Shown here: in pieces, positions 1-37,224 of the stretch
Layout of the letters: the number at the start of each line of letters is the position of its first letter
Numbering within the stretch: the first letter of the stretch is position 1
Assembly: GCA_021841025.1 (NCBI GenBank)
Contig: JAKBWA010000041.1
Location: 1 to 37,224, forward strand
Length of the DNA stretch: 37,224 bases
Direction: 5' to 3'
From: Bacillota bacterium
Lineage (GTDB): Bacteria > Bacillota > Sulfobacillia > Sulfobacillales > Sulfobacillaceae
The notes under the pieces: generated by a model
Told to the model about the DNA's origin: nothing
Databases searched by the model: none
Seen by the model: only the letters and a program-made list of their open reading frames with translations
Position numbers and translations under genes: made by a program

Positions 1-133
1 GCACATCCCACGCCAAAGCAACCACAGACTCGATGTTGCGCGAGCGGGTAGGGGGCTTTTGGCAAACCCTTTGCGAGTCCAGCTCATCTAAGTCCCTCGC
101 AAGAATCCCCCGGCTTTAGCCATGGGTAGTGTC
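1..133 (+). mobile_element. Right end of an IS200/IS605 (TnpB-type) element, partial
   Basis: The stretch at 101-133 has the layout typical of the right end of IS200/IS605 and IS1341-type elements: AAGAATCCC, then a GGC-TTTA-GCC hairpin core (112-121), then GGG and TAGTGTC. In intact elements this hairpin is the 3' end of the TnpB guide RNA (omega-RNA), and the guide lies immediately outside the element. The outer stem has two mismatched positions (110-111 against 122-123), so this copy may be decayed. No tnpB reading frame is identifiable in the ~100 bases visible; the rest would lie left of the window. The call rests on remembered family ends, not on a search. Confidence 0.5.
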
Positions 134-1367
134 AATACTCGATGCTTGGGAGGCAGACACCCAAGAAACGGTCGACCCTTGTACCCAATCCAATGTTGTG
201 ACAGCGGCGGCTAAAGATACTGCGCGCGAGGATGCGGGAACCGCCATGTCGACGATCATCAGTCCGGGATAGGGTGGCAACGATTGGAAATGCAATGTGT
301 TAGCGATGGTATAGGCGGCTTGTTCTTCACTGACAGCGTTACTACCGATAAGCTCAATCGTCCATTCTCCTTCCGTAAACACGAGTTTCGTATTGGACCG
401 TTGATTTCCCCCCACTGGATACAAAGTGGCTGGTCGTCCATATTGCACTGTGCCTGCTTGGGTCGATTGATGGGGCACTCGAATTAATCACTGTTTGGAT
501 GGTCCATAGCCCGTTAGCTGCCTCCCGCCTGGGAGGCATGGGGCGGAGTGGACGACAGCATCGTCACGCCCCACGCAGCGATTCCTCCGACAACATGATT
601 TCCGTTGATTACGGGCCTATTGATCGCATAAGGCTGCGAGGTTTCTACGAGTTGAATACGCCAACTGGTCGCCGATGCATGGGTTTGCGCGGTTAAATAA
701 CCACTGCGGGTAGCAGGGAGAATCGTCGGTCCTCCAATACGAGCCGTAGTGCGGCCCTGAATGGCCTGAAATGCTTGGAGCACCACCGGATTAAACAAAG
801 ATGACTCACCATTAGATGAGGACAACGAGGACGCTGTGGATGACTGAGAGGTCCCTGTCGCACGAGAAGTTGATGTGGAGGAGGCTCCTGCAACTGCAAT
901 GGATAGCCCATGTGCTTTATGCAGCCAATGCACGTCATGGCTCAACCCATTAATCCATGGCGTGACGCCCAATTGATTTTCGGGATCGGTCAAGACGGCA
1001 TACACGTGAAACCGATGCGGAGGCCAATGATGGAGCGTGGTAGGGGGCGTCGCGAGAGAGGATGGGGCCGTTAACAGAACTATCTGGCCCGGAGCAGCCG
1101 ATTGCGCGTCCGCGACGCCGTAAATTTGGCCTTGGTTTATTTTCTCGTCGATTTGTGAGATTGGCGGATTCACGATCGTCGTTAAACCGGTCGGGGATCC
1201 CGTATGAGCACGGGCGGAAGATGAACTCGCTGACGGGATGGTTGACTGAGAACCGGGCGACGGGGTGCGGGAATGCGAAGACGATGAGGGGCTAGGACTC
1301 GAAGGCCACATCCTGCTAACACAAGACTTCCGATGATTCCTCCGGTGATGAACAGCACACGTTGCAT
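116..1367 (-). pseudogene. Broken lipoprotein gene, multiple frameshifts, tail replaced by IS end
   Basis: The gene starts at ATG 1367 with an AGGAGG ribosome site at 1375-1381. It begins with a lipoprotein signal peptide ending in the lipobox LAGC (residues 17-20). Directly after the lipobox the frame must shift to continue into a Ser/Pro/Thr-rich linker and a body of about 240 residues (514-1311). That frame stops at 514. Translation continues in a second frame through ANGLWTIQTVI, and then in a third frame from about 487 down to a stop at 116. Reading all frames together gives one smooth extracytoplasmic protein of about 410 residues. The last residues (IDTTHG) are encoded by the insertion-sequence end, so the native C-terminus is lost. 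I recognise no domain. Three frame breaks in 1.25 kb suggest decay; local sequence error is the alternative. Confidence 0.6.
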
Positions 1368-1388
1368 CGCATACTCCTCCTAAAATTC

Positions 1389-1403
1389 GTCTCCTGCGGA
1401 GAC
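1389..1403. promoter_or_regulatory. Perfect inverted repeat in divergent intergenic region
   Basis: GTCTCC-TGC-GGAGAC is a perfect 6-bp-arm palindrome. It lies 21 bases upstream of the broken lipoprotein start and within the divergent spacer shared with the gene at 1621. Position and symmetry suit an operator, but no regulator is known. Confidence 0.3.
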
Positions 1404-1620
1404 TATTCCCCTAGACACAACGCCATGAAGACCTTTGTCGTTACGCGAAGCCGTGTCCATATCCTCGACAAACATGACAGGACGGGGGAGAAGGCACGCC
1501 AGCACTAAAATCTGTCATTGAGTGATCGCTCAGCAGGCCTGTTTCGGAGAGCCCCATGGACTATGATAAATGCAGTCATCTAAACTATTTGACGACCATT
1601 GAAAATAAGGAGGAATGTGT

Positions 1621-2361
1621 ATGCTGCGACGTATGGCCCTGGCCGTGGCGGGTTCCATCGGATTGACTGGGGCGTCCGTGTCTCCTGTGTTGGCGGCTTC
1701 CGCTCCTAGTCCCTATACGAATGGGGAGTTGGTGCAGTTCCAGGGACAACCGCAAGTGTACCAGGTCCGTTCGACTTCCTCAGGACTGGTCCTGGGGTGG
1801 ATTCCTGCTAGTGCAGCTTTTCAATCCGCAGGGTTTCAGTGGTCCCAGGTGCATATGTTGCCCAATGGCATTCCTCGTCCCAAGAATAAGGAGTGGCTCG
1901 CATTGGGTACCTTTGGGGGGCGGGGAGCACTTCCATCAAAACTCCCCTGGGAAACCGGGGCAGTTTCCTCAACCACGTGGATTCCCCTCACGGAGAGTAT
2001 GCCCGGCTCGGGGCTCATTCGTTATTCTGGTCACTCGGCGATTTACCTCATCACGAAAGAACCCCTCGGTAAAGATTTCCGGATTCGTTGGATTCCCTCC
2101 GCGGCGGTCTTTAATGCGGCGGGATATTCCTGGTCCCAGGTCAAGACGGTCCCGAGTAACTGGCTCGTGAAACCTGGGGCTCCCATGAGCCTCATGCGGG
2201 CCACAGGTACGACCAAGGTCTATGCCCTCCTCAACGGGGTCCTCCATTGGATTCCGTCCGGACAAGATTTTACGTCTTGGGGATACAATTGGCAGAGTGT
2301 CCAAACGGTCCACTATCTGCCGTACCCCGTCGGGGCTCCCCTCACATCCCCTCCGTATTGA
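1621..2361 (+). CDS. Secreted protein with three WIP-type repeats
   Basis: The ATG at 1621 is chosen because AAGGAGG at 1607-1613 sits 7 bases before it; the in-frame ATG at 1615 is only one base from the site. The 246-aa product starts with a signal peptide (LRR, then a hydrophobic stretch ending VLAA near residue 26). The mature part holds three copies of a ~48-residue module. Each has a V-Y/A-I-Y-type strand, then G-W/R-W/H-W-IPS, then a Y/FxWSQV-like motif (FQWSQV, YSWSQV, YNWQSV). The repeats lie at about residues 35-82, 129-178 and 187-233. Such modules suggest a cell-wall or surface-exposed binding protein. I do not recognise a named family. The gene is divergent from the broken lipoprotein gene, so the two may have formed a surface-protein locus. 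Confidence 0.75.
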   Translation: MLRRMALAVAGSIGLTGASVSPVLAASAPSPYTNGELVQFQGQPQVYQVRSTSSGLVLGWIPASAAFQSAGFQWSQVHMLPNGIPRPKNKEWLALGTFGGRGALPSKLPWETGAVSSTTWIPLTESMPGSGLIRYSGHSAIYLITKEPLGKDFRIRWIPSAAVFNAAGYSWSQVKTVPSNWLVKPGAPMSLMRATGTTKVYALLNGVLHWIPSGQDFTSWGYNWQSVQTVHYLPYPVGAPLTSPPY

Positions 2362-2987
2362 CAAGATTTCGCCAAGTCCCTGGGAAAAAGAAGTCCCACG
2401 GACCATTTTTGATCAAGAAACTTCTTTTCCACGCGTGTTTCATTTACTTAGGTCGTGACATTCACCCAAAATTTCTGTGGCGTAAGGATTTGTATGGCCC
2501 CTTGTTGGTTAGCGGGGATGGATAGGCTTCCTGAGGAGTCTGCTTGGGCGGCCGCCTGCAGCTTAGCCCCCTGGTCCCTAACATTGCCAAGTCAGGGTTT
2601 TTTCGGACACACCTCTTTCAAGGACTGTGGCGGAATTGAATTGTGCCGTCAGGCCTTGGCCTCGATCATCTGCAACTCGGGACATGAGAACACAGGCAAA
2701 CATTTCTCCTGCTTCAGATTCCCTATATACCCCTGGCGCATGTCAAGAAAATTCGTGATGGCCCGCAATAATTAGGCCGAGAATTATCTCCAGGCATGGG
2801 TCAGTGGCACACCGGACAGATGGTACCACTAGCGAATTAATTTTCGTAGCAATCTTGCTAAACTAAAATTGCATTTTGTATTCTCCTAAGAAATCAATTA
2901 ATTCATAATCGTATATCCATTCTGTGAATCGTCGGATGGAGGTGTTACACTTGACATATCAGGATCTTTAAGCGAGGTGGACAAACA
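2362..2987. other. Intergenic region without supportable gene
   Basis: Short open frames exist on the plus strand (for example 2455-2775, 106 codons) but none has a convincing ribosome site or a recognisable sequence. The last ~130 bases are AT-rich. They contain a TTGACA at about 2952 but no matching -10 at normal spacing, so I cannot place the promoter of the next gene. Confidence 0.4.
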
Positions 2988-3266
2988 ATGACATCTAATT
3001 CAAACGCCATGTTCTTTTGCCAAAGTTGCTCCATGCCTTTGGTGAAAGCCGAAGATTTTGGCACCAATCCTGATGGCAGCCCCAACTGGGACTATTGTTC
3101 CCATTGTTACCAAGAAGGTCACTTCACCGAACCTGATATGATGGTTGATGAAATGATCTCCCGGTGTGTTGCGATTATGCGCGGAATGCATCTCCCCCCA
3201 TCTCAAATCAAGCAAACCCAAGAAGCCATTCCCTGGCTGAAAAGGTGGCGTACACCTTTAGTTTAG
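2988..3266 (+). CDS. Small zinc-ribbon protein (Zn_ribbon_2-like)
   Basis: This 92-aa protein has the signature of the putative zinc-ribbon family typified by CQSCxMPL...DYCxxCY: C11, C14, C37 and C40 are the likely zinc ligands, followed by GHFTEP. The C-terminal IPWLKRWR matches the usual end of this family, which supports full length. Members are short, are often annotated as putative transcriptional regulators, and have no proven reaction. A GAGGTGG ribosome site lies about 8 bases before the ATG. The gene stands alone, with no close neighbour on the same strand. Confidence 0.8.
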   Translation: MTSNSNAMFFCQSCSMPLVKAEDFGTNPDGSPNWDYCSHCYQEGHFTEPDMMVDEMISRCVAIMRGMHLPPSQIKQTQEAIPWLKRWRTPLV

Positions 3267-3818
3267 CCGTTTGCCAATGCTTCACCACGTCAACAAACAG
3301 GACCGCAGTGTCGTTTCATAAAGTGTCCCTTCAAATTGGGGACGGTCACTATTCTAGTGTGGAGATAGTGGAGGGGTTTTCATCAAACGTCGCGGGCATG
3401 TTCGACTCATCCCCCAAACCAGGTGAAAACCCTCATGATTTTTTGCACCCGGCTCAAGGCTCCTTTTCTTGCGCGGGAATGTCATCCGGCCACCTATCAA
3501 CTCGCCACAATCCGCCAAACTTCACAAGAATAACTCCACGTCACAACAAATCGCGGTGTTGTATGTCATGCGATGGTCCATTCACGAAATTCAGACGTGA
3601 ACAGCCCAGGGGCTACCCAGGCGTATGGCATATGCGAGCAGCCGTTCTGCTCTGGGAAGCTTTGATCCATTTTTTGATGAGAGGATATGACGTATCTCCG
3701 ACAACAGAATGCCGCAGCACATTGCTTCTTGGCTGAAAAAATTCGCTATACTTTAGATATATCCTTGTGTATATCGCTGATCTTGGTCCATAGGGCCACA
3801 GGCGGAAAGGAGCGCTTC
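3267..3818. other. Intergenic region before photolyase
   Basis: An open frame at 3164-3736 overlaps the zinc-ribbon gene and shows no family signature or ribosome site, so it is left out. TATACT at 3747-3752 with TTGCTT at 3722-3727 (19-base spacer) is a weak candidate promoter for the photolyase gene. Nothing else is recognisable. Confidence 0.35.
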
Positions 3819-5282
3819 TTGTCCAAACCAATTATTGTTCCCTTGCGGCGCGATTTTAGACTGGAAGACAATCCCGCGCTTTATCATGCAGCTTGCGGCG
3901 GGCAAGTTATTCCGGTTTATGTACTGGATCCGGCCGTAGCACCGCCCCCGAAATCCGCCAGTTTCTGGTGGCTGATTCAGAGTCTTAAAGCCTTTCGTAT
4001 GCGTCTAAACGACAGGGGAGTGTCTTTGATTCTCAGACAAGGAGATTACGCCACGATGGTGGCCAACCTTGCCGTAAGCATTGGCGCGTGTCAGGTCGTG
4101 TGGAATGAAGGAGTTTTGCCTGGTGAACGAGCACAAGACAGACAACTGAAACAGTTATTAAGCGAGCGGAATATACCCTTACGAATCTATCCGGCTAATT
4201 ACCTCAGCGCATTTGAAGAAGTCCTGACACAGCAAAATACCCCGTATCGGTTGTATGCGCCGTTCTTTCAACAAATCCTTGCATTAATAAAGGATCAAAC
4301 ACCAAACGTCTTGCCCGAGCCAGATGACATGAAAGGGTTTGGAGTCATTCCCAGCAACAGCCTGAAGTCCTGGGAAAAGGATCTCCCTTCTCATGCAAAC
4401 ACTTTGTCCCGGTACTGGAATCCGGGCGAAGAACATCAAAAAGCCAGTTGGCAAAGATTTTTGGAGACACGCTTGGAGCACTACCATTTAGGCCGTTATA
4501 ATCCTGATGAAGACGGGCACTCATCCAAGCTGTCGGCGGCCCTTCACTTTGGCGAAATCAGTATTCGCGGCCTTATGAAAGATCTCCTGAACCACTATGA
4601 TTTGTTCAACACCGCCACCCAAAGTCCTTTTGGCCCTCAAAGCTTCTTCAAGCAACTCATCTGGCGAGAATTTTCGGCGTATTTACTCTACCACTTTCCG
4701 TTTTTGGCCAATACGCCTTGTGGTCAAAACTGGACCACTTTTCCTTGGCGGCATGCCCCGAAATCTCTGAAATCCTGGCAAGAAGGTCAGAGCGGATATC
4801 CTATTATTGATGCGGGCATGCGCCAATTGCAACAAATGGGATGGATTCCTCACCGTGTCCGTATGATAACGGCCAGCTTTCTCGTCAAAGATCTCCTTGT
4901 TTCCTGGCAAGAAGGAGCCAAATGGTTCCAAGAGCAGCTGGTCGACGCCGACGAAGCCAACAACAGCATATCCTGGCAAAGGATCAGCGGCACCGGTTTT
5001 GATTATGTTCCTTTCTTCCGCATATATAATCCGGTGACCCAATCCCACAAATTTGATCCAGATGGTGAATATATTCGAACGTGGTTGCCAGAACTGGCTA
5101 AACTGCCTCTGTCTCTCCTTCATGCCCCGTGGCAGACAGCTCGCGATGTTCTGGAATCGTTTGGGGTGTATCCAGGCGAAAATTATCCCGTGCGTCTGGT
5201 CAATCACGAACATGCCCGGCAAAAAGCCCTGGCAATTTTTTCGGCCTGGAAAAAATCATCCGGTGAGTTGGATCAGCCATGA
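3819..5282 (+). CDS. phrB: Deoxyribodipyrimidine photo-lyase (cryptochrome/photolyase family)
   Basis: Splits UV-induced pyrimidine dimers using blue light, FAD and an antenna chromophore. The 487-aa protein has the N-terminal antenna domain (IIVPLRRDFRLEDNPAL at residues 5-21) and the C-terminal FAD domain. The latter contains LIWREFSAYLLYHFP, SGYPIIDAGMRQL, HRVRMITASFLVKDLL, DADEANNS, SGTGFDYVPFFRIYNP and KFDPDGEYIRTWLPEL. The Asn of ANN and the Trp of SWQR occupy the flavin-contact and electron-transfer positions of E. coli PhrB. The TTG start is chosen because AAAGGAG (3806-3812) lies 6 bases before it and the family motif begins at once; the open frame runs 44 codons further upstream without support. 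The amidase gene follows 62 bases downstream on the same strand. Confidence 0.92.
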   Translation: MSKPIIVPLRRDFRLEDNPALYHAACGGQVIPVYVLDPAVAPPPKSASFWWLIQSLKAFRMRLNDRGVSLILRQGDYATMVANLAVSIGACQVVWNEGVLPGERAQDRQLKQLLSERNIPLRIYPANYLSAFEEVLTQQNTPYRLYAPFFQQILALIKDQTPNVLPEPDDMKGFGVIPSNSLKSWEKDLPSHANTLSRYWNPGEEHQKASWQRFLETRLEHYHLGRYNPDEDGHSSKLSAALHFGEISIRGLMKDLLNHYDLFNTATQSPFGPQSFFKQLIWREFSAYLLYHFPFLANTPCGQNWTTFPWRHAPKSLKSWQEGQSGYPIIDAGMRQLQQMGWIPHRVRMITASFLVKDLLVSWQEGAKWFQEQLVDADEANNSISWQRISGTGFDYVPFFRIYNPVTQSHKFDPDGEYIRTWLPELAKLPLSLLHAPWQTARDVLESFGVYPGENYPVRLVNHEHARQKALAIFSAWKKSSGELDQP

Positions 5283-5344
5283 CAACGTCATGCGCATATC
5301 CCTGCACAAATTGACACATCTTATCGCTGTGGTGATAACAACTT

Positions 5345-6523
5345 ATGACGAGACAAGAATGGCTTGGGGGACTGGCTTTAATACTCTTTTCGCTTCCAAC
5401 CATACCCAATCACATTACGCCCAGTCCCCTGAACCCAAAAGAGCGGCACATCAAACAGATCCTCTTGAATCTTGTAGCAAAAGAAGACAAGGCCATTGTG
5501 GCGGGCCAGAGGGGGCTTCTTTACTCCGTCTTTCTGCCTCATTCGGACGCCCTTGAAAGGGCTAAAAGACGTGAGAGCTATCTCAAGACGTGGAGCGCCT
5601 TCCGCAACCTGGAAGTCACGGGCGTAAAAGTAAGCGTAAGGACTCCTCACATTCGCTTTTTGCCCTCCGGCAAGGTCCGCGTCTTTGGCGTAGTCGGCGA
5701 ATCCTACCAGCTGACCAAGAAAAACCCCGATTCATTGCCCAAAAATGGCCCCACCGACTCGTTTGGGCTGGGGGTCCGTCATGATTATGAATTAATCTCT
5801 AAACACGGACAATGGTTTATTGCATCTGATGCTTTTACCGACCCCTTGAACCAGGACAGCCGACTTCTGCATCAAGCCCATCCCTCCCAAGGATTTATTA
5901 AATCACATCAATCTGATATTCCTTCCCCTGGTGCCAAAAAAGCCGTGCAATATGCCGACACCTATTGCGGATCCGCTCCAGGCTGCGGCAATGAGCGCTA
6001 TTATAACAGTTACTACAACAGCTACAATGGCGAAGGAGGAGATTGCACGAATTTTGTTTCCCAAGCTCTTCACGCCGGGGGCTTTGGGATGACTGCCACC
6101 TGGGATTATTCACGGGATAAGGGCGAAGGGAGCCCTGCCTGGGTCAATGCAGAGCGTTTAAAGGATTTCTTGGCAGCATCTGGCCGTGCCACTCTTTATG
6201 CATCGGGATCTTACAGCCAGCTTACCAGGCCCTTGGCAAAGTTTCCTGACGGGGCCGTAAACCAGCTGCGTCCCGGAGATGTTATCAGTTACATCGAAGG
6301 TGGCAGGGCTGTTCACTCAGCGATAGTCGTCGGTTACGATGCGTTCGGCTATCCGGTTGTCGACACCCACAGTTCAGATCGTTTCCGTGTTCCTTGGGAC
6401 TTAGGCTGGGATCGCCACACCACCTATGATCTTTGGCATGTCCATTACCCTGGCCCCAAACCTTCTCAAGATGGCGTGCGTCCTCTTTCCATGGGCGCAG
6501 GGGACATCATGAACCACAGGTGA
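5345..6523 (+). CDS. Secreted protein with C-terminal Amidase_6-like domain
   Basis: A 392-aa protein with a short hydrophobic N-terminus (residues 6-19) that looks like a signal peptide or anchor. Residues 45-165 form a domain typical of the N-terminal half of such proteins. The putative amidase (NlpC/P60-like papain-fold) domain spans about residues 196-368: AVQYADTYCG, then GGDCTNFVSQALHAGG with catalytic Cys C234, then VHSAIVVGYD with H324, then DTHSSDRF. These enzymes probably cleave amide bonds in the cell wall; the substrate is not known. The ribosome site is weak (GGTGAT). The last 58 bases overlap the 3' end of the opposite-strand acylase gene, beyond the end of the amidase domain. 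Confidence 0.75.
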   Translation: MTRQEWLGGLALILFSLPTIPNHITPSPLNPKERHIKQILLNLVAKEDKAIVAGQRGLLYSVFLPHSDALERAKRRESYLKTWSAFRNLEVTGVKVSVRTPHIRFLPSGKVRVFGVVGESYQLTKKNPDSLPKNGPTDSFGLGVRHDYELISKHGQWFIASDAFTDPLNQDSRLLHQAHPSQGFIKSHQSDIPSPGAKKAVQYADTYCGSAPGCGNERYYNSYYNSYNGEGGDCTNFVSQALHAGGFGMTATWDYSRDKGEGSPAWVNAERLKDFLAASGRATLYASGSYSQLTRPLAKFPDGAVNQLRPGDVISYIEGGRAVHSAIVVGYDAFGYPVVDTHSSDRFRVPWDLGWDRHTTYDLWHVHYPGPKPSQDGVRPLSMGAGDIMNHR

Positions 6524-8799
6524 GTGAGCATTCCAGGTCCCAGGGGAAAATATTCCCCACGGAGGTAGGGCAGGATAAGATTATCGTAGCGAGACGACAA
6601 GGGGTGTCCCGATTGGCCGGTCACGTGAATACCAACAGACTCCACAGGCCTTGACAAATCCAGAATTTCACGGTAACTGGGCATGAAGGCCACCCATCTT
6701 GGCCACGGCAGATTGGGTTCCAGAGCAAAAGCCGTCTGCAATGGGGTATATAAATCTCCTGGCATCGGTAACATCTGGCGGGAAAATAACGGAGCCAGAA
6801 TTTTGACGTCAGCAAAAGGATGAAACAGCCGGACCTTGTGCGCCCGTCCCCACGCCCAGTGCGCGGGCGTCGCACCCAGGTGTTGACGAAGCCATGTCTG
6901 GGCTTCTGCTATGGCCTTTTTAATATCCAGTTCGTCCCAGTGAGTCAAGACAGCTGGGACAAGACGCTCTCCCATAATACTCCACCACCTCTCAGGATAA
7001 GGGTGAGTTCCTGGCAATCCCGGCCGCATATCACGAAAAAACGGGGTGAAAAGGCGTTCACGGACTGTCCTGGGGACACTCGCCACAGCAAACAAATAGA
7101 GTATAGTGGGCGCGGAGCTCTGGATAGTCACCTCTCCATGAAAGTCCCGAAGAATTTGTCGCCACTCCGAGGGAATATCCTGTTCCCGCAGTTTTTTGGC
7201 CAATTGATCCAAAGGTTCCGAATAGACATCAAGCTGTATGGCACGGAAGCTCTCTTTGGAGTGCCGCGGAACCTGCTCAATAAGTTCTTGAATGCGCCGG
7301 GCCCGTGTTCCCAAAGAATAGCGGCCAAATAGTGGCACTTCTGCCTTGTCGCCCACAACCGGATTGTTGGCGCTGACAATATACCCCGACTGAGGATCAA
7401 AAATGCGGGGCATTTCGGTCCATTCCACCCAGCCCAACCATCGGTACTTTTGCGTGTTGCCATCCACAACCCCCTGCCACGGTCCGTTTTCGCGCAAAGG
7501 CACACGCCCGGCAGCTATATAACCAATATGGCCGGCATGATCGGCGTAGACAAAATTCTGGGCCGGAACCCACCATTCCGCCAAGGCCGTGTTAAATGTC
7601 TCCCAGTCGTGAGCCCGGTCAATGCGCAACACCGCCTGAGCTAAAGGCAGAGGCTGAAAACCTGTCCAAGCCATTGCAATATGATGTCTCGAATCCTCTG
7701 AATAAATCACCGGACCCCACTTTGTGTCGTAGCAAATCAATCGTTCATCTTTTTGCCCTCTCACCTGAATAATCTCTTCGCGTCTTTCAATGCTCTTCAT
7801 TTGGCCATCGACCAGGTAATGCACCTCATCCGCTTCCATGGCAATTCGGTACAGATCTTGAACATCGGGGTCAATATTGGTAACGCCCCAGGCAATATGC
7901 TGATTCTGACCGATCACAATGCCTGGGGTCCCTGGCAACGACGCTCCGAATACGTGTAGTGCCCCGCCTTCCAAAAACATTTCATACCAGATGGAGGGCA
8001 ATTGCGGCATCAGATGCGGATCATTGGCCAAAAGCGGACCGCCCGTCTCCGAATGGCTGCCGTCAACGACCCAGTTGTTGGAACCCACTCCAATACCGCC
8101 CCAGGGCTCATAACTGCCAGAATGGGGAACGATGGTAGGAGCGGTGATGTTGATCTGGCCAAACAGCCACTCGCGAACTTCTTGATCGGTCTCGCTGCCA
8201 ATCTGATCGTAAATCCACTTGGCATGCCAAATCGAGTTAAGCGACCAAGCCAATTGATAGGCTACGGCATTGGTATCCTCTACGGTCCAAGGACGCAGAG
8301 GCACCTTCAAAAAGCGATATTCAGGCGGCAAAGGCTGGGTCGAAAAGGCGTAGTTGACACCATCCACATAGGATTGTACATATTCCTTAGTATTCTCCGA
8401 CCACGTCGTCACAGCCTCGGATGCCCAGCGGCTGATATGGAGCTTGCGCATAAACCGATCAAAGACCAAGGTTTTGGGACCCAACAACTCAGAGAGCTGG
8501 CCTAGCGCCAGCCGCCTCGACAAATCCATCTGAAAAGCCCGTTCCCGGCCATGAATAAACCCTTGCACAAACAAGGCGTCCTTCATGCTTCCCGCCTGTA
8601 CGTGCGGTACACCGATATCATCACGAGTAATCTCCACCACTCCCTCGAGATGTTCCGTGAAAATTTCCTGAGGAAGCTTTTGAACTGGCCTCACCATGCC
8701 CAGCCACCGGAACAAATGAGAGCTTCGCCGGAACCCATGCAGCCACAAGGGATAATGAAAGGAAAGAGAATCGACTTCATTGACATGCGACTTACGCAT
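6466..8799 (-). CDS. Penicillin acylase family protein (Ntn hydrolase)
   Basis: A 777-aa hydrolase of the penicillin/cephalosporin/AHL acylase family, which cleaves amide bonds after autocatalytic splitting into alpha and beta chains. The N-terminal part shows VEITRDDIGVPHVQA and GFIHGRERAFQMDLSRR, both typical of the alpha chain. The processing site is GVGSNNWVV, with S240 as the likely beta-chain N-terminal nucleophile, followed by LLANDPHL, GTPGIVIGQNQHIAWGVTN and NFVYADHAGHIGYIAAG. No clear signal peptide is present, unlike secreted penicillin acylases, so it may act in the cytoplasm or at the membrane. The ATG is preceded by GAGGTG (8804-8809). The natural substrate is unknown. The 3' end overlaps the amidase gene. 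Confidence 0.85.
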   Translation of the reverse strand: MRKSHVNEVDSLSFHYPLWLHGFRRSSHLFRWLGMVRPVQKLPQEIFTEHLEGVVEITRDDIGVPHVQAGSMKDALFVQGFIHGRERAFQMDLSRRLALGQLSELLGPKTLVFDRFMRKLHISRWASEAVTTWSENTKEYVQSYVDGVNYAFSTQPLPPEYRFLKVPLRPWTVEDTNAVAYQLAWSLNSIWHAKWIYDQIGSETDQEVREWLFGQINITAPTIVPHSGSYEPWGGIGVGSNNWVVDGSHSETGGPLLANDPHLMPQLPSIWYEMFLEGGALHVFGASLPGTPGIVIGQNQHIAWGVTNIDPDVQDLYRIAMEADEVHYLVDGQMKSIERREEIIQVRGQKDERLICYDTKWGPVIYSEDSRHHIAMAWTGFQPLPLAQAVLRIDRAHDWETFNTALAEWWVPAQNFVYADHAGHIGYIAAGRVPLRENGPWQGVVDGNTQKYRWLGWVEWTEMPRIFDPQSGYIVSANNPVVGDKAEVPLFGRYSLGTRARRIQELIEQVPRHSKESFRAIQLDVYSEPLDQLAKKLREQDIPSEWRQILRDFHGEVTIQSSAPTILYLFAVASVPRTVRERLFTPFFRDMRPGLPGTHPYPERWWSIMGERLVPAVLTHWDELDIKKAIAEAQTWLRQHLGATPAHWAWGRAHKVRLFHPFADVKILAPLFSRQMLPMPGDLYTPLQTAFALEPNLPWPRWVAFMPSYREILDLSRPVESVGIHVTGQSGHPLSSRYDNLILPYLRGEYFPLGPGMLTHLWFMMSPAPMERGRTPS

Positions 8800-9044
8800 T
8801 CTTCACCTCAAAACCATTTCGTGATACCTTTCGGAATACATGTGATGGCAATCCGTGCCCATCCTTCACTTCAATCGTCAGTCCAGACCACTCGCTTGTA
8901 GTGTACAATTCTCTCAGCAAAAATACTATGGACCCAGCCCATCCATTGCTCTAATGTTCTCATGCTCTTTTCATGGAAACCTTGTTTACTTGACAAGAAT
9001 CCGACAACAAGAGATTCAACAACATCATCAGTGTGGAGGAGACT

Positions 9045-9617
9045 ATGCATTTTCTTATCGGCATCTGGAGCGCATTTCTTGGAACGTGGATTCGGATTGG
9101 AATACATATTTTTCCCCACACGATCCATCCCATGGTTGTACACTTTCCGATTGCCCTCTTATATCTGGCTTTAGCCGTCGATATTCTGGGGAAATTTGTG
9201 AAAACTCCCGAGCGATTTTTGGATCGCGCCAGTTTTTGGCTGACCGTTTTAGGATTCCTTGCCGGGGCCGTAGCGGCAGCAATGGGCGTAATCTCAGAAC
9301 AATTCGTGAAATGGAACCCCACCACACTGGCAATATTACGGGCTCATCAGCGTGATGCTGTTTTGACTGGAATTTTCGCCTTCCTAGCTATCATCGCCCG
9401 CCTCATTGCCCGCTATCCTTTTGCCCGGATGGGTCGTACGAACCAATGGTCATTTTTCCACAGCAATCGCGGACGATCAACGGGACTGTCGACACTCTTT
9501 CTGTTTCTGGCAGTGGTCATGATTACTCTAACCGGAACTTTAGGAGGAACTATGGTCTATCACTACGGCGTGGGTATCAGACATGTCAGCTATATTAATC
9601 CCTTAAAGAAAAAGTAA
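9045..9617 (+). CDS. DUF2231-like polytopic membrane protein
   Basis: A 190-aa protein with about four membrane helices. The segment IHPMVVHFPIALLYLALAVDIL (about residues 27-48) carries the HPxxVHFPIALL signature of DUF2231 proteins, whose role is unknown; some members may bind haem through the conserved histidines. Further helices lie at about 64-85, 105-123 and 146-170. The ATG at 9045 follows GGAGGAG (9035-9041) and is preferred to the in-frame GTG at 9033, which lies before the ribosome site. The gene is divergent from the acylase gene, and the spacer of 245 bases should hold both promoters. Confidence 0.7.
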   Translation: MHFLIGIWSAFLGTWIRIGIHIFPHTIHPMVVHFPIALLYLALAVDILGKFVKTPERFLDRASFWLTVLGFLAGAVAAAMGVISEQFVKWNPTTLAILRAHQRDAVLTGIFAFLAIIARLIARYPFARMGRTNQWSFFHSNRGRSTGLSTLFLFLAVVMITLTGTLGGTMVYHYGVGIRHVSYINPLKKK

Positions 9618-9683
9618 ACGCCCTGACAATGTTACCCGGCCTTACCCGAATCTTTATTTCATTGCGAGAGATATTTGGCTTGT

Positions 9684-9775
9684 CTTAGGCATAAGAATAA
9701 TATGGAAAGAAGATTCCCGACAGTGTCCTGCCGGGCCCATATTATCATGCCATAAGCCTGTCTCGCTCTTATGGC
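9684..9775 (+). ncRNA. Structured 5' leader with competing hairpins
   Basis: Two strong hairpins precede the J-domain gene. The first pairs ATAATATGG (9697-9705) with CCATATTAT (9737-9745) and contains a nested CCCG/CGGG stem (9716-9719 with 9732-9735) and a CAG/CTG stem. The second pairs GCCATAAG (9749-9756) with CTTATGGC (9768-9775) and ends 8 bases before the ribosome site. CATAAG also occurs at 9690-9695, so CTTATG could pair there instead. Neither hairpin has a proper U-tract, which argues against simple terminators. No known riboswitch class is recognised. Confidence 0.4.
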
Positions 9776-9793
9776 CTGGCGCGAAGGAGATCC

Positions 9794-10471
9794 GTGGCGG
9801 TCATGACCCAAAGAAACCCATGGAAAATACTAGGATTGCAGCCGACGCCAAACACTGAAGAAATTCGCCAAGCGTACTTGCAAAAGGTGCGTCAGCACCA
9901 TCCTGATCTATATCAAAAGGACTCCAAGGCCCATATGGTCCAGGAAGAAGAAATGAAATGGATTAACTGGGCTTATACCGAGCTTATGACGAACCCCATC
10001 ACCAGCCTCCCCAGGCCGGATGATAAGGCGGCTTGGTCCCCTCCGCCACCCCAGGAGTCCTCCCGCACACCTTGGGTCATGTGCCCCTGGCACAATGAAA
10101 AAGCGCGTGCGTATTGCCTATGGTGCCACACCCCTTTATGTCCTTCTTGTTCTGGGTTCAATCAACAACTTTGTTCCTTTCATTTGCGCCAGGCCCAGAG
10201 AACGAAATTCAAGCGTAGAGTCATGGGAGAATGGGGAGGGCTTATCTTGATCGTTGTTTGGGGAAAATTATGGCCGTGGGCATTATCCACTTTATTGTGG
10301 AGTATTTTGGGCTACCTCGCCATTCTCGGCATCTTAGAACTCCGGCGGTTTAGATACTTCGGCTGTCTTGCTTGGTTATTTATCCCTTATAGCTTGGTAT
10401 TGGCGGGACTCTACCGTTTATATGACGGCCTCAGCCAGTGGAACAAAGAAGCAGGGAATATTCCCCATTAA
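9794..10471 (+). CDS. J-domain protein with B-box-like zinc finger and membrane helices
   Basis: A 225-aa protein. Residues 8-65 are a J domain with the HPD tripeptide at 36-38, which in DnaJ-type co-chaperones stimulates DnaK ATPase. Residues 97-130 hold a B-box-like cross-brace zinc site: C97, H100, C108, C111, C116, C119, C127 and H130. The C-terminal third (about 148-215) is hydrophobic with two to three membrane helices, so the J domain would be tethered at the inner membrane face. The GTG start is set by AAGGAG at 9784-9789. This is not the canonical DnaJ, since it lacks the G/F region and the CxxCxGxG repeats. It likely recruits DnaK to a membrane site. Confidence 0.75.
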   Translation: MAVMTQRNPWKILGLQPTPNTEEIRQAYLQKVRQHHPDLYQKDSKAHMVQEEEMKWINWAYTELMTNPITSLPRPDDKAAWSPPPPQESSRTPWVMCPWHNEKARAYCLWCHTPLCPSCSGFNQQLCSFHLRQAQRTKFKRRVMGEWGGLILIVVWGKLWPWALSTLLWSILGYLAILGILELRRFRYFGCLAWLFIPYSLVLAGLYRLYDGLSQWNKEAGNIPH

Positions 10472-10607
10472 TAGGCTCCCCCTTTTCTATACTCCAGAGA
10501 AGTTTGTGGCAGCCTTCAATCTTCAGCCGTTCCTTTTGTGCCCATTTCAGATATATTAGAATCAAAAGAGTAAACCTCCAAATGTCAAGAGAATGGCAGG
10601 AGAACTT

Positions 10608-11360
10608 ATGCAAGAACCCATCATATCCGTCATTATTCCCACAATTCATTGGTCTACCGTTGGACGAGCGCTGAGGTCAATTGCGATGCAAAGTCCCGGA
10701 TTCACCTCTCGGACCGAAGTCTTCGTTATCTATGACGGCAAGCCTCCTGTAAGTGAACCATCTGAGAATCAATATCCTTTTGCTTTACATGTCCTTGGGC
10801 TCTTGCCCCGGCAAGGTGCGGCCACAGCGCGCAACGTGGGCTTGCATTTTGCCCGCGGCCACTATATTGCCTTGCTGGACGACGATGACGAATGGCTGCC
10901 GAATCACCTCGCCCGAACAATCCCTCTGTGTGAAAAGACTCAAGGAATTGTTTACACGGATGCCGAACTCTACCATGTCCAAGAAGGATGGCACAAGCCC
11001 TTTCGGTTTGCCTACCATCCGGCCATGCTCACTCAAACCAGCCCGGTCATCCCGTCTACCATGGTGACCTTGCGCAAAACTTTTTCCGACGTAGGATTCT
11101 TTGATATCCAAATCCCGGCATATAGCGACTGGGACTGGGTTTTGCGAGCGAGTCGTCTCGGGCTTTCTATCACCCGCATTCCTGAGGTAACCGCCAACTA
11201 CTACTTTACCCCCGACTCTACATCGGCCCGTTCCCAGAATCTGATTCCCGAACTGCGCGAGCTCTGTCACAAACATCACCTCAATAAGGTCCCAGTCGCT
11301 AATTTTGCCAAGATGATAACAGACCCCTGGTTCCAGCGTTGGAGGATTCCCGGGTCATAA
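10608..11360 (+). CDS. Glycosyltransferase family 2 protein
   Basis: A 250-aa GT-A-fold enzyme. IISVIIPTIHWSTVGRALRSI opens the nucleotide-sugar fold, GAATARNVGLHFARGHYIALLDDDDEWLPNHL contains the metal-binding DxD-type acidic run, and SDWDWVLRASRLG resembles the acceptor/catalytic region (ED/DWD-like) of GT2 enzymes. It would transfer a sugar from an NDP-sugar to an unknown acceptor, perhaps in surface polysaccharide synthesis. No membrane helix is seen. The ATG at 10608 is preferred to the one at 10593 because GGAG lies 5 bases before it and the family motif begins 5 residues later. It ends 12 bases from the convergent MFS gene. Confidence 0.85.
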   Translation: MQEPIISVIIPTIHWSTVGRALRSIAMQSPGFTSRTEVFVIYDGKPPVSEPSENQYPFALHVLGLLPRQGAATARNVGLHFARGHYIALLDDDDEWLPNHLARTIPLCEKTQGIVYTDAELYHVQEGWHKPFRFAYHPAMLTQTSPVIPSTMVTLRKTFSDVGFFDIQIPAYSDWDWVLRASRLGLSITRIPEVTANYYFTPDSTSARSQNLIPELRELCHKHHLNKVPVANFAKMITDPWFQRWRIPGS

Positions 11361-11372
11361 AACGTTGGGAAA

Positions 11373-12596
11373 TTATGGTTTTACGGTCGAAGAATCCGCC
11401 ACGCCAGGATCCTCTATAAAAACATTGCGCGCTGCACCCAGCCCGAACAGGGCCATTATCACGACCACGATTACCAACACGATCAGGGGAAGAGTCCATG
11501 ACCTTGTCCAGCTATGAAGAATCCCGATGACAAGCGGCCCTGTTGCTGCTAGCAAATAGCCGATCGATTGAGCCATGCCGGATATACTCCCCGCCTGTTG
11601 ATGCGTATGAGTGCGCAAGCTGAAAAAGGCTAAGGCCAAACTAATGCTGGCCCCTGCGCCAAATCCGGCAAAAATCACCCAGATGACGGCAAATGTTACC
11701 CCAGGCATCAGTAACAGTCCGGCGTACCCCATCAGAAACAAAGAACTAACCAGGGTGACCAGATGCTTCTGTTGTTGATGACGCCCAGCAATAATCGGCA
11801 CAATGAAGGTGGCAGGAAGACTGACAATTTGCATCAGCGAAACCATCCATCCGGCCATGGACATGCTCATCCCGCGTTCATGAAGCAAAGTGGGCAACCA
11901 TGCCACATTGACATAGTACAAAAACGACTGCAGCCCCATGAAGAGGGTAATTTGCCATGCCAGACCCGAATGCATCAGTCTGGAAGGACGAGATTCATCG
12001 GGCACGTGATGATTACGTGCGAGAGGAAGCCAGACAACCAAAGCCGCCAAGGTTAGCACAGCCCAACTTTCTAAAGATCCGCGCCAGCCCAGGTGCAATT
12101 GCCGTGATAAAGGCACACTGATTCCCGAGGCCAATCCCGCAAACACATTCATGGTTGTCGTATAAATTGCGGTCATGAGTCCAATTTTAGTGGGGAAGTC
12201 ACGTTTAATCAGACTAGGCAGCAAAACATTGGCGATGGCGACGCCAGATCCCACCAGAAACATGCCGCTTAAAAGAGTCCAGGCCCCTCCCGCTGATCGC
12301 AGCAAGGTTCCTAGCAGAAGCAACCCGAGCCCAGCAATCATGGTCCGTTCCAATCCGGCCCGCCGGGCCCACCTGGGAGCCAAAGGAGAAATCAAGCCGA
12401 ACGCAATTAAGGGAATCGTTGTCACGAGTCCAGCCAAAGACTCCGAAAGTTTACTGCCGTTGACGATTGCCGCAATCATAGGGCCCACACCAGTAATAGT
12501 GGGCCTCAAATTAGCCGCCATCAATATAACACAGAGAATCAGAAATCCCGGTCGAGAAAAGTTGTTTTTTGTAATCGTATTCCACCTCTTGGCCAT
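11373..12596 (-). CDS. MFS transporter, CynX/NimT-like
   Basis: A 407-aa polytopic protein with about 12 membrane helices. The start (LRPTITGVGPMIAAI after the first helix) and SLAGLVTTIPLIAFGLISPLAP are characteristic of the CynX/NimT (YycB-like) branch of the major facilitator superfamily, which includes cyanate and 2-nitroimidazole transporters. Later segments such as LPTLLHERGMSMSMAGWMVSLMQ agree. The substrate cannot be read from sequence; efflux of small organic compounds is a reasonable guess. The ribosome site before ATG 12596 is weak. No terminator fits in the 12-base gap to the glycosyltransferase gene. Confidence 0.82.
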   Translation of the reverse strand: MAKRWNTITKNNFSRPGFLILCVILMAANLRPTITGVGPMIAAIVNGSKLSESLAGLVTTIPLIAFGLISPLAPRWARRAGLERTMIAGLGLLLLGTLLRSAGGAWTLLSGMFLVGSGVAIANVLLPSLIKRDFPTKIGLMTAIYTTTMNVFAGLASGISVPLSRQLHLGWRGSLESWAVLTLAALVVWLPLARNHHVPDESRPSRLMHSGLAWQITLFMGLQSFLYYVNVAWLPTLLHERGMSMSMAGWMVSLMQIVSLPATFIVPIIAGRHQQQKHLVTLVSSLFLMGYAGLLLMPGVTFAVIWVIFAGFGAGASISLALAFFSLRTHTHQQAGSISGMAQSIGYLLAATGPLVIGILHSWTRSWTLPLIVLVIVVVIMALFGLGAARNVFIEDPGVADSSTVKP

Positions 12597-12929
12597 AGCC
12601 GTCTCATTTTACCGCACGACTTAATGACACTCAAGAAACCCCAAGGCATAAAGGGTCAGCATGAAATCTTTAAAACCCAAGGTTTTCCGTCTAAGGAATA
12701 ACGTTCTTCGGCAGTATTTGGCAAGATGATTCCCTTTGAGAGTTGTTGAACGGTTGCGTTGATTCTTGTGTGTTTTTTCGTCGTCCTCCCCCACTGGGTT
12801 TTGGTTGTCATGCGTTGACGAACAGAGGCATTATCGCACACTCTCAAGTGGCAAAGGTTTGTATCTTCTACTTGTCAAAGAACTCAAAAATTGGACCTTC
12901 CTCGACCAATATTTCAAGACAGCCAATCC
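12597..12929. other. Intergenic region without supportable gene
   Basis: Lies between the MFS gene start and the 3' end of the secreted-protein gene. A 63-codon minus-strand frame at 12656-12847 is rich in charged residues but has no ribosome site or recognised family. No transposase motif or strong hairpin is visible. Confidence 0.35.
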
Positions 12930-14285
12930 TCAAGGAGAACTGGGGCTTAAACTGGGGGTGGATCCTTTTTCCGGGCTTGGCAACGAAGAAGGAGACGAAG
13001 GGATTGATGACGAGCTCGACGACAGAGAGGGTGAGGAATGAAAAGGCATGGAGCGAAGAATTTGGGGGCCATTGCGCCACCAATACCATCCAACAGGAAG
13101 ATAGACGGTGTGAGACGATGTGTCGGCCTGATATGTCAAAGCCAGAAGCGTTTGATTTCCGTTTTCGACAATGAGCTTCGGCGCTCCCGGATGCAAGGAC
13201 TGATAGCCGGCCAAGTCAATGGGCAAGGACGCGACGGCACCCGCCTGGCTGTCTTGGGCACTATACGTTAGTGTTTGAGCATAACGAGTCACTCGTTTAA
13301 TTTCAGATTCCGGCAACACAACACTGGCAGCCTGCCCTCTTGGGTTAATTTCGATTCGGTAAGTAAGGGTTTGAGAATTCCACAAGCTCATGACCTTGTT
13401 GGGAACCGGTATTTGGCCGATTAATCGAAAACGGACTGTGCGCCAGCGTCCTCTGTGCAAATTTGTGAGATTGAGAAATGGTCCATTTTCGTTTAATACG
13501 ACGGAGTTGATCCCAACTTGGGTATTGAATAACATGTTGGCTTCGTCCAGACACTGTTGGATCAGAGGTTCGGATGCAGATCTCACCGCAGGACTCGGCA
13601 AAGACACACTCTGTCCTGGACTAATTTCCGGAACGGGATAGAGTGTCTGTAATCCCCCGATGTAAGGCGACAATTCAGCCGCCAAAGGCATCACTGAAGA
13701 CGCACTCATTGCCCCTGTCATCATGTTCACACTGAGCCATGACGTGTTCTGATTTCCTAAAATTGACAGATAGGCGTTATTCCCGCTTAAATTGGTCAAC
13801 TGGACCGTGCCTTGAGCCACATAGCTGCCGGTAATCGTCTCGTTACGAGCCGTGAGAACAACCACATTTCCGGGGCCTTGCAGGATTTGCAACATACTGG
13901 TTTGTCCACTTAGCAAGGCCTGTAATTGAAACATCACTTGGTAATATTGCGGTTGATAAAATGCCACAGGGTTAAGACTCAAAGGATAGTCTGGACTTAG
14001 AAGACTTGCAGCCTGGTTTCCCGTTACGATGTGCACATGGGTACCGGCAAACACGGGCGTTGTCGTGGTGGTTATTTTCGTCGGCGTCAGTTTTACCGTT
14101 TTCGGGGCCTTCCTGTGCTGTGGCACAGGTGTTCTGTGTCCCGTAGAACGTGAAGCCTTGTCATTTGTCGAGGCCAACCCTCTGTGAGAAACTAATGCCC
14201 CATAACGAGGATGCCCCACCGCCACGGCTACGGCACTGCCCATAATTGCGGCCGCAACGGACACTACCGCTATCTGCACTTTCAT
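12930..14285 (-). CDS. Large secreted or anchored protein of unknown function
   Basis: A 451-aa protein. Residues 4-23 are a hydrophobic signal peptide or membrane anchor. A basic Thr/Pro-rich linker follows (about 45-80), then a globular part of about 320 residues rich in beta-forming stretches and Asn/Ser/Gln. The tail (about 405-451) is low-complexity Ser/Pro/Glu. The globular region contains GGLQTLYPVPEISPGQSV and a repeated pattern of short strands, but I recognise no domain or catalytic motif. The GAGGAG ribosome site lies 9 bases before the ATG. The overall style (signal, low-complexity linker, extracellular body) resembles the broken lipoprotein at 116-1367, but I see no clear homology. 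It likely acts outside the membrane. Confidence 0.7.
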   Translation of the reverse strand: MKVQIAVVSVAAAIMGSAVAVAVGHPRYGALVSHRGLASTNDKASRSTGHRTPVPQHRKAPKTVKLTPTKITTTTTPVFAGTHVHIVTGNQAASLLSPDYPLSLNPVAFYQPQYYQVMFQLQALLSGQTSMLQILQGPGNVVVLTARNETITGSYVAQGTVQLTNLSGNNAYLSILGNQNTSWLSVNMMTGAMSASSVMPLAAELSPYIGGLQTLYPVPEISPGQSVSLPSPAVRSASEPLIQQCLDEANMLFNTQVGINSVVLNENGPFLNLTNLHRGRWRTVRFRLIGQIPVPNKVMSLWNSQTLTYRIEINPRGQAASVVLPESEIKRVTRYAQTLTYSAQDSQAGAVASLPIDLAGYQSLHPGAPKLIVENGNQTLLALTYQADTSSHTVYLPVGWYWWRNGPQILRSMPFHSSPSLSSSSSSIPSSPSSLPSPEKGSTPSLSPSSP

Positions 14286-14683
14286 CGACCTTGACTCCTC
14301 TATGGTCTATGACCATCGCAATCTATACTTACAGCATAACGCCATAACGCGGGATAAGGTTACACAATTTGAGGTAAAATCGAACAACTTGACAAAATAT
14401 CTCCGAAAGACGTCCAATCAGCGGGTGACGTTTTGGATCTCCTGTGTTTCTCAAACCTGATCATGCTTGAAAGCTTTGGAGAAAGAGTCAAAGGTCGGCC
14501 GCGGTCAAAAAATTCCCCAGCACATCTTATGCACCCACACGAATCCTCTTTGTGCCTCTGTTTTCACATAACTTCCCAGTTGTCGGGAAAGACTGAGGGG
14601 GAGAAAGATCACCCGGCAGAAAACTCCAGAGTGTCTGCCCGGATATCCGATCATAATAAATCGATGATAAAAGGAGTTGATTT
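14286..14683. other. Divergent intergenic region with palindrome near 14302
   Basis: Separates the secreted-protein gene (minus) from the 81-aa gene (plus). Besides the palindrome at 14302-14316 it has a direct repeat of ATAACGC at about 14337-14350 and a TTGACA at 14389-14394 without a good -10. No gene is supportable. Confidence 0.35.
14302..14316. promoter_or_regulatory. Perfect palindrome next to ribosome site
   Basis: ATGGTC-TAT-GACCAT is a perfect 6-bp-arm inverted repeat that begins about 16 bases upstream of the secreted-protein start, next to its GAGGAG site. It could be an operator or an mRNA hairpin that affects initiation. No regulator is identified. Confidence 0.3.
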
Positions 14684-14929
14684 GTGTTGCCTGACGCCCC
14701 TCGTTCCGTCATGTTCGCCGTAGTAACGATAAATCGTGCCGCTATTGGAGGTGGAATGGCGCCAATCTTTTACGCTGAAGACGCTGCCGAACGAGACCGC
14801 ATTGCGCTGTGGTTATCTCGCATCACCAATTGCATCGTCCATGACTTACATGACGGTTCTTTAGCCCTGATCGTTAACGCAGCCGCCCCCAAGAAATCAT
14901 CCTCATCTTCGTCTCACCAAGGCGGTTAG
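14684..14929 (+). CDS. Small conserved-looking protein, possibly YIEGIA capping subunit
   Basis: An 81-aa protein starting at GTG with AAAGGAG (14670-14676) 7 bases upstream. The core reads FAVVTINRAAIGGGMAPIFY, then AEDAAERDRIALWLSRITNC and IVHDLHDGSLALIV, followed by a Ser-rich tail. This resembles my memory of a small Firmicutes family annotated as the capping complex subunit for YIEGIA proteins, which shares a GGG-APIFYA motif and the xIVH-L pattern. That match is tentative, and no YIEGIA gene is adjacent. There is no membrane segment. The strong ribosome site and regular alpha/beta pattern support a real gene. Confidence 0.6.
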   Translation: MLPDAPRSVMFAVVTINRAAIGGGMAPIFYAEDAAERDRIALWLSRITNCIVHDLHDGSLALIVNAAAPKKSSSSSSHQGG

Positions 14930-15416
14930 GGTTGTTCCGTCAAACAAAGTTTGAGGGCTAGCTGAGAGGGTCCTATCCCTGCTAAGCAGATTCGCACAGA
15001 GCAGTATGTTTTATCTTGACAACAGAGGATGGAGCCGCATTTACTGTTTGCGGCTAAATACGCAGGAGTTGAGACATAAGACAGACTGGGAACAAGGAAC
15101 CCGAGTCGAGAGTGGCAATAGGCCAGCACTTTCTATCTGCCCAAAACGGTTGCCTGGCACGTGTTGGCGCATATGAATCCAAACTTTTTCCACACAATTT
15201 GCGTTTTTATGCTCACGCCCATGCAAAGTCGCGCCAGAGCGCGCCCCCCCCCATGCCCACATTCTCGGCCAAATGATTCCCGCCCCAGGTCCAGAGCCCA
15301 GAGAGAGAATAAAAACACCAAAGCAAACCCTCGCTCTAGCGGCCGAATCCACATGACCTCTTATTGTGGAAGGCTTGAATCGCCGATTTTAGGCCCAGCT
15401 AAGATTTCCGTTCGCC
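14930..15416. other. Convergent intergenic region
   Basis: Lies between the ends of the 81-aa gene and the membrane-protein gene. It contains a run of nine C at about 15244-15252 next to GCGCGC, and several short frames on both strands without ribosome sites or recognisable products. No clear terminator is seen. Confidence 0.35.
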
Positions 15417-16253
15417 TTAAGGAAACGTAGGGGGAATATCGCGCCGTTTAGCTTCGCGGTACAGGACGCTTGTTTCAACAGCGATCAAGGTAAGAACGCC
15501 AGCATAAAGGATAATAGCAAAAAACTGTCCAATGATAGGAACCAAATTGAATAATGAAAACAAGACGGCCGCCACAAATAACATTAAAACGGTCAGGCTG
15601 GCTACTCTGAGACTCTCTCCTTTATGACGCCAGACCCAGGATAAGCTCTCCCTCAAACTTGGGAGAACTCGCTGCTGATCAAAATATACAGCCCCCATCC
15701 AGTACAAGACGGCCGCCAACCACCAGAACATGAGAGCAAGAGTAATGATTGTGCTGACAATGCCCACAATCACGCGGAGCACGAGGGCGTTATGCCCAAG
15801 AAAGGCCAGGAAAAAACTAATCAGCAAGGACACCGTCAGAACGACGGCCGTTCCGACAATGATTCCCACCACTAGCCCCAGGCTTTCCCAGAAAAGGCGG
15901 TACCCATGACGAAAAAAAGCCAGCAAACCGCTCTGTGTATCGTTCATCTTCAGGCTGTCGGCGACTCCACCGTATAACGCCCCAATCACAAAGGGAAATA
16001 CGACCAAAACCATGGTTAAGTACGTCAGTATCAGTTTTAACGCAAGCCCGTGAGGCAGAGGCGGAATATTAGACACCGTCATCTTACTAGGATTCAGCCC
16101 CTTGAGCCATTGTTGGAATCCCGTTCCCAAGCCGCGCACGGCAACGAGTTGGAACAAAAACAGAATAAATAGATACCAAAAGGACAACACCAAATTGCCA
16201 GGTTTTTGAGCAAGGTGTCGCCAGGTTTGGCGAAGAATATTTGTGGCTGACAA
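15417..16253 (-). CDS. Polytopic membrane protein of unknown function
   Basis: A 278-aa protein with about six membrane helices, at roughly residues 20-40, 69-95, 118-150, 154-188, 215-235 and 240-262. Between helices four and five the soluble segment YFDQQRVLPSLRESLSWVWRHKGESLR resembles the cytoplasmic linker seen in several uncharacterised YciC/DUF975-like membrane proteins, but I cannot assign a family. The start is TTG, preceded by AGAGGGGG at about 5 bases. The C-terminus (REAKRRDIPPTF) is positively charged and probably cytoplasmic. No neighbour is on the same strand, so it is likely transcribed alone. Confidence 0.65.
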   Translation of the reverse strand: MSATNILRQTWRHLAQKPGNLVLSFWYLFILFLFQLVAVRGLGTGFQQWLKGLNPSKMTVSNIPPLPHGLALKLILTYLTMVLVVFPFVIGALYGGVADSLKMNDTQSGLLAFFRHGYRLFWESLGLVVGIIVGTAVVLTVSLLISFFLAFLGHNALVLRVIVGIVSTIITLALMFWWLAAVLYWMGAVYFDQQRVLPSLRESLSWVWRHKGESLRVASLTVLMLFVAAVLFSLFNLVPIIGQFFAIILYAGVLTLIAVETSVLYREAKRRDIPPTFP

Positions 16254-16472
16254 AATTTCCCCCTCTTCCTTTGTCGGTCCTCATCTAAGCGCGATGGGGA
16301 GGCACACAACCCCAACCCCAGCAATATCTTAGGACATCTCTGTTTGCGCTTTTTCCGTCTCTTTCGTCTATGAGATGCTCCCGGGGTTGAATCCTTTTCT
16401 AACCGTGCTCCTATCCGCACCCCGTCTAAAGGCATTATATAACACTTCGCAAAATGCCCGTGTAGCAAATGC

Positions 16473-16501
16473 TTGCAATCTATTCCAACCATAGCAATAA
16501 T
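16473..16501 (+). promoter_or_regulatory. Candidate sigma-A promoter for receiver gene
   Basis: TTGCAA (16473-16478), a 17-base spacer and AATAAT (16496-16501) fit the housekeeping consensus. Transcription would start about 30 bases before the GTG of the receiver gene. Confidence 0.5.
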
Positions 16502-16539
16502 GAGAATGGTTCGCTACTAAGTTATGAGGATGATTCCCT

Positions 16540-16956
16540 GTGTCTACCGTCCTAATCGTCGATGATGAGCCGGGCATACGCTATATCGTCAGCATGGTTA
16601 TCAAACAATGCCACCTTGATTCTCCTGACATTCCATTAAATGCTATTGCGGCAGGTAATGGTAGTGAAGGACTTGATCTTTTATCCCGTTACCGTCCTGA
16701 GTTGGTAATACTCGACAACTGGTTACCCGACATGAATGGCAGTGAATGGCTGGAACGCTCAGCAAGGATTTGGCCGTCCACCGTCATTCTAATCTCTGCT
16801 TCTGCTCAGCTCGAAAAAATAGCCCGGACACACCCGAGAACCGTTGGCATACTGTCCAAGCCTTTCAAATTAGACCAGTTGCGTTCGGCCCTTCAGGAGG
16901 TCTTGGACCCGCACCCTCAAGCACGATACCCAAAGACACTCGGATTTGAACACTAG
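16540..16956 (+). CDS. Stand-alone response-regulator receiver protein
   Basis: A 138-aa protein consisting of a single CheY-like receiver domain and no output domain. The acidic pair is D8-D9 (VLIVDDEPGIR), the phospho-acceptor is D59 in LVILDNWLPDMNG, the Ser/Thr position is S86 in VILISAS, and the invariant Lys is K107 in ILSKPF. All are intact, so phosphorylation is likely. Stand-alone receivers act as relay intermediates (Spo0F, CheY types). The C-terminal extension after residue 122 is short and polar. The GTG start has GAGGA at 16526-16530. The gene converges on the soluble histidine kinase gene 271 bases away, a plausible partner though not in the same operon. Confidence 0.85.
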   Translation: MSTVLIVDDEPGIRYIVSMVIKQCHLDSPDIPLNAIAAGNGSEGLDLLSRYRPELVILDNWLPDMNGSEWLERSARIWPSTVILISASAQLEKIARTHPRTVGILSKPFKLDQLRSALQEVLDPHPQARYPKTLGFEH

Positions 16957-16967
16957 AGATAGACCAA

Positions 16968-16981
16968 ATCCTAAATAGGAT
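16968..16981. terminator. Perfect palindrome between convergent receiver and kinase genes
   Basis: ATCCTA-AA-TAGGAT, followed on the plus strand by CTGCCCTTTTT, lies just after the receiver stop codon. The short stem and near-absent loop make it a weak terminator. Another copy of TAGGAT follows at about 16993-16998. Confidence 0.3.
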
Positions 16982-17227
16982 CTGCCCTTTTTAGGATCGG
17001 GTAACGAATGCTCGCTAGAGTGCTAGCCGCATCTTTGTGGTCAGCAGTCTTTCCACTCTGCCTCAACTCGCGTGTAATCCCGCTGAAAGAACTTTACCTA
17101 TATAACATAGCCTCCAATGCCGTCCCAAATCTAGGCGGCCCCATGGACACCTCAACGGCCCTCATTTTTGTCCGTATAGGCGTTGCGATTCCAGAGCATA
17201 GGCACTTTTAAGAAAGGGATGTCCAGT

Positions 17228-18115
17228 TCACCCCAAATCTATCGCTTTAGACTGTGGGTTTTTTGGCAACGTCACGACGACAACCGTTCCGGGCCTTTGA
17301 TCTTCAATCGTAATTTCACCGTGATGCTGTTGCACAATCCGCCGGCAAATTACCAGCCCCAGGCCGTGTCCGTCATCTTTGGACGTATAGTAAGGATGGA
17401 ACAAGAATGGACGAAGGGCATCGGCAATTCCGGCCCCATTATCCGATATCCGCAAGATGACATAACTGTCCTCGTCTTGGATCGCAATTTTGATTTCCCC
17501 GCCTCCATCAACCGCATCGCGGGCGTTGCCAAGCAAATTGCGTATCACCTGACGAATAGCTTTTCTATCCCCTCGGCTCCAAAGCGGCGCGCCGCGAATC
17601 ATTAAATGAATACCCTTGCACGCCAAATCCTCTTGAAATTCGTCAGCGACCTCCCGGCATAATCGCGTCACATCAAAATCTTCGAAGTGCAGGGCATTTT
17701 GATATCCATGTAAAACATCTTCCAAACGGTCACTGAGCTGCATCAACAATTCTATGGTTTTATTCAACAACGGATGAGAATAAGCCTGGGATAATAACTC
17801 TTGGTAGCCAATGGCTACTGTCAGCGGATTTTTGACTTCATGAACGACTGAAGCCATGACAAACTGATTTTCCTGGTCAGCCATGAGATGCAGCAACACT
17901 TCTGTCAAAAATCCGACCCACGATATGGTTATAGGCTGGCTAAATCCTAGCCGGATTGTTCGTTGGTCCCGTTCCTCTTGGTAAATATAACCCTCCTTGG
18001 GCTCATCTCCCATTTCGGCACCGTCCAGGGCCACAAACTCCAAAGGTAATTGGGAGTGGCGACACCAAGACCAAAACGATTCCAGCACCTGATCTTGCGG
18101 ATTCACGGCAATCAT
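17228..18115 (-). CDS. Soluble sensor histidine kinase
   Basis: A 295-aa kinase without membrane helices. Residues 1-80 form a short N-terminal region with no recognised sensor fold. The dimerisation/phospho-acceptor domain has H92 in VVHEVKNPLT. The ATPase domain shows the N box (RNLLGNARDAV, N193 and N197), the D box (SDNGAGI, D225) and the G box (GHGLGL, 249-254), with the F-box region LFHPYYTSKDDG before it. The HEVKNPLT form and the TSK-GLGL spacing resemble NtrB- and sporulation-kinase-type enzymes. The signal is probably cytoplasmic. The start ATG follows AGGAAAG. Its likely partner is the convergent stand-alone receiver, giving a possible phosphorelay; that pairing is inference. Confidence 0.88.
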   Translation of the reverse strand: MIAVNPQDQVLESFWSWCRHSQLPLEFVALDGAEMGDEPKEGYIYQEERDQRTIRLGFSQPITISWVGFLTEVLLHLMADQENQFVMASVVHEVKNPLTVAIGYQELLSQAYSHPLLNKTIELLMQLSDRLEDVLHGYQNALHFEDFDVTRLCREVADEFQEDLACKGIHLMIRGAPLWSRGDRKAIRQVIRNLLGNARDAVDGGGEIKIAIQDEDSYVILRISDNGAGIADALRPFLFHPYYTSKDDGHGLGLVICRRIVQQHHGEITIEDQRPGTVVVVTLPKNPQSKAIDLG

Positions 18116-18186
18116 CCCATCTTTCCTATCGTGTGATTTTGTAGGAAATACTTAGTCCCAAAATTCACTCAAGCGATGCTTCTCAC

Positions 18187-18214
18187 TTGACGGTTCAATT
18201 CAGGGGGGGATAAT
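18187..18214 (+). promoter_or_regulatory. Candidate sigma-A promoter for nitrilase gene
   Basis: TTGACG (18187-18192), a 16-base spacer containing a run of seven G, and GATAAT (18209-18214). It lies in the divergent spacer between the kinase and nitrilase genes, about 42 bases before the nitrilase start. Confidence 0.6.
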
Positions 18215-18256
18215 AACAGATACATAAAAGCTTCAAATCTCCCCAAGGAGACAACG

Positions 18257-19276
18257 ATGTCTACTATAGACTTATTTGCAGTACAACCTTATATGACACT
18301 TGCTAACTATGCGACACTAGATAAATTTTACCATAAAGTGGATTTTTTGATGAAGAAGATCGCGGCTCGGCGCGATCCCCATATTCCTGCCCTGGTAGTC
18401 TTCCCTGAAGATCTGGCTACATTTTTGGTATTATCGGACAACCTGGATCTCATTCAAGGCGCAAGTACTATGGACGAAGCCTTTTCACGGATTGGGCGAC
18501 AGCTGTGGCCAGCTTTGTTGGAACAAATGCTCACTCACCACACGCTGTCGCTCCGCAAGGCCTTCTTTCTGTTAAGCGCGCCCAAAACCTGGAACATTTG
18601 GTATAAGACCATGACCGAGATGGCGCGACGTTACGCTGTGTATCTCGTTGCGGGCAGTGCCTTGCTCCCTGATAATGCCAACGGATATCAATCCGGCACC
18701 ATCACCCCTCGGTCCAACCGTGTATTTAACTTCAGTATGACCCTTAATCCTTTGGGAGAGGTCATCCACACCACACGCAAAGTCAATTTGGTGCCAACGC
18801 AAGAAGACACGCTCGATTTATCACCAGGCCCATTGGCTGAGGCTCTTGGCACCTTCACGATCGACAACGTGAGCTGCGCCACCCTTATTTGCTATGACGG
18901 TTTTCGCATCCCGCACACTGCCAAAGAGCCGGGATTTACGCCACTATTGCCATTTCTGGACAAGCAAGGCACTCGCATTATCGCCCAGCCCTCGGCTAAC
19001 CCTTGGTGGTGGCACGAATCCTGGCCTTTTAATCCCAACATGACCCGCAAGGAACAATGGGTGAAGGAAGGTGCCTTCAGCTTGCTCCATCAGCTCTCAA
19101 ATATTTCAGCCATTGTCAACCCTCAGTTGTTATTCCACGCCTTGGATATTCATTTTGATGGCAAAAGCGCGATTTACGGTAGAGAAGGAACCAATGCCGT
19201 CATCTTAGCGCAAAGCCCCTATAGTGATCCCCTTCCCTCCTCGGAAGATCTTGTATGGTTTCGCTGGCGCGATTGA
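18257..19276 (+). CDS. Carbon-nitrogen hydrolase (nitrilase superfamily)
   Basis: A 339-aa enzyme with the nitrilase catalytic triad in context: E51 in LVVFPEDLA, K175 in HTTRKVNLVPTQE and C212 in ATLICYDGFRIP. Members hydrolyse nitriles or amides, or transfer acyl groups. The substrate here is not predictable. The protein has an unusual insertion between the Glu and Lys motifs (about residues 55-120), which contains a helical, aromatic-rich stretch. It starts at ATG with AAGGAG (18245-18250), driven by a good sigma-A-like promoter. A second nitrilase-type gene follows on the same strand after 375 bases, so the two may work in a related pathway. Confidence 0.82.
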   Translation: MSTIDLFAVQPYMTLANYATLDKFYHKVDFLMKKIAARRDPHIPALVVFPEDLATFLVLSDNLDLIQGASTMDEAFSRIGRQLWPALLEQMLTHHTLSLRKAFFLLSAPKTWNIWYKTMTEMARRYAVYLVAGSALLPDNANGYQSGTITPRSNRVFNFSMTLNPLGEVIHTTRKVNLVPTQEDTLDLSPGPLAEALGTFTIDNVSCATLICYDGFRIPHTAKEPGFTPLLPFLDKQGTRIIAQPSANPWWWHESWPFNPNMTRKEQWVKEGAFSLLHQLSNISAIVNPQLLFHALDIHFDGKSAIYGREGTNAVILAQSPYSDPLPSSEDLVWFRWRD

Positions 19277-19651
19277 TATTTGCCATTTTTTACCTTATGA
19301 TCTATGATGTAGCCATTGAGGATTAGACCCTGGGACTTATCCTTCAAAAAGAATTCATCGGCATGTCGGGTCACAATACAGAGGACAGCGAAGTTCTTGG
19401 CCTTTGAACAGCAATAGCATTAGCACAGTCCAGGCCCAGCTCAGCGGTGTGACAGATTGCTCGTTGGGGGAATAGCTTAGAAATCTAGGTTCCCTCTGCA
19501 CATTTTAACCGTTGACGCTGAGTGTCACTGGTCAATTGGGTGTAATGGGAATTCACAAATGCCTAAGGTCCCTGAAAAAGCATACATCTAATTATTTGCC
19601 TGAAAGCGATATGGGACGCCCCCAAAGCGAATCAATGTAGGAGGAACTGCC
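19277..19651. other. Intergenic region between the two nitrilase-type genes
   Basis: No gene or strong hairpin is seen. TTGACG at about 19512 has no matching -10. An AGGAGG ribosome site ends the region just before the next ATG. Confidence 0.35.
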
Positions 19652-21148
19652 ATGCCCGGCCCCCGCCTCGCCATTTGCCAGATAGTCTACGTGCGTGAAT
19701 TGGATAAGGCCCTGGCCCGTGCTAAGGAGTCCGTTCGCCAAGCAGCTAGCCGCGGAGCGGATATCGTTGTTTTTCCGGAATGGTTTTTAGGTCTTAATCC
19801 GGTAGAGGTCATACCGAACCGATTTACCGAAAGTCTTAGTCTGCTGGCCCGCGAACTGGGTATCATGATTATCACCGGCAGTCTGCGTGTTTTGGACAAT
19901 GAGACAATCAAAAAGCAACAAAAAGGTTTGGTTATCGACCAGGACGGAACCATTGTCGGCACTCAAACAAAAATGACATTTCAACCGACCGAACGTCCCT
20001 GGTTTGAGCCGGGAACGGGCATTTCTGCAATCCATACCCGTTTCGGGCGCCTCGTTATTTTGCTGGGATTAGATGCCTTGGATCCCACCCTTTGGGAATC
20101 GACTCGCAGTTTGCAGCCAGATATTGTCGTCATGGCCACGAGCCCTCACACTGTGGCTGAAAGGAACGCGTTGCAAGACTTGGCGATAAACCACAGCCTG
20201 AATATGCAAAACACGATCATCGTGGCACCCTTTCTGGGCCGCTTTGCCGGACAAAATTATATTGGGGGAGCTGTGATAGCCCAACAAGGCCGGCTTGTCA
20301 GCATGGCTGGAGACGATCCCACCTTATTGACGGCTGAAGATCCCCAAGCTCCTTTGATTCAGCTGGGAGTGACCGACATTTCCTATTACACTCCCTTGGC
20401 AAATGTTCCGCCCGGACTCAAGACATATGCTCGCAAGGCCAAGGAACCTGAAGGCGAAAAGAAAGTGTTAGTGGATTGGGGAGCCAACATGCTGCAGGAC
20501 GCATCTGACATCGGGCGTCAACTTCTTCATGCCGCCCAGGATAATCCACGCTGGCTGGCCTTGGCGCCAGGGATTCCAGCCGAGCCATCTCAACTGGAGT
20601 CTTTGCTTGAAGCGGGTTGCGCCGGCTCATTCCTTTACCCGGCCCTCAGCCGCCATCTCCCCTATGATGAGGATGTAATTGCACTGACAGGGGTGATTAA
20701 TCGCTTTAAGCGTCCTGTTTTGATTCATAGCTCTTGGGGTCCTGCCCCATTGCGACTGGAGAGTCCTCTGTTCTGGGACGAGTTTATTCAAAAACTTGAC
20801 GGCGTTCCCGTTGTTATGGTGCATTCTGGAGCCGTTTCTCCTTTTTGGGATGAGGTCATTATGCTCGCCCTGCGCTACCCTCAAGTCCTGCTGGAAACGT
20901 CGTTGATTTCCCTGGAACTTTTACAAAAAACCCTCAGTATTATCGGCCCGTCTCGCCTCGTTTTCGGAAGCGGCGGCGCGGAGAGTCAATTCTTGGATGA
21001 ATGGCAAAAACTCGAATCGCTCAAGCCCTTGCTATCGACTGCAGAATGGACCGAAATCTCCGGCCAAAGAGCCAAAGGGCTGTTTTTTGACACTCCTTGG
21101 GCTCACAAAAGCAACAAACTGTCTGTTGTACGCCGTCAGCCAGGCTGA
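19652..21148 (+). CDS. Nitrilase-like/amidohydrolase-like fusion, probable double pseudoenzyme
   Basis: A 498-aa two-domain protein. Residues 1-250 have the nitrilase fold: E43 in VVFPEWFLG and K107 in GTQTKMTFQPTE are kept, but the position of the catalytic Cys is G139 (ILLGLD where active members have a CYD-type sequence). Residues 270-485 resemble an amidohydrolase_2-type TIM barrel: H359 (RPVLIHSS) and H391 (VVMVHSG) remain. However, the N-terminal HxH metal site is replaced by DWGAN (275-279), and the final Asp of the FGSD motif is G441 (FGSGG). Both active sites therefore look disabled, so a binding, scaffold or regulatory role is more likely than catalysis. The sequence is intact and not decaying. 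An AGGAGG site precedes the ATG. It lies downstream of an active-looking nitrilase gene. Confidence 0.7.
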   Translation: MPGPRLAICQIVYVRELDKALARAKESVRQAASRGADIVVFPEWFLGLNPVEVIPNRFTESLSLLARELGIMIITGSLRVLDNETIKKQQKGLVIDQDGTIVGTQTKMTFQPTERPWFEPGTGISAIHTRFGRLVILLGLDALDPTLWESTRSLQPDIVVMATSPHTVAERNALQDLAINHSLNMQNTIIVAPFLGRFAGQNYIGGAVIAQQGRLVSMAGDDPTLLTAEDPQAPLIQLGVTDISYYTPLANVPPGLKTYARKAKEPEGEKKVLVDWGANMLQDASDIGRQLLHAAQDNPRWLALAPGIPAEPSQLESLLEAGCAGSFLYPALSRHLPYDEDVIALTGVINRFKRPVLIHSSWGPAPLRLESPLFWDEFIQKLDGVPVVMVHSGAVSPFWDEVIMLALRYPQVLLETSLISLELLQKTLSIIGPSRLVFGSGGAESQFLDEWQKLESLKPLLSTAEWTEISGQRAKGLFFDTPWAHKSNKLSVVRRQPG

Positions 21149-21168
21149 GTTTTTGGTTTCTCATTGTC

Positions 21169-21274
21169 TTTTCCACAGTTTTATTAACAATTGTCCACAA
21201 CCTGTAGATATCTTTTTTCACCCCCGGTTAAACTGGCTTGCCGTCATGGAAAGAACAGGGGAAGAATATCCACA
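21169..21274 (+). promoter_or_regulatory. Cluster of three DnaA-box-like sites
   Basis: TTTTCCACA (21169-21177), TTGTCCACA (21191-21199) and ATATCCACA (21266-21274) each differ by one base from the consensus TTATCCACA and share one orientation. They lie in noncoding DNA with an AT-rich stretch between the first two. A DnaA-titration or regulatory cluster is possible. An origin is unlikely, because dnaA, dnaN and the usual ori neighbours are absent. Confidence 0.4.
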
Positions 21275-21308
21275 GTTTTTCCTCTGTGATGACCCAAGAT
21301 GGGTTTAA

Positions 21309-21336
21309 GGGCCTTTCGGCGCACGCCAAAAGGCCC
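21309..21336 (+). terminator. Strong hairpin terminator after nitrilase-fusion gene
   Basis: GGGCCTTT (21309-21316) pairs with AAAGGCCC (21329-21336), and inner GGC/GCC pairs extend the stem around a short loop. ATTTTA follows. It lies upstream of the HNH promoter and would end transcription from the nitrilase-fusion gene. Confidence 0.65.
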
Positions 21337-21380
21337 ATTTTACCTTGACGCTCGAATCCTTGGCCTTCTTGTCATTGTTG

Positions 21381-21401
21381 TATAATCAATTATCGAGGAG
21401 G
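21381..21401 (+). promoter_or_regulatory. Perfect -10 element and ribosome site of HNH gene
   Basis: TATAAT (21381-21386) is a consensus -10 with a weak CTTGGC-like -35 sixteen bases upstream. Transcription would start near 21393, almost on the ribosome site GAGGAGG (21395-21401), so the leader is only about 17 bases long. Confidence 0.5.
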
Positions 21402-21409
21402 TTTAAGGA

Positions 21410-22003
21410 ATGGAAGATTCGCTCTCGGAAAAAGTTCCGGTAGTGGACTTGCGGGGACAGACTTTATCGCCTTGCAGCTGGGCCAAGGCCGAGCAAAATC
21501 TTCGTGATGGATTAGCCCGTCTCATTGACGGAGTGCTTCATCTTAACTATCGCCCGTTAGCTTACCGAAAAATCTACCGTCTGGTGCGTGAACGCGACGG
21601 CTTAATTTGCGCTTGGTGCCATGGCCCAGGATCAACGCTGGAGCATGTCTTGCCGATCTCCTGGGGAGGGCGCACCACACCGGACAATTGCGTTATCGCT
21701 TGCCGGGCGTGCAACCACTCCCGAAATAATGCGCTGCCCTCGCAATTTATTGCCTGGACAGGATATAAGCCCAGTCACCCCGTGATTCTTAGGATTTTAC
21801 GCAACGAAGAACAGGCCTTGCTTACGGCCAAAGCATCTCTTGGCACTCGGCCCATTGAATCGTGCGCCAGCAAAGAAGAGGCGCAAATTTGGGTTTCTTT
21901 CCGGCAGGGCATGTTTGACTCATCGAGACCAAAGCCCCCATCAGAGCCCATAAGCCGCCTGCATCCGGATCCTAGGCCCTTTTTACAGTTCTTTGTTCCC
22001 TAG
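21410..22003 (+). CDS. Compact HNH endonuclease with IscB-like (PLMP-type) N-terminus
   Basis: A 197-aa protein. The HNH domain spans about residues 64-115: zinc-type CxxC pairs C67/C70 and C98/C101, catalytic-type H79 in LEHVLPISWGG, N93, and ACRACNHSRNN. The N-terminus (residues 8-40, VPVVDLRGQTLSPCSW then AKAEQNLRDGLARLI) matches the layout VxVxxxxGxxLxPC...AxAxxLxxGxA. That layout is shared by the PLMP/RRXRR domain of IscB proteins and by a common family of small bacterial HNH nucleases. With PLMP plus HNH and no RuvC it has the architecture described for IshB. Its partner nucleic acid is unknown. The stop lies 2 bases from the stop of a convergent gene. Confidence 0.7.
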   Translation: MEDSLSEKVPVVDLRGQTLSPCSWAKAEQNLRDGLARLIDGVLHLNYRPLAYRKIYRLVRERDGLICAWCHGPGSTLEHVLPISWGGRTTPDNCVIACRACNHSRNNALPSQFIAWTGYKPSHPVILRILRNEEQALLTAKASLGTRPIESCASKEEAQIWVSFRQGMFDSSRPKPPSEPISRLHPDPRPFLQFFVP

Positions 22004-22005
22004 AA

Positions 22006-22446
22006 CTACGTTGACGCCTTGTGAATTCCTGGCCTCCAACTCCCCAGTACCGCCAGCGCCAGGTTTTGCTGGGACCGAGGGACGTGAATTTTAATGGCTT
22101 GCGGTGTGCCATGCCCTGTCCACAACCCGTAATACGTAAATTGGTTGCCTTTTTGATACAGCCATTCCCGAACATGGTCTCCCACGTTTGGCATAGGCTT
22201 AGCGGCCGCCGGAAGTTGGCGAGGACTAAGTCTTGACAAAAACCACAACCCGTCATCTTGGTTGGGGCGTCTTTCCACATATCCCCGGTGTTTGTCCGTA
22301 GCATGCCAATTCGCAGGAATGGTGACACTTTCACCATGACTTTGGACCACCTGCCAATGGCCCTTTTGGGTTCCAATCCACACCGCACCCGCTACAATAC
22401 AGGTGAGAACCACTAAGCCTGCCGTCACGACAATGCGATTTTTCAT
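22006..22446 (-). CDS. Membrane-anchored small protein of unknown function
   Basis: A 146-aa protein with one N-terminal membrane helix (about residues 5-26) and an extracytoplasmic domain of about 115 residues. The domain has several Trp and aromatic residues (IPANWHATD, GLWFLSRLSPRQL, YYGLWTGHG). No family is recognised. The ATG at 22446 has GAGG at 5 bases. A TTG at 22464 with GGAGGG is an alternative start that would add six residues. The gene ends 2 bases from the HNH gene stop, with no room for a terminator between them. Confidence 0.6.
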   Translation of the reverse strand: MKNRIVVTAGLVVLTCIVAGAVWIGTQKGHWQVVQSHGESVTIPANWHATDKHRGYVERRPNQDDGLWFLSRLSPRQLPAAAKPMPNVGDHVREWLYQKGNQFTYYGLWTGHGTPQAIKIHVPRSQQNLALAVLGSWRPGIHKAST

Positions 22447-22464
22447 CTCCGCCTCACAGGACAA

Positions 22465-23027
22465 TTACCCTCCGTTCTCCTTAAAAATACACCGATCTTC
22501 ATAAATTTTCTTTCCTTCCGCCACGTGACTCCACAACTGTAATATCATTGCGTCTTCCCGCCTCTTTAAAAGGCAAAGAGACATGACGGGTTCTGCCTTC
22601 TTTCATTATTAATGATACACTGCAAATGGTTAGTGTGAGGACGAAATTTTTTTCAATGATGTGATCGAACCTTTTAGTTGCAGGATTCAATTTTCAGCAC
22701 GCATCGTCTTAATCTGGCATCGGTCAAGGTCTTGAGGAATCCTTGCATGCCACAAAACGTCTACCGTGAAAATGGATTCACTCCCTGGTGTCAATAGCTG
22801 CACCGGATGCCAGCACCTAGGGCCAGGGGGCATCTTGGGCAATTATTACGGAATCCCCCAGGGTGTCACGGGAGGTTGATTTTTTCCAAGACCTAGACCT
22901 TAGGAGCAAAGAGTACCAGATTCCAAGAAAAGCAGAATCCCACCGGGTTGACGAATATTCTTCACGCTGCTCACTTCCTATATACTCGTCAACCCTAGGA
23001 ATCGAGCGTAAAAATTGGGGACTGTGA
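22465..23027. other. Long intergenic region with possible RNA structure
   Basis: No gene is supportable on either strand. The stretch at about 22775-22885 is GC-rich and can form several hairpins: CCTGGTG with CACCGG, ATGCC with GGCAT, and an outer CTCCC/GGGAG pair. It is followed on the plus strand by TTTTTT. It matches no riboswitch, SRP, 6S or RNase P pattern that I recognise. Confidence 0.3.
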
Positions 23028-23564
23028 TTAGATAACCTCCGAAACAATGCGAGAGCGATTTCGCATCCCTTGTATCAACTGCTCCAGCCTCTCCTGAAAG
23101 GCTGGTTCGAGATCGCGCCAAGTGGTTATCGAGACCTTGGTAACCATGTCATCCAGAGCTGCAGCGGTCATAGCGAGTTGATAGTCGGCATCAATGACAA
23201 GTTCCAGGATTTGGTCGTTGTTGCGGATTCTGTGGTAGACGCGGTCCTCGCCTGGTGCTTCCAAAGCCTGAATATGGGCTATCATTTGTGAAACATTGTC
23301 CGCCAGTTGCTTTAAATGACGCAAGCTTTCCATCTCTTCAGGCCGGGGAAAGGGATGGTCACGACTGGGCACTCCCACCAAACGACCTTGCTCCTGATAG
23401 ACTGATCGCCAGCGATTAGCCGCCCGAGACAGGCTGTCCGTCAGCTGATTACGGATAACTTGATCAAAGGCGCGCATGGTCTGAGCCGAGGCATAGGGAT
23501 TGACATCGCGGCTTTCCTTGAAGAACTTCGCCACAATCACTGGTAGCTGTTCGTGACGTTCCAC
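23028..23564 (-). CDS. Helical cytoplasmic protein of unknown function
   Basis: A 178-aa, mostly alpha-helical and strongly charged protein without membrane helices or Cys-based motifs. It has long amphipathic stretches (for example residues 75-105 and 125-178) that could form coiled coils. I recognise no family. GTG start, with AAGGTGA about 9 bases upstream. It lies 64 bases downstream of the SPFH gene on the same strand, so the two are probably one operon; it may be a partner of the SPFH scaffold, but that is inferred only from position. Confidence 0.6.
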   Translation of the reverse strand: MERHEQLPVIVAKFFKESRDVNPYASAQTMRAFDQVIRNQLTDSLSRAANRWRSVYQEQGRLVGVPSRDHPFPRPEEMESLRHLKQLADNVSQMIAHIQALEAPGEDRVYHRIRNNDQILELVIDADYQLAMTAAALDDMVTKVSITTWRDLEPAFQERLEQLIQGMRNRSRIVSEVI

Positions 23565-23628
23565 AAAACTGCATCACCTTTCTACAATAATTCCCCGTCG
23601 ATTAGGAATAGATTTTCGTTCTTTTTCC

Positions 23629-24468
23629 TCAACGTTCTGAGGACACTGGCGGGGTCATCAATGGTCCCGTGTCGATTAAAGGCGACGAACCTTGAATAGT
23701 AAAGCCCGTGCCATTAATCATATTTGGGGCCGTCAAAAGACCGCGCTCAGCCATGATCATCGCAATATAATAGCGTATGGCGGTTTCTTCATTAAGTCCG
23801 AACGCACGCAGCGAGATCAGCTTTTTCATTAATTCGTCTGCAGGGGCCACCAAAACCTTCACGTTATTCAAGGTAATGCCGTAGGTCGAAAGAAATTCCT
23901 GAAGGTGAGCGGTAACAAGCTCGGTAATGTCATGAATCTTTTCATTTATCTGTTCCAAAGGCGTAACTTGACAAATTTGATTAATGGCCTGCTCGAGAAC
24001 CGGGGCCGCATAAGTGTTCACTTCAGAGGTCTTAATGAAATGGCCCTGGTAGGGCATATGTTGGACGACATTCAGGGCATCATCTTTAGAATCAACATGA
24101 ATATAGTAATCGACTTGATAACGCAGCTGAGCCATTTCACTGGACAAGGCCTGCCCTTCCGCGCGAATGACCAGCTTGGCCCGGTTCACGTAGATAGCCT
24201 CATATTGCCAGGGCGACTGTCCGCCGTAAAACGCCTGCTGAATGGCTCCTACCAAAATGTGTTGCGGCGTATCTACTTGGTATTGACCGGTTTCATAGAC
24301 ATTTAAAATCGCCCCACGGCTTTTCAACACACAAAAGTGATTAGATTCCACAGTCAGCAATGACCCATTGACGATATCGTTGCCGGGATAGTGATAGAGC
24401 AGCACATCCGGACCCATGATTTCTTCGCCATTGCCGGTGAGAGTCGAGATGACGTTACGTATAGCCAT
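23629..24468 (-). CDS. SPFH-domain protein (YdjI-like, soluble)
   Basis: A 279-aa protein. Residues 25-215 form an SPFH/band-7 domain: LLTVESNHFCVLKSRGAIL near the N-terminus, TPQHILVGAIQQAFYGG, and the late helix region LEQINEKIHDITELVTAHLQEFLSTYGITLNNVKVL. The C-terminus is Pro/Ser/Thr-rich (GSSPLIDTGPLMTPP). No membrane helix is present, which resembles the YdjI (virion-core-like) branch rather than flotillins. SPFH proteins oligomerise into scaffolds at membranes and are often linked to envelope stress. An AAGGAGG ribosome site precedes the ATG. It is followed in the same direction by the 178-aa helical protein. Confidence 0.78.
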   Translation of the reverse strand: MAIRNVISTLTGNGEEIMGPDVLLYHYPGNDIVNGSLLTVESNHFCVLKSRGAILNVYETGQYQVDTPQHILVGAIQQAFYGGQSPWQYEAIYVNRAKLVIRAEGQALSSEMAQLRYQVDYYIHVDSKDDALNVVQHMPYQGHFIKTSEVNTYAAPVLEQAINQICQVTPLEQINEKIHDITELVTAHLQEFLSTYGITLNNVKVLVAPADELMKKLISLRAFGLNEETAIRYYIAMIMAERGLLTAPNMINGTGFTIQGSSPLIDTGPLMTPPVSSER

Positions 24469-24919
24469 TTAACTTCCTCCTTGTTGACATCTTAACTTCT
24501 CTTTATTTTTTTGGGCTTTTTGAAATGTTGAGGTGTACCCTCATGCACCAGTATACAAGAATCCCTCAATCAGCATTGGGTTTTGTTATAATAATGCCAA
24601 TGACGACACAACTCAAACCGCTCAAGGACCATGATGCGTTTCCTGGACTTCAGAAGGTATCTTTGTCGTCGTTGCGGTAGTGCCAATGGAGGTTTGTGAT
24701 CATCTGAAGTGGACAGCCGTAAAAAGACAAAACTGACTTACGCGGTGAATTCGCGAGAATCCCAGTGAGGGGCCCTCTTTAGCATCCATCCGTAAGGAAG
24801 TGACGTGTTAGATATATAGCCGCTGGCTCGAGGGCTCCACCTTGAGCATACCTATTGTAGAAAGGGGGTTCAGGGCAAACAGGGTTTGAGCGCATAGAAC
24901 ATGGTCAAATACGCTCAAG
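24469..24919. other. Intergenic region upstream of SPFH gene, downstream of metA
   Basis: No gene is recognised. A TATAAT occurs at about 24591 on the plus strand without a matching -35. Next to the metA stop, TTGAGCG (24886-24892) can pair with CGCTCAA (24912-24918), a possible but U-poor end structure for metA transcripts. Confidence 0.3.
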
Positions 24920-25864
24920 TCAGGAACGTTTCGAAATGTCTAAGGGTGGGACGATACCGTGATCCAGATCATAAGGAGTTTCCTGATAGACATAATAATT
25001 AAGCCAGTTGAAGAATAGAATGTGAGCATGAGAACGCCACCGCATGATGGGGGTTTTAGTGGGATCATCGCCCGGAAAATAGTGACGGGGCAAGGAAATG
25101 TCCAGGCCTTTAGCCCGGTCTCTCTGGTATTCTGCCAGCAACGACAAACGGTCATATTCGGAATGCCCACTCACAAAAACTTGCCGTCCGTCCTTCGTGA
25201 TAACCATATAAACTCCAGCCTCCTCGGAGTCCGCAATCAATTCCAGCTCCGGATGACGAAGAACATCCTCTACGCGAACCTCTGCATACCGGGAATGTGG
25301 CACAAAAAACTCATCGTCAAATCCGTGCACTAAATTGACAGATTTCAGCACCCGGTGAGAAAAAACCCCGAACACCTTATGATCAAGGAGATACTTCGGG
25401 ATGCCAAAATGGTGATATAATCCAGCCTGCGCAGCCCAGCAAATATAAAATGTGGACGTCACATGCTCCTTTGTCCAGTCCATAATCGTTTTCAGTTCCG
25501 GCCAATATGTAACGTCTTCAAATCGCAAGTGTTCTAATGGCGCCCCCGTAATAATCATGCCATCAAAGAATTCCTCTCGCAGTGTGTCAAACGTCTTGTA
25601 AAACGCCTCTAAATGGGCTTGTGACGTGTTTTTGGACCGGTGTGACTGCATACGCAGAAAGGTGGTTTCCACCTGCAAGGGAGTATTGCCTAATAACCGC
25701 AAGATTTGCGTTTCGGTGGTTTCTTTGATGGGCATTAAGTTTAAAATGAGAATTCTCAAGGGACGGATGTCCTGATGAAATGCTCGGTCTTCAGCCATCA
25801 CAAAAATTTGCTCTTTTTCCAGGATTTCCTTAACAGGCATTCCGTCAGGAATCTTAATTGGCAC
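24920..25864 (-). CDS. metA: Homoserine O-acetyltransferase (MetA family)
   Basis: Acylates the hydroxyl of L-homoserine, the first committed step toward methionine. The 314-aa length is standard. The class I amidotransferase-like fold is marked by [19 protein letters not shown], catalytic C142 in [19 protein letters not shown], and the His-Glu pair H234/E236 in SGHSEYDR. Residue 111 is Glu ([15 protein letters not shown]). In this family Glu at 111 goes with acetyl-CoA use and Gly with succinyl-CoA, so the enzyme is predicted to use acetyl-CoA despite the common succinyltransferase label. GTG start with AAAGGAG about 8 bases upstream. No S-box or T-box was seen in the 151-base leader. It follows argS on the same strand and may be transcribed separately. 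Confidence 0.93.
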
Positions 25865-26015
25865 CCCTACCGCTCCTTTTTTCCAAAATGATCACGAACT
25901 GGCCTGACTTTCGGGTCCAACAAATCACGGTATAGTAAATTTTATCATGAAGCTTACCCGGACTGCATGGGTATCGACCCGGGCCATCAACTGATTGAGC
26001 ATCCCACTATAAAGC

Positions 26016-27686
26016 CTACATGGTTTCCGGCACAGAGATTCCCATTAGGCCCAGACCCGACCGAATAATCCACAAGGTCGCTTCACTCAAGGCAACACGC
26101 GCCATCGTCAGTCCTGGATCCTCACTTAAGATCCTGTGCTGGCGGTAAAAGGAATGAAAAGCCGCCGCCAATTCCGTAAGATATTTTGGTAAATATTGTG
26201 GCGCTTTATCGATCGCTGCCCGCTTCAGAACGTCGGGATACCGGGCCAAAGTGAATAGCAGGCGCCTTTCCAAAGGCTCCGCCAACAAATCAACATTCCA
26301 CACAAAGGGATCATGATGACTCTCCCGCCACTGCCGCAGCACACTCGCAATCCGCGCAGCGGCATATTGAACGTAGTAAACCGGATTCTCATTGCTCTTG
26401 AGTTCGGCTAAGCCCAAATCGAAATCCATGGGTGTATTCGGCGCCCTCTCCAGAAAGAAGTAACGGGCGGGATCGACGCCGACTTCTTCAATCAATTGCT
26501 CAAGGGTAACAAATTGCCCCCCGCGTTTGGACATGCGCACAACTTCGCCATTCCGAACCAACCGCACCAACTGAATAATCATCATTTCCAAATGATCAGC
26601 CTTAAAGCCTAGGGCCTCGACCAATGCCCGCATTCGCCCAATGTAGCCGTGGTGATCCGGCCCCAAGAGATCAATAACCCAGTCGTAGCCTCGTTCAAAC
26701 TTGCCTGCGTGATATGCTGCATCGGGGACGAAATAAGTATAATTGCCATCAGATTTCACCAGCACTCGGTCTTTATCGTCACCAAAGCGTGTGGAAAGAA
26801 ACCATTTGGCCCCCTCTTCGGTCTTGACCCAGCCCAACTTTCCCAAACGCTCGATTATTGACTCCGGTGCCCCTTGATTTCTCAGATCTTTTTCATAGAT
26901 CCAGTTTTCAAATTCTACTCCAAAGCGGCGAAGAATTTGTTCTTGAAAACTCCGTAAATATTCTGCGCCAAAGTCCCCTAACTCGACATAAAGTTTCTCA
27001 TCAGGAGATGACAGAGACCAGTCGTTAGGATGTTTCTCCAAATAGTTCCGGGCAATATCAATGATGTATTCTCCCGGGTAAATCCCCTCGGGCCACGGTT
27101 CAACTTTCGTTCCGTGCAATTCTAACATTCTCAAATAGATAGCTTGTCCCAATTTAATAATTTGATTGCCTGCGTTATTAACATAAAACTCCCGGTCCGC
27201 AATGAATCCGTTAGCTCTGAAAATCCGGGCCAACGTATCCCCCACCGCCGCGGCCCGGCCGCTGACAATCACTAAAGGGCCCGTGGGATTCGCCGAAACA
27301 AATTCAATCAGAATTCGTTTGCCTTGCCCCCACCGGCTATGGCCGTAAAGAATTCCTTGAGCCCTAATATCATTGATCACTTCCGCCAGCCAGGGTGTAG
27401 CCAGAGTAAAATTTAAGAATCCGGGGCCAGCCGCCTCGATGTCAACAACTAATTCGCCTAACTGCTTGTGCAGTTCCGGCAACATGTCTTCCGCCAAAGC
27501 ACGCGGAGGCTTACGAACGCTTTTCGCGATCTTAAGACAAATGCTTGATGTCAGATCCCCATGTCCTTCTTCAGAAGGCACATCCACTTCAATACGTTCA
27601 GAATCTGCATGTATATCGTGCGCCGTGAACCAGGATTCTATCGCCCGAGTTATGCTCTCTCGCGCTATGTCCAACCGGGATGCCAC
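26016..27686 (-). CDS. argS: Arginine--tRNA ligase with degenerate HIGH motif
   Basis: Charges tRNA-Arg with arginine. The 556-aa protein has the ArgS N-terminal domain (EEGHGDLTSSICLKIAKSVRK) and the class I Rossmann fold. It also has GADHHGY-like GPDHHGYIGRM, the KMSKS-equivalent RMSKR at 384-388, EEVGVDPARYFFLERAPNTPMDFDL, and the anticodon-binding tail ending SEATLWIIRSGLGLMGISVPE. The HIGH motif, expected after SANPTGPL, reads VIVS (139-142), so neither motif histidine is there; flanking SANPTGPL and GRAAAVGD are intact and in frame. Start is GTG with an AGGGGGG site. Only 11 bases separate it from speB, so it belongs to the polyamine operon. Whether it is active as it stands is an open question. 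Confidence 0.9.
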   Translation of the reverse strand: MASRLDIARESITRAIESWFTAHDIHADSERIEVDVPSEEGHGDLTSSICLKIAKSVRKPPRALAEDMLPELHKQLGELVVDIEAAGPGFLNFTLATPWLAEVINDIRAQGILYGHSRWGQGKRILIEFVSANPTGPLVIVSGRAAAVGDTLARIFRANGFIADREFYVNNAGNQIIKLGQAIYLRMLELHGTKVEPWPEGIYPGEYIIDIARNYLEKHPNDWSLSSPDEKLYVELGDFGAEYLRSFQEQILRRFGVEFENWIYEKDLRNQGAPESIIERLGKLGWVKTEEGAKWFLSTRFGDDKDRVLVKSDGNYTYFVPDAAYHAGKFERGYDWVIDLLGPDHHGYIGRMRALVEALGFKADHLEMMIIQLVRLVRNGEVVRMSKRGGQFVTLEQLIEEVGVDPARYFFLERAPNTPMDFDLGLAELKSNENPVYYVQYAAARIASVLRQWRESHHDPFVWNVDLLAEPLERRLLFTLARYPDVLKRAAIDKAPQYLPKYLTELAAAFHSFYRQHRILSEDPGLTMARVALSEATLWIIRSGLGLMGISVPETM

Positions 27687-27697
27687 GACAATCCCCC

Positions 27698-28558
27698 CTA
27701 TCCTATGGCGAGTAATAGCTCGCGAACCAGTTTTGCTGCCAAGACGGCAGACCTCTGAGACACGTCATGAAGGGGCATGACCTCTACAAGATCTGCTCCG
27801 ACAACTTGTAAGCCTTTGAGTAGCCGCACGGCTTCAAAGGCTTCAGTGGACGAAATGCCACCCGGCTCTGGCGTGCCGGTCCCGGGCATATAGGCCGGAT
27901 CAATTACGTCGCTGTCTATAGTGACATAGACGGGACGGACCCGCAACTCACTAAGCACTTGTTTTAGCGGTTCTTTGACTTCGTGAGGGTAAAAGTGGCC
28001 AAATTCACGAGCAAAATGAACCTCATCCCGTGTTCCCGAACGAATGCCGAATTGGTATAGATTTTTGGGTTTAATGCATTCCGTAATCCGCCGCATTACC
28101 GTGGCATGTGAGAGCTTTTCCCCTAAATAATCATCGCGTAAATCGGCATGGGCATCAAAGTGCACAATCACCAATTCAGGATATTCTTCCACTAATGCCT
28201 GCACGAGAGGAAGAGTGACAAGATGTTCACCGCCCAGAGCGAATAATCTTTTCTTGTCCTTAATAATCTTTTTAGCCGCCGTTTTAATCCGATTCAGACT
28301 CTCCGTGACATTGCCAAAGGGAAGCTCCACATCGCCCGCATCGCAAATCCTCAGCTCCTCTAAATCACGGTCTTGAGTGAGGGAGTAGGTTTCGATGGCA
28401 TAAGACGCTTCTCGGACGCGACTTGGAGCAAACCGTGATCCCGGCTGAAAAGAGACGGTATAGTCCATGGGTATGCCGAAATAGATCCATTGGGCATCGG
28501 CCCAGGAACTGACCATCCCCAGAAACTTGTCGGTCTTCTGGAATGGCGTGTCGTTCAC
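27698..28558 (-). CDS. speB: Agmatinase (ureohydrolase family)
   Basis: Hydrolyses agmatine to putrescine and urea, using a dinuclear Mn centre. The 286-aa protein has the ureohydrolase metal ligands: H112 (LGGEHLVTLP), D135/H137/D139 (HFDAHADLRDDY) and D215/D217 (TIDSDVIDPAYMPG), plus PGTGTPEPGG. The GTG start at 28558 overlaps the speE stop codon in a GTGA arrangement, indicating translational coupling; a longer open frame upstream lies within speE and is not the start. In thermophiles related enzymes act on N1-aminopropylagmatine instead, and sequence alone does not settle which. Third gene of the pdaD-speE-speB-argS operon. Confidence 0.93.
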   Translation of the reverse strand: MNDTPFQKTDKFLGMVSSWADAQWIYFGIPMDYTVSFQPGSRFAPSRVREASYAIETYSLTQDRDLEELRICDAGDVELPFGNVTESLNRIKTAAKKIIKDKKRLFALGGEHLVTLPLVQALVEEYPELVIVHFDAHADLRDDYLGEKLSHATVMRRITECIKPKNLYQFGIRSGTRDEVHFAREFGHFYPHEVKEPLKQVLSELRVRPVYVTIDSDVIDPAYMPGTGTPEPGGISSTEAFEAVRLLKGLQVVGADLVEVMPLHDVSQRSAVLAAKLVRELLLAIG

Positions 28559-29367
28559 CGGATGAGTTCCTCCACAAACACGGGCAGGTGAAAACAACTC
28601 TTCTGGATTTCCGGAGTCCAGTAGCGTGTCTTCAAGGGCACTTGACGAGGCAACTGGAGAGCTTTTTTGGCTCCTAAGGTAAAACTCCATAGCCCCGAAG
28701 GATAAGTGGGGACAGAGGCCAGGTAGAGCCTCGTGACGGGAAATGCCTGAGAGACTCCGTTTATGACGCGCTGGATGATATCCGGCTCCAAAAAAGGTGA
28801 TTCCGATTGGGCTACCATAATACCATCTTCACTCAAGGCATCATAGATACTCTGATAAAATTCAGGCACAAACAATCCTTCGGCCGGTCCTACCGGATCG
28901 GTGGAATCCACTAAAATCACATCGAAATTTCTGGCCTGTTTTACCCAGGCAATCCCATCTGTGAAATGAACATGGGTCCGATCATCTTGGAGTCCTTTTG
29001 CTATATCCGGAAAGAAGCGTTTGCTGGCATCCACTACTCTTTCATCTATTTCAATGAGATGCGCTTCTTCGATTCCAGTGTGCTGGAGGATCTCACGAAT
29101 GGCTCCGCCGTCTCCGCCCCCTATTACCGCGACCTTGCGCGGGTTAGGATGCAGCAGCAAGGGAACATGAGCAATCATCTCATGATAGACAAACTCGTCT
29201 AAACTCGTCGTCTGAATGGCTCCATCGAGGACTAACATACGTCCATAGGCCTCTGTCTGCAAGACGGCCAATTCCTGGTACGGGGTTTTTTCACGCCACA
29301 ATACATCTTCGATCTTGAGCCCTAAGCTCACATTGTGGGTCTGCAGTTCACTAAACCAAGTGTTCAT
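28555..29367 (-). CDS. speE: Spermidine synthase / aminopropyltransferase
   Basis: Transfers an aminopropyl group from decarboxylated S-adenosylmethionine to putrescine, giving spermidine. The 270-aa length is normal. Motifs: YHEM (62-65), VAVIGGGDGGAIREILQH (GGGDGG at 83-88), IEIDERVVD (E106, D108), TDGIAWV (D137) and ILVDSTDPVGPAEGLF (D154, D157), all as in SpeE. The ATG has a weak GGCAGGA ribosome site. It lies 61 bases after pdaD and overlaps speB by 4 bases. The SAM decarboxylase (speD) that supplies the donor is not in this window. Confidence 0.94.
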   Translation of the reverse strand: MNTWFSELQTHNVSLGLKIEDVLWREKTPYQELAVLQTEAYGRMLVLDGAIQTTSLDEFVYHEMIAHVPLLLHPNPRKVAVIGGGDGGAIREILQHTGIEEAHLIEIDERVVDASKRFFPDIAKGLQDDRTHVHFTDGIAWVKQARNFDVILVDSTDPVGPAEGLFVPEFYQSIYDALSEDGIMVAQSESPFLEPDIIQRVINGVSQAFPVTRLYLASVPTYPSGLWSFTLGAKKALQLPRQVPLKTRYWTPEIQKSCFHLPVFVEELIR

Positions 29368-29428
29368 CTGTTGTTGTCCTGCCTTTCACGAAGCCTCTTA
29401 TGGGCTTATCCTTCCATTTGCCAACAAA

Positions 29429-29890
29429 TTAGTACCACAAGGCGACTGCAGCCAAAGCGCAACCAATGGACTCGACCCGGTGCTCACTGGCGCGAACGAT
29501 TACCCGTGTCAATTCTCGCCTTCGTTGCTGAAACGCCGCACGGACCATTTCCGTTACAGCCGCTTCGGCTTCACTTTGACCACAGCGGCCGGAAAACTCC
29601 ATAATCACTCCATATTCATCATCTTGGCCAATCCCCACAGCCACTGCCGCTGAGATCGTCTCCGCCCTCAAGTCCGATGTGATAGTGCCATATGCCGTGG
29701 GCATCAACTGTCCCGGGATGACGTCCAGTTTCTCCACTAAAGTGGCGTGAGGGGGAAGAATGGAGCTTACGCGAATAAGATTCACATTGCCGATTCCGGC
29801 AGCCAATAAGGCATTGTCAAATGCATTCAAACGGCTGGGGCCTTCGGCCGACCCTGCAATCAGGGTATATTTTTTCGGTGTTTCTAGCAC
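29429..29890 (-). CDS. pdaD: Pyruvoyl-dependent arginine decarboxylase
   Basis: Decarboxylates L-arginine to agmatine with a pyruvoyl group made by self-cleavage. The 153-aa protein matches the family length. The self-cleavage site is S42-S43 in LIRVSSILPPHA, which gives beta and alpha chains with pyruvate at the former S43. Other conserved parts are AGIGNVNLI, GQLMPTAYG and the C-terminal glutamate of DDEYGVIMEFSG. GTG start with AAGGAGG 7 bases upstream. It is the first gene of the operon that leads from arginine to spermidine. It is divergent from the PBP gene, with 294 bases between them for the promoters. Confidence 0.94.
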   Translation of the reverse strand: MLETPKKYTLIAGSAEGPSRLNAFDNALLAAGIGNVNLIRVSSILPPHATLVEKLDVIPGQLMPTAYGTITSDLRAETISAAVAVGIGQDDEYGVIMEFSGRCGQSEAEAAVTEMVRAAFQQRRRELTRVIVRASEHRVESIGCALAAVALWY

Positions 29891-30184
29891 CAGTGTGCCT
29901 CCTTATGCGGACAAATTTCCTTGCAAATTATAACAAACGCCATCAAGAATACAATGTTTTCGATGTCGACACCAGAGCAAAAGACTCAGGAGAAAACACA
30001 AGCGCACCGAAAGGGGTGCCGGTACGCGCATTGTAGCCACTTGCCAATGTTTTCATGCCAGGAAAAATTCCGGATTTCGGACCACCAATTTAACAATTTG
30101 TGGATCAATGCTTTGATGGGTTTCTTCGGAATACTAAAAGAACGTCGTTCATGCTTTGACTTCGAGAGCAGGGGGAGGGTCATA

Positions 30185-32302
30185 ATGGAATCCAGAAAAC
30201 AAAGATACAGGCAGCAAAAATCAGAAAAACATGGTATTCGCCGTCTTCTGGGCACAGTACTCAATTTTGGGGCCATAATCAGCCTGCCGGCCGTGGTTAT
30301 TGTGTCTGTGTTGATTCTATTGCCTGTCTCCTGGCTGGCCTTGCCAGTTCCCCGCCTCCCCGCGGATACGATGATTTACGACCAAAAAGGGCATTTGGTG
30401 TCGGCTTTAAAAGGATCAGAAAACCGTATTCCAGTCAGTTATTCTGCCATTCCTCCCATCATGCAAAACGCTTTGGTGTCCATTGAAGACAATACCTATT
30501 GGATCCGACCGGCGATAGACCCCGTTGGCATTATGCGTGCGGCCTTGGTTAATGTGCTACACCGCAAGATCCTGCAAGGCGGAAGCACCATCACCCAACA
30601 GCTCGCTAAAAATCTTTATTTGAATGAAAACCGCACTATTTCAAGAAAACTGAAAGAACTTCTCATTACGCTTAAATTGTCCACAATGTTCGATAAGCGC
30701 CAAATCTTAACCATGTATCTAAATGACGTGTATTTTGGTGAAGGAGCCTATGGTATTGAGGCTGCCTCCGAAATTTACTTCGGGCATTCTCTGCGGCAGC
30801 TAACGCTGCCCGAAGCGGCATTGCTTGCAGGATTGGTGAATGCTCCCACTGATTTTGATCCCTACTTTCATCCCCATCGAGCGATGATGCGGCGCAATTT
30901 AGTGCTGCAGCGAATGGCTGATTTGCAATACATTACTCCCAAAGAAGCCCAGTTGGCAGAAAGAGTTCCGTTACATCTGTCTCGGGCCGCGTCGATGACA
31001 AACCAAGCTCCTTACTTTATAAAATTTGTGGCTAACGAATTGCTACGCTTAGATCCCTCAATCGGCGACAAATTTGTCAATGGCGGCTTAAAGGTGACAA
31101 CCACTATGAACTGGGACATGCAAAAGGACGCGGAAAAGACCATAGTCCAATACCTCCCCAAGACCCACGACGTCCATGGCGTTCCCGAGCCCGAGGCGGC
31201 TCTTATTGCAATCAACCCTCAAAACGGGTACATTGAAGCCTTAGTTGGCGGTGACAACTTCGCTAAAACGTCGTTCGACCGAGCCACTAAAGCGGCACGC
31301 CCGCCCGGTTCCGTTATGAAATACTTTTTGTACACGACCGTTATTCGTGACGGCTTTCCCACATCATCCATCAAAGACTCATCTCCAGTCCGCTTTTCGG
31401 CCGGTTCAGGGAGGTGGTATATCCCTCACAATTTCGGCGATGTTTATCACGGCCCTTTAACTATTCGGCGTGCCATTGCCTATTCGGATAATATTGTGGC
31501 GGTGAAATGGATTAAGACCATCGGCCCTCTGACCATGATTGACATGGCCCACAAAATGGGTATCACCAGTCCCTTGGAGGACAATCTTACGACCGCATTA
31601 GGCTCCTCTTCTGTCACCCCACAAGAGATGGCGGCCGGAGTACTGCCTCTGGCCAATGGCGGCAAACACATAAAGCCTTTAGGCATCCTCAAAGTGGCCA
31701 ATTCAAACGGACAGACCATTTTCCGAGTTACTACCCACAAAAAGCGCGTTATCAGTCCCCAAATCGCTTATGTAGTGACGAACCTCTTTCGTGCTCCCTT
31801 GTTGAATCCCCAAGGCACGGCCCACAACCTCCAATCGATAATTAACCGGCCGGTGGCAGCCAAAACAGGCACATCTTCACAGCAACGCGATGCATGGCTA
31901 GTCGGGTATACTCCCCAACTCGCGACCGCAGTGTGGGTAGGAAACGACAACGACTCGCCTTTGGGGTTAACAGGGGATTTGGGAGCCGGTCCCATATGGG
32001 CTCATTTCATGCATAGGGCCTTGGCTTCTACCCCCAAGAAGGATTTTGTGCCGCCGTCTGGCATCCTCTGGAAATCCGTGTGTGAGAAGACTGGACTCTT
32101 AGCCAACCCATGCTGCTCTTCTTATCGTGAAGTCTTTGTCGAGGGTCATGCTCCCATCAAGGTCAGCCCCGGTTGTCACAAAAGAAAGGATCACCGCAAA
32201 AATGCCCGGAATTCTTCCCGTGTTGTCCCCCATTCTCGCCGTCCCAAGCGCATTGCGGGACGTAGTCTTATCAAATCGATTTTGAAATCTTTGACGCCTT
32301 AA
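30185..32302 (+). CDS. Class A penicillin-binding protein (PBP1a-like)
   Basis: A 705-aa bifunctional peptidoglycan synthase. One N-terminal membrane helix (about residues 29-53) anchors it. The GT51 glycosyltransferase domain has catalytic E101 (SIEDNTYW), QGGSTITQQLAKNLYL and RKLKELLITLK, and polymerises lipid II. The transpeptidase domain has S376-x-x-K379 (PPGSVMK), S434-D-N436, K560-T-G562 and RDAWLVGYTPQLATAVWVG, and cross-links stem peptides. The C-terminal tail is Cys- and Lys/Arg-rich (CEKTGL, NPCC, PGCHKRK), as in many PBP1a proteins. The ATG at 30185 follows GGGGGAGGG; the open frame extends 88 codons upstream without support. Its stop shares TTAA with the convergent PhzF gene. Confidence 0.93.
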   Translation: MESRKQRYRQQKSEKHGIRRLLGTVLNFGAIISLPAVVIVSVLILLPVSWLALPVPRLPADTMIYDQKGHLVSALKGSENRIPVSYSAIPPIMQNALVSIEDNTYWIRPAIDPVGIMRAALVNVLHRKILQGGSTITQQLAKNLYLNENRTISRKLKELLITLKLSTMFDKRQILTMYLNDVYFGEGAYGIEAASEIYFGHSLRQLTLPEAALLAGLVNAPTDFDPYFHPHRAMMRRNLVLQRMADLQYITPKEAQLAERVPLHLSRAASMTNQAPYFIKFVANELLRLDPSIGDKFVNGGLKVTTTMNWDMQKDAEKTIVQYLPKTHDVHGVPEPEAALIAINPQNGYIEALVGGDNFAKTSFDRATKAARPPGSVMKYFLYTTVIRDGFPTSSIKDSSPVRFSAGSGRWYIPHNFGDVYHGPLTIRRAIAYSDNIVAVKWIKTIGPLTMIDMAHKMGITSPLEDNLTTALGSSSVTPQEMAAGVLPLANGGKHIKPLGILKVANSNGQTIFRVTTHKKRVISPQIAYVVTNLFRAPLLNPQGTAHNLQSIINRPVAAKTGTSSQQRDAWLVGYTPQLATAVWVGNDNDSPLGLTGDLGAGPIWAHFMHRALASTPKKDFVPPSGILWKSVCEKTGLLANPCCSSYREVFVEGHAPIKVSPGCHKRKDHRKNARNSSRVVPHSRRPKRIAGRSLIKSILKSLTP

Positions 32303-33168
32303 ACAAAAAACGTGCCGTCAATGACCGGAAAGACTCGCCCGCCTAATTCTAATGAACCTAAGGACAGATTATTAAGCCGCAGATGAATTTCTGAGCTTCT
32401 GCCCATTTCTGTTCCTTGCGTAATAATGTAACGGCGAATAGCCGTTTCTCCTGCACTATGCATTAAATATGTGCCTAAAGCGGCTGCCGCCGAACCGGTG
32501 GCCGGATCCTCCCCTTCTTGGTTGAAGTAACGGGCTTGGTATGTTGTCGGGCCCACGGCGGCGACAACATAGATACCTTCAACGGCAATGTCCTTTTCTA
32601 AAGACGCAATCCGGGAAACAAGAGGCCTAAGATCAGACAAGATTGCTGGATTGGTGCTTACGACGATCAGCTGATCCAGCCCGGTACCGCAGACCGCTGG
32701 TGGCATCATGTCATTCAGGTAGACATCACCCACACCCAGTGCGGACGCCAGACGAGTTGCACTCACTAAGACATCGCGCACATGCCCTTGGGGAGGAACG
32801 ATCCACACCCACCCCTGATCATCCTCATGACATGCAGTAGATCCTCCTTCGGTGCTCTGAATCCCAGGGCCTTTAAGCAGGCCTTTTTTCTTTAATACGA
32901 AGTACGTTCCCAAACTAGGATGACCCGCGAAAGGCAATTCCTTATATGGTGTGAAGATCCGAACCCGATAACGTCCGCCATCTTGCGGGCGTTCCGTGAG
33001 AAAGGTCGTTTCAGGACAGTTCATCTCCCGGGCTATAGCCTGCATCGTCGAAACATCCAAGAAAGGAGGAACTTCATAAAATACTGCTAAAGGATTTCCA
33101 CTCAATATTTGCTCCGTTTGGGTGCTAAAGACATCAACTTGCATAAACGGCAACTGTAATTTGGGCAC
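32299..33168 (-). CDS. PhzF-family isomerase
   Basis: A 289-aa protein of the PhzF/diaminopimelate-epimerase-fold family. The catalytic Glu lies in NCPETTFL (E53). FTPYKELPFAGHPSLGT and GEDPATGSAAAALGTYL are the usual PhzF motifs. PhzF itself isomerises an intermediate of phenazine synthesis, but most family members in genomes without phenazine genes have unknown substrates, and no phenazine genes are seen here. GTG start with AGGAGA about 7 bases upstream. Its stop overlaps the PBP stop within a TTAA palindrome. Confidence 0.88.
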   Translation of the reverse strand: MPKLQLPFMQVDVFSTQTEQILSGNPLAVFYEVPPFLDVSTMQAIAREMNCPETTFLTERPQDGGRYRVRIFTPYKELPFAGHPSLGTYFVLKKKGLLKGPGIQSTEGGSTACHEDDQGWVWIVPPQGHVRDVLVSATRLASALGVGDVYLNDMMPPAVCGTGLDQLIVVSTNPAILSDLRPLVSRIASLEKDIAVEGIYVVAAVGPTTYQARYFNQEGEDPATGSAAAALGTYLMHSAGETAIRRYIITQGTEMGRSSEIHLRLNNLSLGSLELGGRVFPVIDGTFFV

Positions 33169-33356
33169 ATTCGTTCTCCTCTATCTATTCGTCTTGATTT
33201 CATGATGACCCCAGCTTGGGGAATATTTCTGTTTCTCATATCCTAATGCCTTAGGCTTCCCAAAATCCATCTTATAAAGCCATTTCATACCATCATATTG
33301 AGAAATTCATGACGGCACATGGCAGTGTCTGAAATGGCCCCTCGCCACTCTACTTT

Positions 33357-33557
33357 TCACAACTCTGCCAAAAGAAATGACGAATTGTAGAAAAACCAAA
33401 GTAGCAAAGCGTTAGCCTGTGGGTCCGCAGAAATTTTCGCAATCAAAAGAGCACGAAACAGCATTTGCCACTCTGGCCAAAACCATGAAGATCCCGCTTC
33501 TTTCTCTTCGCTTAAAAGATCCGCGATAGCTTGGAAATACACATACTCCGGTTGCAT
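33357..33557 (-). CDS. Small hypothetical protein
   Basis: A 66-aa protein rich in aromatic residues (MQPEYVYFQAIADLL, SSWFWPEWQMLF, ALLLWFFYNSSFLL). The ATG at 33557 is preceded by GAGGGG at 5 bases, so it is preferred to a start 11 codons upstream. It is not a clear membrane protein; the pattern could give two amphipathic helices. No family is recognised. A candidate promoter lies about 115 bases upstream. Confidence 0.5.
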   Translation of the reverse strand: MQPEYVYFQAIADLLSEEKEAGSSWFWPEWQMLFRALLIAKISADPQANALLLWFFYNSSFLLAEL

Positions 33558-33669
33558 AAAATCCCCTCTTTTTGGCCGTCTGCCATCCACAGAATTGGCC
33601 CTATCTCTTCAACATTGAACGCCATTAAAAATTCTACTCCAGTGAGTAAATGGGTCGGCCGAAAATGGT

Positions 33670-33698
33670 CCTATCATTAAATATGTATATATTGTCAA
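33670..33698 (-). promoter_or_regulatory. Candidate promoter for the 66-aa gene
   Basis: On the minus strand TTGACA (33693-33698), 17 bases, then GATAGG (33670-33675), a consensus -35 with a weak -10. The region is AT-rich. Confidence 0.4.
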
Positions 33699-33820
33699 GC
33701 ACTGGCGGTCAATGAATTCTGAAGACATGATGGCCAACAATCTTGTCATAGTCTATGGCCATCTTCCTTATCATCGGTCTTTCTTCACTATCATCTTTGT
33801 CATGATCGTCCATTGTTAAG

Positions 33821-33829
33821 TGCTATACT
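33821..33829 (+). promoter_or_regulatory. Extended -10 promoter before the paralog pair
   Basis: TGCTATACT is an extended -10 element (TGnTATACT). It would start a transcript with a long leader, about 234 bases before the first paralog. Confidence 0.4.
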
Positions 33830-34069
33830 AAAGTTCGAACGCGTTATACCATGAATTGAAGCCTTCTTCCTTTCACCCAGGAAAATCTCACGTTGAAGGC
33901 AGATGGTCTCAAACTTGCGAAATGATGTTGAAGGATCAGGCTAATCCACTATCCCACCATTTTCGGAAAAGGTTATTTTTGGCTTCATCGCCGAAGCGAA
34001 CAAAAATTGATCCACGATGACTCCGCAATTTTTGATGATGATAACAGGCTTTAAGGAGGATAGGGGAAA

Positions 34070-34696
34070 ATGACGAAGTCCGCTAGCGATTTTAATGATA
34101 TTGACCACGAATTGGCACAATTGGTTGCCCGACGTTTAAAAATGCCTGACACTGCCACATGGCCCGACGTGACGGATTTGGACAAATGGGCTAAAGAACT
34201 CAACATTAACAAAAACACTCTCATAGGCGTCTTCTTAGCATTGGAAAACACCACACCTACCGACGGAGAAAACTCTGACATCCATGAAATGATCACCCAG
34301 GAGGATCCTGTGGAAGTATTGCCTTTGATGTTATCGGTAACTTGGCCCGAAGCCACTTGTGTGCTTACGACAGCGATGCAATATGCTGATTTTAGTATAG
34401 TCCATGGGCAAATCTTTCCTGTGGCCGGATTAAAGTCTCCAATAGAATTCAGCGCCGCTTTGAAAATTTCCGGCGGACAACACCCATACCAGGTAACACC
34501 CCACCACGAAAATTATGGAGTACTAGGCGACAACACACAGTGGATTGTGAGACCGGCATTAGAAACTGGCTGGTCATCTTTGTCGTGGAGCTTAATCCCC
34601 GCCAAACCTACTCGCCAGTTTTATCCTTTTCAATTTCAATGGTCAGATGCCATTACTGTCGAAAAGCCTCTAGGATTCCATTCCCGCCGAGGATAA
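34070..34696 (+). CDS. Paralog A of a tandem pair, unknown family
   Basis: A 208-aa soluble protein with no signal peptide, membrane helix or catalytic motif that I recognise. It aligns along its whole length with the next gene: DIDHELAQLVARRL near the N-terminus, LPLMLSVTWPE in the middle, a xxYADFSIVHG-type strand (97 residues in from the start or later), and W-x-RPALE...LSWSLIPAK near the C-terminus. The predicted fold is an N-terminal helix followed by mostly beta strands. AAGGAGG at 34053-34059 precedes the ATG. It is probably co-transcribed with the second copy 41 bases downstream. Confidence 0.7.
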   Translation: MTKSASDFNDIDHELAQLVARRLKMPDTATWPDVTDLDKWAKELNINKNTLIGVFLALENTTPTDGENSDIHEMITQEDPVEVLPLMLSVTWPEATCVLTTAMQYADFSIVHGQIFPVAGLKSPIEFSAALKISGGQHPYQVTPHHENYGVLGDNTQWIVRPALETGWSSLSWSLIPAKPTRQFYPFQFQWSDAITVEKPLGFHSRRG

Positions 34697-34737
34697 CACC
34701 TCGGGTAAATTCGCAAAAGAGAAAGGAGCATGAGCCT

Positions 34738-35361
34738 ATGCGGGAAGAACATCCTTACCATCCCTCAGCAGAATTGCGGGAACTTGACTACAACTTAGCA
34801 CAATTGATTCAAAAACGGCGAAATCTGTCCGAGAGTAATCAAACGCCTGATATGGCCACACTTAAGGAATGGCTGCCGGATGCAAAATCTGCTGCTATCA
34901 GTCATTTTGTGTTCAAATTCGTTACTCCCGATAAAAAAATAGATTTTATCTTCGATTCCTTCAATGACGAAATAGTCAGTGGAGCAACACCTTTAATGCT
35001 TGAAACTCAATGGGAAGGCAATCGGCTCTTATTGACCCATGCTTTGCATTATTCCAGTTATAGCTTGGTTTACAGCCGACTCAGCTCCGATCATCCGCTA
35101 GAGGGTACTCCTTTAGACATTCTTCTGCAAATTGACGGGATCGAAACAGATTTTAACATCAAAGGCCAGGAAGGTTCAGCAACTGCGGAGAAGAAATTAG
35201 ACATCGTGTGGCACATCAACCCACGCTTGCCTGTCCAAACAGATCAGTTGACGTGGTCGCTGATACCCGCCCAAGACTCACTTTTTCCACACTCTGAACG
35301 CATCGAACCCCTAAAGTTACAACCTCCTCATCCTTTAACATTTCGTCCACTACGCCCGTGA
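34738..35361 (+). CDS. Paralog B of a tandem pair, unknown family
   Basis: A 207-aa protein homologous to the preceding gene: ELDYNLAQLIQKRR, TPLMLETQWEG, LHYSSYSLVYSRL, WHINPRLP and LTWSLIPAQD match the same positions there. The pair has diverged strongly, with perhaps a quarter to a third of residues shared, so the duplication is old and both copies are kept. The ATG at 34738 is preceded by AAAGGAG at 9 bases; the longer open frame into the first gene is not used. No function can be assigned. It ends before a strong bidirectional terminator. Confidence 0.7.
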   Translation: MREEHPYHPSAELRELDYNLAQLIQKRRNLSESNQTPDMATLKEWLPDAKSAAISHFVFKFVTPDKKIDFIFDSFNDEIVSGATPLMLETQWEGNRLLLTHALHYSSYSLVYSRLSSDHPLEGTPLDILLQIDGIETDFNIKGQEGSATAEKKLDIVWHINPRLPVQTDQLTWSLIPAQDSLFPHSERIEPLKLQPPHPLTFRPLRP

Positions 35362-35725
35362 TAAACCGTCAGATCTCTCAAGAAAATCTCTATATCGAAC
35401 ATATAGAAAGGCTTTCAGCGCAAAATCCGCACTTTTCCTCAAGGAGAGACTTTAATGGATTGCACTGACTGCTTAGGCCAAAGTTCCAGTCTGCTATTCT
35501 TGAGAGAATAAGAGTTAAGTCTCCTCAATGTCTACCATTACTTCATCGGGAACACCGTCAAACGACGCAGCATTTTTATCTTGATAACAAGAAGGAAAGG
35601 AAGAGACGAACCTTCCCTCTTATCACCCAAGCCAGAGTACCAATCCCTAATCACAATGAAATGTTCCCCGCGCCAATACCGGGGCGGGGAACATTTATTA
35701 ATATTTCGGGTATCACTATATCGGA
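35362..35725. other. Convergent intergenic region with bidirectional terminator
   Basis: Apart from the terminator at 35660-35695 no gene or site is recognised. The open frame through 35581-35808 has no ribosome site and overlaps the Hsp20 gene. Confidence 0.4.
35660..35695. terminator. Bidirectional rho-independent terminator
   Basis: A 12-bp stem, AATGTTCCCCGC (35660-35671) with GCGGGGAACATT (35684-35695), around a 12-base loop. TATTAAT follows on the plus strand, and TCATTGTG flanks the minus strand side. It sits between the convergent paralog pair and the Hsp20 gene and probably serves both. Confidence 0.75.
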
Positions 35726-36115
35726 CTAGGCCTCCAAGTGACTGGCCCCGTCTTGCGTGCGGATTTGAACCGGAACCACTTTCTTTCCCGCTAAAGGAAT
35801 TCGAATAGTTAAAAGACCTTGATTCAATTCTGCAGCAATTTGGTCCGATTGGACACGCTCAGGCAATTCAATATGGTAATTGAATGGGACTTGCCGAATT
35901 TCACGGCGCAAATACATTTCCTCTTCTTCGGACTGCATTCCGTGCCCTCGCACCTCAAGAATGTTGCCGTCGACGTGGAGGCTTAATTGATCTTGAGTAT
36001 ATCCCGGAACAGCCAGCACCACTTTGAATTCATCATCCTTTTTCACAATGTTAGTGGCTGGCGTAAACTCGACTGATTGTAATGGACGGAAAAATTCATC
36101 CCATAACATCATCAT
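35726..36115 (-). CDS. Small heat-shock protein, Hsp20/alpha-crystallin family
   Basis: A 129-aa ATP-independent holdase chaperone. The alpha-crystallin domain spans about residues 18-112: PATNIVKKDDEFKVVLAVPG, LEVRGHG, EMYLRREIRQVPFNYHIELPE and NQGLLTIRIPL, the standard order of this family. A C-terminal I/V-x-I/V motif (VQI) for oligomer contacts follows at about residue 118. AGGGGTGA precedes the first of three successive ATG codons. A good sigma-A-type promoter lies about 40 bases upstream, with tandem repeats between promoter and ribosome site, which suggests repressor control. A close paralog lies 750 bases upstream on the same strand. Confidence 0.92.
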   Translation of the reverse strand: MMMLWDEFFRPLQSVEFTPATNIVKKDDEFKVVLAVPGYTQDQLSLHVDGNILEVRGHGMQSEEEEMYLRREIRQVPFNYHIELPERVQSDQIAAELNQGLLTIRIPLAGKKVVPVQIRTQDGASHLEA

Positions 36116-36134
36116 GACTCACCCCTTTTTATGA

Positions 36135-36152
36135 CTTTGACTATCTTTGACT
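36135..36152 (-). promoter_or_regulatory. Tandem operator-like repeats of Hsp20 gene
   Basis: Two copies of CTTTGACT (36135-36142 and 36145-36152; AGTCAAAG on the coding strand) are spaced by 10 bases, one helical turn. They lie just downstream of the -10 element, a position suited to a repressor. They do not match the CIRCE element of HrcA. Confidence 0.5.
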
Positions 36153-36154
36153 TT

Positions 36155-36184
36155 ATGATAAGGAAATGCCCTAGCTATTGTCAA
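36155..36184 (-). promoter_or_regulatory. Sigma-A-type promoter of Hsp20 gene
   Basis: On the minus strand TTGACA (36179-36184), an 18-base spacer and TATCAT (36155-36160), a near-consensus promoter. Confidence 0.65.
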
Positions 36185-36862
36185 GGATTTTTTGGGAAAA
36201 ATTTCTCACAAAAGTTTTTGGATGACCAGCCCAAATACTCCCTCCTAAGTTTGAGCTAGTCGGACGATTCTATCTGCGATCTCTAAGAAGTATTCCCCCA
36301 TGAATCCTCTAAAGGCCATACTCCTAGCCAGAAATGGCGCAACAGGTCTGCTTTAAGAACTCAGCGACCTTCACATCCATGAGATTTGGTTCGCCATTTA
36401 GTCTTTTGGCAACCTGCGTACTTTCGCAGGATCCACCGATCGCAATGAGGTACATTTCACAGGTCTCGAAGGTATTAGAGGTGGTTCGTATGATGCAAAC
36501 TGTCACCACCAATGAGCAAATCGTGGCCCTTAGTGTCAGCCGTTGGGGAGATCTCCAAAGAGAATGCGGTACGAAAAAGGGCACCCGCTCACTAGGCGGT
36601 GCCCAAAAATGGACAGCTTTAAAAAAGGGATACGGACGTGATGCATACGCCACTCACTTAACACATCATCATCATGACAACACCAAGCCACTTCCGGGCG
36701 TCGTATACACGAAATCTCTCTCCGCGCTCGATTTGCGCTCATAACGGCACTGGCACCAAACACCAGAGGTTATTATCATTGCAGTTGTGGCACGCTTCAT
36801 GGAGGTATGACGTAGCAATTCGCTCGCGCCACTTGTTAGCTACGCCTTTACTATTGAATAGC
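36185..36862. other. Intergenic region between the two Hsp20 genes
   Basis: Open frames cross on both strands but none shows a recognisable protein. On the plus strand an ATG at 36490 follows GAGGTGG, but the frame runs through the terminator hairpin, so it is doubtful. A frame at 36674-36860 has scattered Cys/His that might be a decayed fragment. No clear gene is called. Confidence 0.35.
36574..36604 (-). terminator. Rho-independent terminator, minus strand
   Basis: GGGCA(C)CCGC (36579-36588) pairs with GCGGTGCCC (36596-36604), with one bulged base and a 7-base loop. On the minus strand the stem is followed by TTTTT. It would end transcripts coming from the second Hsp20 gene about 260 bases upstream. 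Confidence 0.65.
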
Positions 36863-37224
36863 TTAACTCGATGCCTCAATGCTCTTGATCTCAGTGCCTT
36901 GGATTTTAACCGGAATCACTTGCTTCGGTTGCAACGGAATCGTCACGGTCAATAATCCCACTTTCAACTCGGCTCCGATACGCTCTGCTTGGGCGCGTTC
37001 TGGCAATTCAATGCGGTACCGAAATGGCAACGGTCTAATCTCTCGACGGAGGTATACTTCATTTTCTCCACTGGCGTCCCCCTCGCCGCGAACCTCCAAC
37101 ACATTCTCCTCAATGTTCAGATGCAGTTGTTGTTCAGAGTACCCCGGCACGGCTAACACCACTTGAAATTCATCGTCCTTTTTCACAATGTTGGTGGCCG
37201 GTACGAAATCCATTTGTTCAAGCG
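36863..37224 (-). CDS. Second Hsp20/alpha-crystallin protein, cut by window edge
   Basis: Close paralog of the Hsp20 gene at 35726, with the same motifs: FVPATNIVKKDDEFQVVLAVPG, NVLEVRGEG, VYLRREIRPLPFRYRIELPE and VGLLTVTIP. An ATG lies at 37213, but the frame continues upstream (LEQ before the Met) in register with the first paralog's N-terminus (LQS-VEF). The true start is therefore probably about 13 residues further, outside the window. Role as for the first copy: ATP-independent holding of unfolding proteins. Confidence 0.88.
   Translation of the reverse strand, partial: LEQMDFVPATNIVKKDDEFQVVLAVPGYSEQQLHLNIEENVLEVRGEGDASGENEVYLRREIRPLPFRYRIELPERAQAERIGAELKVGLLTVTIPLQPKQVIPVKIQGTEIKSIEASS

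Follow-up and report, generated by a model that had tools for sequence, protein, structure and literature searches.

A nitrilase–amidohydrolase fusion that looks inactive in both halves is conserved across a bacterial order

Enzymes of the nitrilase superfamily share a catalytic C/E/E/K tetrad (PMC6637149). Superfamily proteins in which Ala or Ser replaces the Cys have been crystallized with amides or putrescine left unconverted: PMC6637149 cites 1uf5 and 4izs, MtCPA C158S binds putrescine unmodified (PMC4812014), and 6ypa is, by its entry title, a C146A variant with glutaramide. In a 37,224 nt stretch of DNA (the window) we found a gene whose product looks like a natural counterpart of these Cys-replaced mutants, in that the charged residues are kept and the nucleophile is gone. 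A literature search on nitrilase pseudoenzymes and Sulfobacillus nitrilases yielded nothing relevant, and no description of the fusion was found in it.

The gene lies on the + strand at 19652..21148 and encodes a pseudo-nitrilase/pseudo-amidohydrolase fusion of 498 aa, characterized via its ORF, translation, Pfam matches and 36 orthologs from three families. As stated in the initial annotation, the frame is unbroken over 498 codons; it begins with ATG at 19652, and an AGGAGG read directly at 19639..19644 (+), 7 nt before the ATG, is the likely ribosome-binding site. Both Pfam domains score above their cut-offs. The nitrilase-fold half (residues 5–229; 19664..20338, +) matches CN_hydrolase with an E-value of 3.4e-17 and 63.1 bits (cut-off 23.2), and the model of residues 1–231 superimposes on solved enzymes of the superfamily with Z about 24 and rmsd 2.4–3.0, which places it in this superfamily by fold. 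The second half is a truncated amidohydrolase_2-like barrel (about residues 264–482; 20441..21097, +). Its Amidohydro_2 match covers residues 292–441 (E 1.4e-8; 35.3 bits, cut-off 26.4) but only profile positions 71–246; the barrel modelled alone (pLDDT 76, pTM 0.78) fits 3cjp with Z 18.5 over 202 residues, and its fold is thus that of the Amidohydrolase_2 family. The full-length model of the fusion is weak (pLDDT 66, pTM 0.48), and residues 45–55 and 104–123, which include pocket residues, are modelled very weakly.

When the fusion was aligned to nitrilases that keep the Cys, E43 (19778..19780, +), K107 (19970..19972, +) and E114 (19991..19993, +), the last being the second Glu of the tetrad, occupied three of the four catalytic positions; each is identical in 36/36 orthologs. 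The fourth, the nucleophilic Cys of the ICYD motif, aligned with G139 (20066..20068, +) in LGLD, and this Gly is likewise found in all 36 sequences, so that the complete tetrad is absent. The pairing of a retained Glu and Lys with G139 for Cys, proposed in the initial annotation from a single sequence, therefore extends to every ortholog, with E114 as a further kept residue. D141, R57, R79, S182 and R197 are also fully invariant in the 36-sequence alignment. No column holds Cys in more than 8 of the 36 orthologs, and we rejected a Cys elsewhere in the chain as substitute for the lost nucleophile, as a conserved Cys column does not exist in this set. Gly at position 139 is common to 7/7 outgroup members from two other families, which indicates that the loss of the Cys is old.

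As for the barrel, single-domain Amidohydro_2 relatives carry DxHxH, a Lys on strand 4, two His and GSD; alignment to them shows the fusions without DxHxH and without the strand-4 Lys, with variable His and with GSG in place of GSD. This last exchange corresponds to G441 (20972..20974, +) where the relatives have the metal-site Asp, and Gly is present in 35/35 sequences that reach the position. The two barrel His that were described as kept are indeed present in the window, as H359 (former strand 5; 20726..20728, +) and H391 (former strand 6; 20822..20824, +), but they are replaced in many orthologs (conserved in 81% and 54%, respectively; R or A at position 359 in most outgroups) and do not mark a retained active site. 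The claimed absence of the HxH pair and of the final Asp held up, and the first unit, which would bear HxH, seems to have been lost outright rather than merely substituted: the Pfam match starts at profile position 71, the model aligns to amidohydrolases only past their first strand (3cjp from 22, 4dlf from 43, 3irs from 53), and seven strands are visible in it. The first residues of the barrel model are of low confidence, which leaves some doubt about the loss of this strand. We looked for an alternative metal site, and found no His conserved at ≥97% in the ortholog alignment; judged from the sequence, the conserved acids D376, E415 and E450 form no evident ligand set, and this candidate was rejected. 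The features of a catalytic metal-dependent amidohydrolase, HxH on strand 1, the Asp of strand 8 and conserved His, are hence lacking. Judged by their residues, both halves are pseudoenzymatic, and neither looks capable of its ancestral hydrolase chemistry.

Within the family of the window, matches to the fusion were found in 30 of 34 genomes (22 of the 23 good ones) and in all 11 genera, with ortholog identity falling to ~42%; among named Sulfobacillus relatives, an S. benefaciens MAG shares 82% and S. harzensis 49%, which suggests that the window derives from a Sulfobacillus-like bacterium. Full-length orthologs are also present in two further families of the order (f141, 6/7 genomes; f142, 1/1). 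Sampling of the class (154 genomes) and the phylum (398 genomes), together with one scan of genome contigs, yielded only single-domain relatives outside the order and did not recover an active ancestral fusion; the plasmids searched held single-domain nitrilases only. As only single halves occur in the sampled genomes outside it, the fusion appears to be an invention at the level of the order. The conservation of G139 and G441 among orthologs, which the initial annotation had suggested checking, rules against chance or a local change: with Gly at both positions throughout three families, a recent mutation or an assembly error was rejected.

Selection acts on both halves. Closely related pairs with usable dS gave dN/dS values mostly of 0.02–0.18 in either half, and 83 columns are invariant among 28 orthologs, including P42 E43 W44 G47 N49 P50, K88 Q89 Q90, K107, E114, W117 F118 and G196 R197 F198. 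Conservation is somewhat higher in the nitrilase half, with a mean column identity of 0.69 and 34 invariant columns, against 0.63 and 20 in the barrel. Positions of the nitrilase pocket are fixed, whereas the His once belonging to the barrel site vary about as much as an ordinary residue, which suggests that of the two ancestral pockets it is the nitrilase one that still functions. With the catalytic motifs gone and dN/dS low in both halves, the sequences argue for an old protein under selection and not in decay. The proposed selection for a non-catalytic role is thereby well supported, by order-wide conservation, invariant substitutions, low dN/dS and the lack of a replacement Cys or metal site. 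A functionless gene that is decaying and has yet to lose its frame could point to the decayed copy in one genome, G512, but is hardly credible given the retention in nearly all good family genomes and throughout the order.

Upstream of the fusion, at 18257..19276 (+), lies a gene for a nitrilase-like protein of 339 aa, subsequently called the partner. It is divergent (20.2 bits, below the Pfam cut-off), and its tetrad E51/K175/E183/C212 is intact: E51 and C212 are invariant in 34/34 orthologs, K175 and E183 in 18. In all 25 loci that carry both genes on one fetched stretch, the partner is upstream of the fusion on the same strand. The gap is 37–402 nt in 21 of these loci (375 nt in the window, 37–41 nt in the f141 loci) and 3.9–7.5 kb in the other four, with other genes in between. 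This constant order, usually at less than 500 nt, suggests that partner and fusion are functionally coupled. Promoter-like matches in this region were no commoner than in shuffles. Outside the order, partner homologs showed no apparent kinship among their gene neighbourhoods.

Partner and fusion usually travel together, and each is able to persist alone. Profile searches did not find a partner ortholog in G001, G002 and G005 (the sole partner-like match in G002 is distant and lies within another gene), and in G004 the partner is reduced to fragments in different frames between flanks that are 80–84% identical to G003; the fusion is intact in all four genomes. In G512 the partner is intact and the fusion is a remnant (L126:7239-8039), in which the N-terminal start is joined to C-terminal pieces and the nitrilase half is mostly gone; it sits between the partner and the HNH gene described below. 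The state of the partner changes three times on the tree, and at least two of these changes are forced by well-supported branches. Since at least three lineages that have lost or broken the partner still keep the fusion, control of this nitrilase cannot be its sole role.

Several other genes and features deserve mention. A small HNH protein (197 aa, 21410-22003), strongly conserved in the family (57–91%), is often encoded by the next gene downstream of the fusion, in the same orientation; its HNH part resembles that of IscB (NF040563, 1.8e-9, below cut-off), and a weak RRXRR-like match at the N-terminus recalls the IshB type. At locus L059 (2503-3772), ORF translations repeat motifs such as 'HARGSTP' and 'ACAGID' and look like a translated CRISPR array. 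The region beside the nitrilase pair (window 16540-18115) encodes a response regulator with a single domain (16540-16956) and, on the − strand, a short histidine kinase (17228-18115); both recur in several relatives. A penicillin amidase family gene (6466-8799, 777 aa, Pfam E 7e-182) is present in the window, and a homolog is located about 2 kb from the fusion at locus L073. A polyamine cluster on the − strand (26016-29890) comprises genes for a pyruvoyl arginine decarboxylase (29429-29890), a spermidine synthase (28555-29367) and an agmatinase/arginase-family protein (27698-28690), these three 6–9 kb downstream of the fusion, and for an arginyl-tRNA synthetase (26016-27686). The last three of the four genes are again found close to the fusion in several genera. 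We take the polyamine gene set as a lead to candidate ligands only.

What might such a protein do? As most of the nitrilase pocket is kept and the nucleophile is not, ligand sensing is plausible from the sequence, and on balance we favor the view that the fusion is a non-catalytic amide- or amine-binding pseudoenzyme whose ligand is read out through the barrel. The pocket would hold a small amide- or amine-type ligand that it cannot attack, and the fused barrel, now a scaffold or interaction domain, would read out binding. In most species this readout may act on the co-oriented nitrilase-like neighbor, or within an oligomer with it, and the fusion would have a further role where the partner is missing. 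More speculatively, and in our estimate doubtful in this full form, the double pseudoenzyme could serve as a dedicated intracellular receptor for small molecules, its Cys-less pocket sensing an amide, carbamoyl or polyamine-type metabolite and its metal-less barrel relaying the signal to control the adjacent nitrilase and other targets throughout the order.

An alternative that we regard as unlikely is that the fusion mainly serves the adjacent nitrilase as a subunit with a structural or regulatory task, the two forming a dead/active pair of the prozyme type. Order-wide adjacency on the same strand, the short gaps in f141 and the invariant partner tetrad fit this idea, as do the dimers and larger oligomers of the nitrilase superfamily, in which neighboring subunits shape the pocket (PMC4812014, PMC6637149); PMC5201418 describes a precedent in T. 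brucei, where AdoMetDC is accompanied by a dead paralog, the prozyme. However, a dedicated dead subunit would be expected to co-occur strictly with its enzyme, and the fusion is intact in four genomes where the partner is missing or broken, while G512 retains the partner with only a remnant of the fusion. The suggestion in the initial annotation that the fusion controls the neighboring nitrilase is thus supported by the adjacency and the conserved Glu and Cys of the neighbor, and weakened by these losses. It is less probable still that the fusion is an active enzyme of altered chemistry, using Glu-Lys-Glu as acid/base without a Cys nucleophile. E43, K107, E114, D141, R57, R79, S182 and R197 are conserved more strictly than the fold alone would seem to require, and a review on pseudoenzymes warns of migrated catalytic residues (PMC10211241), but the Cys is required by the mechanism of the superfamily, and the sole invariant candidate nucleophile near G139 is D141, which active members possess as well.

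If our preferred reading of a ligand-binding pseudoenzyme is right, the fusion would be a strongly conserved, nearly order-wide double pseudoenzyme in which the nucleophile-to-Gly exchange was fixed in the ancestor and which adjoins an intact homolog in most species. It would offer a clean natural system for studying what a nitrilase pocket does once the Cys is gone, and genomes that have naturally lost one or the other gene are at hand for comparison.

The fusion shares its fold (Z about 24), E43/K107/E114 and the D141 of the CYD motif with members of the nitrilase superfamily such as N-carbamoylputrescine amidase, D-carbamoylase and PH0642. It departs from the active members in that the Cys is Gly in all orthologs, KQQ stands in place of the YN(T/S) of active relatives, and a barrel is attached. 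With the Amidohydrolase_2 family (ACMSD-like enzymes, dihydroxybenzoate decarboxylases and CAC3332/3cjp) it has in common the barrel from the second strand on and the LETS and FGS motifs; it differs in the apparent absence of the HxH strand, the change of GSD to GSG, the lost strand-4 Lys and the unconserved His. Like the AdoMetDC prozyme of T. brucei, it is an inactive enzyme relative kept beside an intact homolog, although it combines two putatively dead folds in one chain and outlasts the loss of its intact neighbor, and its regulation of that neighbor is putative. NitFhit (solved as 1ems) also joins a nitrilase-fold domain to another enzyme domain, which is Fhit in that protein and an amidohydrolase barrel in the fusion.
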